Source: Deltaproteobacteria bacterium
GTDB lineage: Bacteria > Desulfobacterota > Desulfobacteria > Desulfobacterales > Desulfosarcinaceae
Assembly: GCA_021824175.1 (NCBI GenBank)
Contig: JAKALP010000020.1
Coordinates: 1 to 64,000 of the forward strand
Direction of reading: 5' to 3'
Length of the DNA: 64,000 nt
A program made the translations under genes and the position numbers. Every line of letters begins with the position of its first letter. The stretch's first letter is position 1. The notes beneath the pieces were generated by a model. It was not told where the DNA came from and did not search any database. It worked only from the letters and a program-made list of their open reading frames with translations. Below, piece after piece: positions 1 through 64,000 of this stretch.

Positions 1-362
1 AGATCCACAGTTATCAACAATATGTCGACAAATCCATATCGTCTATTTTCAACGTTTTTCGTCGAATTTCGACATTTTTCATAAAGAAGTCTCCCCCGCG
101 ACCGCCCCTCCAAGCAGCCATCCCCGCCCTTCGGCTCCCCAAAAAAAATAGTTTTGGAAATCCAGGGTTTGTCTTCTGGCAGTAATTTGGACTAGTGTTT
201 GCGCATGATTCGTGCATGGGTGAAAAACGTTTCAGGGAGCATTGTAAAATCGATTTACAATCGCCATGGGCAAAGATATGAGACCCTATGGCGCTATTTT
301 CTACCGCCACCCTGTGCCGAAGCGTCCCAATCGGCCTCTACCCAAAGAAGATGTAATCAGTC
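1..362. other. Intergenic region upstream of uvrA
   Basis: No convincing gene is present. Open frames here have unlikely composition and no ribosome binding site. The first 90 bases are AT-rich with runs of T. The only structured element I see is the inverted repeat at 241-261, listed separately. The region presumably holds the uvrA promoter, but no clear -35/-10 pair stands out. Confidence 0.5.
241..261. promoter_or_regulatory. Near-perfect inverted repeat upstream of uvrA (possible operator)
   Basis: Arms ATTGTAAA and TTTACAAT are exactly complementary and separated by five bases (ATCGA). The site lies about 100 bases before the uvrA start codon. The geometry fits a dimeric repressor site. 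It does not match the LexA boxes I know from Gammaproteobacteria or Gram-positives, so its regulator is unknown. Confidence 0.35.
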
Positions 363-3197
363 ATGGATATTATCAAAATCCGAGGGGCACGGCAGCATAA
401 CTTAAAAAACATCGACCTGGATATCCCCCGGCAGCAAATGGTGGTGATCACCGGCTTGTCAGGCTCGGGTAAATCGACCCTGGCCTTTGACACCCTCTAT
501 GCTGAAGGACAGCGTCGATACGTCGAGTCTTTATCGACGTATGCGCGGCAGTTTCTGGAGCGGATGGCCAAACCCGAGGTCGACCTGATCGAAGGGCTCT
601 CGCCGGCCATCGCCATCGAGCAGAAGACAGCCAGCCATAACCCTCGCTCGACGGTGGGCACCGTCACCGAAATCTATGATTATCTACGCCTGCTCTTCGC
701 ACGTATTGGGACCCCGCACTGTCATCAGTGTGGTCGCCCCATTTCGGCTCAGAGCATTGATCAGATGGTCGACACCTTGCTCGACCATCCATCGGGCAGC
801 CGAATCGTCATCCTATCGCCGCTGTTGGCCAGGCCCAAGGAGAATCCCACTGAAGTGATCAAGAAACTCAAACGGGAAGGCTTCGCCAGAGTGCGCATCG
901 ATGGCCAAATCAAGGAAATCGAGGAGATTGGACCACTATCTAAAAAAAGTACTTACACTATTGAAGCGGTTGTGGATCGCCTGATTCTCAAACCAGAAAT
1001 CCGCAATCGCTTGGCGGACTCGCTGGAATTGGCATTGGGGTTGTCGGGTGGCACGGTGGGCATTCTCTTCCCTGAGGCCCAATCCTCCCAAACATCCACC
1101 CAACCCTTGGTATTCTCCGAACAGGCCATTTGCCTTCACTGCGGCATTGGTCATCCGGAGTTCACACCCGCTCATTTTTCCTTTAACTCTCCCCAGGGCG
1201 CCTGCCCGGCTTGCGATGGATTGGGAACCACCTCCCGATTGGACCCCCAATTATTGATTCCCAACCCAGAGCTCTCCCTGCGCGAAGGCGTCGTGGCGCC
1301 GTGGGCGCAGCGCCAATCCGTTTACTTCGTTGAATTTTTGGAAGCTTTTACCAAAAGCTATGGCACGGATATCTACACGCCCTTTCGAATGCTGCCGCAG
1401 GATTTTCAAAACGCTCTGTTGTTCGGCAGCGGCGACAAGGTGATCCAATTCGCCGTGGATCGCGAGAGCGGTCACCACTTGTATAATAAACCGTTCGAGG
1501 GGTTGATTCCTGAGCTGGAACGCCGGTATCGCGAGACCGACTCGGCCCACTCTCGTGAAGATATTCAGCAATACATGGCCTTCCACCCTTGCCCTGAATG
1601 CGGCGGCACCCGCTTGCGCCCTGAAAGCCGAGCCGTAAGTATCGACGGCCGTACCATCACCCAGATCAGCGCGCTCTCCATTGCCGAAGCCTACGCCTAT
1701 TTCCGCTCCTTGAACCTCTCCGGCCAGAAAGCTCTGATCGCCGGGAAAATCACTCGGGAGATACTGGCGCGTCTCGAATTTCTCCGGGATGTGGGCTTGG
1801 CTTACCTGACTCTGGACCGGGCCGCGCATACTCTATCGGGTGGCGAAAGTCAGCGCATTCGCTTGGCCACCCAGATCGGCGCCAAACTGACCGGTGTTCT
1901 TTATGTCTTGGATGAACCCAGCATCGGCCTGCACCAAAGGGATAATCACAAACTGCTGCAGACGCTGCTCAAAATGCGGGATTTGGGCAATACCGTGTTG
2001 GTAGTGGAACATGACCGAGAAACCATCGAAGCGGCCGACTACGTCATCGATATGGGACCAGGCGCAGGCATGCACGGCGGGGAAGTGGTATTCGCAGGCC
2101 CGCCCCAGGCCTTGCCGAACGCCCCAAAATCCCTGACCGGGCAATATCTCTCCGGTCAACGACAAATCTTCGTGCCTCGCCAAAGGCGCGCCGGTAACGG
2201 CACCGCCATCACCATCACCGGCGCCAGCCATAATAATCTAAAGGGGATAACCGTCTCCTTCCCCTTAGGCTGTTTCATCGGTGTGACTGGAGTGTCAGGG
2301 TCTGGCAAATCAAGCTTGGTGATTGAAACTCTTCACAGCGCCCTGGCCCAGCACCTCTACCATAGCCGCATAGCCGCCGGCCGTCATACTCGTATTGATG
2401 GGCTCAGCCACATTGACAAAGTGATTAACATCGATCAATCACCCATTGGCCGAACCCCGCGCTCTAATCCAGGCACCTATACCGGCCTGTTCGCCTTTAT
2501 AAGAGATCTGTTTTCAAAAACACCGGAGGCGCGTGCACGCGGATACAAGGCCGGACGGTTCAGCTTCAATGTCAAAGGTGGAAGATGCGAGGCGTGCAGT
2601 GGCGATGGCATTATCAAAATCGAAATGCATTTTCTTCCCGATATCTATGTACCCTGCGATATTTGCCAAGGAAAGCGATATAACCGCGAAACGCTGGAGG
2701 TGCAGTACAAGGGCAAAAGCATCGCGGAAGTCTTAGATCTGACCGTCCAACAAGCTCTGAAGCTTTTCCAAAATATACCGGTTATCCGCGAAAAGCTTCA
2801 GACTCTGGTGGATGTGGGGTTGGGCTATATTCATCTGGGCCAAGCCGCCACCACCCTTTCGGGCGGAGAAGCCCAACGGGTCAAGCTGGCCCGGGAGCTG
2901 AGCAAGCGCAACACCGGCCGCACGCTCTATATCCTCGACGAACCTACCACCGGTCTGCACATGGAAGATATTAAACACCTGCTTCAAGTGCTGTCCCGGC
3001 TGGTGGATAGCGGTAACACGGTGGTCGTGATCGAACATAATTTGGATGTGATCAAAACAGCCGATTACCTCATCGACCTCGGTCCCGAAGGGGGAGACGG
3101 TGGTGGATATATCATCGGCACCGGTACACCGGAGAAGATCGCGTTGATGCCGACCTCCTATACAGGTCAATATTTAAAGCCGATATTGATGGCATAA
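363..3197 (+). CDS. uvrA: Excinuclease ABC subunit A (UvrA)
   Basis: ATPase that scans DNA with UvrB and recognises bulky lesions in nucleotide excision repair; it acts in the cytoplasm on the nucleoid. The 944 residues are the usual length. Two ABC modules are visible: Walker A GLSGSGKS at about 31-38 and GVSGSGKS at about 643-650, signature LSGGESQR near 490 and LSGGEAQR near 832, each followed by a LDEP Walker B. Zinc-binding CxxC pairs occur near 257-284 and 742-769. The ATG at 363 has only a weak purine-rich stretch upstream. It is a single gene: the next gene, atpE, is convergent. Identification is secure. Confidence 0.98.
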
Positions 3198-3205
3198 GAG
3201 AAATC

Positions 3206-3246
3206 GTTCGCCCGTTTGCCCGTAGCCCGTTAGCCCGTATTCCCGC
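3206..3246 (+). repeat. Short tandem GCCCGTT-type repeat cluster, left copy
   Basis: Just after the uvrA stop the unit GCCCGT(T/A) occurs about five times with 0-2 base spacers. The same unit appears in reverse orientation at 3454-3492. The two clusters together bracket about 200 bases of non-coding DNA. They are intergenic and contain no gene. Confidence 0.6.
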
Positions 3247-3453
3247 CCATAGACCACCATAAACCGATAATTCAGTCTCTTTTGGCTATTCTTCTTCCGG
3301 CCAATTCTAAAGCGCTCTATCTTGGAGCAGAGAACATTTTCGATCGTTACTATTTTTCGCAATCTTCAATGGCAGGAGATTCCTTATTGGCCCGAAAACA
3401 GATCACAGTCAAGCAACCCGATATCTCTAAGTTTAAACAAGCGACGGACTAAA

Positions 3454-3492
3454 ACGGGCCAACGGGCATACGGGCCAACGGGCCAACGGGCA
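3454..3492 (-). repeat. Short tandem GCCCGTT-type repeat cluster, right (inverted) copy
   Basis: Read on the minus strand this is TGCCCGTTGGCCCGTT repeated with small variations, the inverse of the cluster at 3206-3246. It sits immediately downstream of the atpE terminator. The stretch between the clusters (3247-3453) shows no gene or recognisable RNA. Confidence 0.6.
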
Positions 3493-3495
3493 ATG

Positions 3496-3528
3496 AAAAA
3501 GGCCTTCCCCGCCAATGCGGAGAAGGCC
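3496..3528 (-). terminator. Rho-independent terminator of the atpZ-I-B-E operon
   Basis: On the minus strand a 12-base stem (GGCCTTCTCCGC / GCGGGGAAGGCC, one G-T wobble) with an ATTG loop is followed directly by TTTTT. It begins 28 bases after the atpE stop codon. Confidence 0.85.
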
Positions 3529-3556
3529 CCTTTACTTTCGAAGTGTGAACGAACGA

Positions 3557-3838
3557 TTAGTGTGCGGCGCCCAACAGTTTGGCAATCTCGGCAGCCTGGG
3601 GATGGGCGTAGATCAGGATCAGGGCAACGACCAGAGCATAAATACAAAGAGACTCGATCATGGCCAGACCGATCAGCATGGTCACGGTCACTTTACCGGA
3701 AGACTCGGGGTTACGGGCAATACCTTCCACGGCAGCCTTCAGGCCCATGCCTTGTCCCAGACCGCAACCAAAAGCAGCGATGGCGATGCCGAAACCGGCG
3801 GCGGTGACGCAAGCGACGAAAAACTGTAAAGCGTTCAT
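3557..3838 (-). CDS. atpE: ATP synthase F0 subunit c
   Basis: Proteolipid that forms the rotor ring of F-type ATP synthase and carries the coupling ion through the inner membrane. The 93 residues form two hydrophobic helices joined by the polar ARNPE loop (41-45). The ion-binding carboxylate is Glu62 in the second helix. Gln29 in helix 1 and Ser63 and Tyr67 in helix 2 match residues of known sodium-binding c rings, offset by three from the Ilyobacter tartaricus numbering. A strong AAGGAGG lies about 10 bases upstream of the ATG. It is the last gene of the F0 operon, 115 bases after atpB, and ends at a clear terminator. Confidence 0.95.
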
Positions 3839-3953
3839 GTGTTCAAACTCCTCCTTATGAAGTGTTAGTAATGGTGGGCTTCTTCCACGAACCCCAAATT
3901 ACGCAGCCACAATGGCTGATGTTACCCTTTTACGACACTTGGCCCTATTCAGA

Positions 3954-4649
3954 TTAATGGGCATGCTCCATGGCTCCGGAGAAATAGATGATCGACAGCA
4001 GGAAGAAGACAAAACCCTGCACGAATGCCACGAAGATACCCAGCGCCATAATCGGCAGCGGCGCAAAGAAAGCGCCGGCCAAGCTGAAGAGAATGGCCAA
4101 TACAATTTCATGCCCCATCATGTTTCCGAAAAGACGGAAAGAGAGCGATAAGATTCGGGCCAAATGGCCGATGATCTCGATAACGAAGATCAGGGGGCTC
4201 ATCCACCACACGGGTCCCAGAAAATGCTTAATGTATTTGACACCGTGATATTTCACCCCGATCACATGCGTAAATATGACCACTGTCAGCGCACAGGAGG
4301 CGGTGGTGTTTAAATTGGCGGTAGGCGGGAAAAACCCCGGAATGATGCCAATCAAGTTACCAAGAAAGACATACAGAAAGACCGTTGCGGCTAAAGGGAA
4401 GAGCCAGCGCCCTTCTTCGCCAATGGTTTCCACCATGAACTCTTCGATGCCGGAAACCACCACTTCCATCAAATTCTGCAATTTCCCAGGCACCATCTTA
4501 AGACCCTTGGAGGCCAGGGCTGAGACAATCACAAAGAAGGTCATCAGCACCCAAGAGTAGATGACATAGGGATAACTTTGAGCGAAATGCCCTGGGCCCT
4601 CGCCGAAAAGCCCGAACAACTTGACGAAAAATAGATAGGGATGCTCCAT
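3954..4649 (-). CDS. atpB: ATP synthase F0 subunit a
   Basis: Stator membrane subunit with the two half-channels that feed ions to the c ring. The 231 residues contain at least five hydrophobic helices. The essential Arg is seen in the conserved LSFRLFGNMMGHE stretch near residue 170, the family hallmark. It follows atpI by two bases, so the two are probably translationally coupled. The b subunit gene (atpF) and the F1 genes are not nearby; they must lie elsewhere, as is known in several Desulfobacterota. Confidence 0.96.
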   Translation of the reverse strand: MEHPYLFFVKLFGLFGEGPGHFAQSYPYVIYSWVLMTFFVIVSALASKGLKMVPGKLQNLMEVVVSGIEEFMVETIGEEGRWLFPLAATVFLYVFLGNLIGIIPGFFPPTANLNTTASCALTVVIFTHVIGVKYHGVKYIKHFLGPVWWMSPLIFVIEIIGHLARILSLSFRLFGNMMGHEIVLAILFSLAGAFFAPLPIMALGIFVAFVQGFVFFLLSIIYFSGAMEHAH

Positions 4650-4651
4650 CC

Positions 4652-5038
4652 TTACACCGCCTCCTTCAAAATCAGTCGCTTAATTTCCATGAGCGTGGCC
4701 AGGGTGATACTGGCGACCACGACCGACAAACCGATAAACAGCCCAAAGGGATTGACCCAGTGTTGGCTGATCAAAACAAAGATAATCAGGCCGCTCACAA
4801 TGAAGCGGATATAATATTTGGCCAGGATCGAGCCATGAGTGGCCAATTGCTCCGGCCGCAAGGCCTTTTTGAGTGTACGGGATAAAAGATGGAAATTAAT
4901 GGTCACGATCAATCCACCCGCGATAATGCCCAAGGCCAATGCGGTATCGCAAAACACCAAGCTGAGGGTGCTGACGACGGCAAATAGAATCCAGTTGGCG
5001 CGAGTGATGAAATGCATGAGCCGTTTTTGGGTTTCCAC
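4652..5038 (-). CDS. atpI: ATP synthase subunit I-like protein
   Basis: Small membrane protein of 128 residues with about four hydrophobic segments, matching the AtpI family in size and position. AtpI helps c-ring assembly, and in some species magnesium or calcium supply, but is not part of the final enzyme. It lies 27 bases after atpZ and two bases before atpB. The sequence is poorly conserved in this family, so the name rests on both topology and context. Confidence 0.8.
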   Translation of the reverse strand: METQKRLMHFITRANWILFAVVSTLSLVFCDTALALGIIAGGLIVTINFHLLSRTLKKALRPEQLATHGSILAKYYIRFIVSGLIIFVLISQHWVNPFGLFIGLSVVVASITLATLMEIKRLILKEAV

Positions 5039-5065
5039 TTTTTTGCACCTGAAGCCGCTTCTCTT

Positions 5066-5284
5066 TTATAAATTGCGGCTTTTTCTGATGGCCAGGCCGA
5101 TATTGCGGAAGCCGGCCGCGATCCCCAAAATTAAAAATACCAGGGTCAACCATGGTGAGGTATTCCAGCGGCGGTCCAAATAAACGCCGATGGCCAACCC
5201 GATGAAGATCGACAGCGCCACGGAGAGGCCAATGGTGCTGAAATAGGCCAACTCTTTGATGTAGCGCCGGGTTTCTGGTTTCAT
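5066..5284 (-). CDS. atpZ: AtpZ/AtpI-family small membrane protein
   Basis: First gene of the F0 operon. The 72 residues contain two hydrophobic helices (about 12-35 and 44-62) with a short YLDRRW loop between them. This is the two-helix AtpZ pattern that accompanies AtpI at the head of many F0 operons. AtpZ and AtpI have been implicated in assembly and cation delivery in some species; no function is proven for this group. The name is from topology and neighbours. Confidence 0.75.
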   Translation of the reverse strand: MKPETRRYIKELAYFSTIGLSVALSIFIGLAIGVYLDRRWNTSPWLTLVFLILGIAAGFRNIGLAIRKSRNL

Positions 5285-5505
5285 ACCAAAGAACTGTCTT
5301 TTAAGCCTTTTATTCCATCTGGAACTGAGCGCTTCAAAGAGGGTGCACCTAACATGGCTGTAGGGGGAAAGTCAATGTAATTGTTTGGAGAGAATACAAG
5401 TAAAAAACTTCGCTCAGATCGGGATCGCCATAGGTATCGGAGCCGGCCCCGGAATCGATTTTTTGAAACCAAATCCTAATCAAAAAAAGCTAAAGATCAA
5501 AAAAT
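5285..5505. other. Intergenic region between pyrK and atpZ
   Basis: 220 bases without a credible gene. It should carry the promoter of the minus-strand F0 operon, but I cannot pick out a convincing -35/-10 pair or a stable hairpin. Confidence 0.4.
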
Positions 5506-6306
5506 TCACCATGCCACCTGTCGGACGTCGAACACAGGTCCTTCAATGCACACATGGCGATATTTTTCCTGGGTGTCCGCTGCCGGCACGGCACATCCCA
5601 GACAAGCCCCCAATCCACAGGCCATCATGGTTTCCATGGAGATCTGGCAGGCCACCTGGTGCCGCGCAGCGATCCCGGCCACACACTGCAGCATGCCGTG
5701 GGGCCCGCAAGCGCACACCAAGTCCGGAGCTTTAGCCTGAATGGCCTCTTCCAGGGGATCGGTGATCAAGCACTGCATCCCCTCGCTGCCGTCATCGGTG
5801 GTGGCGGTCACCCCGAACCCCAGGGCCGCGAATTCTTCCCGGCAGAGCAGATCCCCTTGGGTGCGCCCACCCAGAAACACGCGGCAATTGCCAGGTTCGA
5901 CACCTTGGGTGATCAGATGATGGGCCAGAAAACGAATGGGGGCCACGCCAATGCCGCCGGCCGCCAGATAGAAGCGCTTGGCTTTGGGGGACAATTTGAA
6001 GCCACGCCCCAACGGACCAATCAGATCCACGCCTTGACCGGGAGTCAAGTCCGAAAGATGGCGCGTGCCTTGGCCGACTACCCGAAAAAGCAGCTCGATG
6101 CCTTCGGGGCGCTGCGCGTTGCCGATCAATCCAGCTATGGAAAAAGGACGTCGCAACAGAGGCGTCACGGAGGGGTTGCTTCGAACCATCACAAATTGGC
6201 CAGGTTCAGCACCGGTAAATCCAGGTTGAGGGCATCCTAATCCCAGACGGAAATAATTGGGGCCGACGTGGTGATTCCACAAAACAGTAGCGGTCAGTTG
6301 ATTCAT
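5506..6306 (-). CDS. pyrK: Dihydroorotate dehydrogenase B electron-transfer subunit (PyrK-like)
   Basis: Iron-sulfur flavoprotein that passes electrons from dihydroorotate dehydrogenase PyrD to NAD+ in pyrimidine synthesis. The 266 residues show the ferredoxin-reductase layout: FAD-binding RRPFSIA near 53, a nucleotide-binding AAGGIGVAPI near 117, and C-terminal cysteines in CGLGACLGC (near 230) plus a later Cys near 253 for a 2Fe-2S cluster. The length is normal. No pyrD is adjacent, which is unusual because pyrK and pyrD are often paired; it may therefore serve another oxidoreductase. It follows pgeF by 30 bases on the same strand. Confidence 0.85.
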   Translation of the reverse strand: MNQLTATVLWNHHVGPNYFRLGLGCPQPGFTGAEPGQFVMVRSNPSVTPLLRRPFSIAGLIGNAQRPEGIELLFRVVGQGTRHLSDLTPGQGVDLIGPLGRGFKLSPKAKRFYLAAGGIGVAPIRFLAHHLITQGVEPGNCRVFLGGRTQGDLLCREEFAALGFGVTATTDDGSEGMQCLITDPLEEAIQAKAPDLVCACGPHGMLQCVAGIAARHQVACQISMETMMACGLGACLGCAVPAADTQEKYRHVCIEGPVFDVRQVAW

Positions 6307-6336
6307 GGGAAAATCCTGTCTTTAAATCCGCAGTCC

Positions 6337-7122
6337 TCAGTTTTCCGTCTTGCTCGCCGTCAATGCAATAACGGCCGCGAATCGGCCCGCACCAGTCCCT
6401 TCTCCCCGATATGAAAAAAAGAGATGCTGGTTGCAACGTGTGCAAATGCCGCTAAGCTCAATCTGCGATAGCGGCACACCGGCCGTGATAAGCTGATCAG
6501 TGCTGAGGCGCCAAAAATCAAATAAATTCTCCTGATACCGGTAGCGCCAGTATTTTTCCGGGATCTCCTGCCGGTAATGGATAAATTCGGCGCAGCAGGG
6601 GCCCAGGGATGGCCCGATGCCGCAACGCAGATCACTGGGCCGGCAGCCAAAACGCCGCTTCATGGTATCCACAGTGTGACCAATCACGTTGGCAATACTG
6701 CCCCGCCAGCCCGAATGGATGTTAGCCACCACGCGCAGGACCGGATCAACCAAGAGCACACTCTGGCAATCCGCGGTCTGGATAAATAGAGCGGCGCCCC
6801 ACTGGCTGGTGATCAGGGCATCGCCGGAGAGTTTCACGTAATCATCCGGCGTGGCAGCGCCGTCTTCCCATACCGCCACCTGCGCGCCATGGACCTGATG
6901 GGCAAAGACGGCCACGTGGGCACTGGCCAAAGCCGTCACCCGTCTGCGCCGGCCCCACACCTCAGATTCCGGTTCATGGCCGTTCAATCCAAGGTTGAAG
7001 GGCACCTTGCTCCCATCTGCCGCCACCCCACTCCGCGCCAACACGGCGTGCCACACACCCGGGATAGCCTTCAAGATGGAAAACTGCAGATAGCGCAAGT
7101 CATGATCAAAGGTCAATTGCAT
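6337..7122 (-). CDS. pgeF: Peptidoglycan editing factor / purine nucleoside phosphorylase (YfiH family)
   Basis: Cytosolic zinc enzyme of the YfiH/LACC1 (Cu-oxidase_4) family. Members have been reported to cleave purine nucleosides and, in E. coli, to keep peptidoglycan precursors correct. The 261 residues carry the conserved HQVHG motif (about 96-100), QTADCQSVLL near 137, the HSGWRG motif near 157 and CGIGPSLGPCC near 190, which supply the metal ligands. It lies between comF and pyrK in a close minus-strand series. The biochemical role in this organism is inferred from the family. Confidence 0.88.
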   Translation of the reverse strand: MQLTFDHDLRYLQFSILKAIPGVWHAVLARSGVAADGSKVPFNLGLNGHEPESEVWGRRRRVTALASAHVAVFAHQVHGAQVAVWEDGAATPDDYVKLSGDALITSQWGAALFIQTADCQSVLLVDPVLRVVANIHSGWRGSIANVIGHTVDTMKRRFGCRPSDLRCGIGPSLGPCCAEFIHYRQEIPEKYWRYRYQENLFDFWRLSTDQLITAGVPLSQIELSGICTRCNQHLFFSYRGEGTGAGRFAAVIALTASKTEN

Positions 7123-7136
7123 CCGTGCATTCCCTG

Positions 7137-7982
7137 CTACACTGCCCGCGCCAGCGTTAATACATGTACTTCAGCCGCGCCCGCATTCAGCAGCTCCCGG
7201 GCGCAGGCATTGGCCGTGGCGCCGGTGGTCAATACATCATCCACCAATAAGATCCGTTTGTCCTGAATGCGGCCCGGTTTAACCACTCGAAAGGCTTTAC
7301 GCAGGTTTAAGGCGCGCTCTTCCTTGCGTAGTCCGGTTTGGGGCTGGGTGACCTTACACCGCTCCATGACGGTGGAATCGACCCAACCCGGGCCGACCGC
7401 CACATCTATTTGGCGGGCCCACGTCGGCCACGACAGGGTCATCACCTGCGCTTGATTGAATCCGCGTTGCCTGAGCCGACGCGAATGCAAAGGCACCGGG
7501 ACGATCAGATCCATTTGCAGGGGGTCCCAATGCCGGCTAAAAGTGGCCCACAGCAGCCGCCCCAATGGTTTGGCCAGATTATCCCGGCGCTGGTACTTGA
7601 ACTGGTGGATAGTCGCCCGCAGCGGCCCTTCATATAATCCCGCGGCGCGTGCTTTCTGAAATTGGAAGGGATGCTCCAAACACTGACCGCAAATGTGGTC
7701 GGGGCCGTGTGGGGAGGCAAAAGGCTCACCACACCGCAGACATAATGGAGAGTGTACTTCCCGAAACTCTTCGGCGCAGCGGTCGCACAGATAAGCGGCC
7801 ATCCAATGTTTGAACTGCGTGGCCAAGTGTGTATGTGGGGGAGATGAGGCGGCTGAAGACTCTGTCCGGTACAAATGCCCACAGTTACAACAGATACCAG
7901 GGAAGAGCGCCCCAACACTACTCCCCACCAATCGCTGCAGGATCTTCTTTACTCCCAAACGCTTCAGGCCCTCTGTTTGCAC
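7137..7982 (-). CDS. comF: ComF family phosphoribosyltransferase-like protein
   Basis: ComF homologue of 281 residues, related to proteins needed for handling incoming single-stranded DNA in competent bacteria; the exact reaction is not settled. The N-terminal third has four CxxC-type cysteine pairs expected to bind zinc. The C-terminal part is a phosphoribosyltransferase fold with the PRPP loop ILLVDDVLTTGAT near 245. It ends 14 bases before pgeF, suggesting co-transcription. The N-terminus is a little longer than in many homologues, and an internal start is possible. Confidence 0.88.
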   Translation of the reverse strand: MQTEGLKRLGVKKILQRLVGSSVGALFPGICCNCGHLYRTESSAASSPPHTHLATQFKHWMAAYLCDRCAEEFREVHSPLCLRCGEPFASPHGPDHICGQCLEHPFQFQKARAAGLYEGPLRATIHQFKYQRRDNLAKPLGRLLWATFSRHWDPLQMDLIVPVPLHSRRLRQRGFNQAQVMTLSWPTWARQIDVAVGPGWVDSTVMERCKVTQPQTGLRKEERALNLRKAFRVVKPGRIQDKRILLVDDVLTTGATANACARELLNAGAAEVHVLTLARAV

Positions 7983-8061
7983 TGCTATGGCTGGAAAATC
8001 ATTGGTGGAAATCGTCTCTTCCTTCCAAAGGCCTCAACCATGGCCACACGAAAACTGCGGT

Positions 8062-9288
8062 CTAAAACCGCTCGGTAATGGCCTTGGCAAAGGCAGAACA
8101 CTTTACTTCCCGGGCTCCAGATATCTGGCGGGCCAAATCATAAGTCACCACACCGGCTTTGATAGTGGCTTGCAGGGCCACGCGAATTTTTTCGGCGGCC
8201 TCAATCCACCCCATGTGTTCGAGCATCATGACTCCGGAAAGAATCAGCGAGCCTGGATTGACCTTATCCAAGCCGGCATATTTGGGCGCCGTGCCGTGGG
8301 TGGCTTCAAAAACAGCGCACTCGTCGCCGATGTTGGCCCCCGGCGCCATGCCCAAGCCGCCGACTTGGGCGGCCAGGGCATCGGAAATGTAGTCGCCGTT
8401 GAGATTGGGGGTGGCGATGACGGCGAACTCGTCGGGCCGCAGCAGCACTTGTTGGAATAGCATGTCAGCGATGCGATCCTTGATCACCACCTTGCCTTCG
8501 GGCTGCTTGCCGTCGAACTTTTCGTAAAGCTCGGCTTCGGTAATGGTTCGAGCGCCAAAGCGCTCCTTGGCCACCTCATAGCCCCAGCGGCTGAAGGCGC
8601 CTTCGGTGAATTTCATGATGTTGCCCTTGTGCATCAGGGTCACGCTGGGGCGCTTGTGCTCAATGGCATAGGCGATGGCCTTGGCCACCAGGCGCTTGGT
8701 GTTGGCTTCACTGATGGGCTTGATGCCGATGCCGGTTTTTTCTCCCAGGGTGGTTCCGAGTTGGGCGTTGAGGAAGGCGATCACTTTGGAGGCCTCTTCG
8801 CCGCCAGCCTGCCATTCGATGCCGGCATAGAGATCCTCGGTGTTTTCCCGGAATACTACCATATCGATCTTTTCTGGGGCCTTCATGGGGCTGGGCACTG
8901 GATCGATGTAGCGCACCGGCCTGACACAGGCATAAAGATCGAGTTTTTGTCGGATGGCTACGTTCAAGCTGCGAATGCCAGTGCCCACGGGCGTCGTCAT
9001 GGGGCCCTTGATGGCCACCACATAATCCTTGATAGTTTGCAGCGCTTGATCCGACAGCCATTGGCCGGTCTGGTGGAATCCTTTTTCCCCCACCAGCAGT
9101 TCCAACCATTCGATCCGGCGCGTGCCCCCATAGGCGGCCTCAACCGCCTTATCAATAACCAGTCGGGTGGCCGGCCAGATATCCCGGCCGATGCCGTCGC
9201 CTTCAATAAAAGGAATCACAGGGACATCGGGGACTTTGAGTTCGCCGTTTGGTGAAATGCTGATTTTACTTGCTTTGGAGCTATTCAT
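8062..9288 (-). CDS. icd: Isocitrate dehydrogenase (NADP-type)
   Basis: TCA-cycle enzyme that converts isocitrate to 2-oxoglutarate and CO2 in the cytoplasm. The 408 residues match the bacterial NADP-dependent dimeric class in length. Visible are the substrate loop [13 protein letters not shown] (near 107-119), the [14 protein letters not shown] motif near 147, and C-terminal [17 protein letters not shown] with the nearby metal-binding aspartates. A good AGGAGG-type site lies upstream of the start. It is separated from rlmB by about 130 bases and probably has its own promoter. Cofactor preference (NADP) is inferred from overall similarity, not tested. Confidence 0.93.
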
Positions 9289-9417
9289 AATCCTTAATTC
9301 CCTCCTGGCTTACCTATCGAGCATGCCTGCCGCGATCGCTATTCGTTATCGCGCAAAGTTTAGTGATTCAGTATTAAAAAAGCTTTCACCTAATCAACCA
9401 GTCAACGATTCAACCAT

Positions 9418-10203
9418 TCAACGAATTTTATCGTTTCGCTGCCGAAAGGCCTCATAAATAATCACCGCTGCGGCCGCCGAGGCATTCAATGATCCCACGC
9501 TCCCCACCTGGGGAATGCTAATCATAAAATCGCAATGCTTTTTGACAAGGGGGCGCAGCCCTTTTTCCTCGCTGCCGATCACCAAAGCCAGTGGACCTTT
9601 TAGGTTCGCCTCGAAAACACTCTGGGCGCCCTCCCGATCACTGCCGGCAATCCAGTAGCCATGATCCTTTAAGATTTTCATGGTATTGACCAGATTGGTC
9701 TCATAAGCGATATGCATATGTTCCAAGGCGCCCGCTGAAGCTTTACTAGCCGCCGGGGATGGCGGCGCGGAGTGATCTTTGGGCAACATAATCCCCTGTA
9801 CACCGGCACAATGGGCCGTGCGCACGATGGCACCGAAATTCTGGGGGTCCACCACCTGATCCAGCAACAGCACCCAGGCAGCATTCGGTTGAGCCCCCGC
9901 GGCCGCCAGAATCTCTTCCAGTGAACTGACTGGATATACCTCAGCCTTGGCAACCACATCCTGGTGTTGCGGATGTCCCACCATATCGGTCAGCTGCCGG
10001 GGTTCGACCCACTGCACATCCACCTTTGCCTGCTGACAAAGACCAGCGATCTCCTGCCGCCGAGCCTCCCCCTTGCCTTTGGCCAGATAGACCGTATGAA
10101 GGCGGCGGCGACGGGCATAAAGCGCCTCGCGCACGGGGTGATAACCATATAATAGAGTGCCAACGTTGCCGCTCATGGGCGGAATATCCAACTCAATCCG
10201 CAA
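9418..10203 (-). CDS. rlmB: 23S rRNA (guanosine-2'-O-)-methyltransferase RlmB-type
   Basis: SpoU-family (TrmH) knotted methyltransferase that uses S-adenosylmethionine to methylate a ribose in 23S rRNA (G2251 in E. coli). The 261 residues show an N-terminal substrate-binding domain starting near LLYGYHPVREAL and the C-terminal SPOUT domain with DPQNFGAIVRTA near 122, LVIGSEEKGLRP near 200 and IPQVGSVGSLNASAAAAV near 227. It is the last gene of the trm112-like to rlmB series, after gmk. The exact target could be another SpoU site, but RlmB fits best. Confidence 0.92.
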   Translation of the reverse strand: MRIELDIPPMSGNVGTLLYGYHPVREALYARRRRLHTVYLAKGKGEARRQEIAGLCQQAKVDVQWVEPRQLTDMVGHPQHQDVVAKAEVYPVSSLEEILAAAGAQPNAAWVLLLDQVVDPQNFGAIVRTAHCAGVQGIMLPKDHSAPPSPAASKASAGALEHMHIAYETNLVNTMKILKDHGYWIAGSDREGAQSVFEANLKGPLALVIGSEEKGLRPLVKKHCDFMISIPQVGSVGSLNASAAAAVIIYEAFRQRNDKIR

Positions 10204-10346
10204 AAGGGTTTATTTTGAAAACTGAAGGGCAAGCAAAGAAGCTTCGCTTTATAGGGCGGGCACGGAGCACCATCGTGATAGCGCAGGAGATGCACCTTAG
10301 AGGCCAACCCCGGGATGACTCAATAAGATCCGCCCACCATCGGTTT

Positions 10347-10973
10347 TCAGTCTCTACTCGTCGAACTACTTCCACGATAGCGCGCCAGCAAGGCAATAAA
10401 CTCCTGGGTGGCTGTTTCCAAATCGTCGTTGATCAGCACATGGTGGTACATATTCTGACGAGCCATCTCCTTTTGAGCATTGGCCAGGCGCAAGGCCATG
10501 ACCGCCGCATCATCGGTTCCACGTTTGCTGAGCCGCTCCTGGAGCGCTTCCATGGAAGGTGGGCTTATGAAAATGGTGATCGCTTCGGGAAAATGCTTCA
10601 ACATCTGCTCGGCGCCCTGGACATCGATATCCATCAAGATGTCTTTGCCGGCTGCCATGGTCTGCCGCACCCACTGGGCTGACGTGCCGTAGAGGTTGCC
10701 GTGGACCCGGGCCCACTCCGCCCAGCGCCCTTCGGCAATGCCCTTTTCAAATTCCTCCACTGAAACGAAGAAGTAGTCCCGGCCGTGCTGCTCGCCGGGC
10801 CGAGGTGCGCGCGTGGTGTAGGAAACCGAATAGGCCAGATCGCCGAAGTGCTTTCGAATCGCTGCGCACAGGGTGGTTTTGCCCGCGCCTGAAGGGGCCG
10901 AAACCACGAAGAGATGTCCTGAAGGGGCGCCCTGCCGGGGCGGATGGACGTTAGCCATCTTGGTCTTGGCCAT
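10347..10973 (-). CDS. gmk: Guanylate kinase
   Basis: Phosphorylates GMP to GDP in nucleotide metabolism. Walker A SGAGKTTL is at about 26-33, followed by the GMP-binding stretch [14 protein letters not shown] near 50. The length of 208 residues is typical. The reading frame overlaps the end of remA; starts at 10973 or 10958 (MANVHPP) are both possible and neither has a strong ribosome site, so translational coupling to remA is likely. The yicC-remA-gmk order is conserved in many Desulfobacterota and Firmicutes. Confidence 0.95.
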
Positions 10974-11232
10974 TGTTCGCCGCTGCCTCTTTCAGCACCT
11001 CAAACCGTTGGGAAATGGTTTCAGCCTGGATGGCCGACAGGACGATATGATTGCTGTCCATGATGATAATGGAGCGCGTGCGTCGGCCATGGGTGGCATC
11101 AATCAGATGTTTTTCATCCTTGGCGTCGTCCTTGAGACGTTTCATGGGCGCCGAATTGGGGGACACAATGGCCACGACCCGGTCCGCCACCACCGTATTG
11201 CCAAATCCAATGTTGAGTAAGTTCTTCTCCAT
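10951..11232 (-). CDS. remA: DUF370 / extracellular matrix regulator RemA-like protein
   Basis: Small DUF370 protein of 93 residues. Bacillus RemA is a DNA-binding activator of biofilm matrix genes; the role of the deltaproteobacterial homologues is not known. The core [19 protein letters not shown] and the [23 protein letters not shown] segment are visible. The C-terminal tail after residue 80 is polar and variable. It sits between yicC and gmk and overlaps the start of gmk. The RemA name denotes family membership only. Confidence 0.88.
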
Positions 11233-11335
11233 CTAACCGTCTTTCCTGGTGTCTGATAAATACTCGCTGGTGATCTTGCCGAGGATATTCCCGCCACGGC
11301 GCGTTCAGTCTGGGACGATCAGCAATGGCGCGCCG

Positions 11336-12217
11336 CTATTCGATGTTCTGGACCTGTTCGCGCAATTTCTCGATTTCGGTCTTGACCGCCACAATGATAT
11401 GGGCCACTTCGGCCTGCCCCACCTTGGACCCCATGGTATTAAACTCGCGGTTAAATTCCTGCAATAAGAAATTGAATTTGCGACCGGCCGGCTCATCGGC
11501 CGCCATGGTGGCCCGGAATTGAGCAATATGGCTGCGCGCCCGGGTGATTTCTTCGGAAATATCGCTGCGATCGGCCATCAAGGCCGCCTCCTGGGCAATG
11601 CGCATGGGATCCAAAGTTACTATTCCCTGGGTCAGGGCGTCGATGCGGGCCTGGAGTTTTTCACGGTATTGATCCAACAAACCTGCCACGGACTGCTCGA
11701 TTTGAGTGAGCTGGCTTTCAATCAGCCCCAGACGCTGGGCCAAATCAGCCTCCGTATGGCTCCCCTCTTTGGCGCGCATCTGATCCAGGACCACCAGGAC
11801 TTCGGCCAGACAGCCGGCGATCAATGGCCAATGTTCATCGACGGTCTGAGCATTATCCACCGGCCGCATCACACCGGGCAGGGCGGACAACTGTTCCAGG
11901 GTCACTTCACCAGGAAGCTGCAGTTCGGCTTTCAGGGTTTGCATGGCGGCCACAAATGATCGGGCTTTAACCATGTCCACTTCATAGGCATCGGATCTTT
12001 CCGAAGTGTCTTTGACCCAAATCCGCCCTTCGACTCGGCCCCGCACCAATTTAGCGGCGATGGCGGTCTTAATCTTCTCTTCCAGGCTTGCGTACCAAGG
12101 CGGTATCCGCAGCGCGATATCCAGGCCACGGCTGTTATAGGTCCGCAGTTCAATTCCAACGGTCAGTTCCTGTTCGCTCTTTTCCAGGACGGCATAGGCG
12201 GTCATGCTCTTGATCAT
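11336..12217 (-). CDS. yicC: YicC family endoribonuclease
   Basis: Member of the YicC/YloC family, reported as an endoribonuclease active in RNA turnover in E. coli and Bacillus. The 293 residues start with the family signature MIKSMTAYA and end with the conserved C-terminal domain (FNFLLQEFNREFNTMGSKV near 246-264) and VKTEIEKLREQVQNIE. It is upstream of remA and gmk on the same strand. The length is normal and the start is well defined by the conserved N-terminus. Confidence 0.93.
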   Translation of the reverse strand: MIKSMTAYAVLEKSEQELTVGIELRTYNSRGLDIALRIPPWYASLEEKIKTAIAAKLVRGRVEGRIWVKDTSERSDAYEVDMVKARSFVAAMQTLKAELQLPGEVTLEQLSALPGVMRPVDNAQTVDEHWPLIAGCLAEVLVVLDQMRAKEGSHTEADLAQRLGLIESQLTQIEQSVAGLLDQYREKLQARIDALTQGIVTLDPMRIAQEAALMADRSDISEEITRARSHIAQFRATMAADEPAGRKFNFLLQEFNREFNTMGSKVGQAEVAHIIVAVKTEIEKLREQVQNIE

Positions 12218-12247
12218 CGGCGTGGGACTCCTTTGAAAGTATTCATA

Positions 12248-12799
12248 TCAAACTCCACGATCAGCTTCTGCCATTTGCACCGCCAATTCGGCGGAATACT
12301 TTTGCCGCGCCAACGACAAGAAAGCGCGCATCTCTTCGGCCGCATAGTCCGGATAGGTCCAGGGCAGTGTCTGAAATGCGCCTTTTTGGAACATCAAGGT
12401 CAAATCCGCGTAGATGCCTTGCCCGATGTAAATGCGATGGGTGAAATTCTTTCCCGTGGCCAGTACGAATCGCTCCAGAAGCAAATAGCCAGGATCAAGA
12501 TTCACCCGCCGCTTGCCGGCCTCGGCATAACCTTCCTCCAACGCATTGGTGCGGCGTTTGATGCCGGCCAACGCCTCCTGCTGGATCAACGCCTTGAACA
12601 CCAGCATGCGGCGAAAAAGCGGTGTACCCATTTCAGAGGCATAGTAGCTGGTGTAGTCAAAAGCCAACCATGGGCTGACCATATCAATAGCCCCAAAGTC
12701 GGTCTGCAAGTGAGCGACAATCTCGGGCAGCAGCGCTCGATCTTGAAGAAAAAGCCCGATGACCAGCTTGGCCGGCTTGGGTGCTTGGGGTTGGCTCAT
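12248..12799 (-). CDS. DUF4416 family protein
   Basis: Conserved protein of 183 residues matching the DUF4416 family, seen mainly in Desulfobacterota and some anaerobes; its function is unknown. It starts with a short Pro/Ala-rich segment, then LVIGLFLQD. Conserved polar residues include the DYTSYYASEMG block near 47 and NLDPGYLLLERFVLATGK near 100. No signal peptide or membrane segment is visible. It lies between a Trm112-like gene and yicC in one minus-strand series. Confidence 0.8.
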   Translation of the reverse strand: MSQPQAPKPAKLVIGLFLQDRALLPEIVAHLQTDFGAIDMVSPWLAFDYTSYYASEMGTPLFRRMLVFKALIQQEALAGIKRRTNALEEGYAEAGKRRVNLDPGYLLLERFVLATGKNFTHRIYIGQGIYADLTLMFQKGAFQTLPWTYPDYAAEEMRAFLSLARQKYSAELAVQMAEADRGV

Positions 12800-12820
12800 A
12801 TAAGCCTCTGAGCTGATTTC

Positions 12821-12988
12821 CTAAAGGGATTTGGCCTCATCGATGAGCATGATGGGAATATCCTCCCGGATTTCATACACCAGTCGACAGGCCTCACAGA
12901 CCAATCCGTTTTGCTGCTCGGTGAGATGAAGGTCGCCCTTGCATTTGGGACAAACCAATATTTCTAATAGCTGTTGATCGATGGCCAT
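12821..12988 (-). CDS. Trm112 family small zinc-ribbon protein
   Basis: A 55-residue protein beginning MAIDQQLLEILVCPKCKGDL and ending IMLIDEAKSL. It has paired cysteines CPKC and CEAC and the DIPIMLIDEA ending that marks the bacterial Trm112/YcaR family. Eukaryotic Trm112 is an activator of methyltransferases; the bacterial proteins are uncharacterised but often lie near LPS genes or tRNA methyltransferases. A GGAGGAT site lies just upstream of the ATG at 12988. It is the first gene of the series running down to rlmB. Confidence 0.85.
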   Translation of the reverse strand: MAIDQQLLEILVCPKCKGDLHLTEQQNGLVCEACRLVYEIREDIPIMLIDEAKSL

Positions 12989-13247
12989 GCCATCCTCCTT
13001 TCTTTAGGGGATGAACGAAATCGCCCGTAACTTCCCACACTTCCCTAAAAAGTGCAACCGCCAAACCTATAGACATCGGGCCGATTATCGGGTAGAAATT
13101 TTCAAGGTTGCGGAACTTCATATTGGCTTACGATTAGCCTTCCTCGCATGGACCACGGCTTGCACTCCGCAATATTTTCCAAATCGCGACATCAACGTCC
13201 AACGAGCGGTCCCGAAAGAGCGGGCCGCGGAAAGGAATTGCATCCAC

Positions 13248-14204
13248 ATGCATTTGAACAGACGTATTATGATCACCGGCGGCTGCGGATTTCTGGGGTC
13301 TCACCTGTGTGACCGGCTTACGGCCCAGGGCCATGACGTCTTGTGCGTGGACAACTGTTTCACCGGCACCAAGCGCAACATCCATCATCTATTGGATCGA
13401 CCCAACTTTGAATTCATCCGCCACGATGTCACCTTTCCCCTCTATGTGGAGGTCAATGAAATCTACAACATGGCCTGTCCGGCCTCCCCTATCCACTACC
13501 AATTCGACCCCGTGCAGACGACCAAAACCAGCGTCCACGGAGCCATCAATATGCTGGGCTTGGCCAAACGCGTAAAAGCCAAAATACTGCAAGCCTCCAC
13601 CAGCGAAGTATATGGCGACCCGGAAGTACACCCCCAGCCGGAAAGCTACTGGGGGCGGGTTAACCCCATCGGTATCCGCTCCTGCTATGACGAAGGCAAA
13701 CGTTGCGCCGAAACTCTGTTTTTTGACTATTACCGCCAACACAAGCTACGCATCAAAGTAGCCCGCATTTTCAACACCTACGGTCCCCGCATGCACCCTA
13801 ACGACGGTCGGGTGGTCTCCAACTTCATTGTCCAGGCCCTCAAGGGGCAACCCATCACCATCTATGGAGAGGGGCAGCAGACGCGCTCCTTCTGCTACGT
13901 GGATGATCTGGTGGAAGGCCTCATCCGCCTGATGAATTCACCGGATGAGCTTACGGGCCCGGTTAATTTGGGCAATCCTGGTGAATTCACCATCCTGGAA
14001 CTGGCCCAAAAAGTCATCGCCCTGACTGGCTCCAAATCCAAAATCATTTATACGGAGCTGCCCCAGGATGACCCCCGCCAACGCAAGCCCGACATCAGCC
14101 TGGCAAAAAAAGCGCTCCAGTGGCAGCCCTCTGTCGCTCTGGACGCGGGGTTGACGAAAACCATTGAGTATTTCGATCAGCTTCTGAAAGAGTTGGGGGA
14201 GTAA
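13248..14204 (+). CDS. UDP-glucuronate decarboxylase (UDP-xylose synthase)
   Basis: Extended short-chain dehydrogenase that turns UDP-glucuronate into UDP-xylose for surface polysaccharide synthesis. NAD-binding [10 protein letters not shown] follows the start, and the catalytic YDEGK tetrad motif is near residue 146, with [11 protein letters not shown] typical of UXS. I chose the ATG at 13248 (318 residues), which has AAAGGA upstream; another in-frame ATG at 13269 would also leave a complete enzyme. The open frame extends upstream to 13011, but that extension is not like the family. It stands alone, divergent from the Trm112 series. Confidence 0.92.
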
Positions 14205-14271
14205 CCGAAGATGGGGTCTTTCCGTGCCACCGTAGACGCGTTACTACGGATCACCAGGAGATGATCACGCG

Positions 14272-14541
14272 CTATTCTTCGAAAAGCAGCAGGAGCAACG
14301 CGGTGGCAGGGCTAATTTCCATGAGAGTTTGGGATACTGTTTTGGCGACGGTGACGCTCTCCTTTTTTGGTTGGACGTTTTTGAATTTCTTTTGCTTCCG
14401 AGTCGTAGCAACCTTTTTGGTCCGGCGCTGCTTCATTTTCAATGACCGAAGGTGTGGATCATCATTAGATTGGAGATGAGGCTTTACATGCTTGCTGGGA
14501 TTTGCGCCAATGGGGCCGATGAAATGTGTTGCCGTGGTCAT
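14272..14541 (-). CDS. Small Lys/Arg-rich hypothetical protein
   Basis: An 89-residue protein starting MTTATHFIGPIGANPS. The start is supported by a strong CAGGAG seven bases upstream of the ATG at 14541. The middle is very basic (MKQRRTKKVATTRKQKKFKNV) and the C-terminus is a hydrophobic run ATALLLLLFEE. I do not recognise the family. The basic core could bind nucleic acid or anionic lipid, but this is only a composition argument. It is convergent with the UDP-xylose synthase gene. Confidence 0.5.
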   Translation of the reverse strand: MTTATHFIGPIGANPSKHVKPHLQSNDDPHLRSLKMKQRRTKKVATTRKQKKFKNVQPKKESVTVAKTVSQTLMEISPATALLLLLFEE

Positions 14542-14873
14542 TTGTTTACTCCTGAACGGTGAAATCGCCAATATTCAAAAGCCGCTGCCAGGCACCGAAT
14601 AGTTCAAATGATGTCATAGGGCGCATTGAGCCCCCGTCATTGAATACGGCTGCTGCATAAAAATGCCACATCAAATATTGCCCCGCTCTACCTCATGGAT
14701 ATTGGGCGGGGTCGCGCCGGATTGGTCGTGAAGAAGAGAAGCAGTTGGACTCGTTGAGTCTTAAAGCCGGATTTGCTTTCAGATGTCCCCACGCGGCATG
14801 AATAACGAACTGGCCGACGGCAATAGGTCAAAACACCTGCCGAGTCAACATAAAAAGCAAAGTAGTCCCCTGG
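14542..14873. other. Intergenic region between small basic gene and hldE
   Basis: About 330 bases with no supported gene. A small GACTC-gtt-GAGTC hairpin lies near 14748-14760, and GCCCCGC near 14681 can pair with GCGGGGT near 14707. Neither has a T-tract, so I do not call terminators. The hldE operon ends at 14874 without an obvious terminator. Confidence 0.4.
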
Positions 14874-16352
14874 CTACGGCCGCTTACCGGTCTGAGCAAT
14901 TACTTTTTGCGTCAATTGTGTCGTGCTGTACCCCTGGACCAGATCCACTAGCTTCACGCAACCGCCATAGGATTCCACCACGGCTTTGCCCACCACCTGA
15001 TCCGGGGTGTAATCCGAGCCCTTGACCAGAATGTCCGGTCGGATGGCTTCGATGAGCTGCAAGGGGGTATCTTCGTCAAAATGAATTACCAGATCCACGC
15101 ATTCCAGAGCGCTGAGCATGGCGGCGCGGTCCTGCTCCGAGAGTATGGGGCGCCCGCTGCCCTTGAGCCGCCGGATGGAAGCATCGGTATTGAGCCCTAC
15201 CACCAACCGATCACCCAAAGCGCGCGCCTGGTAGAGCAGACTGATGTGGCCAGGATGAAGCAGATCAAAGCAGCCATTCGTGAAGACCACCTTGCTGCCC
15301 GCGGCGCGCCACTCGTTGACCCGTGCCAGGGCGGCATCCCGGGCGACCATCTTAGCGGCTGAATAAGGATAATACTGCTGTTGATTATTGTACTTCAGCG
15401 CCGTGTTAAGCTCGGAAGCCAGAATCGGCTGGGTGCCCAGCTTGCCCACCACGATACCAGCGGCCAGATTGGCGGTGCGGGCCGCTTCGACCAATGGCAG
15501 GCCAATGGCCAAGGCCGCGGCCATGGTGGCAATGACCGTATCACCGGCGCCGGACACATCGTAGACTTCGCGGGCCTGGGCTGGAATCAGCACCGGCGCG
15601 CTTTGCGGATCGATGACGCACATGCCTTGGGCGCCGCGGGTCACCAGCAACCAATCCAAGGAGTATTTGGCGCGAACCTGTTTGGCGTAATCCACCAGGC
15701 GCGTTTCATTTTCCTCCAAAGAAACACCTGCGACGGCTTCCAGCTCAGCGGTGTTGGGGGTGATACCGGTGGCGCCGTGATAGCGTTGCCAATCGATGCC
15801 TTTGGGGTCTACTAGAACTGGCAACCCCTGTTGGCGCGCCGCGCGGATGAGGCCCTGCACAAAAGCTTCGTCGTTGAAAAGGCCCTTGCCGTAGTCTGAA
15901 ATGATCACGGCCCGGCATTTTCTTAGAGCCTCCACAAACCGTGCCTGGACCTCGGCCGCCACATCCGAAGCAATTGCTTGAGTGCTTTCGTCATCCAGAC
16001 GCAGAATCTGCTGCATCTGGGCCATGATGCGGGTCTTGGTAATCGTGGGCCGCCGCTCGTCAACCACCAGTTGATCCGTGATGCCTTTGAGGGTCAACAA
16101 GGCGCGCAACGCCTGGGCGGCCGAGTCCGGGCCACATAGACCGACGACAGTGACCGGGCAGCCCAGGGAAGCCAAATTAAAGGCCACATTGCCGGCGCCG
16201 CCCAAGGTTTCGGTGGTACGCTGGGACTGGACCACGGGCACCGGTGCTTCGGGCGATATGCGGCGCACCTTGCCCCAGATGTAGCGGTCGAGCATGGTGT
16301 CGCCGACTACCACTACTTCGGCTTTAGCAAAAGAAGAGATGACATCTTTCAT
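14874..16352 (-). CDS. hldE: Bifunctional heptose-7-phosphate kinase / heptose-1-phosphate adenylyltransferase
   Basis: Makes ADP-heptose for the LPS inner core. The N-terminal PfkB-type kinase runs from VVVGDTMLDRYIWG near the start to about residue 315, with DVSGAGDTVIATMAAAL near 255 supplying the catalytic aspartate. The C-terminal nucleotidyltransferase begins FTNGCFDLLHPGHISLL near 350. I chose the ATG at 16352 (492 residues) because AGGA lies seven bases upstream; a TTG overlapping the gmhA stop is an alternative. It follows gmhA directly, giving two steps of one pathway; gmhB and hldD are not in the window. Confidence 0.95.
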   Translation of the reverse strand: MKDVISSFAKAEVVVVGDTMLDRYIWGKVRRISPEAPVPVVQSQRTTETLGGAGNVAFNLASLGCPVTVVGLCGPDSAAQALRALLTLKGITDQLVVDERRPTITKTRIMAQMQQILRLDDESTQAIASDVAAEVQARFVEALRKCRAVIISDYGKGLFNDEAFVQGLIRAARQQGLPVLVDPKGIDWQRYHGATGITPNTAELEAVAGVSLEENETRLVDYAKQVRAKYSLDWLLVTRGAQGMCVIDPQSAPVLIPAQAREVYDVSGAGDTVIATMAAALAIGLPLVEAARTANLAAGIVVGKLGTQPILASELNTALKYNNQQQYYPYSAAKMVARDAALARVNEWRAAGSKVVFTNGCFDLLHPGHISLLYQARALGDRLVVGLNTDASIRRLKGSGRPILSEQDRAAMLSALECVDLVIHFDEDTPLQLIEAIRPDILVKGSDYTPDQVVGKAVVESYGGCVKLVDLVQGYSTTQLTQKVIAQTGKRP

Positions 16353-16369
16353 ATGGATATCCTGAAGGA

Positions 16370-16933
16370 TCAAGCTTTGGCAGGTACCGTGTTTTCTATC
16401 ACCATGGCCCAGAAGTGAAGAATAAAGATATGCGCCTCCTGGATGCGGGCCGTATTCTTATCGCCCACCACCACGGCGGTTTCAACCTGCCCCTTGAGGG
16501 TTCCGCCATCCCTGCCGAGCAGACCCACAGTGTACATGCCTTGGGATTTGGCCATGGCCACGGCGCGCAGCACATTTTCCGAATTGCCGGAAGTAGAAAT
16601 GCCAATCAAGGCATCCCCTTTGCGGCCCAAGCCCTGTACCTGGCGGGAGAAGACATCGGCAAAGCCATAGTCATTGCCGATGGCCGTCAGAATGGAAGTG
16701 TCCGTGGTCAGAGCAATGGAAGGCCAGGCCGACCTTTCTTTTTCAAAGCGGCCCAATAGCTCGGCCGCGAAATGCTGGGCATCGGCCGCCGAACCGCCAT
16801 TGCCGCACACTAGAATCTTGCCGCTGCTGGCAATGATCTGGGCCAGACGCTGCCCTGTCTTTTCCACCAATTCTGCTATTGCTGGGAGCTGTTTGAAGCA
16901 ATCCAGATGGCGCTGAAGAATATCTAAAAACAT
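16370..16933 (-). CDS. gmhA: Sedoheptulose-7-phosphate isomerase
   Basis: SIS-domain enzyme that converts sedoheptulose 7-phosphate to heptose 7-phosphate, the first step of ADP-heptose synthesis. The 187 residues show ILVCGNGGSAADAQHFAAEL near 40-59 and LIGISTSGNSENVL near 110-123, the phosphosugar-binding loops, and a C-terminal HIFILHFWAMVIE. The length is typical. It lies immediately upstream of hldE, with which it is surely co-transcribed. Confidence 0.95.
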   Translation of the reverse strand: MFLDILQRHLDCFKQLPAIAELVEKTGQRLAQIIASSGKILVCGNGGSAADAQHFAAELLGRFEKERSAWPSIALTTDTSILTAIGNDYGFADVFSRQVQGLGRKGDALIGISTSGNSENVLRAVAMAKSQGMYTVGLLGRDGGTLKGQVETAVVVGDKNTARIQEAHIFILHFWAMVIENTVPAKA

Positions 16934-16983
16934 TTTATCTCCTTCACTTCAAACTTTGACGAGAGCGAAAAAATCCGCAAGGG

Positions 16984-17053
16984 CGTCATTCCCGCGAAGG
17001 CGGGAATCCAGAAGGGCTGAATTTACTGGTTCCCCGCCTGCGCGGGGATGACG
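16984..17053. repeat. REP-like paired hairpin repeat
   Basis: Two 27-base arms, 16985-17011 and 17026-17052, are near-perfect inverted copies of one another. Each arm contains its own hairpin (TCCCGCgaaGGCGGGA type). The core GTCATTCCCGCGAAGGCGGG is the familiar dispersed intergenic repeat of many Proteobacteria. The element sits in the gap between gmhA and the upstream gene on the same strand and has no coding capacity. Confidence 0.8.
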
Positions 17054-17116
17054 TTAACGAACGCCGAGCGGATTTCTACGAGGCCATCAAACTTAAAACT
17101 CTTTTTACCTTCCACC

Positions 17117-18067
17117 TTACACCTGCTGGTTATACTCATACACCGCCGCCGCCAACAACGGGATCATAATTTCATGATGCCCCGTAATGGCATAGCCCCG
17201 GCCGCCTTTGAGCACCGGTCGCTGGACCACATTGACCGCGGGCCGGTAGTGTTGGAGCATATCGAAGTTGGCGGTAGTAAAATCCGTCACTCCGGGGTTC
17301 AGATTGCGGGCCACAGCCAGAGCTTTTAAAAATACTTCGGGCATCACCACGGCGCTGCCCAGATTGAGCACTACACCCCCCTGCCCCAGCTTTGAGACCG
17401 TGGCCGCCAAAATCCGGAAGTCTCTCAATGAGGCGGTCCCGATGGCCGCGCCGTCCGCCGTGGGATGCTGGTGCACAATATCGGTACCCAGGGCCACATG
17501 CAGGGTATAGGGAATTTTCAACTGAAAGCAGCGCGCCAGCAGGGCACGGGCCACATGGGGCGCTTTTTCTTCCACCAGCATGGCGCCCACGGCTTCGCCG
17601 AATCCTTCCCGGCCGGCCGCCGCGCGTTTGGCGGCCCCATTGATCAACGCGGCCGTATCGGCGGCCATGCCAAAGGAACCGTCTTCAAGATGGGCGCCCA
17701 CATCTTCGGAGGTGTGGCCAATGCGGGCCAGCTCCGTGTCGTGCACGGCCGCGCTGCCATTGCTGGCAAAATGGGTGATGAATCCATTGGCCGCTAAATC
17801 CGCCAATATGGGGCTGCATCCGGTTTTGATTACGTGCCCGCCCAGCATGGCGATGACCGGTTTGCCCAACCGCTTGGCTTTGACCATACATTGGGCCACG
17901 GCTTTGAATTCATCCGCCTTTAAGATCGCCGGCAAGTTGTCCAGAAACTGCCTCATGGTCAAGCCGGCCTTGGGCGGCTTGCCCTCCAATGAGGTGGTCA
18001 CCTTGGAGGCGCGCTGGGCTGCGTTGTAAGTCTTTATCCCGTTAAGATCAATCTCTTCGTAGGGCAT
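17117..18067 (-). CDS. Conserved protein, deoxyhypusine synthase-like annotation, function unknown
   Basis: A 316-residue soluble protein, conserved in many anaerobes by my recollection and sometimes labelled deoxyhypusine synthase-like. Visible motifs are GGHVIKTGCSPIL near 77, a FASNGSAAVHDTELA segment near 100, LEDGSFGMA near 127, VALGTDIVHQHPTADG near 191 and a C-terminal GYAITGHHEIMIPL near 291. These suggest a Rossmann-like nucleotide-binding fold with conserved His and Asp residues. I see no catalytic Lys motif like that of true deoxyhypusine synthase. It is upstream of gmhA-hldE on the same strand, with a REP-like element between. Its function cannot be assigned. Confidence 0.6.
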   Translation of the reverse strand: MPYEEIDLNGIKTYNAAQRASKVTTSLEGKPPKAGLTMRQFLDNLPAILKADEFKAVAQCMVKAKRLGKPVIAMLGGHVIKTGCSPILADLAANGFITHFASNGSAAVHDTELARIGHTSEDVGAHLEDGSFGMAADTAALINGAAKRAAAGREGFGEAVGAMLVEEKAPHVARALLARCFQLKIPYTLHVALGTDIVHQHPTADGAAIGTASLRDFRILAATVSKLGQGGVVLNLGSAVVMPEVFLKALAVARNLNPGVTDFTTANFDMLQHYRPAVNVVQRPVLKGGRGYAITGHHEIMIPLLAAAVYEYNQQV

Positions 18068-18367
18068 GGGGCGCTCTGCTGGTTATTGGTTATTTGGTCA
18101 TCAAGAATTTCGGCCAATCCGTCAGTCAATTGGGCCGCCGGCCGCTCTTCCTTCCTTTGATTGTCTAACATATCGAATAATTGGGAGAATGGGTACTGAA
18201 TAATGAATTCACCCATACCGATCAAGGAAAAACACCACATGAGTTAACCTGCCTCCCGAACAACCGATTTACAAAAAATGCCCCATGGGGTAAATACGGG
18301 GACCGCGCCGATGGAGGTAACGTGCCTAAAACAAAAACATCATCGGCCCCAAAGGAAATAGTACCGC
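18068..18367. other. Divergent intergenic region upstream of msbA
   Basis: About 300 bases between the divergent unknown gene and msbA; both promoters should lie here. A small direct repeat of TTGGTTAT occurs near 18080-18095. No coding sequence, riboswitch or strong promoter pair is convincing. Confidence 0.4.
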
Positions 18368-20146
18368 GTGAAACTTCTGCCAAGCTTTAAAATCCGCGAG
18401 CGCCACCGCCACATTACCCGATTGATCAAGGCCAATACCGGCCGTCTTTTAATAGCCGCACTCTGCAGTTTGATGATCTCCGGAGCCACCACGGCCATGG
18501 GCTACCTGATCAAACCGGTCATCGACGATATTTTCGTCAAGAAGGATACCGCAGGTCTGCTGATTTTGCCTCTGGCGGTGGTCGCGATCTTCTTGATCAA
18601 GGGCCTGGGAAGCTACGGGCAGGAATATTTCATGAATTATGTGGGTGAAGATATCATCCGCCAGTTGCGCAACCGGCTCTACGACCGCATTCAGGATCTC
18701 TCCCTGGCTTTTTTCCAGAAGGAGCGAACTGGCGTCCTTATGTCGCGCATTACTAATGATGTCAATGCGCTCAAAACCATGGTTTCCACGGCCGTGACCG
18801 GCACCATGCGCGACCTCGCCTCCATCCTCGGGCTAACAGTGGTGATCTTCTACCAGAACTGGCGCCTGGCCATCATTGCTTTCTTCATCCTGCCGGTGGC
18901 TTTTTTGCCGATTTTCAAGCTCGGCCGACGGGTGCGGCGGGTCAGCACCGGTTGCCAGGAGGCCATGGCCGAGCTCAATGCCTTTTTGCACGAAACCTTT
19001 GCCGGCAACAAGATCGTCAAAGCCTTTGGCATGGAGAACCACGAAAAGCAGCGTTTTTTCGATCGCACCCAACGCCTGTTCCGCCTGGAGGTCAAGGGGG
19101 TTATCGCCCGCGCCCTCTCATCGCCCATCATGGAGTTCTTCGGCGGTTTGGGCATCGCCTTTGTCATCTGGTACGGCGGCATGGAAGTGGTGGGCGGTAA
19201 AACCACGCCCGGTACCTTCATGAGTTTTCTGGCCAGTATACTGCTGCTCTACGATCCGGTCAAAAAGCTGAGCCACCTGAACAACTCCATCCAGCAGGGT
19301 ATGGCGGCGGCCGATCGCGTGTTCGATGTGATTGAAACCCAGACCGATATCCAAGATCCGGCCGATCCCAAAGCAATGAAATCCGGTCCCCATGATGTGC
19401 ATTTTGAGGCGGTGCAGTTCAGCTATGGTGATAAGCCGATCCTCAAAGGCATTGATTTGAATGTCCACCACGGACAGGTATTGGCCTTAGTGGGTATGAG
19501 CGGCGGCGGCAAAACCACCCTGGTCAATCTGATTCCACGCTTTTTCGATGTCACCCAGGGCCGAATATGTGTCGACGGCGTGGACCTTCGCGACTACAAA
19601 GTGGCGGATCTGCGGCGCGAAATCGCCGTCGTCACCCAGGACCCGATTCTCTTCAACGAAACGGTGCGTGACAACATCGCCTATGGTAACCCCAAAGCAG
19701 AAGAAGCCGCCATCATCGCGGCCGCCAAAGCGGCCTATGCCCACGATTTCATCATGCGGTTTCCCCAAGGGTATAACACCATGATCGGCGAATTGGGCGG
19801 CCGCTTATCCGGAGGTGAAAAACAGCGCCTTTGCATCGCCCGGGCCTTGCTCAAGGATGCTCCCATTTTGATCCTGGATGAAGCCACCTCTTCCCTGGAC
19901 ACCGAAGCTGAAGTGTGGGTGCAGCGCGCTCTGGAGAATTTGATGCAAGGCCGCACCACTTTTGTCATCGCCCACCGGCTCTCCACCGTGGCCAAAGCGG
20001 ATCGCATCGTGGTGGTGGTGGATGGCCGCATCGTGGAGCAAGGCACTCACGATACACTGCTGGCCCGCAATGGAGAGTATGCCAAACTTTATAGCATGCA
20101 ATTTGCCAATAACCATGGGGCCTCAGCCGCTGGAGTCGGACATTAG
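18368..20146 (+). CDS. msbA: Lipid A / LPS core flippase MsbA
   Basis: Homodimeric ABC exporter that flips core-lipid A across the inner membrane. The 592 residues hold a six-helix transmembrane domain (about 25-315) and a nucleotide-binding domain: Walker A GMSGGGKTTL near 377, signature LSGGEKQRL near 480, Walker B ILILDEATSSLDTEAE near 500 and H-loop FVIAHRLSTV near 535. The start is GTG, with AAAGGAAAT upstream. It heads the polysaccharide cluster, its stop abutting the next ATG. The family also includes drug exporters, but the LPS context favours MsbA. Confidence 0.92.
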   Translation: MKLLPSFKIRERHRHITRLIKANTGRLLIAALCSLMISGATTAMGYLIKPVIDDIFVKKDTAGLLILPLAVVAIFLIKGLGSYGQEYFMNYVGEDIIRQLRNRLYDRIQDLSLAFFQKERTGVLMSRITNDVNALKTMVSTAVTGTMRDLASILGLTVVIFYQNWRLAIIAFFILPVAFLPIFKLGRRVRRVSTGCQEAMAELNAFLHETFAGNKIVKAFGMENHEKQRFFDRTQRLFRLEVKGVIARALSSPIMEFFGGLGIAFVIWYGGMEVVGGKTTPGTFMSFLASILLLYDPVKKLSHLNNSIQQGMAAADRVFDVIETQTDIQDPADPKAMKSGPHDVHFEAVQFSYGDKPILKGIDLNVHHGQVLALVGMSGGGKTTLVNLIPRFFDVTQGRICVDGVDLRDYKVADLRREIAVVTQDPILFNETVRDNIAYGNPKAEEAAIIAAAKAAYAHDFIMRFPQGYNTMIGELGGRLSGGEKQRLCIARALLKDAPILILDEATSSLDTEAEVWVQRALENLMQGRTTFVIAHRLSTVAKADRIVVVVDGRIVEQGTHDTLLARNGEYAKLYSMQFANNHGASAAGVGH

Positions 20147-21694
20147 ATGCAACCAGATGCCTTTCAACGCCCCTGGGCCCTGATTTTGTTGGCCATCCTG
20201 ATTTTGGCCGGATTATTCGTCAACCTGGGCGGCGTGCCCCTATTTGATGAAGACGAGGGGGCCTATGCCGAAGTGACCCACGAAATGCTGCAAAGCGGAG
20301 ATCTGCTGGTCCCCCATCTGGAGGGAAAGACTTTCTTCCACAAGCCGCCTATGATCTACTGGACCCAGGCCGCTTGCGTGTATTTACTAGGACTCAATGA
20401 GTTCGCCTTGCGGCTGCCTTCGGCCTTGGCTTCACTTTTATGGGCTATACTGCTGTTTCTTTTTCTCCGGCGTCACGGCAGCGCCCAGTCCGCGTGGCTG
20501 GCGCCTTTTTTCCTGGTAACCGCCCTGCAGACCGGCATCATCGCTAAGGCCGCCATTGCAGACGCATTGCTCAATCTGTTCATTGCCGCCACCATGCTGG
20601 CGTTTTACGAATATATTCACGGCGGCCGCAAATTCTATTTATGGTGCGCTTTTGGCGCCATGGCCTTGGGTTTCCTCACCAAAGGTCCCATTGCCGTGGC
20701 CATTCCGGCCGTGACCGGCACCGTGTACTTTATCTTCCAAAAGCAATTCATGCGCTGGCTGAAGATGGGCTTTGATCCCATTGGCTGGCTGGTCTTTTTG
20801 CTGCTGGCTCTGCCCTGGTATGTGGCGCTATATGCCAAATTCGGCGGACCGTTTATCAAAGAACTTATCCTGGTCCATAACCTGGGACGGTTTCAGGGCG
20901 CCATGGAAGGCCACTCTGGTCCTTTTTTTTACTACCTTCCAGTCATTCTTCTGGGATTGCTGCCTTACACTACTTTGCTATTTGTGGCCGGGCGCGAAAC
21001 CAAAACCATTTGGTTTGATCCTCTGGGCCGCTTCCTGCTTATCTGGTTCGGCTTTGTGCTGGTCCTGTTTTCCATGGCGGACACCAAGTTGCACCACTAT
21101 ATTGTCTATGGATACGTGCCGTTGTTGATCTTCATGGCCCAACATGCCGCCAGAGCCAAACGCACCTGGACTTTACTGGCGCCCGCCATTTTCTTTATGC
21201 TTTTACTTTGGCTGGTGCCCTTGATCGCCGGATGGATCGCGCCTTCGATTTCCGATGAATTTGCCCGTGTCGTAATCACTGGCGCCAAAGAAGAGTTTGA
21301 TGCCACCTACTATATCATGGCCGGCCTGGCCCTGGTCGCGGTAATTGCGGTGGGCTGGTGGAAGAAGTTCGATTTGCCGGTGAAGCTCATTCTCACCGGA
21401 ATCATTTTCGCGGTTCTGATCAATGGGTACGTGACCCCCAAGGTTGCCGCCATCATGCAGGCGCCGGTCAAATCCGCCGCTTTGCTGGCCAGGGAAAAAG
21501 GTTATGACGTAGTCATGTGGCAGATGAATTATCCTTCCTTCGGCGTCTACTACGGCCGGCCGGTGCTGCGGCGCCAACCACAACCCGGAGATGTGGTGAT
21601 TACCAAGGCCAGTAAATTGAAGGATATCAAACAATATCAGATTCTCTATGAAAAACATGGCGTGGTGCTGACCCGGGTGTTGCAACTGAAGTAA
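20147..21694 (+). CDS. ArnT-like glycosyltransferase (PMT family)
   Basis: Integral membrane glycosyltransferase of the GT39/GT83 type that transfers a sugar from a polyprenyl-phosphate carrier to an acceptor on the periplasmic side. The 515 residues have about 11-12 hydrophobic helices. The first periplasmic loop has the family acidic motif FDEDEGAYAEVTHEML (near 31-46) followed by KTFFHKPPMIYW. ArnT adds aminoarabinose to lipid A, but no arnB or arnC is nearby, so the donor and acceptor here are unknown. The ATG directly follows the msbA stop. Confidence 0.85.
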   Translation: MQPDAFQRPWALILLAILILAGLFVNLGGVPLFDEDEGAYAEVTHEMLQSGDLLVPHLEGKTFFHKPPMIYWTQAACVYLLGLNEFALRLPSALASLLWAILLFLFLRRHGSAQSAWLAPFFLVTALQTGIIAKAAIADALLNLFIAATMLAFYEYIHGGRKFYLWCAFGAMALGFLTKGPIAVAIPAVTGTVYFIFQKQFMRWLKMGFDPIGWLVFLLLALPWYVALYAKFGGPFIKELILVHNLGRFQGAMEGHSGPFFYYLPVILLGLLPYTTLLFVAGRETKTIWFDPLGRFLLIWFGFVLVLFSMADTKLHHYIVYGYVPLLIFMAQHAARAKRTWTLLAPAIFFMLLLWLVPLIAGWIAPSISDEFARVVITGAKEEFDATYYIMAGLALVAVIAVGWWKKFDLPVKLILTGIIFAVLINGYVTPKVAAIMQAPVKSAALLAREKGYDVVMWQMNYPSFGVYYGRPVLRRQPQPGDVVITKASKLKDIKQYQILYEKHGVVLTRVLQLK

Positions 21695-21719
21695 TTCGAA
21701 AAAAGTTGCAGAGAAATTC

Positions 21720-22733
21720 ATGGTGATGTCGTCAAGCGAAATAGCCCCTCCTTGGATGTACTGCCACGGCCACTGGCGCAGGAGCCTGGCTTTCCTGGCC
21801 ATGGGAGCCTGTGTCGCCATGACCGCGGCGTCACTGTGGGACATGCAAGTCACGGCCGCCCTCATCCGTTGGTCACAGCCCGACTTCAACACCATCATGG
21901 GACGCACCCTGTTCGAAGGCCATTTGCCCGGCGCTAACGATTTCAGCGCAATCATATGGATTGCCGCCCTGGTGATCTATATCGGCGGCAGCCTGAAACG
22001 CAATCAAACCAATCGCCTGGCCCGCTTCAGGCCCCAAGCGGGTTTCGTGTTGGCGTCGGCGTTGATCATCGCCCTGTCGATGGTCCATGGACTGAAGTAT
22101 TTTGTCGGCCGGGCGCGGCCCTCCCTGGTGCTCGATGAGGCCTGGCCCTACTCGCTGTGGTTTGTATTCGGCCCGCATACCATCGCCCAGGGGCCTTTTA
22201 ACGCCTCGTTTCCCAGCGGACATACCGCCCAAGCCTTTACCCTGATGTCCATTGCTTATCTTCTGGCCGGAAATCCATTGGCCTCAAAAACCCAAAAACG
22301 CCTGGGATGGCTATGGGGCGGCTTGGCATTGCTCTTTACTATGGCCATGGGAATAGCGCGCTGCGCCTCCCAGAATCACTGGCTGACGGATGTGATGGGC
22401 TCCATCTGCCTGGGCTGGCTGCTGATGCACTGGATCTATTTCGGACTGCTGCGGGTGCCGGACCAGCACCGCCATTGGGCCGAACACAATCGCCCGCCCC
22501 AACTGCCTTGGGGTTGGGAGCTGATGCTCTGCCTGGATATCTTTTTAATCATAGCGGGGGCCATCATGATTGCGGGCAGCCTCCGCGGCGTCTTAGGCAC
22601 CGGCACTTTGTGGCATGCCTGGCTGATCCCTTCCGGGGCGGCCTTGATTTGGGTCGGCGCCCGACTGTTCCGTTTAAATCGCCGAAGCGTGTCTCAGGCT
22701 CTGGGTCAGGCTCAAAAGGAAGAAAAACCTTAA
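21720..22733 (+). CDS. PAP2-superfamily membrane phosphatase
   Basis: Membrane lipid phosphatase of 337 residues with about six hydrophobic helices. The three PAP2 motifs are visible: KYFVGRARP near 126, FPSGHTAQ near 162 and SQNHWLTDVMGS near 218. Such enzymes dephosphorylate undecaprenyl diphosphate or lipid A phosphates (LpxE/LpxF type). The C-terminal 90 residues include extra hydrophobic segments. It lies between the ArnT-like gene and waaF, and its stop TAA shares one base with the next ATG. The substrate is inferred only. Confidence 0.85.
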   Translation: MVMSSSEIAPPWMYCHGHWRRSLAFLAMGACVAMTAASLWDMQVTAALIRWSQPDFNTIMGRTLFEGHLPGANDFSAIIWIAALVIYIGGSLKRNQTNRLARFRPQAGFVLASALIIALSMVHGLKYFVGRARPSLVLDEAWPYSLWFVFGPHTIAQGPFNASFPSGHTAQAFTLMSIAYLLAGNPLASKTQKRLGWLWGGLALLFTMAMGIARCASQNHWLTDVMGSICLGWLLMHWIYFGLLRVPDQHRHWAEHNRPPQLPWGWELMLCLDIFLIIAGAIMIAGSLRGVLGTGTLWHAWLIPSGAALIWVGARLFRLNRRSVSQALGQAQKEEKP

Positions 22734-23800
22734 TGTCGTCAGATCAATTCTCGGCTGTTCAGCGCATCCTGATCCGCGCGGCCAACTGGGTGGGGGATGC
22801 CATCATGACCACGCCAGCCTTACGCGCGGTGCGGCACCATTTTCCGGCCGCGGAGATCACACTGCTGGCCAAACCGTGGGTCATCCCGGTGTTTGAAAAC
22901 AGCCCGGACATCGATCGCATCATGGTGTATGACGCCAACGGCCGCCACTCCGGCCCCACCGGACTGTGGCGCCTGGCCCAGGATACGCGCGGCGGCCAGT
23001 TCGACCTGGCCATTTTACTTCAAAACGCCTTTGAAGCCGCATTGCTGGCCTTCTTAGCCCGTATTCCCCGCCGCATGGGATTTACTACTGACGCCCGCAC
23101 TCTGCTGTTGACCGATCGTATCCGATCTTGGCGGCCCCTGAAACGAGGCCATCTCATCGATTACTACTTGGGCTTGATGGCTGGCGCAGGCATCGCCTCC
23201 CGCGGCCGGGACCTGACGCTGGTCCTCAGTGATTCGGAAAGAGAGGAAGCCCGCTGTTTTTTATCGCGGCATGGCATCCACGGGCAGGATCTGATCATCG
23301 GTCTTAATCCCGGCGCGGCCTTTGGCACGGCCAAGCGCTGGCTGCCGGAACGTTATGCCGAGTTGGGCCGGCGGTTAATGGCCCAGCACGCTGCCCGCCT
23401 CCTGATCTTCGGTAGCTCCAGTGAAGCGGAACTGGGCCGGCAAATGGCGGCTGAAATCGGCAACGACTGCCTGAGCTTGAGCGGGCAAACCAGTCTGCGC
23501 CAGGCCATGGCCCTCATCGGCGAGTGCGATCTATTCATAACCAATGATTCTGGACTAATGCACGTGGCTGCGGCATTAGATGTTCCCCAGGTGGCCATCA
23601 TTGGCCCTACCGATCCAACCGCCACCGGTCCGGTGAATGCCCAAAGTCTTCTGGTTCACAGACCGGAGGCCTGTTACCTGAGCCCATGCTTGAAGCCCCA
23701 TTGCCCTATCATTGACCACCGCTGCATGACCGCCATCTCCGTGGATATGGTGATGGATGCGGCGGTCTCATTGTTAAACCGATCAAAGGCGACCGAGTGA
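22733..23800 (+). CDS. waaF: Lipopolysaccharide heptosyltransferase II-type (GT9)
   Basis: GT9 enzyme that adds the second heptose to the LPS inner core from ADP-heptose. The 355 residues begin MSSDQFSAVQRILIRAANW, with WVGDAIMTTPALRAVRHHFP, the N-terminal GT9 signature. C-terminal motifs are LIIGLNPGAAFGTAKRW near 185, the LSGQTSLRQAMALI segment near 248 and FITNDSGLMHVAAAL near 266. I chose the ATG at 22733, which overlaps the preceding stop; the frame runs further upstream but through the phosphatase gene. It is coupled to the next GT9 gene by a GTGA overlap. Confidence 0.9.
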   Translation: MSSDQFSAVQRILIRAANWVGDAIMTTPALRAVRHHFPAAEITLLAKPWVIPVFENSPDIDRIMVYDANGRHSGPTGLWRLAQDTRGGQFDLAILLQNAFEAALLAFLARIPRRMGFTTDARTLLLTDRIRSWRPLKRGHLIDYYLGLMAGAGIASRGRDLTLVLSDSEREEARCFLSRHGIHGQDLIIGLNPGAAFGTAKRWLPERYAELGRRLMAQHAARLLIFGSSSEAELGRQMAAEIGNDCLSLSGQTSLRQAMALIGECDLFITNDSGLMHVAAALDVPQVAIIGPTDPTATGPVNAQSLLVHRPEACYLSPCLKPHCPIIDHRCMTAISVDMVMDAAVSLLNRSKATE

Positions 23801-24882
23801 AGGAACGACTCAACATCCTTATTGTCAAGCTCAGCGCCATCGGTGATGTGGTTCATACCTTGCCAGCCCTGAACGCCATCCGGCGCCACTATCCCCAAGC
23901 CCATATCAGCTGGCTGGTGGAGGAGGCGGCCGCGGACCTGGTGCTGGGGCATCCGGCTCTGGATGAAGTGCTGGTTTCCCGGCGCAAAACCTGGATTAAA
24001 GGGTTGAAGAGCCTTCAATGGCGCAGCCACCTAAAGGCGCTCACCGCCTTTCTCGGCACTTTGCGCAACCGCCGCTACGATCTGCTTTTTGACTTCCAAT
24101 TTTCACTCAAGGGCGCTGTGCTGATCGCGTTGACCCATGCCGATCGTAAAATCGGTTTTGACCGCGGCCTGGAGCACCAGGAACGCAGTTATTTGGTGCT
24201 CAATGAACGCATTCCGGCCGTGAGCATGGAGATTCATGCCTTGGAGCGCGGGCTATTGATGCTCAATGCGGTGGGTATTGTTTCTGATCGCATCGAATAT
24301 CGATTGCCCACTACTTCTGAACACCAGCGACAGGCAAAGGAATTGCTGAGCCGAAGCGGGTTGTCGGCGGATCAGCCCTACGCGGCCATCAATCCCATGG
24401 CCAAGTGGGAGAGCAAGTTGTGGATCCCCGAACGCTTTGCAGCAGTTGCCGACACGCTTCAAAAAGATTATAAGCTGCCTGTGATCTTTACCGGCGCTCC
24501 CGAGGATCGGCTCTATATTGATGCCATCCTCGGGAATATGCAAACCAAGGCCCCCAATTTGGCCGGTCAAACCAGTCTACTGGTCCTGGCGGCTTTGCTG
24601 CAAAAGGCCACGGTCATGGTGACCACCGACACTGGCCCCATGCACATCGCCGCGGCGGTCGAAACACCCTGTGTGGCCCTTTTCGGTCCCACGGCCCCAT
24701 GGCGCACCGGTCCCTATGGTCCAGACCACCGGGTGATCCAGGCCCGCAAAGAGTGCCAACCCTGCTTCAAGCGCCGCTGCCCGCTGGCGGAAACCTGTAT
24801 GGCGGCCATTGGCGTTGAAGAAGTGTTGGCGGGGGTGGGAGCAGTGATTAAAGAACAGAATTATCAAAAACACTCACTTTAA
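23797..24882 (+). CDS. waaC: Lipopolysaccharide heptosyltransferase I-type (GT9)
   Basis: Second GT9 enzyme, likely adding the first heptose to Kdo. The 361 residues start at a GTG overlapping the waaF stop. Visible are KLSAIGDVVHTLPALNAIR near 11 (with catalytic-type Asp), PMAKWESKLWIPERFAAVA near 199, LAGQTSLLVLAALL near 253 and TTDTGPMHIAAAVETP near 272. I assign WaaC over WaaF from the SAIGDVVHTLP start, which is typical of WaaC. No further gene follows for 140 bases. Confidence 0.82.
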   Translation: MKERLNILIVKLSAIGDVVHTLPALNAIRRHYPQAHISWLVEEAAADLVLGHPALDEVLVSRRKTWIKGLKSLQWRSHLKALTAFLGTLRNRRYDLLFDFQFSLKGAVLIALTHADRKIGFDRGLEHQERSYLVLNERIPAVSMEIHALERGLLMLNAVGIVSDRIEYRLPTTSEHQRQAKELLSRSGLSADQPYAAINPMAKWESKLWIPERFAAVADTLQKDYKLPVIFTGAPEDRLYIDAILGNMQTKAPNLAGQTSLLVLAALLQKATVMVTTDTGPMHIAAAVETPCVALFGPTAPWRTGPYGPDHRVIQARKECQPCFKRRCPLAETCMAAIGVEEVLAGVGAVIKEQNYQKHSL

Positions 24883-24896
24883 TATGGGATTACAGT

Positions 24897-24925
24897 TTGA
24901 CAATTGATCCGGTTTACAATAATTT
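24897..24925 (+). promoter_or_regulatory. Probable sigma-70 promoter of hicBA
   Basis: TTGACA at 24897-24902, a 17-base spacer and TAATTT at 24920-24925 in a locally AT-rich gap between waaC and hicB. The -35 is a consensus match; the -10 matches four of six bases. A second candidate -10 (TATATTAT) lies near 24946. A GGGGGGAG ribosome site precedes hicB. Confidence 0.45.
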
Positions 24926-25025
24926 TTATTAATTACAGGATGATAGTATATTATAGCAGAGCAAATATGATTACTTTATCCCAACACAGCACCCGCTCTA
25001 TCTATTTGTTTAAAGGGGGGAGTTT

Positions 25026-25241
25026 ATGAAAGGGGAACTGACCGCAATTATCGAGCAATCTCCTGAAGGGGGCTATTGGGCGATTTGTCCGGAGGTCCCT
25101 GGAGCAAACGGACAAGGTGAAACGGTTGAAGAGGCTAAAGAAAATCTTAGAGAAGCAGTAATCTTAATTTTTGAAGATCGCCTCGAAGACATAAAGCGGG
25201 GCTTGCCGAGTGACGTGATTCAGGACAAGATTGCAATCTGA
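25026..25241 (+). CDS. hicB: HicB-like antitoxin
   Basis: A 71-residue protein of the HicB/UPF0150 fold, the antitoxin of a type II toxin-antitoxin pair. The N-terminal half has the typical pattern of LTAIIEQSPEGGYWAICPEVPG, followed by the ETVEEAKENLREAV helix. Short forms such as this keep only the partial RNase H-like domain and usually lack the DNA-binding C-terminus. A GGGGGGAG site lies close upstream. The antitoxin is first and the toxin second, which is the reverse of the E. coli hicAB order. Confidence 0.88.
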   Translation: MKGELTAIIEQSPEGGYWAICPEVPGANGQGETVEEAKENLREAVILIFEDRLEDIKRGLPSDVIQDKIAI

Positions 25242-25420
25242 TGAAAAGAAAAGACCTGGAACGCAAGCTGCGTATCGCTGGGTGCTACCTGAAAAGGGAA
25301 GGCCGTTCTCACTCTTTGTGGATCAACCCCAAAACCGGAGTTCTTGAGACGATCCCTCGCCATATAGAAATCAAAGAACCTTTAGCTAAAAAAATCCTCA
25401 AAAACCTTAACGCTGAATAG
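25241..25420 (+). CDS. hicA: HicA-like mRNA interferase toxin
   Basis: A 59-residue protein starting MKRKDLERKLRIAGCYL. Its GRSHSLWINP segment carries the single catalytic His of the double-stranded-RNA-binding-like HicA fold, followed by the conserved VLETIPRHIEIKEPLAKKIL. HicA cleaves mRNA when free of HicB. The ATG overlaps the hicB stop by one base, so the pair is co-translated. The downstream glycosyltransferase starts only five bases after the stop, so the pair is inserted into the operon of surface genes. Confidence 0.88.
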   Translation: MKRKDLERKLRIAGCYLKREGRSHSLWINPKTGVLETIPRHIEIKEPLAKKILKNLNAE

Positions 25421-25425
25421 CCCCC

Positions 25426-26235
25426 ATGATTTCCTGCTACATCATCGCCTTCAACGAGAAGGAGAAAATCGCCGACGCCATTGCCAGCGTGCAGTGGGCC
25501 GATGAAGTCGTGGTGGCCGACTCCCACAGCACCGATGGGACCACTGAGATTGCCGAATCCATGGGCGCGCGGGTGATTCAGATTCCTTTCCACGGCTATG
25601 GCGATTTGCGCAACCGCGCCATAGCCGCCTGCCAAGGAGAATGGATCTTCAGCCTGGATGCCGACGAACGCTGCACACCGGAAGCCAGGGATGAAATCCT
25701 TTCCATCGTGCGCTCCGCCGATGCCCTGGATGCCTACTATGTGCCCCGCCGCAACTACTTCATGGGCCGTTGGATCAAACACTCCGGCTACTACCCCGAT
25801 TACCGCCAGCCCCAGCTCTTTCGCAAAGGAGTGATGACCTTCCGGCCCGATCCGGTGCATGAGGCCTTTGATCTGTTCAGCAGTAATATCGGATATCTGC
25901 GAAGCCCCATCTGGCAATTTCCCTTCAAGGACCTGGAGCAAATTCTACATAAGTGCAACCGCTACTCTACCCTGGGGGCCGAAAAGCTGAATTATCAGGG
26001 AAGAAAAGCCGGTATGGGCAGCGCCCTGAGCCACGGCCTCTGGGCCTTTATGCACCAGTACCTGATCAAATTGGGCTTTTTGGACGGCTGGCCCGGCTTT
26101 GTGCTGGCGTTGAGCCATTTTGAAGCCACTTTCTACAAATACGCCAAACTTCATGTGCGTCAAGCCCAGTGGCCCTGGCCGCGCATCGAGCGATCCGGAG
26201 CTGCCCCCAAATCCAAGGGCGGTGTTGATGGCTGA
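25426..26235 (+). CDS. Glycosyltransferase family 2 (WaaE/KdtX-like)
   Basis: GT-A enzyme of 269 residues for LPS core extension. The start MISCYIIAFNEKEKI and the ADSHSTDGTTEIAESMGARV stretch near 39 are typical of the WaaE/KdtX (beta-1,4-glucosyltransferase-like) group. The metal-binding DAD is in FSLDADERCTPEA near 84. It follows hicA by five bases. The acceptor sugar is unknown. It probably acts on the inner leaflet before MsbA-type flipping. Confidence 0.85.
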   Translation: MISCYIIAFNEKEKIADAIASVQWADEVVVADSHSTDGTTEIAESMGARVIQIPFHGYGDLRNRAIAACQGEWIFSLDADERCTPEARDEILSIVRSADALDAYYVPRRNYFMGRWIKHSGYYPDYRQPQLFRKGVMTFRPDPVHEAFDLFSSNIGYLRSPIWQFPFKDLEQILHKCNRYSTLGAEKLNYQGRKAGMGSALSHGLWAFMHQYLIKLGFLDGWPGFVLALSHFEATFYKYAKLHVRQAQWPWPRIERSGAAPKSKGGVDG

Positions 26236-27193
26236 CCTTGATATCTCCTTTGTCATAGTGAATTGGAACACGCGCGCGTTATTGCTCCAGTGTGTGGCCG
26301 CCATCTATGAAACCGTTAAGAGCCTGTCCATTGAAGTCATCGTTGTGGACAATGGCTCCACTGATGACTCGGTGCAGGCAGTCCAAAACACATTTCCTCA
26401 GGTGCGCTGCATCGTCAATTCGGAGAATAAAGGATTTGGCGCGGCCAACAACCAGGCTTTCCGGGTCATGCGGGGGCGTTATGCTCTGTTGCTCAACACC
26501 GACGCCACTCTCAAACCCCGGGCCGCACAATCGCTCTTTGCTTTCATGGAATCCCATCCCCAAACCGGCATGGCCTGCGGCCAATTGCTAAACCCGGACG
26601 GCTCCAAACAAAATTCCCATGCCACTTTTCCCTCGTTGCTGGGCCTCGCGGTCAATGAATCGCTGCTCAAGTGGCTCTTGCCCGGGAAATACCCCAGCAA
26701 GTACCGCGATTATAAAGAGCCTCTGCCCATTGATTCGTGCGTGGGGGCCTGCATGATCGTGCGCCAAAGTGCCATGGAAGAGGTGGGGCTCTTTGACGAA
26801 CGCTATTTCTTCTTCTTTGAAGAGACCGATTGGGCACGTCAGTTTTGGCAAGGGGGTTGGCAAGTCCATTTCGTACCCCAGGCCCAAATCATCCATGCCC
26901 AGGGCCAAAGCGCCGGGGCCAATGCGTTGGCGCGCAAACTTTTTTACTACTCGCGATACCAATACCTGCACAAGTGGCACCCCAGTCAATTTGGAGTAAT
27001 GAAAGCAGTGATTCTCCTGCGGCTGGCGCTCAATGTAGTGTTAAACAGCGCGGCTGTCCTGCTGACGGCGGGATTGGTTCAAAACAGCCGCTTTCGCTGC
27101 CAGCGTTATTGGCAGCTCCTTACCTGGCATTTCTCCGCCTGCCCTTTTCCCATGGCCCGGCCGGCCGCAGCCGAGAATAAAGCGCATGAATAA
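26228..27193 (+). CDS. Glycosyltransferase family 2 (rhamnosyltransferase-like)
   Basis: Cytoplasmic GT2 of 321 residues beginning MADLDISFVIVNWNTRALL. Motifs: VVDNGSTDDSVQAV near 41, NKGFGAANNQAF near 68, the DXD-like LLNTDATLKP near 92 and FFFFEETDWARQFW near 195. It resembles rhamnosyl- and O-antigen GT2 proteins. The start at 26228 overlaps the previous stop by eight bases; the open frame continues upstream inside the preceding gene and is not used. Its specificity is unknown. Confidence 0.85.
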   Translation: MADLDISFVIVNWNTRALLLQCVAAIYETVKSLSIEVIVVDNGSTDDSVQAVQNTFPQVRCIVNSENKGFGAANNQAFRVMRGRYALLLNTDATLKPRAAQSLFAFMESHPQTGMACGQLLNPDGSKQNSHATFPSLLGLAVNESLLKWLLPGKYPSKYRDYKEPLPIDSCVGACMIVRQSAMEEVGLFDERYFFFFEETDWARQFWQGGWQVHFVPQAQIIHAQGQSAGANALARKLFYYSRYQYLHKWHPSQFGVMKAVILLRLALNVVLNSAAVLLTAGLVQNSRFRCQRYWQLLTWHFSACPFPMARPAAAENKAHE

Positions 27194-28331
27194 CCGCCCG
27201 AAGAAAATAGCCATGGTCGTACCCCGCTACGGTCGTGTGGGTGGCGGCGAGCGCTTCGTCATGGCGCTGACCGAGCAATTGGCCACCATGCCAGAGCTGG
27301 AAATGCATGTGTTCGCCAACCGTTGGGATGTCCAAAGCAACGGCGTGCGCTTCCACAAGGTGCCAATCATTACTTTTCCCCGCTTTTTGACGACTCCAAG
27401 TTTTGCTTACTTCGCCAACCACCGCATTGCCGCAGCGGGAATGGACCTGATCCACACCCATGATCGCATTCTGGAAGCCGACCTTTTTACCGCCCATGGT
27501 CTTCCCCATGCTACCTGGATCCGGGAAGTACGCCGCAAGCGCCCCAGCCTGTTCGATCGGGCTACCGCCTGGACAGAGGCGCGTCTGATCACCAGCATCC
27601 GCTGCCGTAGAATTCTTCCTGTGTCCACCCTGGTGCAGGAGAAAATTGCGGCCGCCTTTCCCCAAAGCAGAAGTAAACTCCAGGTTATCACCCCAGGAGT
27701 GGATACTACCCTTTTTGAAGCCCTTGACCGCCAAACCTGTCGGACCCAAATCCGACAACGCTTCGGGATAGCGCAAAGTGACCGGGTCATTCTCTTCGTG
27801 GGCATGAACTTCGAAGTCAAAGGGCTGGAAGCCATTTTGAAAGCATTGGCCGGCCTGAAACAGAGGGCGCACGAAATGCAGGCCAAACTGCTGGTGGTAG
27901 GTAAAGGCGACCATCGACGGTACGCTGACTTGGCACGCCAACTGGGCATTGAAAAGGAAGTAATTTTTGCCGGTGTGTGGCGCGACGAGATCGCGCCGGT
28001 CTATCTGGCCGCCGATCTATTCATTATGCTCTCGACCTTTGACACCTTTGGCTTGACCGTCCTGGAAGCCATGGCGGCCGCATTGCCCGTGATTATCAGT
28101 CCCACAGTGGGAGCTCGCGACATTGTGCGAAATGGTGCCAACGGCTTTGTAGTTGACCCAGACCGCACTGACGAGATCGTTAATCACATGGTTCAGGCCT
28201 TGGAACCTGAAACCCATGCACGCATGGCATCTCTTGCCAGACGGATGGCCGAAAACAACTCCTGGTCGGCTTTGGCAGACAAGGTGATGTCAGAATATGT
28301 GGCAATGTTGCACCAGCATCATGAGGATTGA
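27186..28331 (+). CDS. Glycosyltransferase family 4 (WaaG-like)
   Basis: GT-B enzyme of 381 residues using a retaining mechanism. The N-terminus KIAMVVPRYGRVGGGERFVM and the C-terminal donor-binding region (VILFVGMNFEVKGLEAILKA near 198, DLFIMLSTFDTFGLTVLEAM near 279) define GT4. The ExFGL-like Glu of the donor site is within the TFDTFGLTVLEAMA segment. It resembles WaaG-type core glucosyltransferases. It overlaps the previous gene by eight bases. Confidence 0.85.
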   Translation: MNNRPKKIAMVVPRYGRVGGGERFVMALTEQLATMPELEMHVFANRWDVQSNGVRFHKVPIITFPRFLTTPSFAYFANHRIAAAGMDLIHTHDRILEADLFTAHGLPHATWIREVRRKRPSLFDRATAWTEARLITSIRCRRILPVSTLVQEKIAAAFPQSRSKLQVITPGVDTTLFEALDRQTCRTQIRQRFGIAQSDRVILFVGMNFEVKGLEAILKALAGLKQRAHEMQAKLLVVGKGDHRRYADLARQLGIEKEVIFAGVWRDEIAPVYLAADLFIMLSTFDTFGLTVLEAMAAALPVIISPTVGARDIVRNGANGFVVDPDRTDEIVNHMVQALEPETHARMASLARRMAENNSWSALADKVMSEYVAMLHQHHED

Positions 28332-28349
28332 GTTAACGAGGATACCTCT

Positions 28350-30149
28350 ATGAATGTTGACATTATTCTACCTACATACAATCGAAATGAAATGTTGATC
28401 GAGGCCCTTCATAGTGTGGCTTCTCAAACATATCCTCACTGGGTTTGCTGGATTGCAGAGGACGGCTCAAGCAGTGAGACCAGAGCCGTTATATCTCCCT
28501 TTTTAAATGATAACCGTTTTCACTATTTGCCGGGCCCTCATGAGGGGACACCAGTCGTTCCCCGAAACAGAGCTTACCTTGCTGGCAATGAACCTTGGGT
28601 CGCCTTTCTAGACGACGATGATATCTGGCTTCCCCAAAAACTGGAAAAACAAATAGCCTTTTTAAATACTCATCAAGATTGTGTTCTACTTGGGAGCAAT
28701 GCGCTGATCATGAGGGAAAACCAAGAGGGCAGTGAAGATGGGCTTCCCCCATATTTTAGCAAAGGTCCTTTTGGCAGGGTTCCTTATTCAACCATAGTCC
28801 AGGATGACTGGTTTATCAACTCATCTGTAATCGTGCGGCGCTCGGCGTTGTTGTATAGTGGCTTCCAAAACAGCGCATTGATGCAGGGCGAGGATTATGA
28901 CCTATGGCTGCGCGTCGGCGTCTTGGGTGAAATGTGGTTGATACGGGATACTCTAGTGATCTACCGGGATCGCTCGACTCAAAATGCTGTCTGGACGAAA
29001 CCATCACACGAGAGGCGCCAGATAGTATATCACACAAAATATAAAATTTACCGGTCGGCCCTATCGGGTGTAGGGGAATTTCCGAGCCCGTTGCTTTTTC
29101 CGGAAAACGCAAAGCAAGAGAGGGCCTGCAGAAGAGAGCTTGATTTCTATGCTTCTGGACCCAAATTTCTAGGCAGACTACGGCACCATGTTGGATCAAA
29201 AGCAGTTGAACTTTTTTGCTTGCACCCGTCAAAGCAACAGATAAAAAAAAGCCTCGAAGCTTTTTCCGAATGTAAAGCCCGCTGGAAACCATTACGAAGG
29301 CCCTACTCGGTCGAGTGTATTATTTTCTCAAAAGACCGAGCCATACAATTGCATGCTTTACTAAGTACTTTTCGGGAGAAGGTGGTTCCTGCTGTTCCCG
29401 CCCATGTTCTCTACCATGCATCATCAGAAGCTCACGACAAGTCATATGATGAACTCACGAAAATCTTCTCTGATCAAGATATTCATTTCATCCGGCAAAC
29501 TGCAAATCTCTCCTTTAAAAATCATTTATTGAATATTCTCTTAACTCAAAAATGCGACTTGGTATTTTTTCTCGTCGACGACATTCTGTTCACCGAATCA
29601 GTGGACCTGAACGAATTTTTGCAATATGACCCGGATCAGTTTGTACCCAGCCTACGGATGGGCACAAATTTATCCAAATGTTATATGGTGCAAAAATTCC
29701 AACCTCTTCCTCCATTTTTAGAAACCGAGGTTAAAGGACCGGATAAAATTGCATGGAGATGGAACTCGGGTACCCTTGATTGGACTTATCCGCTCTCGGT
29801 AGATGGTCATTTTTTTGATAGAAGAGAAATAGCCACAATGGCTTCCCTGATCTGCTTTAAAGCGCCCAACTCCTTTGAAGACAATCTCCAGATTTTCAGA
29901 TCAAGATTTTTAAACCGCATCGGCATCGGATATAAAAAATCGAGGATTGTTAATATCCCATGTAACCGGGTGCAGGAAGAGATTTCCAATCGTTCGGGTG
30001 ACACCCCACCAGATCAGCTTCTTCAAAAATGGTGCAATGGGCTTCAAATCGACTACACCCAACTGTATGGGTATATCAACAACGGCGTACACGAGGAAAT
30101 TCCACTCATTTTTAAAAAACGGGATCCTGCAAAAACCGCAAAAGAGTAG
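28350..30149 (+). CDS. Two-domain glycosyltransferase (GT2 plus second GT-A-like domain)
   Basis: A 599-residue protein. Residues 1-230 are a GT2 domain: VDIILPTYNRNEMLIEAL at the start, FLDDDDIWLPQKLEKQ near 89, MQGEDYDLWLRVGV near 178. From about 320 a second domain begins with VECIIFSKDRAIQLHALL and contains LVFFLVDDILFTESVDL near 405, which looks like another metal-binding GT-A core. Only the first domain is a familiar family; I cannot name the second. The gene is more AT-rich than its upstream neighbours. GAGGATACCTCT precedes the ATG. It probably adds two sugars, or one sugar plus a modifier. Confidence 0.75.
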   Translation: MNVDIILPTYNRNEMLIEALHSVASQTYPHWVCWIAEDGSSSETRAVISPFLNDNRFHYLPGPHEGTPVVPRNRAYLAGNEPWVAFLDDDDIWLPQKLEKQIAFLNTHQDCVLLGSNALIMRENQEGSEDGLPPYFSKGPFGRVPYSTIVQDDWFINSSVIVRRSALLYSGFQNSALMQGEDYDLWLRVGVLGEMWLIRDTLVIYRDRSTQNAVWTKPSHERRQIVYHTKYKIYRSALSGVGEFPSPLLFPENAKQERACRRELDFYASGPKFLGRLRHHVGSKAVELFCLHPSKQQIKKSLEAFSECKARWKPLRRPYSVECIIFSKDRAIQLHALLSTFREKVVPAVPAHVLYHASSEAHDKSYDELTKIFSDQDIHFIRQTANLSFKNHLLNILLTQKCDLVFFLVDDILFTESVDLNEFLQYDPDQFVPSLRMGTNLSKCYMVQKFQPLPPFLETEVKGPDKIAWRWNSGTLDWTYPLSVDGHFFDRREIATMASLICFKAPNSFEDNLQIFRSRFLNRIGIGYKKSRIVNIPCNRVQEEISNRSGDTPPDQLLQKWCNGLQIDYTQLYGYINNGVHEEIPLIFKKRDPAKTAKE

Positions 30150-30158
30150 GGCAAAAAG

Positions 30159-31241
30159 ATGATACGAAAGGGTAGCTCTATTATTTCTCCCCACTTGAAA
30201 AGTGTACTGTTGATTCAACTTGGCGATATCGGAGATATTGTTCTAAGCTTTCCCTGCGCGGCTGCAATCCGAAAAAATTTCCCTCATGCCCACATTACCA
30301 TGGCTATACGACCCAAGGGTGGAGATCTACTGTCGTGCTGCCCGCACATCGATGAAACAGTTTGGATTGACGATAAGAAACAACCAATTGCGCGGGCTGC
30401 GTTATCCCAAATCCGATTTTTTGTAAAGCTACGAGACAAGTCCTTTGATCTGGCCATAGATTTGCGAACCGGCACGCGAGGCGCCATCTTAGCCTTTCTT
30501 ACAGGTGCACAACGTCGTATTGGCTTTTTTTCTAATGGTGAACCGTTTTGGCGCAATTTGCTCTTCACCGATCTGGCTTCACCCTATGAACCTAAAAACA
30601 CCCATATCTCCCATTACTATACAAGTCTTCTATCCGATTTCGGCATTGTTATATCTCAGACGTGGCCCGAAATGCGTGTGCCACAGAGCGTGATGCACAC
30701 GATTGCACTTCGTTTGATGCACATCAGAGCAAATTCTGGAGATCGAAAGCTGGTGGTCATCCAACCTTTTTCGCTATGGCGCTATAAAGAGTGGGGTGAT
30801 GAAAAATTCGCGGATTTCATAAGCCGCCTCTGCACAGAAACCCATTCGTTTGTCATTATTGTAGGATCCTCAGCAGAACGTGAAAGGGCTGAAGCGCTGG
30901 CAGCCCGGGCAAGCAGTTTTGTAGCCAACTGGGCAGGCCAAACCTCCCTGGCCCAATTGGCGGCGCTGGTGGCCCAGGCTTCACTTTTCATCGGTGTGGA
31001 CAGTGCCGGTATGCATATCGCAGCAGCCGTAGGCACAGCCACGGTAACCATCTTCGGTCCCAGCTCTGCTGCGGATTGGGCACCCAGGGGAGACATCCAT
31101 ACTACAGTCACCCCCGATTGGCCCTGCTCCCCATGTTTCCAAAAGGGGTGTCGGGATAGCGGCATTAGTGATTGTCTGATTAGGCTACCGGTTCAATCCG
31201 TTTTCGAAGCTGTATCGCGTCGACTCTTTGGAATCAAATGA
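30159..31241 (+). CDS. Glycosyltransferase family 9 (heptosyltransferase-like)
   Basis: Third GT9 enzyme in the cluster, 360 residues. Visible are LLIQLGDIGDIVLSFPCAAA near 16, VIQPFSLWRYKEWGDEKF near 197, NWAGQTSLAQLAALV near 255 and FIGVDSAGMHIAAAVGTA near 274. It may add an outer-core heptose or a third heptose. The N-terminal signature differs from waaC and waaF here, so it is not a recent duplicate. It ends the plus-strand cluster, converging on waaL. Confidence 0.85.
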   Translation: MIRKGSSIISPHLKSVLLIQLGDIGDIVLSFPCAAAIRKNFPHAHITMAIRPKGGDLLSCCPHIDETVWIDDKKQPIARAALSQIRFFVKLRDKSFDLAIDLRTGTRGAILAFLTGAQRRIGFFSNGEPFWRNLLFTDLASPYEPKNTHISHYYTSLLSDFGIVISQTWPEMRVPQSVMHTIALRLMHIRANSGDRKLVVIQPFSLWRYKEWGDEKFADFISRLCTETHSFVIIVGSSAERERAEALAARASSFVANWAGQTSLAQLAALVAQASLFIGVDSAGMHIAAAVGTATVTIFGPSSAADWAPRGDIHTTVTPDWPCSPCFQKGCRDSGISDCLIRLPVQSVFEAVSRRLFGIK

Positions 31242-31483
31242 ATCGGCTATCGCCAAAAGTCAGTATAATATTCACTTGCCAATATGGATCAAATCAATTG
31301 CAGTTGCGGAAAATCCCAACTTGATAACAGCACTATGCTTTCCAAGAGTCTATATCCAAAAGAAGCCCCTGGTTATCATCCGACACCATATTATTTTTAA
31401 CTTCAATAGCTAACAGGCCTCATCCGATATAAGCTCCTTCAAGGAAAACTTTATCTATTAAGCGGCCCTCTGTGCGCTCCTCA

Positions 31484-32800
31484 TTAATTGTGCCCACAAA
31501 AGACTTGATTGCCATTTATTCCTCTTTTGTTCTCCATTTGAAAACTATTCAAACGCCACAATATGCTCATCATGCCTAAAAAGATAAAAAACATCATAGC
31601 TGAAGCTTTAAATAAGAATAATGGTTCCAGCAGGCCCATAAAAAAATACGCAACAAAAACAACGGCCACATACATCGTTAAACACTTGATATCTTTATCG
31701 ATAGAATATCGTAGGGTTTGCCAGCACATTTTTATAAATACATAAAGAATCACAAAAAATATTGATAAACCAACCAACCCTATTCTAACAGCAATGTCTA
31801 ACAATAAATTATGGGGAGTAATAAGTTCTTGGGGTCTATACTTCGGTGGTATTTTATTGATGTAAGCTTCTTTATTAATGCTATTATTGAAGGTCATCAT
31901 GCCAAAACCGATGCCCTTCAAGGGATAGTCTTTTAATACTTCACAAGCCACATAATTCATTTTTAATCTTTCGGACAAACTGCTGGTTTCCAGCCGCTCT
32001 CTGGCTGGCGATAATAGAAAGACTATTATAACGGTCAACAACGCACACAGAGGTATGAGCTTTTTTCTACTTATCACCAACAGGGCGACGGCCGCCAATA
32101 CAAATGCCGCTAAAGTGCCTCTGCTTTGTGTTAGAATCATGCCAATTATGGTCGGCAGTGCGCATAAAACAAGGGCAATGCGTACATAAAATGCCGATGA
32201 TTGGACGAATAAGTAAAGACAAAAGAAGATGGCAGGAATGTTCAAGGTGCCAATAAAATTGACGGGGAGTTCCGTTGAGACATTTTTGGAATTGCTCATC
32301 AGCCAGCCAAACCGGACCGCTTTGACTGGATTATCCATGATAAAATAATAATAAATAAGGCCCAACAAAGAAAAGCACGCAGCAGACAGAATAATGATCC
32401 ACACCAAAGAGTCTAGTCGCTTTTTATTAGGAAAAAAATTAACAACCAGAAAATAAAAAATAATATGATTCAGCAAATGCCCGCGAACATCGTTGATGGT
32501 ATTCCTAACGTCAATTGCCCAGGAAATGCTAAGCAGTGCCCATAAGAAAAAAATCATTAAAGGATAGGTGAGGGGTGTTTTGAGGGTGTAATCATCCGGA
32601 CTGACATAAAACAAAAGCAGTGCGAAAGCGATCGCCAGATAAAAAGAAATATTTATTAGAGTAGTTGTGTGCGGAATTGGTCTAAAAAATATAAACATCC
32701 CAATGAGGATGAACACATAAGAATTTAAGGCTATTAATAATTTTCCATGCCTTATGCGGAATTCTTCAAGATATTGCCGATTCATTATATTAGTACCCAC
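31484..32800 (-). CDS. waaL: O-antigen ligase (WaaL / Wzy_C family)
   Basis: Membrane enzyme that joins polyprenyl-linked O-antigen to lipid A-core on the periplasmic face. The 438 residues form 10-12 hydrophobic helices with the Wzy_C core: TQSRGTLAAFVLAAVALLV near 227 and a large periplasmic loop containing the conserved TPHNLLLDIAVRIGL (near 330-344) with its His. The start is GTG at 32800; ATG at 32785 is an alternative. Base composition is markedly AT-rich compared with the lipid A genes around it, which suggests acquisition by transfer. Confidence 0.85.
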   Translation of the reverse strand: MGTNIMNRQYLEEFRIRHGKLLIALNSYVFILIGMFIFFRPIPHTTTLINISFYLAIAFALLLFYVSPDDYTLKTPLTYPLMIFFLWALLSISWAIDVRNTINDVRGHLLNHIIFYFLVVNFFPNKKRLDSLVWIIILSAACFSLLGLIYYYFIMDNPVKAVRFGWLMSNSKNVSTELPVNFIGTLNIPAIFFCLYLFVQSSAFYVRIALVLCALPTIIGMILTQSRGTLAAFVLAAVALLVISRKKLIPLCALLTVIIVFLLSPARERLETSSLSERLKMNYVACEVLKDYPLKGIGFGMMTFNNSINKEAYINKIPPKYRPQELITPHNLLLDIAVRIGLVGLSIFFVILYVFIKMCWQTLRYSIDKDIKCLTMYVAVVFVAYFFMGLLEPLFLFKASAMMFFIFLGMMSILWRLNSFQMENKRGINGNQVFCGHN

Positions 32801-32839
32801 ATATGGTGCGCGTGTAACAGTTCAAACTTAAGAATTTCT

Positions 32840-33766
32840 TCAGTAGTAATTTCTTTCCTGCTCGAAAGGCAGATACCTGTTATGAGCAAATCTTTCTATC
32901 AACTTTGGATAATCATTGATTGTCTTTTTTTCCAGCGGGTCGTAGATTTTAATATATGAATCTAAATTGGGCCACTTAGCGTCCCACATTTTGCGGATTT
33001 CGGCAGACCAGTTGCCTGCTATGTAACCATCGTAGCACTTTTCTCGCGCATTACTCTTTTCCGTTACTTTATGATAATGCCAAACGAAGGAATCCAAGCT
33101 GACGGCCGTGCACCCGCCCGATAGAAAGCAACGCAACGAAAAATCATTATTCTCATAACAAGCCTTCCAGCGCTCATCAAAGTAACCGACTTTGGCAAAG
33201 ACCTCCCGCCGCCAAAACATCACATTGAGCTCCGAGCCAATTACGCGGAAATAAGATGGCATACTTCTCCCGAGTATTTTATCCAATACCGTTGACTTTT
33301 GTCTGCGTAATGGTTCTAAATTAATGTGATCAGAACCGAATGGCTCGGAAGGTGTCCATGTCTGATAGCTGAGATCGCTCTTATCGGTGAAAGGAGTTGC
33401 CTGATAAACATCATTGATTTGTACCTTATTAAACAAATCTTCATCCATGCCTGAAGTTATCAACACATCGGACGTGATCAAAGCGAGCACTGGCGATCGT
33501 GAGAGGCGAACGAAGAGATTGATCGCGCCGCTGATGCCTATGTTTCGATTGAGCAATATCGTGGAGAATTGATAACGGTTCTGCTTTTCTATCAGCCAAC
33601 TACGATGATTCGGGACAGAACCCTGATCTAAAAGAAAGACATCGCTTTTGAGTATTTTGCTTTTTCTCTCAAAAAAAGCTTCTACTGTTTTCTCCAAAAT
33701 TTCTGAGGCATGTGGATCGCCATCTGGATTATAATTCAAGATCAAGTAGGAGATATCAGGCGTCAT
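32840..33766 (-). CDS. Glycosyltransferase family 2
   Basis: A GT-A enzyme of 308 residues likely to build outer core or O-antigen. Visible: YLILNYNPDGD at the start, VFLLDQGSVPNHR near 44, NRNIGISGAINLFVRLS near 73, LALITSDVLITSGM near 93 as the DXD-like region. The C-terminal part has NDFSLRCFLSGG near 224. The gene is AT-rich like waaL and adjacent to it, 39 bases apart on the same strand. Specificity is unknown. Confidence 0.8.
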   Translation of the reverse strand: MTPDISYLILNYNPDGDPHASEILEKTVEAFFERKSKILKSDVFLLDQGSVPNHRSWLIEKQNRYQFSTILLNRNIGISGAINLFVRLSRSPVLALITSDVLITSGMDEDLFNKVQINDVYQATPFTDKSDLSYQTWTPSEPFGSDHINLEPLRRQKSTVLDKILGRSMPSYFRVIGSELNVMFWRREVFAKVGYFDERWKACYENNDFSLRCFLSGGCTAVSLDSFVWHYHKVTEKSNAREKCYDGYIAGNWSAEIRKMWDAKWPNLDSYIKIYDPLEKKTINDYPKLIERFAHNRYLPFEQERNYY

Positions 33767-34196
33767 AATATTTCATGCTTCTTAGGTTACAACCACCGAG
33801 GGCATTTCGGGACGAAATATTGAAGTATGCTTCTCGGTATATCTTGTGCAAGTTGAGTAAAGCATAGAAAGGCACCTTAAGGGGTTGAAATTTATAGTGG
33901 CCTCCAATACGAAATCAACGAGTCGGTTTTTTACCGGAATTGCAGCGGGATCGTTGCATATAAAGGGCATAGGGAAAGGCCGGACGATATGATTATTAAG
34001 TTTATTTGATTCCATCCTGATCTTCTCGATTGCATGAATCGATAACAGGTATTCCGATCTATAGCGCTGTTAACCCATTCATATTAAAATAGAGTTTATT
34101 TTACAAGCGCTGTATCAAGGCCAACGGCGAGGACCTGTTCTGGGCGGATTGTTTCACCTCATTTTCTGTAGAAGCTATAGTGGGGCTTAAAGACCT
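33767..34196. other. AT-rich intergenic region, one weak candidate ORF
   Basis: 430 bases between lpxK (34197) and the GT2 at 33766. A minus-strand frame from 34015 to 33782 could encode 77 residues (MESNKLNNHIVRPFPMP...), but it has a poorly placed AGG next to the ATG, resembles no family I know and lies in AT-rich DNA. I treat it as doubtful. The rest (34016-34196) shows no clear structure. Confidence 0.3.
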
Positions 34197-35303
34197 TCAG
34201 AGGGCTGATATGAGTCTATCAAAACTCGCCATAGGGTCATGAACCATAATTTGGATGCCAGCCACTATCAGCGGCAACAGCACTTCAGCCCTTGCAGACA
34301 GGCGGTAATAGTCCTTTTCCGAGGTCACGATCCATTGCGCATGCACTTCATGCTTGGCGCGCAAAATCGCCTCCAGGTCAGTGCGTTGATACACATGATG
34401 ATCATCAAAGCTTTGCACTCCTTTAATCAAAAGGCCACTGCGACTTAGACTCTGGAAAAAAGCGTCATTATCGGCAATTCCTGAAAAAGCAAAAACCGGC
34501 TGCCCTGCCAATGAGGCAGCCTCAATTGGGCACAAAGATCTAATGTTGGAACTGTGCACTGACGATCCGGTCTGATAAAATATGGAGACATGATTAGAAT
34601 GATACTGTTGTCGGCATGCAGCATCTTCTATAACCACCGGCAAATTGGGCATTTCGCCGGCTCGCGAATATACAACCACATCGGCCCGCTGGGCAGCCAC
34701 AATGGGCTCACGTAGTTTGCCTCCTGGCAATAGACGCATATTTCCAAACGGTCGCCGGGCATCAAGCAGCAATATATTGAGATCGCGATGAAGACTCAGA
34801 TGTTGATACCCATCATCAAGGATAATGACGTCGGGGTTGTACTCCTTGATTGCTCGCTGGCCGGATTGGTAGCGATTGCGCCCCACCAGTACAGGGATAC
34901 CAAGGAGTTGATGGGCCATCATATAGGGTTCATCGCCCGCCTGTTCGGGCCCCATCAAAATATGTTGGCCATCAGAGACCACGCCGCCGTCTTTTTCAGC
35001 CGCACCCTTGTAACCGCGACTGATTACCACCACCTTTTTTCTTTGCTGCTGGAGTCTACGGGCCACGTAGACCGTCATAGGGGTTTTGCCTGTGCCACCG
35101 ACGGTCAGGTTGCCGATGGAAATCACTTTACAGGGCAGACGATGGGTCGTGAGGATGCCTTGGGCATAGAACTTTGCCCGTAGGCGCATAGCAGCGCCAT
35201 AGATCTTGGACACTATCCCGAGCATAGCCTGGGTCTTGGGCCAGCGCCCCTGATCGCGCTCTTCGATGATATCCCTAATCCGATTTTGAAGCGTCTTTAA
35301 CAT
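34197..35303 (-). CDS. lpxK: Tetraacyldisaccharide 4'-kinase (LpxK)
   Basis: Membrane-associated kinase that phosphorylates the 4' position of the lipid A disaccharide. The 368 residues include an N-terminal hydrophobic anchor segment, Walker A ISIGNLTVGGTGKTP near 62-76, the Walker-B like VIILDDGYQHLSLHRDLN near 165 and QWIVTSEKDYYRL near 331 typical of LpxK. It is the last gene of lptF-lptG-waaA-lpxK and follows waaA by five bases. Confidence 0.95.
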   Translation of the reverse strand: MLKTLQNRIRDIIEERDQGRWPKTQAMLGIVSKIYGAAMRLRAKFYAQGILTTHRLPCKVISIGNLTVGGTGKTPMTVYVARRLQQQRKKVVVISRGYKGAAEKDGGVVSDGQHILMGPEQAGDEPYMMAHQLLGIPVLVGRNRYQSGQRAIKEYNPDVIILDDGYQHLSLHRDLNILLLDARRPFGNMRLLPGGKLREPIVAAQRADVVVYSRAGEMPNLPVVIEDAACRQQYHSNHVSIFYQTGSSVHSSNIRSLCPIEAASLAGQPVFAFSGIADNDAFFQSLSRSGLLIKGVQSFDDHHVYQRTDLEAILRAKHEVHAQWIVTSEKDYYRLSARAEVLLPLIVAGIQIMVHDPMASFDRLISAL

Positions 35304-35308
35304 TTTCC

Positions 35309-36607
35309 TTATTGTAAAGCCTTGGTAATTAAGGCCACCGTCTTTTCCACGGCTCCTTTGTTGGATTGAAAGACCTTCAGTGCGCAGCCACCCATCAGGC
35401 TCCGCCCGGCCGAATCCACCAGCAGCGTTTCTGTTTCTTGGTATAGCTGCAATTTCCCGTCAACCCTTTTAGCTCCCCCGCCCTGCTCGAGCAGTTCTGC
35501 CACGGCGGCAAAATCGCTCATATCAGAACCGAACAGAATGGGTTTGGCATAAGCGGCCGGCTCCAACGGATTGTGCCCCCCTTCCTTGACCAGGCTGCCG
35601 CCTACAATGGCGATATCGGCAATACTGTAAAGACGTCGCAATAACCCGATGGTGTTAACCACCAGGATATCTATAAGGCCGTTTTTTTCATCATAGGAAA
35701 GCGCGGACAAGGCCGACGGTTTCAGCCCCATGGCTCTCGCCAGAGCTATAACCGCATCGGCTCGGCCTGGATCGCGTGGGGCCACAATCAATAATAGGTC
35801 GCTGAATTTTTTTTTAAGATCCGCGTAAACCGCAAGACCGATCTCTTCTTCGCCGGCATGGGTGCTGCCCAGGATGATGATTCGCCGCCTGGCATCGATC
35901 CCCATAAGCCGGCGCAATTCATTTCCTTCCTGCACCGGCGCGTCAGTGCCGGGCTGATCGAATTTGACGTTGCCGGTCAGATGGATCTTTTCAGCATGAA
36001 GCCCCAATGAAAAAAGGCGGTCGGCATCCAGTTGGGACTGGGCACCCACGGCGGTAAAGTAATTCAATACCTTTTTGCTGAAGCCGCCTAGCAACCTGTA
36101 CCCGCGAACAGTGCTGATGGAGAGCCGGGCATTGACCCACATCACCGGCACCCTTTTATGCCTGAAATGCCGCAGGAAATTTGGCCAGATATCGGTTTCG
36201 ACGATCACGACCAAGCGGGGGTTGACTTCTTTGGCGATGTGCCTCACGGAGAAAATTAAATCATAGGGAAAATAAAAGAGCGATTGGACTTTGCCCGCGA
36301 ACAATCGTTGGGCCGTTTGCATGCCAGTCAAAGTGGAGGCCGAGACAACCAGGGGCAGGCCAGGCAGGGCCTTGGACAGGGCGTTGACCAAAGGTTCGGC
36401 CGAAAGGATCTCTCCGACGGATAAAGCGTGAATCCAAACCGGGCGCTGACTGCCAATGCTCGAAGTGGGCGGCACCTGCTTGGTAATGGTCCAGCCCAAA
36501 CGATGTAAAAACGTTTCCCGACGTTTGGGGCGCAGCAGGTTCATTAGCAGCAGCGGAGCCCCTAAAAGCAGCACTAAAATTTGGAGGACATTGTATAGAA
36601 TTAACAT
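35309..36607 (-). CDS. waaA: 3-deoxy-D-manno-octulosonic acid (Kdo) transferase
   Basis: Inner-membrane GT30 enzyme that adds Kdo to lipid IVA, using CMP-Kdo. I start at MLILYNVLQILVLLLG (36607, 432 residues), which begins with the single membrane anchor; the frame extends further upstream inside lptG and is not like the family. The HALSVGEILSAEPLV motif near 62 holds the catalytic Glu, and C-terminal GGSLVKEGGHNPLEPAAYAK near 343 is the conserved donor site. It starts nine bases after the lptG stop and has no strong ribosome site, suggesting coupling. Confidence 0.93.
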   Translation of the reverse strand: MLILYNVLQILVLLLGAPLLLMNLLRPKRRETFLHRLGWTITKQVPPTSSIGSQRPVWIHALSVGEILSAEPLVNALSKALPGLPLVVSASTLTGMQTAQRLFAGKVQSLFYFPYDLIFSVRHIAKEVNPRLVVIVETDIWPNFLRHFRHKRVPVMWVNARLSISTVRGYRLLGGFSKKVLNYFTAVGAQSQLDADRLFSLGLHAEKIHLTGNVKFDQPGTDAPVQEGNELRRLMGIDARRRIIILGSTHAGEEEIGLAVYADLKKKFSDLLLIVAPRDPGRADAVIALARAMGLKPSALSALSYDEKNGLIDILVVNTIGLLRRLYSIADIAIVGGSLVKEGGHNPLEPAAYAKPILFGSDMSDFAAVAELLEQGGGAKRVDGKLQLYQETETLLVDSAGRSLMGGCALKVFQSNKGAVEKTVALITKALQ

Positions 36608-36615
36608 TTCAAAGT

Positions 36616-37731
36616 TTAGTCCGCGGCCAGCAACATATATCCCGCCAGGCACATGAAAACGAAATTCACGCCCCAGGCCGCAATCACCGGCGGCAGCATA
36701 CCGGCATATCCCATGGATAAGCAGAATCCGAAGACAACCCAATACATAAACGCAATGCCGATGCCGTAACCGATACTGATGGCCAGGCCGTCCCGGATTT
36801 TACCCCGGGCCGCCAGACCAGCCCCCATCAATGTCAAAATGATGCATAAGAACGGAAAAGCGATTTTGGCGTGCAAGTCTACCCGATAACGTGTAGCGTC
36901 ATAGCCTTCCGCTTCCACCTTCCGGGTATAACGGTAAAGCTGTACAAAACTCATCTCTTCGGTTTGGGGTGCGGCCTGGGCCAAATCCTCTACGGGCAGA
37001 TCAAACTGAAATCGGCGTTCATTGAACTGAGATACTACCATGTGTCCATCATTAGCGCTGCGCTGCTGAAGCATGCCATCGTGCAACAGCCAACCGCCTT
37101 GTTGATACGTAGCGGTCTTGGCATCGATGCGTTCAACCAGCCGAAATTGCCCATCGAAGCGGTTCACGGTAATCCCCATGGCCATGGGGGCATCGGATTT
37201 TAACGCGAGTCCCCTACCCGCCTGGGCCGCCGGCTGGAAATGTTTTAGATGCACGATGACTTGATGGCCTTTGAGCCAGATATCATTGTGTCGGGTCGTG
37301 GCGAAATTTTGCCCTCGGACTTCTTGCAACCAAATGCGGTTGGCGGTAGTGACTGTCAAAGGCGCAATCACCTCAGCCAGTAGAATCAAAATCAAGGCGC
37401 CGGCAATGCCGCAGCGCATGATAGGACCGGTCAGGCTTAAAAGGCTGATGCCGCTGCTGCGCAGCGCCGTCAACTCATTGTTCTTGGCCATCAATCCGAA
37501 TGTGATCAGCACGGAGAGCAGGACACCCAGTGGAGTGATCTGGATCATAATCAAGGGGAGCTTGTAGACAAAATATTGGACAATTCTAATCAGAGGCACA
37601 TGAGCCTCGAGGAAATCGCCGATCTTCTCAATAAAATCAACCGTCAGATAAATTCCCAATACGACCACCAGGATGATACCGAAGTATTTGGTGATCTCTT
37701 TGGTGATATAGCGTGAGATGATGTACATCAA
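36616..37731 (-). CDS. lptG: LPS export permease LptG
   Basis: YjgP/YjgQ-family permease that, with LptF and LptB, extracts LPS from the inner membrane. The 371 residues have six transmembrane helices (three near each end) with a beta-jellyroll periplasmic domain of about 200 residues in the middle. The start YIISRYITKEITKYFGIIL is typical. Its ATG overlaps the lptF stop by four bases, fixing the order lptF-lptG. The F/G assignment is by gene order and similarity to the second member. Confidence 0.9.
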   Translation of the reverse strand: MMYIISRYITKEITKYFGIILVVVLGIYLTVDFIEKIGDFLEAHVPLIRIVQYFVYKLPLIMIQITPLGVLLSVLITFGLMAKNNELTALRSSGISLLSLTGPIMRCGIAGALILILLAEVIAPLTVTTANRIWLQEVRGQNFATTRHNDIWLKGHQVIVHLKHFQPAAQAGRGLALKSDAPMAMGITVNRFDGQFRLVERIDAKTATYQQGGWLLHDGMLQQRSANDGHMVVSQFNERRFQFDLPVEDLAQAAPQTEEMSFVQLYRYTRKVEAEGYDATRYRVDLHAKIAFPFLCIILTLMGAGLAARGKIRDGLAISIGYGIGIAFMYWVVFGFCLSMGYAGMLPPVIAAWGVNFVFMCLAGYMLLAAD

Positions 37732-38900
37732 TTGCGACTCTCAGATTTCAACTGCAATCGTCTAATCCACCTGGGCAGCGGTGGCATCACAATGGGCCGC
37801 TCATTGGCGGCCCGGTTCAGAAGCACCAAGCCGATCGCCAGACTAACGGCATTGGGCACCCACATGCCGATCTGGGGCGGATAGGTGCCCGGCTCACCCA
37901 AGACCCAACCTATCGAAAGCAGGATGTAATAAAAAAGGAAGAAGCCCAACCCCAATCCAACCCCGTAGGCTCTGCGCGAAGAACGCGCCCGGATGCCCAG
38001 AGGCATGGCCAAAAGAGACAAGGCCAGACAAGCCGCTGGCAGAGAAAACTTTTTATGCAACTCCATCAGTGGTCTGTAATATGTACTGTCCTTTTTTGCC
38101 GCGTCGTGGATCGCTTGCCTCAGTTGAGCAATACTCATCTCTTCCACATGCTCTGGCCCCTGAGTCAAGGCTGCCAGATTACGCTTCATGTCCAAGCGGA
38201 TGTCATAAGTTTCAAACTGAAGCGTATTGGCCCGGCTCTCGCTGAGGTCCACCTGGTGAATGCCCCCCTGCCATAACCGCAGATTGACTACCAGCTGAGC
38301 GCTATCCACCGATATTTTTCCCCGCGGCGCGATAACCGTGCTGACCAATTGAGGATTGCGTTGGTCCTCTATAAATACATCCTTAAGCTCCTTGGTTGCT
38401 GGATTAATTTCATGGATATAAAGCACCACATCCTTGAAAGAATCGATGAACTGCCTGGGCTTCAATCCTAGATCCACATGGGCCGCCGCCACTTGGTACA
38501 GCAGCTGCTTAGTCGCCTTGCGCCCGGTCGGCAGACCGTAGGCCGCCATGTAAGCAGTCAGGATCGCACCCAGCAGACCAAAGACCAGAACGGGCGGCAG
38601 CATCCGATAAATACTCACCCCGCCGGCCTTAAGGGCCACGATTTCCATATCTCCGGACATGCGCAGAAAGGTAAGCAACACCGAAAGCATCACAGACATC
38701 GGGATGACGAACTGCAGAAAGAATGGCATGGTATAGGCCAACAGAAGCAACACGGTCTTTATGCCGATCTGATAGTTGACCACGTAATCGGTAATCACGG
38801 GAATCTGGGTCATCAAAAAGACAAAGGAGAAAAAGGCCAGACTGATGACGAAAGGAGCAATGAGTTCTTTTAAAATGTAGCGTTGAACAATGGAAGTCAT
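37728..38900 (-). CDS. lptF: LPS export permease LptF
   Basis: First YjgP/YjgQ-family permease of the LptBFG exporter. I place the start at MTSIVQRYILKELIAPF (38900, 390 residues) because the family begins there; the open frame continues to 38993 but the extra residues are not conserved. It has six membrane helices around a central periplasmic domain. No strong ribosome site is seen at this ATG. It is coupled to lptG. Confidence 0.9.
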   Translation of the reverse strand: MTSIVQRYILKELIAPFVISLAFFSFVFLMTQIPVITDYVVNYQIGIKTVLLLLAYTMPFFLQFVIPMSVMLSVLLTFLRMSGDMEIVALKAGGVSIYRMLPPVLVFGLLGAILTAYMAAYGLPTGRKATKQLLYQVAAAHVDLGLKPRQFIDSFKDVVLYIHEINPATKELKDVFIEDQRNPQLVSTVIAPRGKISVDSAQLVVNLRLWQGGIHQVDLSESRANTLQFETYDIRLDMKRNLAALTQGPEHVEEMSIAQLRQAIHDAAKKDSTYYRPLMELHKKFSLPAACLALSLLAMPLGIRARSSRRAYGVGLGLGFFLFYYILLSIGWVLGEPGTYPPQIGMWVPNAVSLAIGLVLLNRAANERPIVMPPLPRWIRRLQLKSESRN

Positions 38901-39011
38901 GGCAAGGCGCTGTTGATGGTTTCGATAATGATCCGGTGCCAAGTTGCGCCTCATCCTATTGATCGCACTTGGATAAGTCAACACTTGCGACAACGGCCAT
39001 TAAACTTGGCC

Positions 39012-39040
39012 TTGACACAACTGCTCAAATAGGTTACCAA
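39012..39040 (+). promoter_or_regulatory. Possible sigma-70 promoter of lysS
   Basis: TTGACA at 39012-39017, 17 bases, then TACCAA at 39035-39040. The -35 is consensus but the -10 is weak. It lies in the divergent gap between lptF and lysS, about 115 bases before the chosen lysS start. Confidence 0.3.
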
Positions 39041-39155
39041 AATTTGCTTTTTTGGGAGAGACACTCGTAGCTCTCCATGCAACGGGTACGATGTTCCAGG
39101 ATGCTCCCGATGGATCATCGCATAACCCGTTTTTATGTATATAGAGGCATATTCC

Positions 39156-40640
39156 ATGAATAGTGAAAAACCGGCCGACCTTTTGGCCCAGCGCAAAGAA
39201 AAAGTTGCTACTTTACGAGCAGAGGGCATCAACCCCTTTCCCAGCGGCTTCGCAGCGGCACACACGGTAGAAAGTGTGCGACGAGCCATAGAATCCTCCG
39301 AACCTGCATCCCTGCAGTCTATGGCGTTCACCCTCGCCGGCCGCATGATGGCCATAAACAGTTTTGGCAAATCGGCATTTATTCGATTGCGGGACCGAAG
39401 TGGCCAAATGCAGGCCTACATTCGTAAAGACAAGGTGGGAGACCCTTCCTACGACCTTTTCAAAAAACTGGATATCGGCGATTTCGTGGGGCTCAAAGGA
39501 GGCGTATTTCAGACCAAAACCGGCGAATGGACTTTACTTGCGGACAAGCTGGTTCTGCTGAGCAAATCCACCCGACCTTTGCCGGAAAAGTTTCATGGTT
39601 TAAAAGATCCAGAAAAAAGATATCGGCAGCGCTATGTGGATCTGATCATGAACGCCGATGTGCGTAACATTTTTACCAGGCGCAGCCGCATCATCCAGGA
39701 AGTTCGCAATTTCTTCCTCGGCCGGGAATATTTGGAAGTGGAGACCCCCATGATGCAGCCCATTGCGGGCGGGGCCGAAGCCACACCCTTCGTAACCCAC
39801 CACAATGCCCTGGACATGGACCTCTATTTGCGCATCGCCCCTGAGCTTTATCTGAAACGTCTGGTGGTGGGCGGCTTTGAACGAGTATTTGAAATCAATC
39901 GCAATTTCCGCAATGAAGGCGTCTCCACCCAGCACAATCCCGAATTTACCATGATCGAGTTCTACCAGTCCTATGCCACTTATGAAGACCTCATGGCACT
40001 CACTGAAGAATTATTTACCACGATAGCCCAAAAGGTAGTTGGTTCGACCATGATCACCTATCAGGGCCAGAGCATCGAGTTTGGCGGCCCCTGGCGCCGC
40101 CTGACCCTGACTGAATCCCTGGAAAAGATGGGCGGGCTTCCCCCCCAATTGCTGACCGACCAACAGGCCCTGATCAATTTTGCCGCTGAGAAAAAGGTGC
40201 AACTCACAAAAACCCGTTCCATCGGCAAGATCATCACCAAATTATTCGACGCCCTGGTGGAACCTCAATTGATCCAACCGACTTTTATTACCGGTTATCC
40301 AGTGGAGGTCTCCCCCTTGTCACGACGAAGTGATCAAGACCCCGGCGTCACCGAGCGTTTTGAACTCTTCATTGCCGGCTTTGAAATCGCAAATGGTTTC
40401 TCGGAGCTCAATGACCCCGAAGATCAAGCCGGACGTTTTTTGCAACAGGTCCAAGATCGGCAGGCGGGTGATGATGAAGCCCACTGCATGGATGAAGATT
40501 ACATCGAGGCCCTGGAATATGGCATGCCGCCCACGGCCGGCGAGGGTATCGGCATCGACCGGCTGACCATGCTGTTGACCGATGCGCCCTCCATCCGGGA
40601 AGTCATTCTCTTCCCCCATATGAAACCCAGAAATCAGTAA
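39156..40640 (+). CDS. lysS: Lysine--tRNA ligase, class II
   Basis: Charges tRNA-Lys. I chose MNSEKPADLLAQRKEKVATL (39156, 494 residues) because AGAGG lies eight bases upstream; an in-frame ATG at 39135 lacks a site. Class II motifs are present: motif 2 FEINRNFRNEGVSTQHNPEFT near 248-268 and motif 3 GEGIGIDRLTMLL near 466. The N-terminal OB-fold anticodon domain starts near 55. It stands alone, divergent from lptF. Confidence 0.97.
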   Translation: MNSEKPADLLAQRKEKVATLRAEGINPFPSGFAAAHTVESVRRAIESSEPASLQSMAFTLAGRMMAINSFGKSAFIRLRDRSGQMQAYIRKDKVGDPSYDLFKKLDIGDFVGLKGGVFQTKTGEWTLLADKLVLLSKSTRPLPEKFHGLKDPEKRYRQRYVDLIMNADVRNIFTRRSRIIQEVRNFFLGREYLEVETPMMQPIAGGAEATPFVTHHNALDMDLYLRIAPELYLKRLVVGGFERVFEINRNFRNEGVSTQHNPEFTMIEFYQSYATYEDLMALTEELFTTIAQKVVGSTMITYQGQSIEFGGPWRRLTLTESLEKMGGLPPQLLTDQQALINFAAEKKVQLTKTRSIGKIITKLFDALVEPQLIQPTFITGYPVEVSPLSRRSDQDPGVTERFELFIAGFEIANGFSELNDPEDQAGRFLQQVQDRQAGDDEAHCMDEDYIEALEYGMPPTAGEGIGIDRLTMLLTDAPSIREVILFPHMKPRNQ

Positions 40641-40705
40641 CTTCTTGCGGATGCGGGCAGATCGATCAAACTTGCCGGCACAACGGGGTATTGATTGAGG
40701 AGCCG

Positions 40706-41929
40706 ATGCGATTTGAACTATTCATCAGCCGACGCTATTTTAAATCCAAACCCAAGCGCACCATCCTCTCCTTGATCACGTTATTGTCCATTGCCGGCGT
40801 CACGATTGGCGTAACGGCTTTGATTGTAGTGATTGCCGTGATGTCCGGCTTCGAGCAGGATTTAAAATCCAGAATTTTAAGCATCGAGCCCCATTTGGTC
40901 ATAGATCGCAATCAACAACCGATCCAGGACGTCGAGAAAATCGTCTCTCTGGCTCTGCAGACTCCTGGTGTGATCGCGGCTTGGCCGGTCCAGGAACTGC
41001 AGGCCATGCTGCGAGCCGATGGACGCATCTCCGGTGCGATCATCAAAGGGGTGGACCCCGAAGCCGCGGCCAAGGGCCTCAACATGAAATGCCTCGAAGC
41101 GCTGGCTGTTGCCCACCCTTCCGTCTCCAAATCACCACTGCCGCCAATCATCCTCGGAAGAGATTTGGCCCACAGTTTGGGCCTGATGAAAGGCGAGAGT
41201 GTTTTTGTCATCTCACCCAAGGCCAGCTTGACCCCTATGGGATTTGTTCCCACCATGAAGCGTTTCGAAGTTATCGATTTCTTTTCTACCGGCATGTATG
41301 AATATGATGGTGGCTTGGCTTTCATGCGCTTGGAGGATGCCCAGTTGCTGACTCATGCCAGAGAGACCGCCAATGCCGTGGAAATCCGGGTGGATCATAT
41401 CTTTCGTTCCAACCTTATTGGCCAACAATTAATGTCCCGCCTGGGATCAGATTTTCGCCTGCGGGATTGGCGGATGCTCAACCAAAATCTCTTCTCGGCC
41501 CTCAAGCTGGAGAAAACGGCCATGTTTATCACCTTAACCCTGATCACTCTGGTGGCCACCTTCAGCATTACCAGTTCCTTGGTCATGATGGTCATGGAAA
41601 AGACCAAGGATATTGCTATTCTTAAAACCATGGGGGCAACTGCCAAGAGCATCAAGCGCATCTTTGTCTTTCAAGGGATGCTGATAGGGGCCATCGGCAC
41701 AGGGGCAGGTGTTTTTCTGGGGACGCTTTTATGCCACCTGCAGGAGACGTACGAGTTAATTCGCCTGCCGGGGGATGTCTATTACATCACGGCTCTGCCC
41801 GTGGATCTTGAATTCAGTGATGTGGCGATCGTGGCGATTTCGGCCATGATGATCTGTTTTCTGGCCACCCTTTATCCGGCGCTGCAGGCGTCCAGGTTCA
41901 ACCCGGTTGAGGCGATCCGATATGGTTGA
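40706..41929 (+). CDS. Lipoprotein-releasing ABC transporter permease (LolC/E type)
   Basis: Inner-membrane permease that releases outer-membrane lipoproteins to LolA. I start at MRFELFISRRYFKSKPKRT (40706, 407 residues); a GAGGAG sits three bases before it. Four transmembrane helices are visible, one N-terminal and three C-terminal, with a large periplasmic domain between (about 60-265). The C-terminal MVMEKTKDIAILKTMGATAKSI near 298 is the FtsX/MacB core. Only one such permease is present, followed by lolD, so a homodimer (LolF-like use) is possible. Confidence 0.88.
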   Translation: MRFELFISRRYFKSKPKRTILSLITLLSIAGVTIGVTALIVVIAVMSGFEQDLKSRILSIEPHLVIDRNQQPIQDVEKIVSLALQTPGVIAAWPVQELQAMLRADGRISGAIIKGVDPEAAAKGLNMKCLEALAVAHPSVSKSPLPPIILGRDLAHSLGLMKGESVFVISPKASLTPMGFVPTMKRFEVIDFFSTGMYEYDGGLAFMRLEDAQLLTHARETANAVEIRVDHIFRSNLIGQQLMSRLGSDFRLRDWRMLNQNLFSALKLEKTAMFITLTLITLVATFSITSSLVMMVMEKTKDIAILKTMGATAKSIKRIFVFQGMLIGAIGTGAGVFLGTLLCHLQETYELIRLPGDVYYITALPVDLEFSDVAIVAISAMMICFLATLYPALQASRFNPVEAIRYG

Positions 41930-42671
41930 AAACCAGATGGCTCCACAAAAAACTAACCCCATGAACGATGAAGTCTCCGATGAGCTGCTCCGGACCCAAG
42001 GCGTGTGTAAAAGTTTTCGCAGCAGTCAGGCTCGCATCTCAATTCTTAAAAATCTGGATTTGACCTTGCGGCAGTCGGAGACTTTGGCGGTGGTCGGTGC
42101 ATCAGGCATTGGCAAGTCGACGCTATTGCATATCTTGGGAACCCTGGATCATCCAGACCAGGGAAGCCTATATTTTAAAGGTCAAGATGTATTTAAGTAC
42201 AGTGAAGAGGATCTGGCCCATTTCCGCAACAAAGTCATGGGATTTGTGTTCCAGTTCCACCATTTGCTGCCGGAATTCTCCGCCTTGGAGAATACGCAAA
42301 TGCCGGCGTTAATCCAGGGAATGGAGAAATCGAAAGCGGCCCAATTGGCCACAAAAATACTGACGCGCGTTGGCCTTGAACACCGGCTGCATCACAAAGC
42401 CGTAGATCTGTCAGGCGGCGAGCAGCAACGCGTGGCCCTGGCCAGGGCCCTGGTACTCACCCCGCCAATTTTGTTCGCGGACGAACCCACTGGAAATCTG
42501 GACAAAAGCAATAGTCAACACGTTCACCAGCTCCTGCTCGAACTGAACCGGGAGCTGGGGATGGCCATGGTGGTGGTCACCCACAACATGGAGTTGGCGG
42601 CTATGATGGCGCGCCAAGCCACCCTGGTGGATGGCAAGTTGGAATATCTGCCCAAATTCAATACCAAGTGA
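41922..42671 (+). CDS. lolD: Lipoprotein-releasing ABC transporter ATPase
   Basis: ATPase that drives the LolC/E permease. The 249 residues start at ATG 41922, with GAGG nine bases upstream and an overlap with the permease stop. Walker A is [10 protein letters not shown] near 58, signature [15 protein letters not shown] near 162, Walker [15 protein letters not shown] near 185 and H-loop VVVTHN near 217. The Asn-containing TGNLD of the MacB/LolD/FtsE subfamily is present. A 20-residue N-terminal tail precedes the family start; internal ATGs at 41937 and 41961 are alternatives. Confidence 0.93.
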
Positions 42672-42696
42672 AAGCTTTGTCGGGATAGGCCCTTCT

Positions 42697-45453
42697 ATGC
42701 GCAACCCCAAACAGATGTGTTATTACCGCTCCATTTTGGTCTTGGCGCTATTGATGACTGCTGTGATCCAATCCATTTGGCTCGACGGCGCCGACAGTGA
42801 ATCCAATACATTGACCGTGCTTGTATTGCCGGTTCAGGTCAACGCTCAAAAAGAGCTCTCTTATCTGCGCAACCAGATAGCGGGCGTTCTGGCCCAACGC
42901 CTGGAAAAAGAGGGTGCCAAAACCATTACCCTGAACGACAGCGAGATAGATTCAGCTTTGCACACTGTGGAAGGCGGTCTGGATCAGATCAGAGCCATGG
43001 CGCGCGATCGCAAAGCCGACAAAGTCATTTGGGGCAGCTTTACCGTATTCGATGAGAGCTTCAGTCTGGACCTGAGATTGCTGGATGTCAAGGAAGGGGC
43101 CGCACCCCAGCGCTTTTTCGCCCAGGGTCAGCGGCTGGAAGATCTGATCACCATCACCAATGATTTGGGGGATCAGATCAGCCTGGCTCTATTCCAGCGA
43201 CAGATGGTGACGGAAATCCGTATCCAAGGTAACAAACGCATTGAAACAGATGCTATTCTGCGGGTGATCAAGACCAAAAAAAATACCGTCTATAAACCGG
43301 ATACTGTCTCCCAAGACCTCAAGGCCATATATAGCATGGGCTATTTTGATGATGTGCGGGCGGAATCTCAATCCAACCCCACCGGATTGACCATCATCTT
43401 CCATCTCAAGGAAAAGCCGACCGTGCGCCGTATCAAAATCGAGGGCAATAACTACTTGGATGAAGACAAAATCAAAGACAATTTGACCATCAGCACTGGT
43501 GCTATCCTAAACGTGTTCAAAATCCGCAGCAATGTGGATCAAATTGAAAAACTCTACAAGGAAAAGAACTATCATAAAGCCAAGGTGGACTATAAGATCA
43601 CTCCGTTGGAGAACAACCAGGCGGATCTGGAGTTTATTATTGAGGAAGGCCCCAAGGTCTATGTCACCAATATCCAGTTTGAAGGCAACAAATCCTTTGA
43701 GGCCAAAGCCCTAAAAAAGCCATTGAAAGTAAAGGAGAAAGGATTTTTCTACTGGTTGACCGATTCCGGTGACCTGGACCGCGCCGAGCTGGATCAGGAT
43801 GTGGGCAGGTTAAGCGATTTCTACACCAACAAAGGCTACATCAATGCCAAGGTTGGAGAGCCTGTGGTTGATATCCGGGATGATGGCATCCAGATCACCT
43901 TTAAAATCGATGAGGGCCAACGATTTAAGGTTGGCAAGATAGATGTCACCGGCGACCTGATCCTGCCCAAGGAGGAGTTGATCAAGCCGCTCAGTATCAC
44001 CAAGGAGACCTATTTCAGCCGCGAAAAATTACGCAATGATGTTTTGGCTATTACCGATGTTTACGCTGACCGGGGATATGCTTACGCGGATGTTTCGCCG
44101 CGCATCACCCAAAACCAGGAGAATCTGACGGTCGATGTCACCTTTGACGTCAAACAGCATGACCTGGTCTATTTCGAAAAAATTATCATCACCGGCAATA
44201 CCCGAACCAGAGATAAAGTCATCCGCCGGGAGCTGCGCGTCAAGGAGCAAGGTCTCTTCTCAAGTAAAGAGCTGAAGCGCAGTGTCCGTAATCTCTACAC
44301 CCTGGAGTATTTTGAAGATGTCAAAGTGGATACACTCAAGGGCAGCGCCGATGACAAAATGACCCTGAAGCTCGACGTCAAAGAAAAAGCCACGGGCAGC
44401 TTCAGCTTTGGCGTGGGCTACAGTTCTGAACAGAACCTCTTCTTTACCGGGTCTATCACTGAACACAACCTTTTTGGCCGAGGACAGACATTGGGGCTTA
44501 CCGGGAGCATCGGCAGCCGCACATCGATGTTCAATCTCAGCTTTACCGAACCGTACCTCTTTGACACGCCCCTTAGATTTACGGCCAACGTTTACAACCA
44601 AGAGCAAAGAGAAAACGAATCTTCCTATACCCGCAAAAGCCATGGCGGTGGAGTGCAGTTCGGCTATCCAGTATGGGACTATACCCGGGTTTATGCGGGC
44701 TACAACTTAGATTTCACTGATATCAGCCTTAATAGGTGCACCCAGACTGATGCGAGCGGTCAACCCATAATCGATCCGGTGACTGGTCAACCCGTGCAAG
44801 TATACTGCTCATCGCCCCCGCCGCCGGACATTGTTTTGCTGAGCGAGAATAACCAAGGCGCCAATATCACCAGCAGCGTCAACACCAGCTTGGTTTACGA
44901 TTCCCGCGATCGTACCTTTAACACCACCGAAGGCTCCAAGCACAGCATTTATATCGAAGAAGCGGGTTTGGGAGGGGATATCGGCTTTCACAAATATATC
45001 GGCCAAACCATGTGGTTTTTCCCTCTCATCAAGCCTTTTATCGGCTTTGCCAATGCCAAGTTGGGCGCTATTTACACCAATGGCGGCATGCTTCTGCCGG
45101 ATTATGAAAAATTTTATTTGGGGGGCATCAACTCGATGCGGGGCTTCGGGTACCACGGTATCTACGTTAGAGGAGATAACAACATTATCACCGGCGGAAG
45201 CTTTATGGCTCAGTTCAATTTCGAGATAATCTTCCCCATTGCCGCCTCGGCCGGAGTAAACGGCGTGACTTTCTACGATATGGGCAATGTTTATGAACCC
45301 AGCTTCATGGGCGATCTGCGCCGCAGCGCCGGCGTAGGCATCCGCTGGTTGACCGCCATCGCGCCCTTGCGGCTTGAATATGGCTGGATTCTGGATCCGA
45401 GAAAGGATGAACAAAATGGACAGGTAGAATTCAGTCTGGGTGGATCTTTCTAA
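42697..45453 (+). CDS. bamA: Outer membrane assembly factor BamA with N-terminal extension
   Basis: Beta-barrel assembly machine core in the outer membrane. I start at ATG 42697 (MRNPKQMCYYRS), giving 918 residues. After the signal segment (about 8-32) there is an extra domain of about 120 residues (LTVLVLPVQVNAQKEL to about 150) resembling a TolB N-terminal-like fold. Five POTRA domains follow (about 175-575, the first beginning VTEIRIQGNKRIET). The C-terminal Omp85 barrel ends in Phe. Longer than E. coli BamA (810). It heads the lipid A/outer-membrane operon. Confidence 0.95.
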   Translation: MRNPKQMCYYRSILVLALLMTAVIQSIWLDGADSESNTLTVLVLPVQVNAQKELSYLRNQIAGVLAQRLEKEGAKTITLNDSEIDSALHTVEGGLDQIRAMARDRKADKVIWGSFTVFDESFSLDLRLLDVKEGAAPQRFFAQGQRLEDLITITNDLGDQISLALFQRQMVTEIRIQGNKRIETDAILRVIKTKKNTVYKPDTVSQDLKAIYSMGYFDDVRAESQSNPTGLTIIFHLKEKPTVRRIKIEGNNYLDEDKIKDNLTISTGAILNVFKIRSNVDQIEKLYKEKNYHKAKVDYKITPLENNQADLEFIIEEGPKVYVTNIQFEGNKSFEAKALKKPLKVKEKGFFYWLTDSGDLDRAELDQDVGRLSDFYTNKGYINAKVGEPVVDIRDDGIQITFKIDEGQRFKVGKIDVTGDLILPKEELIKPLSITKETYFSREKLRNDVLAITDVYADRGYAYADVSPRITQNQENLTVDVTFDVKQHDLVYFEKIIITGNTRTRDKVIRRELRVKEQGLFSSKELKRSVRNLYTLEYFEDVKVDTLKGSADDKMTLKLDVKEKATGSFSFGVGYSSEQNLFFTGSITEHNLFGRGQTLGLTGSIGSRTSMFNLSFTEPYLFDTPLRFTANVYNQEQRENESSYTRKSHGGGVQFGYPVWDYTRVYAGYNLDFTDISLNRCTQTDASGQPIIDPVTGQPVQVYCSSPPPPDIVLLSENNQGANITSSVNTSLVYDSRDRTFNTTEGSKHSIYIEEAGLGGDIGFHKYIGQTMWFFPLIKPFIGFANAKLGAIYTNGGMLLPDYEKFYLGGINSMRGFGYHGIYVRGDNNIITGGSFMAQFNFEIIFPIAASAGVNGVTFYDMGNVYEPSFMGDLRRSAGVGIRWLTAIAPLRLEYGWILDPRKDEQNGQVEFSLGGSF

Positions 45454-45467
45454 CCAAATCCACTCAC

Positions 45468-45531
45468 TTGCAAGAGGGCCAAAAAAAGAAGCCCCTTGCA
45501 TTGGGATCTATTTTGATACAAATACAAGGGG
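45468..45531 (+). promoter_or_regulatory. Alternative-hairpin region between bamA and skp (possible attenuator)
   Basis: Three segments share complementarity: TTGCAAGAGGG (45468-45478), CCCCTTGCA (45492-45500) and CAAGGGG (45525-45531). The middle can pair with either the first or the third, so two mutually exclusive hairpins can form in the 140-base gap. No T-tract follows the second. I see the pairing; the regulatory role is inferred. Confidence 0.35.
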
Positions 45532-45592
45532 TCCAAAGAGTCGCTATATCAGCATTTTTTAAAGATCCAATTTATCAGTCATGGGAGGTAAC

Positions 45593-46156
45593 ATGCAACT
45601 CATCAAAGCAATGATCATTGCGGTTACGGCCTTTGTTTTGGCAATGGCCGCCGCACCCACCGGTTTCTGCGCGGATGTCGCCAAAATCGGCACGGTGAAT
45701 TTTCAAAAAATTTTTGAGAAATCCACAGCCGGCCAAGCCGCAAAAGAAAAAATCCAATCAGAAGGTCAACGCATGGAGCAGGACCTCAAGCAAAAAGGGG
45801 AAGAGATCAACGCCTTGGAAAAACGTTTATCTCAGGATTCAGGCACAGGCGTGATGAGCAAAGACGCCCATGAAGATAAACGCTGGGAATTGGAGCGTAA
45901 AATCGATGAAGTGAAGGCCCTGAAAAAGAAATATGACCGCCAGATCCAAGAGTTGCAGATGCAGGAAATCAACCAGGTACGCCAAAATGTGCTCAAGCTG
46001 ATCCAAGAATATGGAAAAAAAGAGGGCTATTTGCTGATCGTAGAGGATCTAACGGTGGTTTATGCCCCCCAGCAGCTCGACATTACGGATGTGATTATCA
46101 AACAATATAATGAACAATCCAAGCAAAGCGGCAAAGGCGCCGCGCCCAAAGGATAA
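45593..46156 (+). CDS. skp: OmpH/Skp family periplasmic chaperone
   Basis: Holds unfolded outer-membrane proteins for BamA. I start at ATG 45593 (187 residues) because GGGAGG lies just upstream, inside what would otherwise be a longer N-terminus from 45581. The signal peptide covers about 1-25 and ends near FCADVAKIG. The middle (about 35-135) is heptad-patterned coiled coil typical of Skp, and NVLKLIQEYGKKEGYLLIVE near 130 is the conserved C-terminal strand. The position bamA-skp-lpxD is conserved in Gram-negatives. Confidence 0.92.
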   Translation: MQLIKAMIIAVTAFVLAMAAAPTGFCADVAKIGTVNFQKIFEKSTAGQAAKEKIQSEGQRMEQDLKQKGEEINALEKRLSQDSGTGVMSKDAHEDKRWELERKIDEVKALKKKYDRQIQELQMQEINQVRQNVLKLIQEYGKKEGYLLIVEDLTVVYAPQQLDITDVIIKQYNEQSKQSGKGAAPKG

Positions 46157-46162
46157 GCTTTG

Positions 46163-47206
46163 ATGCCCGCAACCTTAGCGCAGCTGGCCCAGATGGTAGG
46201 CGGCCAATTGGCAGGAGATGCAGGTATCCTGATTGAGGACGCCGCACCAATTGACCATGCCGAGCGCATACATATTACCTTCGCCGAAAAGGGCCCCAGC
46301 CTCAAACGCATCCCACAGACCAAAGCGGGGGCGATTTTAGTGCCAATCGGCCACCACGAAGAAGACCGAAACCTAATCCAGGTGAAAAATCCGCGTTTGG
46401 CCTACGCTAAAATACTAGAATATTTTCATCCCCAAAGACTTCCAGCACCCGGCATTCATCCCTCAGCCGTGGTAGGCGATGGGTGCACGCTAGGATCAAA
46501 CGTCAGCATCGGAGCCGGGGCAGTGATTGGCGATCGCGTGACGCTCGCTGAGGGTGTGGTGCTCTACCCTCTGGTGGTACTCGGGGATGATGTCTCCATT
46601 GGCGATCATACCGTCATTTATCCCCATGTTACCATTCTTGAGCATTGCCGTGTCGGCCGTCGTTGCATCATTCACGCCGGCACGGTGATCGGCAGCGACG
46701 GTTTCGGATTTGTTCAGGATGGCGGCCGCCACCATAAAATCCCGCAAATCGGTATTGTCCAAATCGACGATGATGTTGAAATCGGGGCTAACAATACCAT
46801 TGACCGCGCCGGTTATGGCACCACCTGGGTTCAGTCCGGCGTTAAAACCGATGACTTGGTCCACCTCGGCCATAATGTCGTGGTGGGCGAACACACCCTC
46901 CTGGTGGCCCAGGTGGGGATTGCCGGCAGTACCACCGTCGGCCATCACGCCATCTTGGCTGGCCAGGCCGGTATTGCCGGCCATATCGCCATCGGTAATG
47001 AGGCTGTGGTGGGGCCCAAAACCGGAGTGGCCCATTCGGTGCCGGATAAGCAAATTGTATCTGGTGCCGTGCCAGCCATGCCCCACCGCACCTGGCTGCG
47101 CTTCACCCAAGTTTTGCCAGAACTGCCGGATCTGCAAAAAAAGGTGCGGCAGATGGAAGCGCGCTTGGCCCAATTGGAAGAACAATACTCCCTGAAGAAA
47201 GAATAA
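46163..47206 (+). CDS. lpxD: UDP-3-O-acylglucosamine N-acyltransferase (LpxD)
   Basis: Adds the second acyl chain to UDP-GlcN in lipid A synthesis, using acyl carrier protein. I start at ATG 46163 (347 residues) with AAGGA upstream; a TTG at 46160 is less likely. The N-terminal uridine-binding domain is followed by the left-handed beta-helix of hexapeptide repeats (about 100-320). HLGHNVVVGEH near 235 holds the catalytic His; the C-terminal helix completes the trimer. It is followed by fabZ. Confidence 0.95.
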   Translation: MPATLAQLAQMVGGQLAGDAGILIEDAAPIDHAERIHITFAEKGPSLKRIPQTKAGAILVPIGHHEEDRNLIQVKNPRLAYAKILEYFHPQRLPAPGIHPSAVVGDGCTLGSNVSIGAGAVIGDRVTLAEGVVLYPLVVLGDDVSIGDHTVIYPHVTILEHCRVGRRCIIHAGTVIGSDGFGFVQDGGRHHKIPQIGIVQIDDDVEIGANNTIDRAGYGTTWVQSGVKTDDLVHLGHNVVVGEHTLLVAQVGIAGSTTVGHHAILAGQAGIAGHIAIGNEAVVGPKTGVAHSVPDKQIVSGAVPAMPHRTWLRFTQVLPELPDLQKKVRQMEARLAQLEEQYSLKKE

Positions 47207-47218
47207 AGGAGCCGACCA

Positions 47219-47659
47219 ATGGAACTCCCAATGGATGTTCGAACCATCATGAAACATCTGCCCCACCGCTTTCCCTTTTTACTCGTGGACCGGATCTTGG
47301 AGATAGTGCCGGACCAAAAGATTATTGCATTAAAAAACGTGACCATTAACGAACCTTTTTTCCAAGGCCATTTTCCCGGCACTCCCATCATGCCTGGCGT
47401 GCTCATCGTAGAAGCCATGGCCCAGGCCGGAGGTGTTTTGGCCATGGCCTCCCAAGCCAATGCCAAGGAGGGAACATTGATGTTTTTCATGGGCTTGGAC
47501 CAGGTGAAATTCAGAAAGCCTGTGGTTCCGGGGGACCAGTTGATTATTGAAGTGGAAATACTAAAAAAACGCGCCAAGGTCCTCAAATTGGCTGGTTTAG
47601 CCAAAGTTGACGGCCAGGTAGTGGCCGAAGGCCAGCTCATGGCCACCTTCGAAGGATAA
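47219..47659 (+). CDS. fabZ: 3-hydroxyacyl-ACP dehydratase FabZ
   Basis: Hot-dog-fold dehydratase that supplies enoyl-ACP in fatty acid synthesis and competes with LpxA/LpxD for hydroxyacyl-ACP. The 146 residues hold LPHRFPFLLVDRI near 14 (catalytic His), FFQGHFPGTPIMPGVLIVEAMAQ near 46 (His and Glu), and the FRKPVVPGDQL segment near 100. AAAGGAG seven bases before the ATG confirms the start. Its place between lpxD and lpxA is conserved. Confidence 0.96.
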   Translation: MELPMDVRTIMKHLPHRFPFLLVDRILEIVPDQKIIALKNVTINEPFFQGHFPGTPIMPGVLIVEAMAQAGGVLAMASQANAKEGTLMFFMGLDQVKFRKPVVPGDQLIIEVEILKKRAKVLKLAGLAKVDGQVVAEGQLMATFEG

Positions 47660-47662
47660 AAT

Positions 47663-48433
47663 ATGATTCATCCAACTGCTATCATCAGCCCCAAAGCCCA
47701 TATCGATGAGGACGTCACCATCGGCCCTTATGTCATAATCGGCGATGAAGTCACCATCGGTGCCGGAACTGTTATCATGGGTCATGCCACTATTGATCCG
47801 TTCACTGAGATCGGCGTCAAATGCACCATTTTCCAGTATGCATCCGTGGGCGCACAGCCTCAGTCCTTGAAATATAAAGGCGAAAAGACCTGGACCAAAA
47901 TCGGTGCCGGTACAACTATCCGAGAATTTGTGACCATCAATCGTGGCACGGAATCAGGCGGTGGCGTGACTCAAGTCGGCGACAACTGCTTTCTAATGGC
48001 CTACACTCATATTGCCCACGACTGCTCGGTGGGGCGCAATGTGGTGATGGCCAACGCCGCCACTCTGGCGGGCCATATCACCATTGGCGATCACGCCATC
48101 ATTGGCGGACTTACAGCCATTCATCAATTCGTACGGGTGGGCAACTATGCCATGGTGGGAGGCAAATCGGCCGTGGTTAAAGATATCCCACCTTATGTGA
48201 TCGCAGCAGGAGACCGGGCCAGCTTGCACGGGTTGAACCAGGTTGGGTTAAAACGCCATGGTTTTTCCGCTGCGGCGGTATCCCAACTGAAAAAGGCCTA
48301 CCGCTTGATCTTTCGCATCGGGTTGACCCTCAACGAAGCCATTGAGCGCGTGACGGCGGAGGTGGAGCAGATCCCGGAAGTTAAGTATTTTATCAATTTC
48401 ATCAAATCGTCAGAACGCGGCATCACGCGTTGA
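47663..48433 (+). CDS. lpxA: UDP-N-acetylglucosamine acyltransferase (LpxA)
   Basis: First committed step of lipid A synthesis: transfers a hydroxyacyl chain to UDP-GlcNAc. The 256 residues form a left-handed beta helix starting MIHPTAIISPKAHIDEDV. Catalytic His is in AYTHIAHDCSVG (near 112-123); GNYAMVGGKSAVVKDIPPY near 163 shapes the acyl pocket. The C-terminal helices are complete. It starts three bases after the fabZ stop. Acyl-chain length specificity cannot be read here. Confidence 0.96.
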   Translation: MIHPTAIISPKAHIDEDVTIGPYVIIGDEVTIGAGTVIMGHATIDPFTEIGVKCTIFQYASVGAQPQSLKYKGEKTWTKIGAGTTIREFVTINRGTESGGGVTQVGDNCFLMAYTHIAHDCSVGRNVVMANAATLAGHITIGDHAIIGGLTAIHQFVRVGNYAMVGGKSAVVKDIPPYVIAAGDRASLHGLNQVGLKRHGFSAAAVSQLKKAYRLIFRIGLTLNEAIERVTAEVEQIPEVKYFINFIKSSERGITR

Positions 48434-48456
48434 TTCTGTCAAACAGTAGTGTACCC

Positions 48457-49275
48457 ATGTCCAATAAAATCGGACTCATCGCCGGCAACGGTCAGTTCCC
48501 GATTCTGTTCGCCCAAGCCGCTCGCAAAAAAGGGTGGCAGGTTCACGCGGTCGCTTATCATGGTGAGGCCAATCCTGACATTGCACAGCATGTGGAGAGT
48601 CTGGAGTGGCTCTATATTGGGCAAGTCAAGAAGCTGATCAATTTCTTCCGGCGCAAAGAGATCAGTCAAGCAGTGATGATCGGGGGCGTCACCAAAACCA
48701 AAATGTTTACCAATGTGCGGCCCGATATTAAAGCCATTGCCTTTATCGCCAGCATGCGCCACACCCATGATGACGGTATCCTGCGCGCTTTTGCGGACTT
48801 GCTGGAAAAGGAAGGTATCAGCATCAAAGATTCGACTTTCTTGATCCCAGAATTATTAGCCCCGGCGGGCGTCTGGACCGCACGCAAGCCTTCGCGTACC
48901 GATCAAGATGACATCCGGCTGGGCTGGAAAATCGCCAAAACCATTGGCAGCTTGGATATTGGACAGTGCGTAATCGTGGGAGGCGGCACAGTTTTGGCTG
49001 TTGAGGCGATTGAAGGCACGGATGCAGCCATCACCAGGGGCGGCAATTTGGGCAAAGGCCAAGGGGTGGTCGTCAAGGTATGCAAACCTAACCAGGACAC
49101 CCGATTCGACATTCCAGCGGTCGGGCTGGGCACGATTGAAACCATGTTCAAAGTCCAGATAAAAACCTTGGCCATCGAAGCTGGTAAAGCGGTAGTTTTT
49201 GATCGGGAGGCCATGGTCGCGAAAGCCAATCAGTACAGCATGACCATAGTGGCCTTAGAAGAAGGTCAAATTTGA
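48457..49275 (+). CDS. lpxI: UDP-2,3-diacylglucosamine pyrophosphatase LpxI
   Basis: Hydrolyses UDP-2,3-diacylglucosamine to lipid X and UMP, the alternative to LpxH in many Alphaproteobacteria and Desulfobacterota. I start at ATG 48457 (MSNKIGLIAGNGQFPILFAQ, 272 residues); a TTG at 48430 overlapping the lpxA stop is another option. Visible: IGQVKKLINFFRRKEISQAVMIG near 48, the DDGILRAFADLLEKEG segment near 104 and GTDAAITRGG near 188 with the metal-binding Asp. It is the DUF1009 family. Confidence 0.93.
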   Translation: MSNKIGLIAGNGQFPILFAQAARKKGWQVHAVAYHGEANPDIAQHVESLEWLYIGQVKKLINFFRRKEISQAVMIGGVTKTKMFTNVRPDIKAIAFIASMRHTHDDGILRAFADLLEKEGISIKDSTFLIPELLAPAGVWTARKPSRTDQDDIRLGWKIAKTIGSLDIGQCVIVGGGTVLAVEAIEGTDAAITRGGNLGKGQGVVVKVCKPNQDTRFDIPAVGLGTIETMFKVQIKTLAIEAGKAVVFDREAMVAKANQYSMTIVALEEGQI

Positions 49276-49316
49276 AGTCCCCGGAAATTCCTTAGATTTG
49301 GTTTGAATTAAAATCC

Positions 49317-50306
49317 ATGACAAAAAACACAACAGAGTCAGTCCGCGATGGACGCAAATTACGGGTTGGTGTGATAGGTGTTGGATACCTGGGCAAATTT
49401 CATGCGCAGAAGTATGCTCGCATGACCGATGTGGACTTGGTCGGCGTGGTGGACACCAACATTGAGCAAGCCCAGGAGGTAGCCCAATCGGTTAATGCCC
49501 AAGCCTATACCGATTACCAGGAGCTTCAAGGCAAGGTGGATGCGGTCAGCGTAGTGGTCCCAACGGCTTTTCACTACCCTATTAGTCAGTTTTTTCTCAC
49601 CCATGGGGTGGATGTATTGATTGAAAAGCCCATGACCGCTGAACTGAATGAGGCCAACGCACTGATCCAACTCGCGGAGAAGCACAATTGCATCCTCCAG
49701 GTCGGCCACTTGGAACGCTTCAATCCGGCGGTCCTGGCCTTGGAAGGCATTGTGAACCAGCCCCTATTTATCGAATCCCACCGCCTGAGCCTCTTCAAAG
49801 AGCGCGGGCTGGATGTCAGCGTGGTTTTGGACTTGATGATCCATGATATTGATATCATCTTGAATTTCGTTCAATCCCCCGTCAAATCGATCCACGCCGC
49901 AGGTATTCCCGTGATCTCCGGCAATGTGGATATTGCCAATGCCCGTCTTGACTTTAATAATGGCTGTGTGGCTAACGTAACCGCCAGCCGCATCTCCATG
50001 AAAACTGAACGCAAAATCCGGCTGTTTCAAAAGGATGCCTATATTTCCGTCGATTTTGCCAAGCATGAAATCACCATAGTTCGACCGGACGGCCAGGCCC
50101 CCCATGGGGTGATTCCGGGCATGGCCATTGAACAAAAAGCATTTGCTAAAGCCGATGCACTGGATGATGAACTCAAATCCTTCGTGCACGCCGTGACCCA
50201 TCGAGAAGCACCAGAAGTGACCGGCCAAATGGGGCGCAATGCACTACAGATCGCCCTAGACATCATGGACCAGATTCAACGCTCCAAAGAGCGCTTACTC
50301 CACTAA
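49317..50306 (+). CDS. Gfo/Idh/MocA family oxidoreductase
   Basis: NAD(P)-dependent sugar dehydrogenase-type protein of 329 residues, found in many lipid A operons beside lpxB. Rossmann GVIGVGYLGKFHAQK near 18 and the EKPMTAELNEANALI motif near 103 (conserved Lys-Pro) define the family; MIHDIDIIL near 178 carries the conserved His/Asp. A known relative, GnnA, oxidises UDP-GlcNAc for 2,3-diamino lipid A, but its partner aminotransferase GnnB is not in this window. The substrate is therefore uncertain. Confidence 0.82.
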   Translation: MTKNTTESVRDGRKLRVGVIGVGYLGKFHAQKYARMTDVDLVGVVDTNIEQAQEVAQSVNAQAYTDYQELQGKVDAVSVVVPTAFHYPISQFFLTHGVDVLIEKPMTAELNEANALIQLAEKHNCILQVGHLERFNPAVLALEGIVNQPLFIESHRLSLFKERGLDVSVVLDLMIHDIDIILNFVQSPVKSIHAAGIPVISGNVDIANARLDFNNGCVANVTASRISMKTERKIRLFQKDAYISVDFAKHEITIVRPDGQAPHGVIPGMAIEQKAFAKADALDDELKSFVHAVTHREAPEVTGQMGRNALQIALDIMDQIQRSKERLLH

Positions 50307-50323
50307 CGGACGAAAAGCACTTC

Positions 50324-51460
50324 ATGGAACCTAAAACCATAGTTATGATTGCCGGTGAAGCGTCGGGCGACCTGCACGGCGCCCATGTGGTGCAGGCCTT
50401 AAAGAAACGGCAAAGCAACCTGTTTATATGCGGGATGGGAAGCCAGGCCATGAAAGCGGCCGGCGCCAAGGTGGTCATTAGTGCCGATGAATTGAGCGTG
50501 GTGGGAATTACCGAAGTATTCTCCAAACTACCGCAAATTATCAAAGCCATGCGCCGCCTCAAACATCTTTTGACCAGTTTGAAACCCGATCTGCTGATCC
50601 TCATCGATTTCCCGGATTTCAACTTGCATTTGGCAGCTATCGCTAAGAAATTGGGTATCCCGGTATTGTATTATATCAGCCCCCAAATCTGGGCGTGGCG
50701 GCAGGAACGGGTGAAAAAAATTAAAGCCAGGGTCGATCATATAGCTGTAATCCTGCCTTTTGAAAAAGCATTCTACGAGCGCCACCAAGTGCCAGTGACA
50801 TTTGTGGGCCATCCCTTAATGGACGCTTTGGCTGCCAGGAGGCCGAGTCACTGCACCCCACCGGGGCAACAGGCAGAGGTAGTCGTGGGGCTGTTGCCAG
50901 GATCGCGCCAGCGCGAAGTGAGCAACCTTTTGCCCATCATGATTGAGGCTGGCCGCGTCTTGCAGTCTCGGATGCCGACCGTGCGCTTGATAGTTTCATG
51001 CGCCCCTACCATTGAGCCCCAGTTAGTCCAAAAAATTTTGGATCAACATGCCGTTAAGAATATCAGCATCTCCAACGCGCCAGTGGAAACCATGCTGGCT
51101 GGTTGCCATGTGGCCATAGTCGCATCCGGGACCGTGACGCTGGAGGCCGCGATCTGTGGTGTTCCCATGGTGATAATCTACACGGTTTCTCCTTTAAGCT
51201 ACTGGCTTGGCCGCAAATTGATCAATGTGGCGCACATCGGTTTAGTTAATCTCATCGCCCAGCAGCGCATTATGCCTGAACTGGTTCAAAAGGAAGCCAC
51301 TCCTGATGCGATTCAGGAAGCAGTTTATGCCTTTTTGAATGACCCGAAGAACTATGGACAGGCATGCCGTGATTTAACTGTGGTCAGAGAGCGCTTGGGA
51401 TTACCCGGTGCTTCCAACAAAGTGGCGCATATCGCCTTTTCGCTGATGGGAGGAGAGTAA
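50324..51460 (+). CDS. lpxB: Lipid-A-disaccharide synthase (LpxB)
   Basis: GT19 enzyme that joins lipid X with UDP-2,3-diacylglucosamine to form the lipid A disaccharide at the inner leaflet. The 378 residues begin with MIAGEASGDLHGAHVV near 7 and contain YYISPQIWAWRQERVKKI near 122, VGLLPGSRQREVSNLLP near 189 and VASGTVTLEAAICGVPMVI near 265. It follows the oxidoreductase by 17 bases; length and motifs are typical. Confidence 0.96.
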   Translation: MEPKTIVMIAGEASGDLHGAHVVQALKKRQSNLFICGMGSQAMKAAGAKVVISADELSVVGITEVFSKLPQIIKAMRRLKHLLTSLKPDLLILIDFPDFNLHLAAIAKKLGIPVLYYISPQIWAWRQERVKKIKARVDHIAVILPFEKAFYERHQVPVTFVGHPLMDALAARRPSHCTPPGQQAEVVVGLLPGSRQREVSNLLPIMIEAGRVLQSRMPTVRLIVSCAPTIEPQLVQKILDQHAVKNISISNAPVETMLAGCHVAIVASGTVTLEAAICGVPMVIIYTVSPLSYWLGRKLINVAHIGLVNLIAQQRIMPELVQKEATPDAIQEAVYAFLNDPKNYGQACRDLTVVRERLGLPGASNKVAHIAFSLMGGE

Positions 51461-51502
51461 CACCTCCTCCTATCGAATATGGCCAATCGGAATTGATTCT
51501 AT

Positions 51503-52135
51503 ATGCTCCGATTTCTGAAGACATTGGATATCCACTTATTCTATCTGATCAACCGCAAGGGAGAAAATTTTCTATTCGACCATATCATGCCCTTTGTCTC
51601 CAATGCCCGTTATTTCTACATCATTTTCGGTTTAGCATGGCTCTTTTTAATGGTCAGGAAGAATATCAAAAGCCGGGTGGCGGGGCTGGCTATTATTGCT
51701 TTGATCGCCTGCTCGGATCAGTTATGCACTCTGGTGCTAAAACCCGCCTTTGAGCGGGTGAGGCCCTATGATGCCATGCAAGATGTGCGCGTTTATAAAG
51801 AATCAAACCCCCCGTGGCGAATTACTACTAATGAACTTAAAAAAGATCATGGCAATACCAAATCAATGCCATCGGCTCACGCCATGAACATCTTTGCCGC
51901 AGCAGTATTTCTCAGCTACTATTTTCGTCGCCTCTGGCCCTATCTGTTCGGTATCGCCACAGTGGTAGGATATTCAAGGGTCTATCTGGGGGTCCACTAT
52001 CCCTCGGATGTTATGGCTGGAGCAGCCATAGGTTCTTTGTTGGCCGGCGGCTTCATTTGGATGACCAATATTGTGCTCAATAAGTTATTGACGATTACCA
52101 AAAAGAAAAATACTTCAGAGGCAGCAAAACTATAA
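51503..52135 (+). CDS. PAP2 family phosphatase
   Basis: Small membrane phosphatase of 210 residues with five to six hydrophobic helices. PAP2 motifs: KPAFERVRP near 77, SMPSAHAMN near 121 (PSAH instead of PSGH) and SRVYLGVHYPSDVMAG near 156 with the His and Asp. It could be a lipid A 1- or 4'-phosphatase (LpxE/F type) or undecaprenyl diphosphate phosphatase. It lies directly after lpxB, which favours lipid A or a lipid carrier. Start at ATG 51503. Confidence 0.85.
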   Translation: MLRFLKTLDIHLFYLINRKGENFLFDHIMPFVSNARYFYIIFGLAWLFLMVRKNIKSRVAGLAIIALIACSDQLCTLVLKPAFERVRPYDAMQDVRVYKESNPPWRITTNELKKDHGNTKSMPSAHAMNIFAAAVFLSYYFRRLWPYLFGIATVVGYSRVYLGVHYPSDVMAGAAIGSLLAGGFIWMTNIVLNKLLTITKKKNTSEAAKL

Positions 52136-52137
52136 AT

Positions 52138-52866
52138 ATGGAAACATTACTCTCCATCATTATTCCGGCTTACAACGAAGAAGACCGCATTATTCCCACC
52201 CTAACCCACACCGTGGACTATCTGAAACAGCAGCCTTTTCTGAGCGAGGTGGTCGTTGTCAGCGACGGCAGCCGGGACCAGACGATGGCAGTGGTTTCAA
52301 GGTTCAAGTCCACGGACCATGTGAAGGTCAAGGCATTGGAATACCACCCCAACCGGGGAAAAGGATATGCGGTGGCCTATGGAATGGTTCGAGGTGAAGG
52401 ACGTGTCGTCATGTTTATGGATGCAGACTACGCCGTTCCCATTTCATATTGTGAAGAAGGATTAAATCTCCTGCATAAAAAACATGATATCGCCATTGCC
52501 TCACGCGCGTTGGCCGGCGCGCAAATAACATCCAGACAAAATCTGCTGCGACGCCTTTCCGCTAAATTTTATACCTTAATCCAAAACCAATACTTGGGTT
52601 TACACTTTCCTGATACCCAGTGCGGATTCAAGCTGTTCACTCAAAAAGCCGCCAAAGACCTGTTTGCCCGCCAACAACTCACCAGCGTAATTTTTGACCC
52701 TGAAATTCTTTGGCTGGGGCAAAAGCTCGGCTACTCCATCGCCCAATTTCCCGTGCAATGGACCCATGTGGCGGATTCCCGAATCCAATATGACAATCTG
52801 CGCAAATCACTTTTCGTATTCCAGGAGTTGCTGCGTATCAAGGGATTACACCCCGATATCAGGTAA
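52138..52866 (+). CDS. Glycosyltransferase family 2 (polyprenyl-phosphate glycosyltransferase-like)
   Basis: GT-A enzyme of 242 residues resembling dolichyl-phosphate beta-glucosyltransferase (ALG5/DPM1-like). Motifs: LLSIIIPAYNEEDRIIPTL near 4, VVVSDGSRDQTMAVVSRF near 38, HPNRGKGYAVAYGMVRGEG near 66, VVMFMDADYAVP near 89 and SRQNLLRRLSAKFYTL near 130. Such enzymes charge a polyprenyl phosphate with a sugar, which could feed the two ArnT-like transferases in this window. No membrane helix is seen. It is two bases after the phosphatase and ends at a terminator. Confidence 0.82.
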   Translation: METLLSIIIPAYNEEDRIIPTLTHTVDYLKQQPFLSEVVVVSDGSRDQTMAVVSRFKSTDHVKVKALEYHPNRGKGYAVAYGMVRGEGRVVMFMDADYAVPISYCEEGLNLLHKKHDIAIASRALAGAQITSRQNLLRRLSAKFYTLIQNQYLGLHFPDTQCGFKLFTQKAAKDLFARQQLTSVIFDPEILWLGQKLGYSIAQFPVQWTHVADSRIQYDNLRKSLFVFQELLRIKGLHPDIR

Positions 52867-52873
52867 CGTCTCA

Positions 52874-52913
52874 AAAAAATGAGGACCCAAGTCGTTCATT
52901 TGACTTGGGTCCT
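52874..52913 (-). terminator. Bidirectional transcription terminator
   Basis: A perfect 12-base stem (AGGACCCAAGTC at 52882-52893, GACTTGGGTCCT at 52902-52913, eight-base loop) lies between the convergent lipid A operon and the surface protein gene. On the minus strand it is followed by T-rich sequence (CATTTTTTT), so it best terminates the minus-strand gene; it may also act weakly on the plus strand. Confidence 0.8.
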
Positions 52914-52948
52914 GGGGCGATAGAAAAGGGCTTCAGCTGTTTTCTATC

Positions 52949-54484
52949 TCATTTTCTACCATACACCCAATGTTGGCGATAGCGTAAAACTCCCAACAGC
53001 AGGGCGAGGGTCCCACAAATCCAGACATTTAATGTTCTGGATGAAGCGGCCAGGCCATTATCGGAATCAAGAGAGACACCAATGAAACAGCCTGAGGAAG
53101 CCGCGCCTTGAGGCTGATAGGTTGTGGGGCCAGAGTCCTGACCGCTGCCGCTGTTATACCCTAGCCCCGACGGATCCACGATGATGCCGTTTTGCACGCC
53201 ATCTTCATCCCCCTCCCCGCCATCTTCCAGCGTCAGGGTCACGGACTTCCGATCGGCACTGAATGTCGCATGGGTAAATTCCACCCAGCCTTGATCTGGA
53301 TCATATTTATACCAATGGGCATTTGCGGGCGCGGGCTGTGAGAAGTAAACTACGACCGTGGCTGTTGTGACATTGTTGAGCAGGGTGAGCTTAAAGCTGA
53401 TCAGACCGGTCAAGTTCTCCGGACGGTTGTCCTCCGCCGGCAAGCCATCTTCTTCGAGAGCACGTACTCCCATAATCTGGATATTGCTGTTCAATCGTTT
53501 AATGGCCATTTGCGGGCTAAATGGATCATGGGTATTGACCCCCTCCAGTCCTGATTGCAAGGTATCAGCAGTACCGTTATGATCGAGATCAACCCCAGCG
53601 TTCAATTCCTGATCATCCAAAATACCGTTTCCATTCGCATCGCCAGCGGCTTCAGCGCTTTCAGTGATAAAAGAGAATACTTCGGACCATTCCGATGCGC
53701 CATCGCGGCTGTCAATGAACTTAACCCGCCAATAATAGGTTGTGTCGGCATCAAGAATCAATTCGGAAAGCTGAAGCTGGGTCAGATGAAGCGCCAGGGT
53801 CCGGTCATAGACCAGGTCGGAAAAATCCGCCGTGGTGCTGATCTGATATTGGGTCCGGGCATGGGTATCACTATCCGTGTCCGAATAATCGCCGACTTGC
53901 AGTATTGGCGTCACATCGACATTTTGGGAGCCGTTCGCCGGCGCAATTAAAATCGGCCTTCCTGGAGAAGTGTTGCCAGGCACCTGAGTATGGCCCGGAT
54001 CCGGTGTCGGAACAGGCGTCGGTGTTGGGGTTGGTGCAGGCCCCGGTGTAGGCGTCGGCGTAGGCCTCGGTGTAGGTGTAGGCCTCGGTGTGGAGGTTGG
54101 TGTGGGGGTTGGTGCGGGCGCTGGCGCTGGAGTCGGTGTAGGCGTCGGCGTAGGCGTTGGAACAGCCAGTGTAAATGTCACCTCATTGGAATCACCGCTC
54201 TCATCCGACCCCTGATAAGCGCGTACCACATAATAATAGGTCGTACCGGCGCTCAAATCATTGAGGGTACATGTCGTCTGAGAACCACTCCATTTCGGCG
54301 CGCTGTAATTGTAAGCTTGGCCGGCGGCCCGCTGATACAAGCGATAACCGGATGGGGTGGGGCTATTGGCATCCCATTGCAAGGTGACTTGAGCAGCGGA
54401 AGCAATCAAGGGGAAGGTAATCAGCAGATAGATTCCCGCTGATATAAGAAGTTTGATCCAAACATGGCGTGATTCGTTCTTCAT
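52949..54484 (-). CDS. Surface-anchored protein: FN3, Pro/Thr linker, choice-of-anchor U domain, C-terminal anchor
   Basis: A 511-residue exported protein. Signal peptide is about 1-31; a fibronectin type III domain covers about 31-107; a Thr-Pro linker runs to 165; a second Ig/FN3-like domain follows (about 172-278). An EF-hand-like Asp/Asn-rich stretch [16 protein letters not shown] is near 284. The segment near 355-455 ([36 protein letters not shown]) matches the choice-of-anchor U domain. It ends with SGCF, one membrane helix and basic residues, a sorting-signal pattern. It lies behind a c-di-GMP-I riboswitch. Ligand and function are unknown. Confidence 0.85.
53990..54163 (-). repeat. Low-complexity Thr-Pro linker repeat within the surface protein
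   Basis: About 58 codons encode alternating Pro with Thr, Ala or Arg, giving a GTCGGTGTAGGC-like degenerate repeat on the plus strand. Such tracts are length-variable by slippage. On the plus strand it generates long spurious open frames, which I do not regard as genes. Confidence 0.75.
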
Positions 54485-54542
54485 GACATCTCCTGATTCA
54501 TTCTACGCCGGCGAATGACGTCAGGCTGATTGTGATGTCGTC

Positions 54543-54645
54543 ATCACCCGGCAACCCTGCTACCTTATCCGATCAATAAGTTCAGGACTTAGGCCAGTGG
54601 CTTTGCGTCTCACCCTTTCGGATGATTTGCCTTTTTCGAGCAAAC
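54543..54645 (-). promoter_or_regulatory. Cyclic di-GMP-I (GEMM-I) riboswitch
   Basis: On the minus strand the conserved pattern is plain: AAAGGCAAATC, a CATCC-GAAA-GGGTG hairpin, GAGACGCAAAGCCACTGGCC, CTAAG and, after a variable loop, AAGGTAGCAGGGTTGCC. The outer stem TTTGCTCG/CGGGTGAT pairs. The GGC before AAA appears to keep the G expected for c-di-GMP rather than the A of cGAMP-preferring variants, by my alignment. It lies about 60 bases ahead of the surface-protein ATG, whose ribosome site AGGAG is close to a further small inverted repeat (ATGACG / CGTCAT) that may serve as expression platform. Confidence 0.9.
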
Positions 54646-54839
54646 ATTAAAAGAACAATAAAACTCAAATACCAGCATGGGTTTAGCAACTAACATGCCA
54701 CAACGGGTTCAAAACCGATCAAAATAATTCTAATAATACCGAATAATTAAACATAAAATGGATGCAAAGGGCTCTATCCAAAAGAACATCGCCTATGCAA
54801 GGTATAAATATATCCACACCAAAGCTGTACAATCGTATA

Positions 54840-54965
54840 CATTCGCGGGGCAAACAACCATCCGTACGAAGGGGGCAGTTTGAAGCGGCACCCTTACTGC
54901 GTGTCTCAGTACCCCCTCTTAGCGGCGGATTTGTAATAATATGAAGCGACTAAGCGGAGGAGCGA
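54840..54965. repeat. Possible insertion-sequence end remnant
   Basis: Part of the 350-base gap upstream of the riboswitch. Related motifs ending in AGCGGC recur: CAGTTTGAAGCGGC (54876-54889), CAGTACCCCCTCTTAGCGGC (54907-54926) and a GAAGCGACTAAGCGG at 54943-54957. Repeated transposase-binding sites of this kind occur at ends of some IS families (IS21-like from memory). No transposase gene is present, so this is a weak call. The rest of 54646-54840 is AT-rich without recognised features. Confidence 0.3.
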
Positions 54966-54998
54966 TTTTCAAATGGGAAATCATTCAGGCAAGAGGGG

Positions 54999-56585
54999 TC
55001 AGGGAGCCGTGGCACGGACATCGACTGAATTCGCGGGTGGCACCCAACGCAAGCCCCCTTTGAATCCATAACAACGATAAATGTAGAGCGTCTTGAATGG
55101 TGTCTTCTTCGCGGCCGCGCTATCCCACAGATTGGATCGAAAAATATTGAATGCTTCAGGGGCATCTACCCGCTCAAATACTTCTAATAGCCTCTCTCGG
55201 CTATGGTCATCGAAGTGAACTCCAACGGCATCATAGCCGAGTAGATCTTTATCCTGCCACCAATAGTCGTAGACATTGGGACGGGTCCAACGGTTAATGG
55301 ATACGGTATAGGGCTGCCCTGGCACGTAGAATGCCAATTCACTAGCGATTTGATAATGCAGCCCAAAAAGGAATAGCGAATTCTGATTGGGCATTTCCGC
55401 CCGAATCTGTCCAACCCTCTGCCCTAGAAGATCCCAGCCTTGAATTTCGTCGGCTGCTCGATCCAAATGGGCAGGAACAGGCAAGAAACCGAAAAGCACA
55501 TGGCCGAGCAACAGAGCGGTCAATAGATATGAACTTCCAACCGTCCACTTCCAAATTTCGCGAGTTGATCCTATCGAAGAAGCATATTCTTCTGTCGCAG
55601 AGTTATTCGAAGATGAAAAGAAAGTAGTCGCCAATAGAACCGCTGTGACATATCCGACCCCGGGCCAGTTGCCATACACCCTGCTGTGTAAGCTCAGAAT
55701 GCCAAACCCCGCAATTACTGGAAAGGAAGTAAAGAAAAGATAGCGTGACACCCACTCTTCTTTTGAATAACGGCCTCTGATCGCTTTAAACCAACCGGCG
55801 CACACTATTAAGAATACTAAAGGGGTCAGCAGGGCGGCTTGTGACCCCAAATATTCTATCAAAAGGTTCGGGTGTAGAACAAAGCCTTGATTGGCGCCGC
55901 CAATATAGGCCACATGGCGTACCGAATTCCAATGATGCGCGGCATTCCAGACTATGACGGGAACAAACATGGCAACACCAAATGCACACCCAAGATATGG
56001 TCTGACGCCGGCCATTCGCTGTCGATGTATATTGGTAAACAAGGCATAGGCCAAAATGCAAGGAAGGAAAAGAACCATCGTGAACTTGCTGAGCATTCCA
56101 AGGCCAAACCATACACCGCCCAGTAGCCAGTGACGCCATTGATTGTCTTCAAAGGCCCGGGCGGCGTGGTAACTGGCTCCGGCCCAGGCGGCGGCCTGAA
56201 TGCCGTCCGGCGTGGCCAGCAATGCACCGATATTAAACAGCAAGATGGATTGACCGAGTAACGTCGCCTGCCATGCCAAACGAGCACTCAACCAACGTTT
56301 GGCAAGGGAAACGATATAAACCGAGGCAATCGTCAGAGCGATGATGGAAGGCAGCCGTACGGCCGCTTCGGTTTGCCCAAATAGCCAAGTGGTCAGATGG
56401 ATCGCCCAGGCAATCAGGGGCGCCTGATCATGGTACCCCCAATCCAGATGACGCGCCCATTGCCAGTAATTGGTTTCATCGGGCACCAATAAAAATGATT
56501 GGGCATAAAAAAAACGCGCTAGGGCACCAGCTCCGATAAGTAACCAGCACAGTTTTATCCATCGTGTATCATTGGAAGCAAGCAT
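54999..56585 (-). CDS. ArnT-like membrane glycosyltransferase (PMT family)
   Basis: A 528-residue membrane protein with about 10-12 helices of the GT39/GT83 superfamily. The acidic motif is in LVPDETNYWQWARHL near 33, then WGYHDQAPLIAWAI near 49 and EAAVRLPSIIALTIA near 73. It differs from the other ArnT-like gene at 20147 and is not a close duplicate. It would move a sugar from a polyprenyl-phosphate donor to a periplasmic acceptor, possibly the surface protein or pilin; this is inference from proximity. It is 31 bases after the histidine kinase gene. Confidence 0.8.
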   Translation of the reverse strand: MLASNDTRWIKLCWLLIGAGALARFFYAQSFLLVPDETNYWQWARHLDWGYHDQAPLIAWAIHLTTWLFGQTEAAVRLPSIIALTIASVYIVSLAKRWLSARLAWQATLLGQSILLFNIGALLATPDGIQAAAWAGASYHAARAFEDNQWRHWLLGGVWFGLGMLSKFTMVLFLPCILAYALFTNIHRQRMAGVRPYLGCAFGVAMFVPVIVWNAAHHWNSVRHVAYIGGANQGFVLHPNLLIEYLGSQAALLTPLVFLIVCAGWFKAIRGRYSKEEWVSRYLFFTSFPVIAGFGILSLHSRVYGNWPGVGYVTAVLLATTFFSSSNNSATEEYASSIGSTREIWKWTVGSSYLLTALLLGHVLFGFLPVPAHLDRAADEIQGWDLLGQRVGQIRAEMPNQNSLFLFGLHYQIASELAFYVPGQPYTVSINRWTRPNVYDYWWQDKDLLGYDAVGVHFDDHSRERLLEVFERVDAPEAFNIFRSNLWDSAAAKKTPFKTLYIYRCYGFKGGLRWVPPANSVDVRATAP

Positions 56586-56616
56586 TGGCTTGCCTTACTT
56601 TTAGCAGTTTAAAATG

Positions 56617-57927
56617 TCAAGCGGGTTTGCCCGACCTCTTGAGAGCAAAAGAAACCGTTGTCCCGAAACCTGGCTTGCTTTGGACATCCAAGCGGCTGTT
56701 ATAGGCCTCTAATATCCGATGAACGATGGAGAGCCCCAATCCCGTGCCCTCTGATTTGGTGGTAAAAAAAGGGTCAAAGATGGATTGCACACTTTCAGGC
56801 GCTATGCCGCAACCACTGTCTCGGACAAGGATGATCACTTCATTATTTTTCGCCCAAGCCATCTGGATTTCAATGGCGCCTTCGCCTTGGATGGCCTCGG
56901 CGGCATTTAGCAGTAAATTCCACAACACTTGGCTTAGATGGCTTGGATCCATAAGCACATATACATCTGGGATAAGTATTTTCTTTAATGTGTGCCTCCG
57001 ACCATGCTTTTTATCTTTTTCAAACAGGCCAACAATTTCTTCGATGGATTTGCTAAGCTCTAAAATCTTCGGTTTGCCGGCAGGTGGCCTGGCAAAAAGC
57101 AAAAAGTCATTGACGAGCGTGCTCAAACGGTCGGTTTCACGCAAAATGATTTCCATCAAGCGTTGGTGGTCTGAATCATAGCGCAGATCCTCCCGCAGAA
57201 GCTGAATGGACCCTACCACAGAAGCCAATGGATTTTTAATCTCGTGGGCCAAGCCGGCTGCCATCTCACCCATGTAGGCCATCTTTTCTACGCGTTTGAC
57301 GTGGCTCTCCATGGCTCGCAGCTCACTCTGGCTTTTGCGGTTCTGTTCGGTCAATAGCCCACTCAAAACCGCAACGGCAAAACATGCGGAAGCAGTAATC
57401 AGGACCTTATTTAAAATCTCGATATTATTGATTCCAGACAAGCTACTGATATTACCTATGATCACCGATGGAAGATAAGCATAATACTGGAACACTACAA
57501 TCAACGCATATTGCAGGCTGCTCAGCAAAGCCATCCATAGACCGCCCTTCATATATGCAATCATGCTGGCATATATGATGATGACGATATAAAGGAAGGT
57601 AAATAAACTAAAATACCCTCCTGAAATGAAGACTATTAAAGAAATGATAATCGAATCAAATACGAGCTGAACATATACAAAAAGTCTTTGATAGACAAAC
57701 AGCTTAAATAGATTTGTAGATAATAAGGAAAGCAGAAACGAAGCGCTAATAAATAAATAGATTGCCAGCCATACCATATCCAGTGCGGCATCTGAAAAGC
57801 GATAGTGTGCAACAAATGTAGCGCAAAGTAGAATAATAGTGAAAAAAATACGGACGAACACCATCCACTTTAGCTTTGAATGAATGTCCGATTCAAATGA
57901 TTGGCTGCTGATAGATAATGAATGCAC
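56617..57927 (-). CDS. PilS-like membrane histidine kinase
   Basis: Sensor kinase of 436 residues. Six hydrophobic segments occupy about 20-192, without a HAMP or PAS domain, as in PilS. The H-box GLAHEIKNPLASV places the phosphorylated His at 228; the N-box NLLLNAAEAI is near 345, G1 DSGCGI near 375 and G2 GTGLGLSI near 398. PilS normally controls pilin transcription through PilR; no pilR follows here. It is co-directional with pilC (170-base gap) and with the ArnT-like gene. Confidence 0.82.
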   Translation of the reverse strand: MHSLSISSQSFESDIHSKLKWMVFVRIFFTIILLCATFVAHYRFSDAALDMVWLAIYLFISASFLLSLLSTNLFKLFVYQRLFVYVQLVFDSIIISLIVFISGGYFSLFTFLYIVIIIYASMIAYMKGGLWMALLSSLQYALIVVFQYYAYLPSVIIGNISSLSGINNIEILNKVLITASACFAVAVLSGLLTEQNRKSQSELRAMESHVKRVEKMAYMGEMAAGLAHEIKNPLASVVGSIQLLREDLRYDSDHQRLMEIILRETDRLSTLVNDFLLFARPPAGKPKILELSKSIEEIVGLFEKDKKHGRRHTLKKILIPDVYVLMDPSHLSQVLWNLLLNAAEAIQGEGAIEIQMAWAKNNEVIILVRDSGCGIAPESVQSIFDPFFTTKSEGTGLGLSIVHRILEAYNSRLDVQSKPGFGTTVSFALKRSGKPA

Positions 57928-58096
57928 AAGGCAATTTGGTAAAAAATATGAATATCAGATTTTCATATATGCCGTAGTCAATTCTTTTCCAATCGCTAAA
58001 ACCAGCATATGGAATTTCTCAAGGATAAGCCTTAACGGTGCAACTATCTTCTTTAAATTTGCACATATTATCTTCCAATAATATTTTTAGAGCGGT

Positions 58097-59308
58097 TTAG
58101 CCTCCAACCGCTCCAGCCATTTTAAATATCGGTAGGTACATCGATACAACTAATCCACCGATCACAATACCTAAAAATATTATCATTACCGGTTCGATCA
58201 TTGAAGTGAGGTTTTCTACAGCCTGATCCACTTCTTCATCATAAAAATCTGCTATTTTTTCCAGCATGGCATCCAATGCGCCCGTGGATTCCCCTACGGC
58301 TATCATCTGACATACCATAGAAGGAAAGACACCGCTGGCTTGCAGCGGATCAGCCATGGTACGTCCTTCGGCAATGCCGCTGCGGACATTGTATATAGCA
58401 GTTTCTATGATGCGATTACCAGAGGTCTTAGCTACGATATCTAGTGCTTCTAGGATTGCCACGCCGCTGCCGAGCATGGTCCCCATAGTGCGGGTAAATT
58501 TGGCTACGGCTACTTTTCGTAGTAATATCCCAAACACAGGCAGCTTGAGCATCACAGAGTCAACCACTGTTCTTCCTTTGTTGGTTTTATAATATTGACG
58601 AAAGGCGATTACAAATAAAATAATAGCAATGAATATCCAATGAATTTTAGACTTGACAAATTCACTGATAGCAATGACCACAAGAGTAGGTGCTGGTAGC
58701 TTTGACCCAAATTCAGCAAACATCTTTTGAAACACTGGAATTACAAAAACGAGGATGATAGCAACCACACCAACCGCAACGGTGATTGTAATAGCCGGAT
58801 ACACCATTGCGCCTTTGACTCGGCGTTTGAGCTTGGCCGCTTTTTCCATATAGCCGGCCAATCGCTTTAAGATGACATCCAGAATACCACCGGCCTCACC
58901 AGCAGCGATCATATTGACAAACAAATTGTCGAAGTGTTTGGGATATCGTTTCAGCGCATCGGCCAGCGTCGAACCCGCCTCGACCTGATCCTTCAAATCT
59001 TTGAGCATCTTTTTGACCGTCGGGTTCTCTTGTTGAGCCTGGAGGATATCCATGCATTGAATGATCGGCAATCCGGCATCAATCATCGTGGAAAATTGCC
59101 GGGCGAATATGATAATGTCTTTTTCTTTAACTTTGGGCTGGAGAAAGGCAACGCCTTCGAATAGATCCTTTGGCTTCTTTTTTACCTTTGTGGGAACGAT
59201 ACGAATCCTACCGAGATGGGCCCGAACCGCCTCTTCATTGGCCGCTTCCAATTGGCCTTTTTGGATCTGGTTGTTTCGATTCTTTCCTTCCCAAAGAAAA
59301 ACCGGCAT
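58097..59308 (-). CDS. pilC: Type IV pilus inner-membrane platform protein PilC
   Basis: GspF-family platform protein that, with the PilB and PilT ATPases, drives pilus assembly. I start at MPVFLWEGKNRNNQIQ (59308, 403 residues) because GGGAGA lies five bases upstream; the open frame extends to 59410 without a ribosome site. Two GspF domains are present (about 65-190 and 265-390), with VFARQFSTMIDAGLPI-type and FTRTMGTMLGSGVAILEAL motifs, and three membrane helices. pilB, pilT and pilA are not in this window. Confidence 0.93.
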   Translation of the reverse strand: MPVFLWEGKNRNNQIQKGQLEAANEEAVRAHLGRIRIVPTKVKKKPKDLFEGVAFLQPKVKEKDIIIFARQFSTMIDAGLPIIQCMDILQAQQENPTVKKMLKDLKDQVEAGSTLADALKRYPKHFDNLFVNMIAAGEAGGILDVILKRLAGYMEKAAKLKRRVKGAMVYPAITITVAVGVVAIILVFVIPVFQKMFAEFGSKLPAPTLVVIAISEFVKSKIHWIFIAIILFVIAFRQYYKTNKGRTVVDSVMLKLPVFGILLRKVAVAKFTRTMGTMLGSGVAILEALDIVAKTSGNRIIETAIYNVRSGIAEGRTMADPLQASGVFPSMVCQMIAVGESTGALDAMLEKIADFYDEEVDQAVENLTSMIEPVMIIFLGIVIGGLVVSMYLPIFKMAGAVGG

Positions 59309-59741
59309 AGCACTCTCCCTATCTGTTTGTGCATCACCTAGTCTGTCTAATAGAAACGCAACGCTCTTTTTTGTCGTAATTTTAGTACCATAAACTACAA
59401 CAAACGACAATAGATTTATTTAATTAGATTTTTACACTGCAGGCCCAAATCCGAGAGCCAGCAGGATTCTAACAAGCAAATTTCATACCGGATCTATATT
59501 TCTTATTTTATGCCTCTTGCCGGCCTTCTTGCCTCCCGAGTTGTGACCTTTTGTATAACCCTGGCCGTTACATTTGTGTTTAAGGTACAACCCAACAGAT
59601 AAAAACGACAACGACAAAACCATCATCGACTCAAATGTCGACAATAAGCCTCCCTTCCCCTGGGCATTTGAAAAGCCCAAACACCTTGCCAAAACTAATG
59701 CTTCTATGTAAGAGTGAGCACCAGCGACATCGGCTATAAAT
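59309..59741. other. Divergent gap between pilC and the DHH-CCA gene
   Basis: About 430 bases. A minus-strand frame around 59483-59692 could encode a small Lys-rich protein with one hydrophobic helix (MMVLSLSFLSVGLYL, then KKAGKRHK); a GGGAGG lies before a possible TTG start near 59650. Evidence is weak and I do not call a gene. Promoters for pilC and for the DHH-CCA gene should lie here but are not clear. Confidence 0.3.
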
Positions 59742-62468
59742 ATGGAAACCTCAATGCCTCGTTTGCAACCCAGCGCTCAAATCACACGGTCAAACCGCAA
59801 GGGTCTCACAGTCATTACCACCCACTTAAACGCAGATTTTGACGCTCTAGCATCTTTATTGGCGGCCCAGAAACTTTACCCAGACGCCTTGGTGGTCTTT
59901 CCCGGTTCGCAGGAAAAGAATTTACGTAATTTTTTTATCCAATCCCTCGTCTATCTATTCAACCTTGCAGAAATTAAGGACATCGACCTTAAATCAATTC
60001 GGCGCCTCATTCTGGTGGATACCCGCCGAGCTGACCGCATTGGCCGCTTGGCCGAAGTCCTTGACAATCCAGACATCGAAATCCATGTCTACGATCATCA
60101 TCCCATCAAAAGTGATGATATCCAAGGCCATCTTGAGATCCATCGCATCACGGGTGCCACGGTAACGCTACTGACAGAAATTCTACGAAAAAAAAGATTG
60201 CGAATTTCGGCCGAGGAAGCCACCATCATGTGCCTGGGTATCTATGAAGACACGGGGGCTTTCACCTTTGCTTCCACTACGGCCGAAGACTTTGAAGCCG
60301 CGGCCTTTCTCGTCTCCAAGGGCGCCAGTATCACAGTAATCGCAAACCTCATTTCCCGGGAGATTAGCCCGGAGCAGATTATTTTTTTAAATGACCTGAT
60401 CCAGTCCGCCACCCGTTATGTAATCAATGGCATTGAGATCGTAGTGGCCACCGCCACCTTTGATCAATATCTGCCTGACTTTGCTTTCCTAGTCCATAAA
60501 ATGGTCAAAATGGAAGACATCAACGCCATCTTTGCCTTGGCCATGATGGAAAATAAGGTCTACATCGTGGGCCGCAGCAGAACAGGTGATGTGGATGTGG
60601 GCGAAATTCTGAGCAACCTCGGCGGTGGGGGGCATCCCACGGCGGCGGCGGCCACCATCAAGGGGCAAACCATAACCCAGGTAGAACAAACTCTACTCCA
60701 CGAAATCAAACGCCAAGTCAAAGGATTGCGTCGCGCCCGCCAGTTGATGTCATCACCGCCGATTATGGCCGATGCCCACATTACCTGTGCTGAAGCCAAT
60801 ACCCTGTTGACCCGGTACAACATCAATGCGCTATTGATCACTTCCAATGATGACGCCCCATCTTCACTTGTAGGCTACATCACACGACAGGTGATCGAAA
60901 AATCGATCTATCACAACCTTGGACATGTGCCGGTGGCCGATTATATGACGACCGAGATTGTTACGGTAGCGCCTGAAGCAGAGCTGACCGAAGTTCAAGA
61001 AAAAATTATCGGTCACAAACAGCGTATTTTACCGGTGATTGATAACGACAAAATCATTGGAGTGATCACTCGCACGGACCTTCTCAACATTTTGGTCCAA
61101 CACTCCCAATTGACCTCAGACCGCTCACCAGATCCATATAAGATTACGGCCCCAAAGAAAAGACGGGATATTTCCAACTTCATGCAAGAGAGATTATCTC
61201 GCAGGGTATTGGAAACGTTGCACGCCGTGGGAAAGGTGGCGGATGAACTGTCTTTTGGTGCTTATGTGGTCGGCGGATTCGTGCGCGACCTGTTTTTATA
61301 CCGAGCCAACGAAGATATCGATATTGTGATTGAAGGCGACGGCATTGCATTTGCCAAGGTATATGCTCAACGGCACAATGCCCGTCTTCACACCCACAAA
61401 ACCTTTGGCACGGCGGTCATCATTTTTCCGGATGGTTTCAAAATTGACGTCGCCAGTGCACGCACGGAGTATTACCGCTTTCCCGCCGCCCTGCCCGATG
61501 TGGAGATGAGCTCTATCAAATTAGACCTTTTCAGGCGCGATTTTACTATCAACACTCTGGCTATCCATCTCAATGCCGGAAGGTTCGGAAAACTGATTGA
61601 CTTCTTCTCAGCCCAAAAAGATATCAAAGATAAAGCCATCCGGGTCCTACACAATCTGAGTTTTGTCGAAGACCCCACCCGCGTCTTCCGGGCCATCCGC
61701 TTTGAACAGCGTTTTGGCTTCACGATTGGCAAGCTTACCGCCAGTCTGATTGAAAACGCGGTCAAAATGGATTTTTTCAAACGCCTCAGCGGCCGCCGGG
61801 TGTTTGCTGAAATCCGTCAGCTGCTCGAAGAAGAAAATCCAACTCCAGCTATTTCCAGGATGCGCGATTTCAATCTGCTTAAAGTGATTCACCCCTCCAT
61901 CGTGCTGGATAAAAACCTGATGGAATTGCTTCACACCGTGAAAAGCGTAATCTCCTGGCACGATCTTCTATTCACTGAAGAACCTTACATGCGTTGGGGC
62001 GTCTATTTCATGGTCTTAATACGTGCTTGTGATTCAGATATCTCGCGGGAAATTTGCAGGGCAATGGAGCTCCCCCCCCGCTTGGAGCAGTTGTTTTGCA
62101 AACACCGCTTTGAGGCCCAGAATTGTGTATCTCAGATGGAACTGAAGTTACCCACCACCAAACACGAACTATACCACTTATTGAATGAATTCCGTACGGA
62201 ACAGATCCTCTTCATGATGGCGGTCACTCGCTACAAATCGGTTAAAAAAGCCATCTCCAATTATTACACCCAACTGCGCAACATTCAGCCGATAGTTGGG
62301 GGTCAGGATCTCATTGCCATGGGATTGAAACCCGGACCGCGGTTCAGTCAAATCCTGGCCGCCGTGCGAAATGAGAAGCTTAACGGTCGTCTTGAAACTC
62401 GTGAAGATGAAATTCAATTTGTTCACTATTTACTGCAGACGCCTTCAACAAACGAAACTGTCAGATGA
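59742..62468 (+). CDS. DHH - CBS - tRNA nucleotidyltransferase fusion
   Basis: A 908-residue protein with three parts. The N-terminal DHH phosphoesterase domain has HLNADFDALAS near 28-38 and the DHHA1 glycine loop NLGGGGHPTAAAAT near 292. Two CBS repeats follow (about 320-460; AEANTLLTRYNINALLI, then VADYMTTEIVTVAPEAELT). The C-terminal polyA-polymerase/CCA domain (about 490-900) has GGFVRDLFLYRANEDIDIVIEG near 508 with catalytic DID, and LDLFRRDFTINTLA near 590. It resembles A-adding tRNA enzymes of Desulfobacterota that work with a separate CC-adding enzyme. Confidence 0.92.
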   Translation: METSMPRLQPSAQITRSNRKGLTVITTHLNADFDALASLLAAQKLYPDALVVFPGSQEKNLRNFFIQSLVYLFNLAEIKDIDLKSIRRLILVDTRRADRIGRLAEVLDNPDIEIHVYDHHPIKSDDIQGHLEIHRITGATVTLLTEILRKKRLRISAEEATIMCLGIYEDTGAFTFASTTAEDFEAAAFLVSKGASITVIANLISREISPEQIIFLNDLIQSATRYVINGIEIVVATATFDQYLPDFAFLVHKMVKMEDINAIFALAMMENKVYIVGRSRTGDVDVGEILSNLGGGGHPTAAAATIKGQTITQVEQTLLHEIKRQVKGLRRARQLMSSPPIMADAHITCAEANTLLTRYNINALLITSNDDAPSSLVGYITRQVIEKSIYHNLGHVPVADYMTTEIVTVAPEAELTEVQEKIIGHKQRILPVIDNDKIIGVITRTDLLNILVQHSQLTSDRSPDPYKITAPKKRRDISNFMQERLSRRVLETLHAVGKVADELSFGAYVVGGFVRDLFLYRANEDIDIVIEGDGIAFAKVYAQRHNARLHTHKTFGTAVIIFPDGFKIDVASARTEYYRFPAALPDVEMSSIKLDLFRRDFTINTLAIHLNAGRFGKLIDFFSAQKDIKDKAIRVLHNLSFVEDPTRVFRAIRFEQRFGFTIGKLTASLIENAVKMDFFKRLSGRRVFAEIRQLLEEENPTPAISRMRDFNLLKVIHPSIVLDKNLMELLHTVKSVISWHDLLFTEEPYMRWGVYFMVLIRACDSDISREICRAMELPPRLEQLFCKHRFEAQNCVSQMELKLPTTKHELYHLLNEFRTEQILFMMAVTRYKSVKKAISNYYTQLRNIQPIVGGQDLIAMGLKPGPRFSQILAAVRNEKLNGRLETREDEIQFVHYLLQTPSTNETVR

Positions 62469-62496
62469 TGAATTGACAATGAGTTAATAAATTGCT

Positions 62497-62563
62497 TGAT
62501 TCAAAAGATTTGAATCAGTAAATTGTGTAGATTTATAGGCCAGTGTTTCGGCACCGGTGCCGA
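62497..62563. promoter_or_regulatory. Two inverted repeats upstream of trpS
   Basis: In the 164-base gap between the DHH-CCA gene and trpS, TGATTCAAA and TTTGAATCA (62497-62517) form a 9-base stem with a 3-base loop, and TCGGCACCGGTGCCGA (62548-62563) is a perfect 16-base palindrome. The first could be a weak terminator or operator and the second an operator for a dimeric regulator. There is no T-box-like leader. Confidence 0.4.
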
Positions 62564-62632
62564 CTACGCCCAAAATGGGGTTGGATATCGGCCAGATACA
62601 ATTAAATCAGCACCAATGACTGGAGAGCACGG

Positions 62633-63625
62633 ATGACAGAAAGGAAAAGAATCTTAAGTGGCATGCGCCCCACCGGCGCTCTACATATGGGGAACTATCT
62701 GGGGGCCTTGGCCAATTGGATTGGAATGCAGGACCCTTATGACTGTTTTTTTTTCGTGGCGGATTGGCATGCCCTAACCAGCGACTATGAAAATCCGACC
62801 GGCCTGCCCAATTATGTCCATGAAATTCTGCTCGACTGGCTCAGCGCCGGATTAGATCCGCAGCGCTGCACGCTGTTCATCCAATCCAAAGTTCCGGAAC
62901 ACGCTGAACTATACCTGATCCTTTCCATGATCACACCGGTCCCCTGGCTGGAGCGCAACCCCACTTACAAAGACCAAATTGTCCAGCTCCAAAACAAGGA
63001 TCTTTCTACCTTCGGCTTTCTGGGCTACCCTGTGCTCCAGGCGGCGGACATCATTATGTACAAAGCCCAGGGGGTGCCCGTTGGAGTTGATCAAGTACCC
63101 CACGTGGAGATCACCCGCGAGATCGCCCGACGCTTTAATTTTCTATATGGCCCAGTATTTCCGGAGCCAGAAGCGATCCTCACCCAGACACCCAAAATAC
63201 TAGGTATTGACCGCCGAAAAATGAGCAAAAGCTATGGCAACGCCATTTATCTATCTGAAACCGAAGAACAGGTGCGGGCCAAAGTGATGCAAATGATCAC
63301 TGATCCACAACGCATGCGACGCAGTGATCCCGGCAATCCAGATGTGTGCAACGTGTTTGAGTTCCACAAGCTTTACACCACCGCCGATACCGTCGCCCAA
63401 ATCAACACCCAATGCCGAGCCGCTGAAATCGGTTGCGTGGAGTGCAAAAAAATCATGGCCAATGGGCTTATCCAGGCCTTGAGACCTATTCATGAAAAAC
63501 GGCGATTCTATCAAGATCATCCGGACACGGTCAGGGATATTATCGAAACCGGAAGCCGTAAAGCTCGTCTGGTCGCCCAGCAAACCATGCAGGAGGTCCG
63601 GCAGGCAGTGAAGATCAACTACTGA
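62633..63625 (+). CDS. trpS: Tryptophan--tRNA ligase, class I
   Basis: Charges tRNA-Trp. The 330 residues match the bacterial class I enzyme. The HIGH-like motif is GALHMGNYLGA near 16, the KMSKS loop DRRKMSKSYGNAI near 196 (KMSKSYG). The SGMRPTGALHMGNYLGALANW start is typical. The ATG at 62633 has GAGAGCACGG upstream, a moderate site. It lies just before scpA, with which it may share a transcript. Confidence 0.97.
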   Translation: MTERKRILSGMRPTGALHMGNYLGALANWIGMQDPYDCFFFVADWHALTSDYENPTGLPNYVHEILLDWLSAGLDPQRCTLFIQSKVPEHAELYLILSMITPVPWLERNPTYKDQIVQLQNKDLSTFGFLGYPVLQAADIIMYKAQGVPVGVDQVPHVEITREIARRFNFLYGPVFPEPEAILTQTPKILGIDRRKMSKSYGNAIYLSETEEQVRAKVMQMITDPQRMRRSDPGNPDVCNVFEFHKLYTTADTVAQINTQCRAAEIGCVECKKIMANGLIQALRPIHEKRRFYQDHPDTVRDIIETGSRKARLVAQQTMQEVRQAVKINY

Positions 63626-63651
63626 TCCAAGTAAAGAGGTCGTGATAGTCC

Positions 63652-64000
63652 ATGGATGAAGAAATTCAGACAAACGAAGCAGAGTACAAGGTCGTTCTTG
63701 AAAACATATTCGAGGGCCCCATGGATCTGCTGATCCACCTGATTCGTAAGAATGAGGTGGACATCTATGACATCCCCATTGCTTTGATCACAGAGCAATA
63801 CCTGGCATACATCGATTGGCTCAAAATGCTCAATATCGACATTGTGGGCGATTTTCTTCTGATGGCTTCAACGCTGGCCCACATCAAATCCCGTATGTTG
63901 CTTCCTTCCCATGGCCCGGAAGAAGATGATGAAGATCCGCGCATGGAGATCGTACGGCCACTATCCGAATACCTGCAATTCAAATCGGCGGCCGAAGAGC
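63652..64000 (+). CDS. scpA: Segregation and condensation protein A, partial
   Basis: Partner of SMC and ScpB in chromosome condensation. The start MDEEIQTNEAEYKVVLENIF is followed by EGPMDLLIHLIRKNEVDIYDIPI, the kleisin N-terminal signature. The gene is cut by the end of the window after 116 codons, in a stretch ending FKSAAEE. It starts 27 bases after the trpS stop with AGAGGT about 12 bases upstream. Confidence 0.95.
   Translation, partial: MDEEIQTNEAEYKVVLENIFEGPMDLLIHLIRKNEVDIYDIPIALITEQYLAYIDWLKMLNIDIVGDFLLMASTLAHIKSRMLLPSHGPEEDDEDPRMEIVRPLSEYLQFKSAAEE

Follow-up and report, generated by a model that had tools for sequence, protein, structure and literature searches.

In a 64,000-nucleotide stretch of DNA from a member of the Desulfosarcinaceae (hereafter, the window), a c-di-GMP-I (GEMM-I) riboswitch aptamer precedes a gene for a probably exported protein that ends in a Cys-Phe-Ile (CFI) motif, a hydrophobic segment and a basic tail. 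Judging by sequence comparisons, the aptamer and the gene are orthologous across the bacterial family. We lean, with moderate confidence, towards a model in which this canonical riboswitch controls translation of the CFI-tailed protein from a sigma-54-driven transcript and turns it OFF when c-di-GMP is bound. The riboswitch class is known; the added value lies in a conserved circuit, which joins a sigma-54-like promoter, the aptamer, a leader that can hide the Shine-Dalgarno (SD) sequence and an exported CFI-tailed protein.

The aptamer and its ligand contacts

The aptamer occupies positions 54546–54641 on the minus strand. A sequence-only reading of the window had quoted GEMM-I motifs at this site, all of which were found on the minus strand, and the covariance-model check that it proposed bore out the assignment: the Rfam c-di-GMP-I model RF01051 matches upstream of the gene at 80.5 bits, above its cut-off of 35 (E 6.7e-16 in a search of the window's own genome). 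The element is thus a real c-di-GMP-I aptamer by model score and alignment. It has a GAAA-capped P2 hairpin, reads G20, G21, C46 and A47, and has C92 by alignment. The residue register was set by the 21–46 pair: of 113 family aptamers, 62 have GC here and 45 have CG. Contact numbering follows Vc2 as given in passages of two papers (PMC4744006; PMC7288161). According to these passages, the ligand contacts of Vc2 are G20, A47 and C92 (PMC4744006), the contacting nucleotides include C46, A47, A48, A49 and G50, and a G20A mutant is able to bind cGAMP (review, PMC7288161). The window aptamer has the canonical contacts G20/A47/C92, and c-di-GMP is therefore its predicted ligand. Natural cGAMP switches (GEMM-Ib) carry A20; the window has G20, which supports c-di-GMP over cGAMP as the ligand.

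Rfam's automatic choice was a different family. At gathering thresholds, the whole-window scan, which omits one overlapping same-clan match with a lower score, reported a single match, labelled c-di-GMP-I-GGC (RF03167; 54546–54640, minus strand; 69.3 bits, cut-off 59, E 2.6e-14). We take "GGC" to denote residues 20/47/92. In the own-genome search, RF03167 again reached 69.3 bits with an E-value of 5.7e-16, a near-tie with RF01051 by E-value, and RF01051 outscored it by 11 bits. The alignment places a G at the A47 equivalent of the GGC model consensus (GACGCGAA), whereas the window has A (GACGCAAA); in our own reading this G is the defining letter of RF03167. As the G of the GGC model is missing from the window, the automatic label was rejected and the aptamer was filed under canonical c-di-GMP-I. 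Membership in a subclass with an altered ligand, either c-di-GMP-I-GGC or the cGAMP-type GEMM-Ib, and recognition of a different dinucleotide are improbable. Such a subclass would agree with the best family in the Rfam scan and with the presence of another aptamer with A at position 20 in the same genome, but not with the A47 equivalent, the higher RF01051 score at near-tied E-values, or the G at position 20 in all 25 orthologous leaders.

The putative surface protein, its neighbours and the conserved pairing

The gene behind the aptamer (52949–54484, minus strand) encodes a 511-residue protein. The fibronectin and choice-of-anchor U assignments of the sequence-only reading were confirmed, with both domains above model cut-offs: choice_anch_U (NF041766; residues 359–442, positions 53159–53410, minus strand) scores 96.8 bits against a cut-off of 32, and fibronectin type III (fn3; residues 31–104, 54173–54394, minus strand) 33.6 bits against 25. 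The fn3 stretch also matches Pur_ac_phosph_N (43.5 bits, cut-off 30), and the protein further matches Ig_Rha78A_N (30.5 bits, cut-off 27.4). It contains one N-terminal and one C-terminal hydrophobic segment. The latter (residues 484–500; 52985–53035, minus strand) follows the tail motif C466-F467-I468 (53081–53089, minus strand) and is itself followed by a net-positive tail. These ends are shared by the orthologues: all 25 have a hydrophobic segment near the N-terminus, the invariant Cys and Phe, and a second hydrophobic segment after the Cys-Phe(-Ile) motif; Ile follows Cys-Phe in at least 90% of them, and the C-terminal tail is net-positive in 20. The window protein is probably exported and held at the envelope by its C-terminal tail. 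On the 3′ side of the gene lies a terminator-like hairpin of 12 pairs with a T tract (52882–52913, minus strand); the scan that found it is not significant on its own, because two such sites occur in the stretch against a mean of 2.0 in shuffles.

RF01051 was searched in 30 Desulfosarcinaceae genomes and is present in 28 of them, with 115 matches, one below the cut-off; the family aptamer set with flanks comprises 113 of these, the two omitted both coming from genome G022. An aptamer accompanies an orthologue of the window protein in 25 pairs from 22 of the 30 genomes, and the link between riboswitch and exported-protein gene, which had first been drawn at this one locus, recurs in most of the genomes searched. 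The orthologues are 35–51% identical to the window protein; all match choice_anch_U (E ≤ 0.01) and Ig_Rha78A_N, and 23 match fn3. Letters 20–21/46–47 of the paired aptamers read GG/CA in 25 of 25. Outside the family, an aptamer was present at 5 of the 20 related-protein loci scanned (of 30; several stretches end short of the gene start), three of the five coming from one genus. A comparison of the window protein with named genomes gave four distant loci and no near relative.

Gene order around the aptamer–gene pair is partly conserved. The gene for lpxB or an adjoining glycosyltransferase is found on the 3′ side in 20 of 25 fetched stretches. Among eight same-genus loci with an upstream flank, the upstream gene encodes a PilS-like kinase in six and a PMT_2 protein in two, one of which is the window. 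Here the PMT_2 glycosyltransferase-like gene (54999–56585), which the sequence-only reading did not mention, lies between the riboswitch and a histidine kinase gene (56617–57927, minus strand) with a PilS-like 6TM domain (PF25323, 43.7 bits, cut-off 27); a PilC-like gene lies at 58097–59410. The pilC and PilS-like neighbours had been put forward in support of a link to attachment. Both genes are there, but pilC alone is a weak sign of attachment, and the kinase is more plausibly read as a gene that may feed the sigma-54-like promoter described below than as proof of attachment. Also in the window, a lipid A biosynthesis cluster adjoins the surface-protein gene (45581–51460; lpxD, fabZ, lpxA, lpxI-like and lpxB, named from reading the translations), and lpxB is near this gene in 16 of the 25 fetched stretches. 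A large protein encoded at 59742–62468 scores 973 bits with an A-adding tRNA nucleotidyltransferase model, below the cut-off of 1440.

The proposal that the product is a surface protein for attachment fared unevenly. The pairing of the probably exported protein with the riboswitch stood, while the adhesin role stays conjectural: of 32 solved sequences (PDB) matched by the family profile, 31 match over the fn3 stretch, and one is thrombospondin-1. The protein might still act in attachment or surface contact. The CFI_box_CTERM model (NF041770; cut-off 40) had no match in the window protein at E ≤ 0.1, nor at this gene's place in a genome-wide search. A tail-alignment search of seven genomes also retrieved other proteins ending in Gly-Gly-Cys-Phe-Ile (GGCFI) plus a few residues, among them subtilisin-like and M6-type proteases. 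The GGCFI codon pattern occurs 13 times in the window's own genome, compared with once for the backward control; six of the 13 occurrences close a longer Gly-rich reading frame, four to five residues after the Ile, and seven do not. The CFI motif thus resembles an independent tag, one that ends other proteins too and whose GGCFI pattern exceeds its backward control. Six exported-looking proteins of the own genome (L222, L223, L224, L229, L233 and L234) combine a Gly-rich stretch with Gly-Gly-Cys-Phe-Ile and four to five further residues; their tails are without a hydrophobic anchor and may form a short sorting tag.

The leader and the promoter-like site

The distance from the aptamer to the start codon is 62 nt in the window and 52–66 nt in all 25 pairs. 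Leader alignment and folding place the P1 helix of the aptamer between GCTCG (54637–54641) and CGGGT (54546–54550), both on the minus strand, as are all leader features below. Two further helices can be drawn. An anti-SD strand, GACATC (54534–54539), pairs with GATGTC (54485–54490), which stands right before the start codon and meets the SD sequence AGGAG (54490–54494). An anti-P1 hairpin joins a 5′ strand, CCGGGTGATGACG (54539–54551), which incorporates the C92 equivalent together with the 3′ side of P1, to a 3′ strand, CGTCATTCGCCGG (54508–54520), whose commonest form in the family is TCGCACGG.

These helices were evaluated in an alignment of 23 leaders (L072 and L076, identical to L071 and L075, were left out), with the caveat that kinship can lift related sequences above shuffles without structure. 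P1 is 98.3% paired. The anti-SD helix is paired in 85.4% of cells and has 18 cells changed on both sides, values that none of 500 shuffles reach, and its best slid register is 56.8% paired. Two-sided changes fall in six of its nine pairs, a count reached by 34 of 500 shuffles; one further measure is weak, being reached by 127 of 500. In 11 of 23 rows the outermost pair does not form, and the window itself makes seven of the nine pairs. The anti-P1 element, which usually reads TCGCACGG, can pair with C92 and the 3′ side of P1 (93.2% paired, at most 42.2% when slid). It has two two-sided changes, both in L062, and its degree of pairing is equalled by 28 of 500 shuffles; its covariation is thin because the columns are so conserved. 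The leader may thus form either of two structures that would exclude each other, one with the aptamer formed and one with the SD open; computation supports the anti-SD helix well and the anti-P1 helix moderately.

Folding calculations relate these structures to the SD. In partial transcripts, anti-P1 is favoured over P1 in 21 of 23 leaders by a median of 5 kcal/mol; the cost of keeping P1 exceeds that of about 95% of 40 shuffles in only seven of the 23, and that of the window leader is matched by 7 of 40. Of four SD bases, a mean of 3.8 are paired with P1 formed compared with 1.4 with anti-P1. Among full-length leaders free of ligand, 22 of 23 already favour the state with P1 formed and the SD hidden; an ON state would therefore need co-transcriptional folding. 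For the window leader, 0.5 kcal/mol separates the two forced states. Its fold of lowest energy, when unconstrained, is the anti-P1 state, and SD opening drops from 0.43 to 0.23 once P1 is imposed; in most leaders SD opening differs little between the free and the P1-forced ensembles, in a set that was confined to GGC/GGT aptamers, skipped seven without a recognised SD, P1 or anchor, and had a wrongly picked start codon for L138. A terminator scan was negative for the stretch from the aptamer to the start codon, and a transcription-terminator platform was set aside on these grounds. We conclude with good confidence that the leader acts by translational control, as far as its modelled structures indicate. 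Because the anti-SD helix hides the SD and the anti-P1 helix competes with P1, translational repression by c-di-GMP is predicted, and we judge this OFF direction somewhat the better bet.

A less probable, though appreciable, alternative is that the same riboswitch is an ON switch, in which c-di-GMP raises protein synthesis; P1 would then promote the inner part of an antisequestering hairpin, so that the SD remains accessible. Induction by c-di-GMP is common among surface proteins, and the better SD-hidden fold of 22 of 23 full leaders without ligand would suit a switch that the ligand opens. There is also a precedent in Vibrio cholerae, where, as passages of one study describe, the Vc1 riboswitch positively regulates gbpA (PMC4744006). 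Against an ON switch stand the greater SD pairing with forced P1 than with forced anti-P1, the fall in SD opening when P1 is imposed on the window leader, and the fact that the conserved complement of the P1 3′ strand is part of the SD-open state. Should one expect c-di-GMP to raise the expression of an adhesin, the leader structure predicts the opposite, namely OFF.

Upstream of the aptamer, a sigma-54 promoter-like site, GTGGCATGTTAGTTGCT (54685–54701, minus strand), lies 43 nt before it. The site agrees at 11 of 13 fixed positions, including GG and GC, with the sigma-54 consensus of the TGGCAC-N5-TTGC type and is equalled by none of 200 mononucleotide shuffles. We scanned 112 of the 113 family aptamers (one with less than 100 nt upstream was left out) for sites within 150 nt upstream, requiring GG and GC and a match at 10 or more of the 13 positions. 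Of the 112 aptamers, 53 have such a site: 20 of the 25 that accompany this protein, 22 of the 35 further G20-G21 aptamers, 9 of the 45 C21 aptamers and 2 of the remaining 7. As controls, the reverse strand yielded no site and the downstream side one among 112, with a mean of 1.7 and a maximum of 4 in shuffles. Five of the 25 group leaders lack a site of at least 10/13, and L045 and L048 lack any. The own genome contains one sigma-54 gene and two PilS-like membrane domains, one of which is the riboswitch neighbour; a scan of 10 further proteins, a part of those encoded in the window, revealed no enhancer-binding protein. From the site we infer sigma-54 use at this promoter and a transcript start.

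In the model that we favour, sigma-54 RNA polymerase and an activator of the enhancer-binding type, which might receive its signal from the PilS-like kinase close by, would start the transcript about 33 nt before the aptamer. At low c-di-GMP, the P1 3′ strand would pair with the downstream anti-P1 element, and the resulting hairpin would trap the anti-SD strand in its loop, so that the SD stays open and the protein is made. Binding of c-di-GMP would hold P1 and block the anti-P1 hairpin, leaving the anti-SD strand to capture the SD region and switch translation OFF. The protein would be exported by its N-terminal signal, and the CFI motif and hydrophobic tail would hold it at the envelope. If the OFF direction is true, these surface proteins would mark a free-living or first-contact state rather than mature biofilm, which reverses the usual reading. 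That the aptamer is instead decaying or unlinked, with control of the gene lost, seems very improbable: the two missing anti-SD pairs in the window would fit decay, but the pairing with the gene is retained in 22 of 30 genomes at a narrow spacing, the leader helix covaries and the sigma-54-like site is kept.

Other family aptamers and known systems

To describe the wider aptamer set, the longest ORF starting within 700 nt of each aptamer was taken as the downstream protein. Apart from the orthologues this gave 88 frames, of which the 81 of at least 120 residues were scanned. Pfam models (E ≤ 1e-4) matched GGDEF in 11, PocR in 9 and fn3 in 13 proteins; a PEP-CTERM-type NCBIfam model matched at most 16 (E ≤ 0.01) and the Pfam PEP-CTERM motif 4. 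The class counts are approximate because of the longest-ORF choice and the simple patterns used, with at least five exported fn3 proteins left in the class "other". PEP-CTERM-like ends occur downstream of aptamers at L055, L064, L077, L088, L093, L106, L116 and L121; L077 has two aptamers 0.8 kb apart with a PEP-CTERM-like gene after each.

A second aptamer of the own genome (L101; C31:64583–64660) is of the C21-G46 type and lies upstream of a GGDEF-ended protein with a PocR-like start, as judged by eye, which points to a possible feedback loop. By sequence pattern, 11 such pairs occur in 11 family genomes. The third aptamer (L059; C34:219619–219715) is of the A20 type and is followed by a small helix-turn-helix-like reading frame. 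A at position 20, as in cGAMP-type aptamers, is found in 5 of the 113 family aptamers, of which L059, L145 and L078 are well formed and L119 and L154 poor; in L145 and L078 a T tract directly adjoins the aptamer 3′ end, which hints at a terminator-type platform. A fourth match in the own genome (C55) was taken as chance (16.9 bits, E 0.6).

Eleven aptamers (L130, L134, L135, L140–L142, L144, L146, L148, L060 and L079) stand upstream of fn3-fronted exported proteins without a CFI tail. Seven of these loci have a sigma-54-like site of at least 11/13, and by eye the group has an SD-complementary stretch of different sequence. Tentatively, and with slightly more doubt than belief, we propose a single two-lock regulon in this family. 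It would take in a large set of exported proteins, both the CFI-tailed fn3/choice_anch_U proteins and others with an fn3 front, together with some diguanylate cyclases; sigma-54 would start the transcript and c-di-GMP, through the GEMM-I riboswitch, would decide on translation, the CFI-tailed proteins being low-c-di-GMP surface factors. Such a role would be unexpected for putative adhesins. More broadly, c-di-GMP riboswitches seem to serve the family as a coordinated level of control, frequently behind sigma-54-like promoters, over orthologous tail-anchored surface proteins and diguanylate cyclases, the latter as a possible feedback loop.

The protein tail resembles the MYXO-CTERM/myxosortase tags in having a motif with an invariant Cys, a hydrophobic helix and a basic tail, as these tags are described in passages of one paper (PMC11980579). 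The window protein and its orthologues differ from MYXO-CTERM in their motif, Cys-Phe-Ile after Gly/Ser, and the MYXO-CTERM model TIGR03901 is absent from the 12 families matched by the 25 orthologues. CFI_box_CTERM (NF041770) shares the Cys-Phe-Ile near the C-terminus; the window protein differs from it in being unmatched by the model and in having a hydrophobic segment after the motif.

Compared with the RF01051 class as a whole, the aptamer shows no difference: it agrees in model score, in the contacts G20/A47/C92, in a GAAA-capped P2 and in its 5′ leader position. What sets this group apart is its anti-P1/anti-SD leader, together with the sigma-54-like promoter. In the riboswitch literature that we consulted we found no sigma-54 link or leader of this kind, and no report of choice-of-anchor proteins with a riboswitch. 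A comparable arrangement occurs in Methylophaga strain GP59. There, c-di-GMP riboswitches lie upstream of PEP-CTERM, VPLPA-CTERM and thrombospondin genes, and transcript levels differ between biofilm and planktonic cells, according to passages of the study (PMC12530212). Riboswitches of this kind ahead of sorted surface proteins are thus already published elsewhere, as those passages attest, and GP59 is like the window in having a c-di-GMP riboswitch beside C-terminally sorted or adhesion-type surface proteins; organism and proteins are different, and the passages contain neither a leader mechanism nor sigma-54 (PMC12530212). The Geobacter GEMM-Ib riboswitches share the GEMM-I class and, as passages of two papers describe, control surface structures such as cytochromes, pili and polysaccharides, but they bind cGAMP, whereas the window has G20 (PMC8835794; PMC6456294). 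Vc1/gbpA likewise places a c-di-GMP-I aptamer upstream of a secreted surface-binding protein; unlike the window as we read it, Vc1 is described in the passages as an ON switch, and GbpA is an unrelated GlcNAc/chitin-binding protein (PMC4744006).
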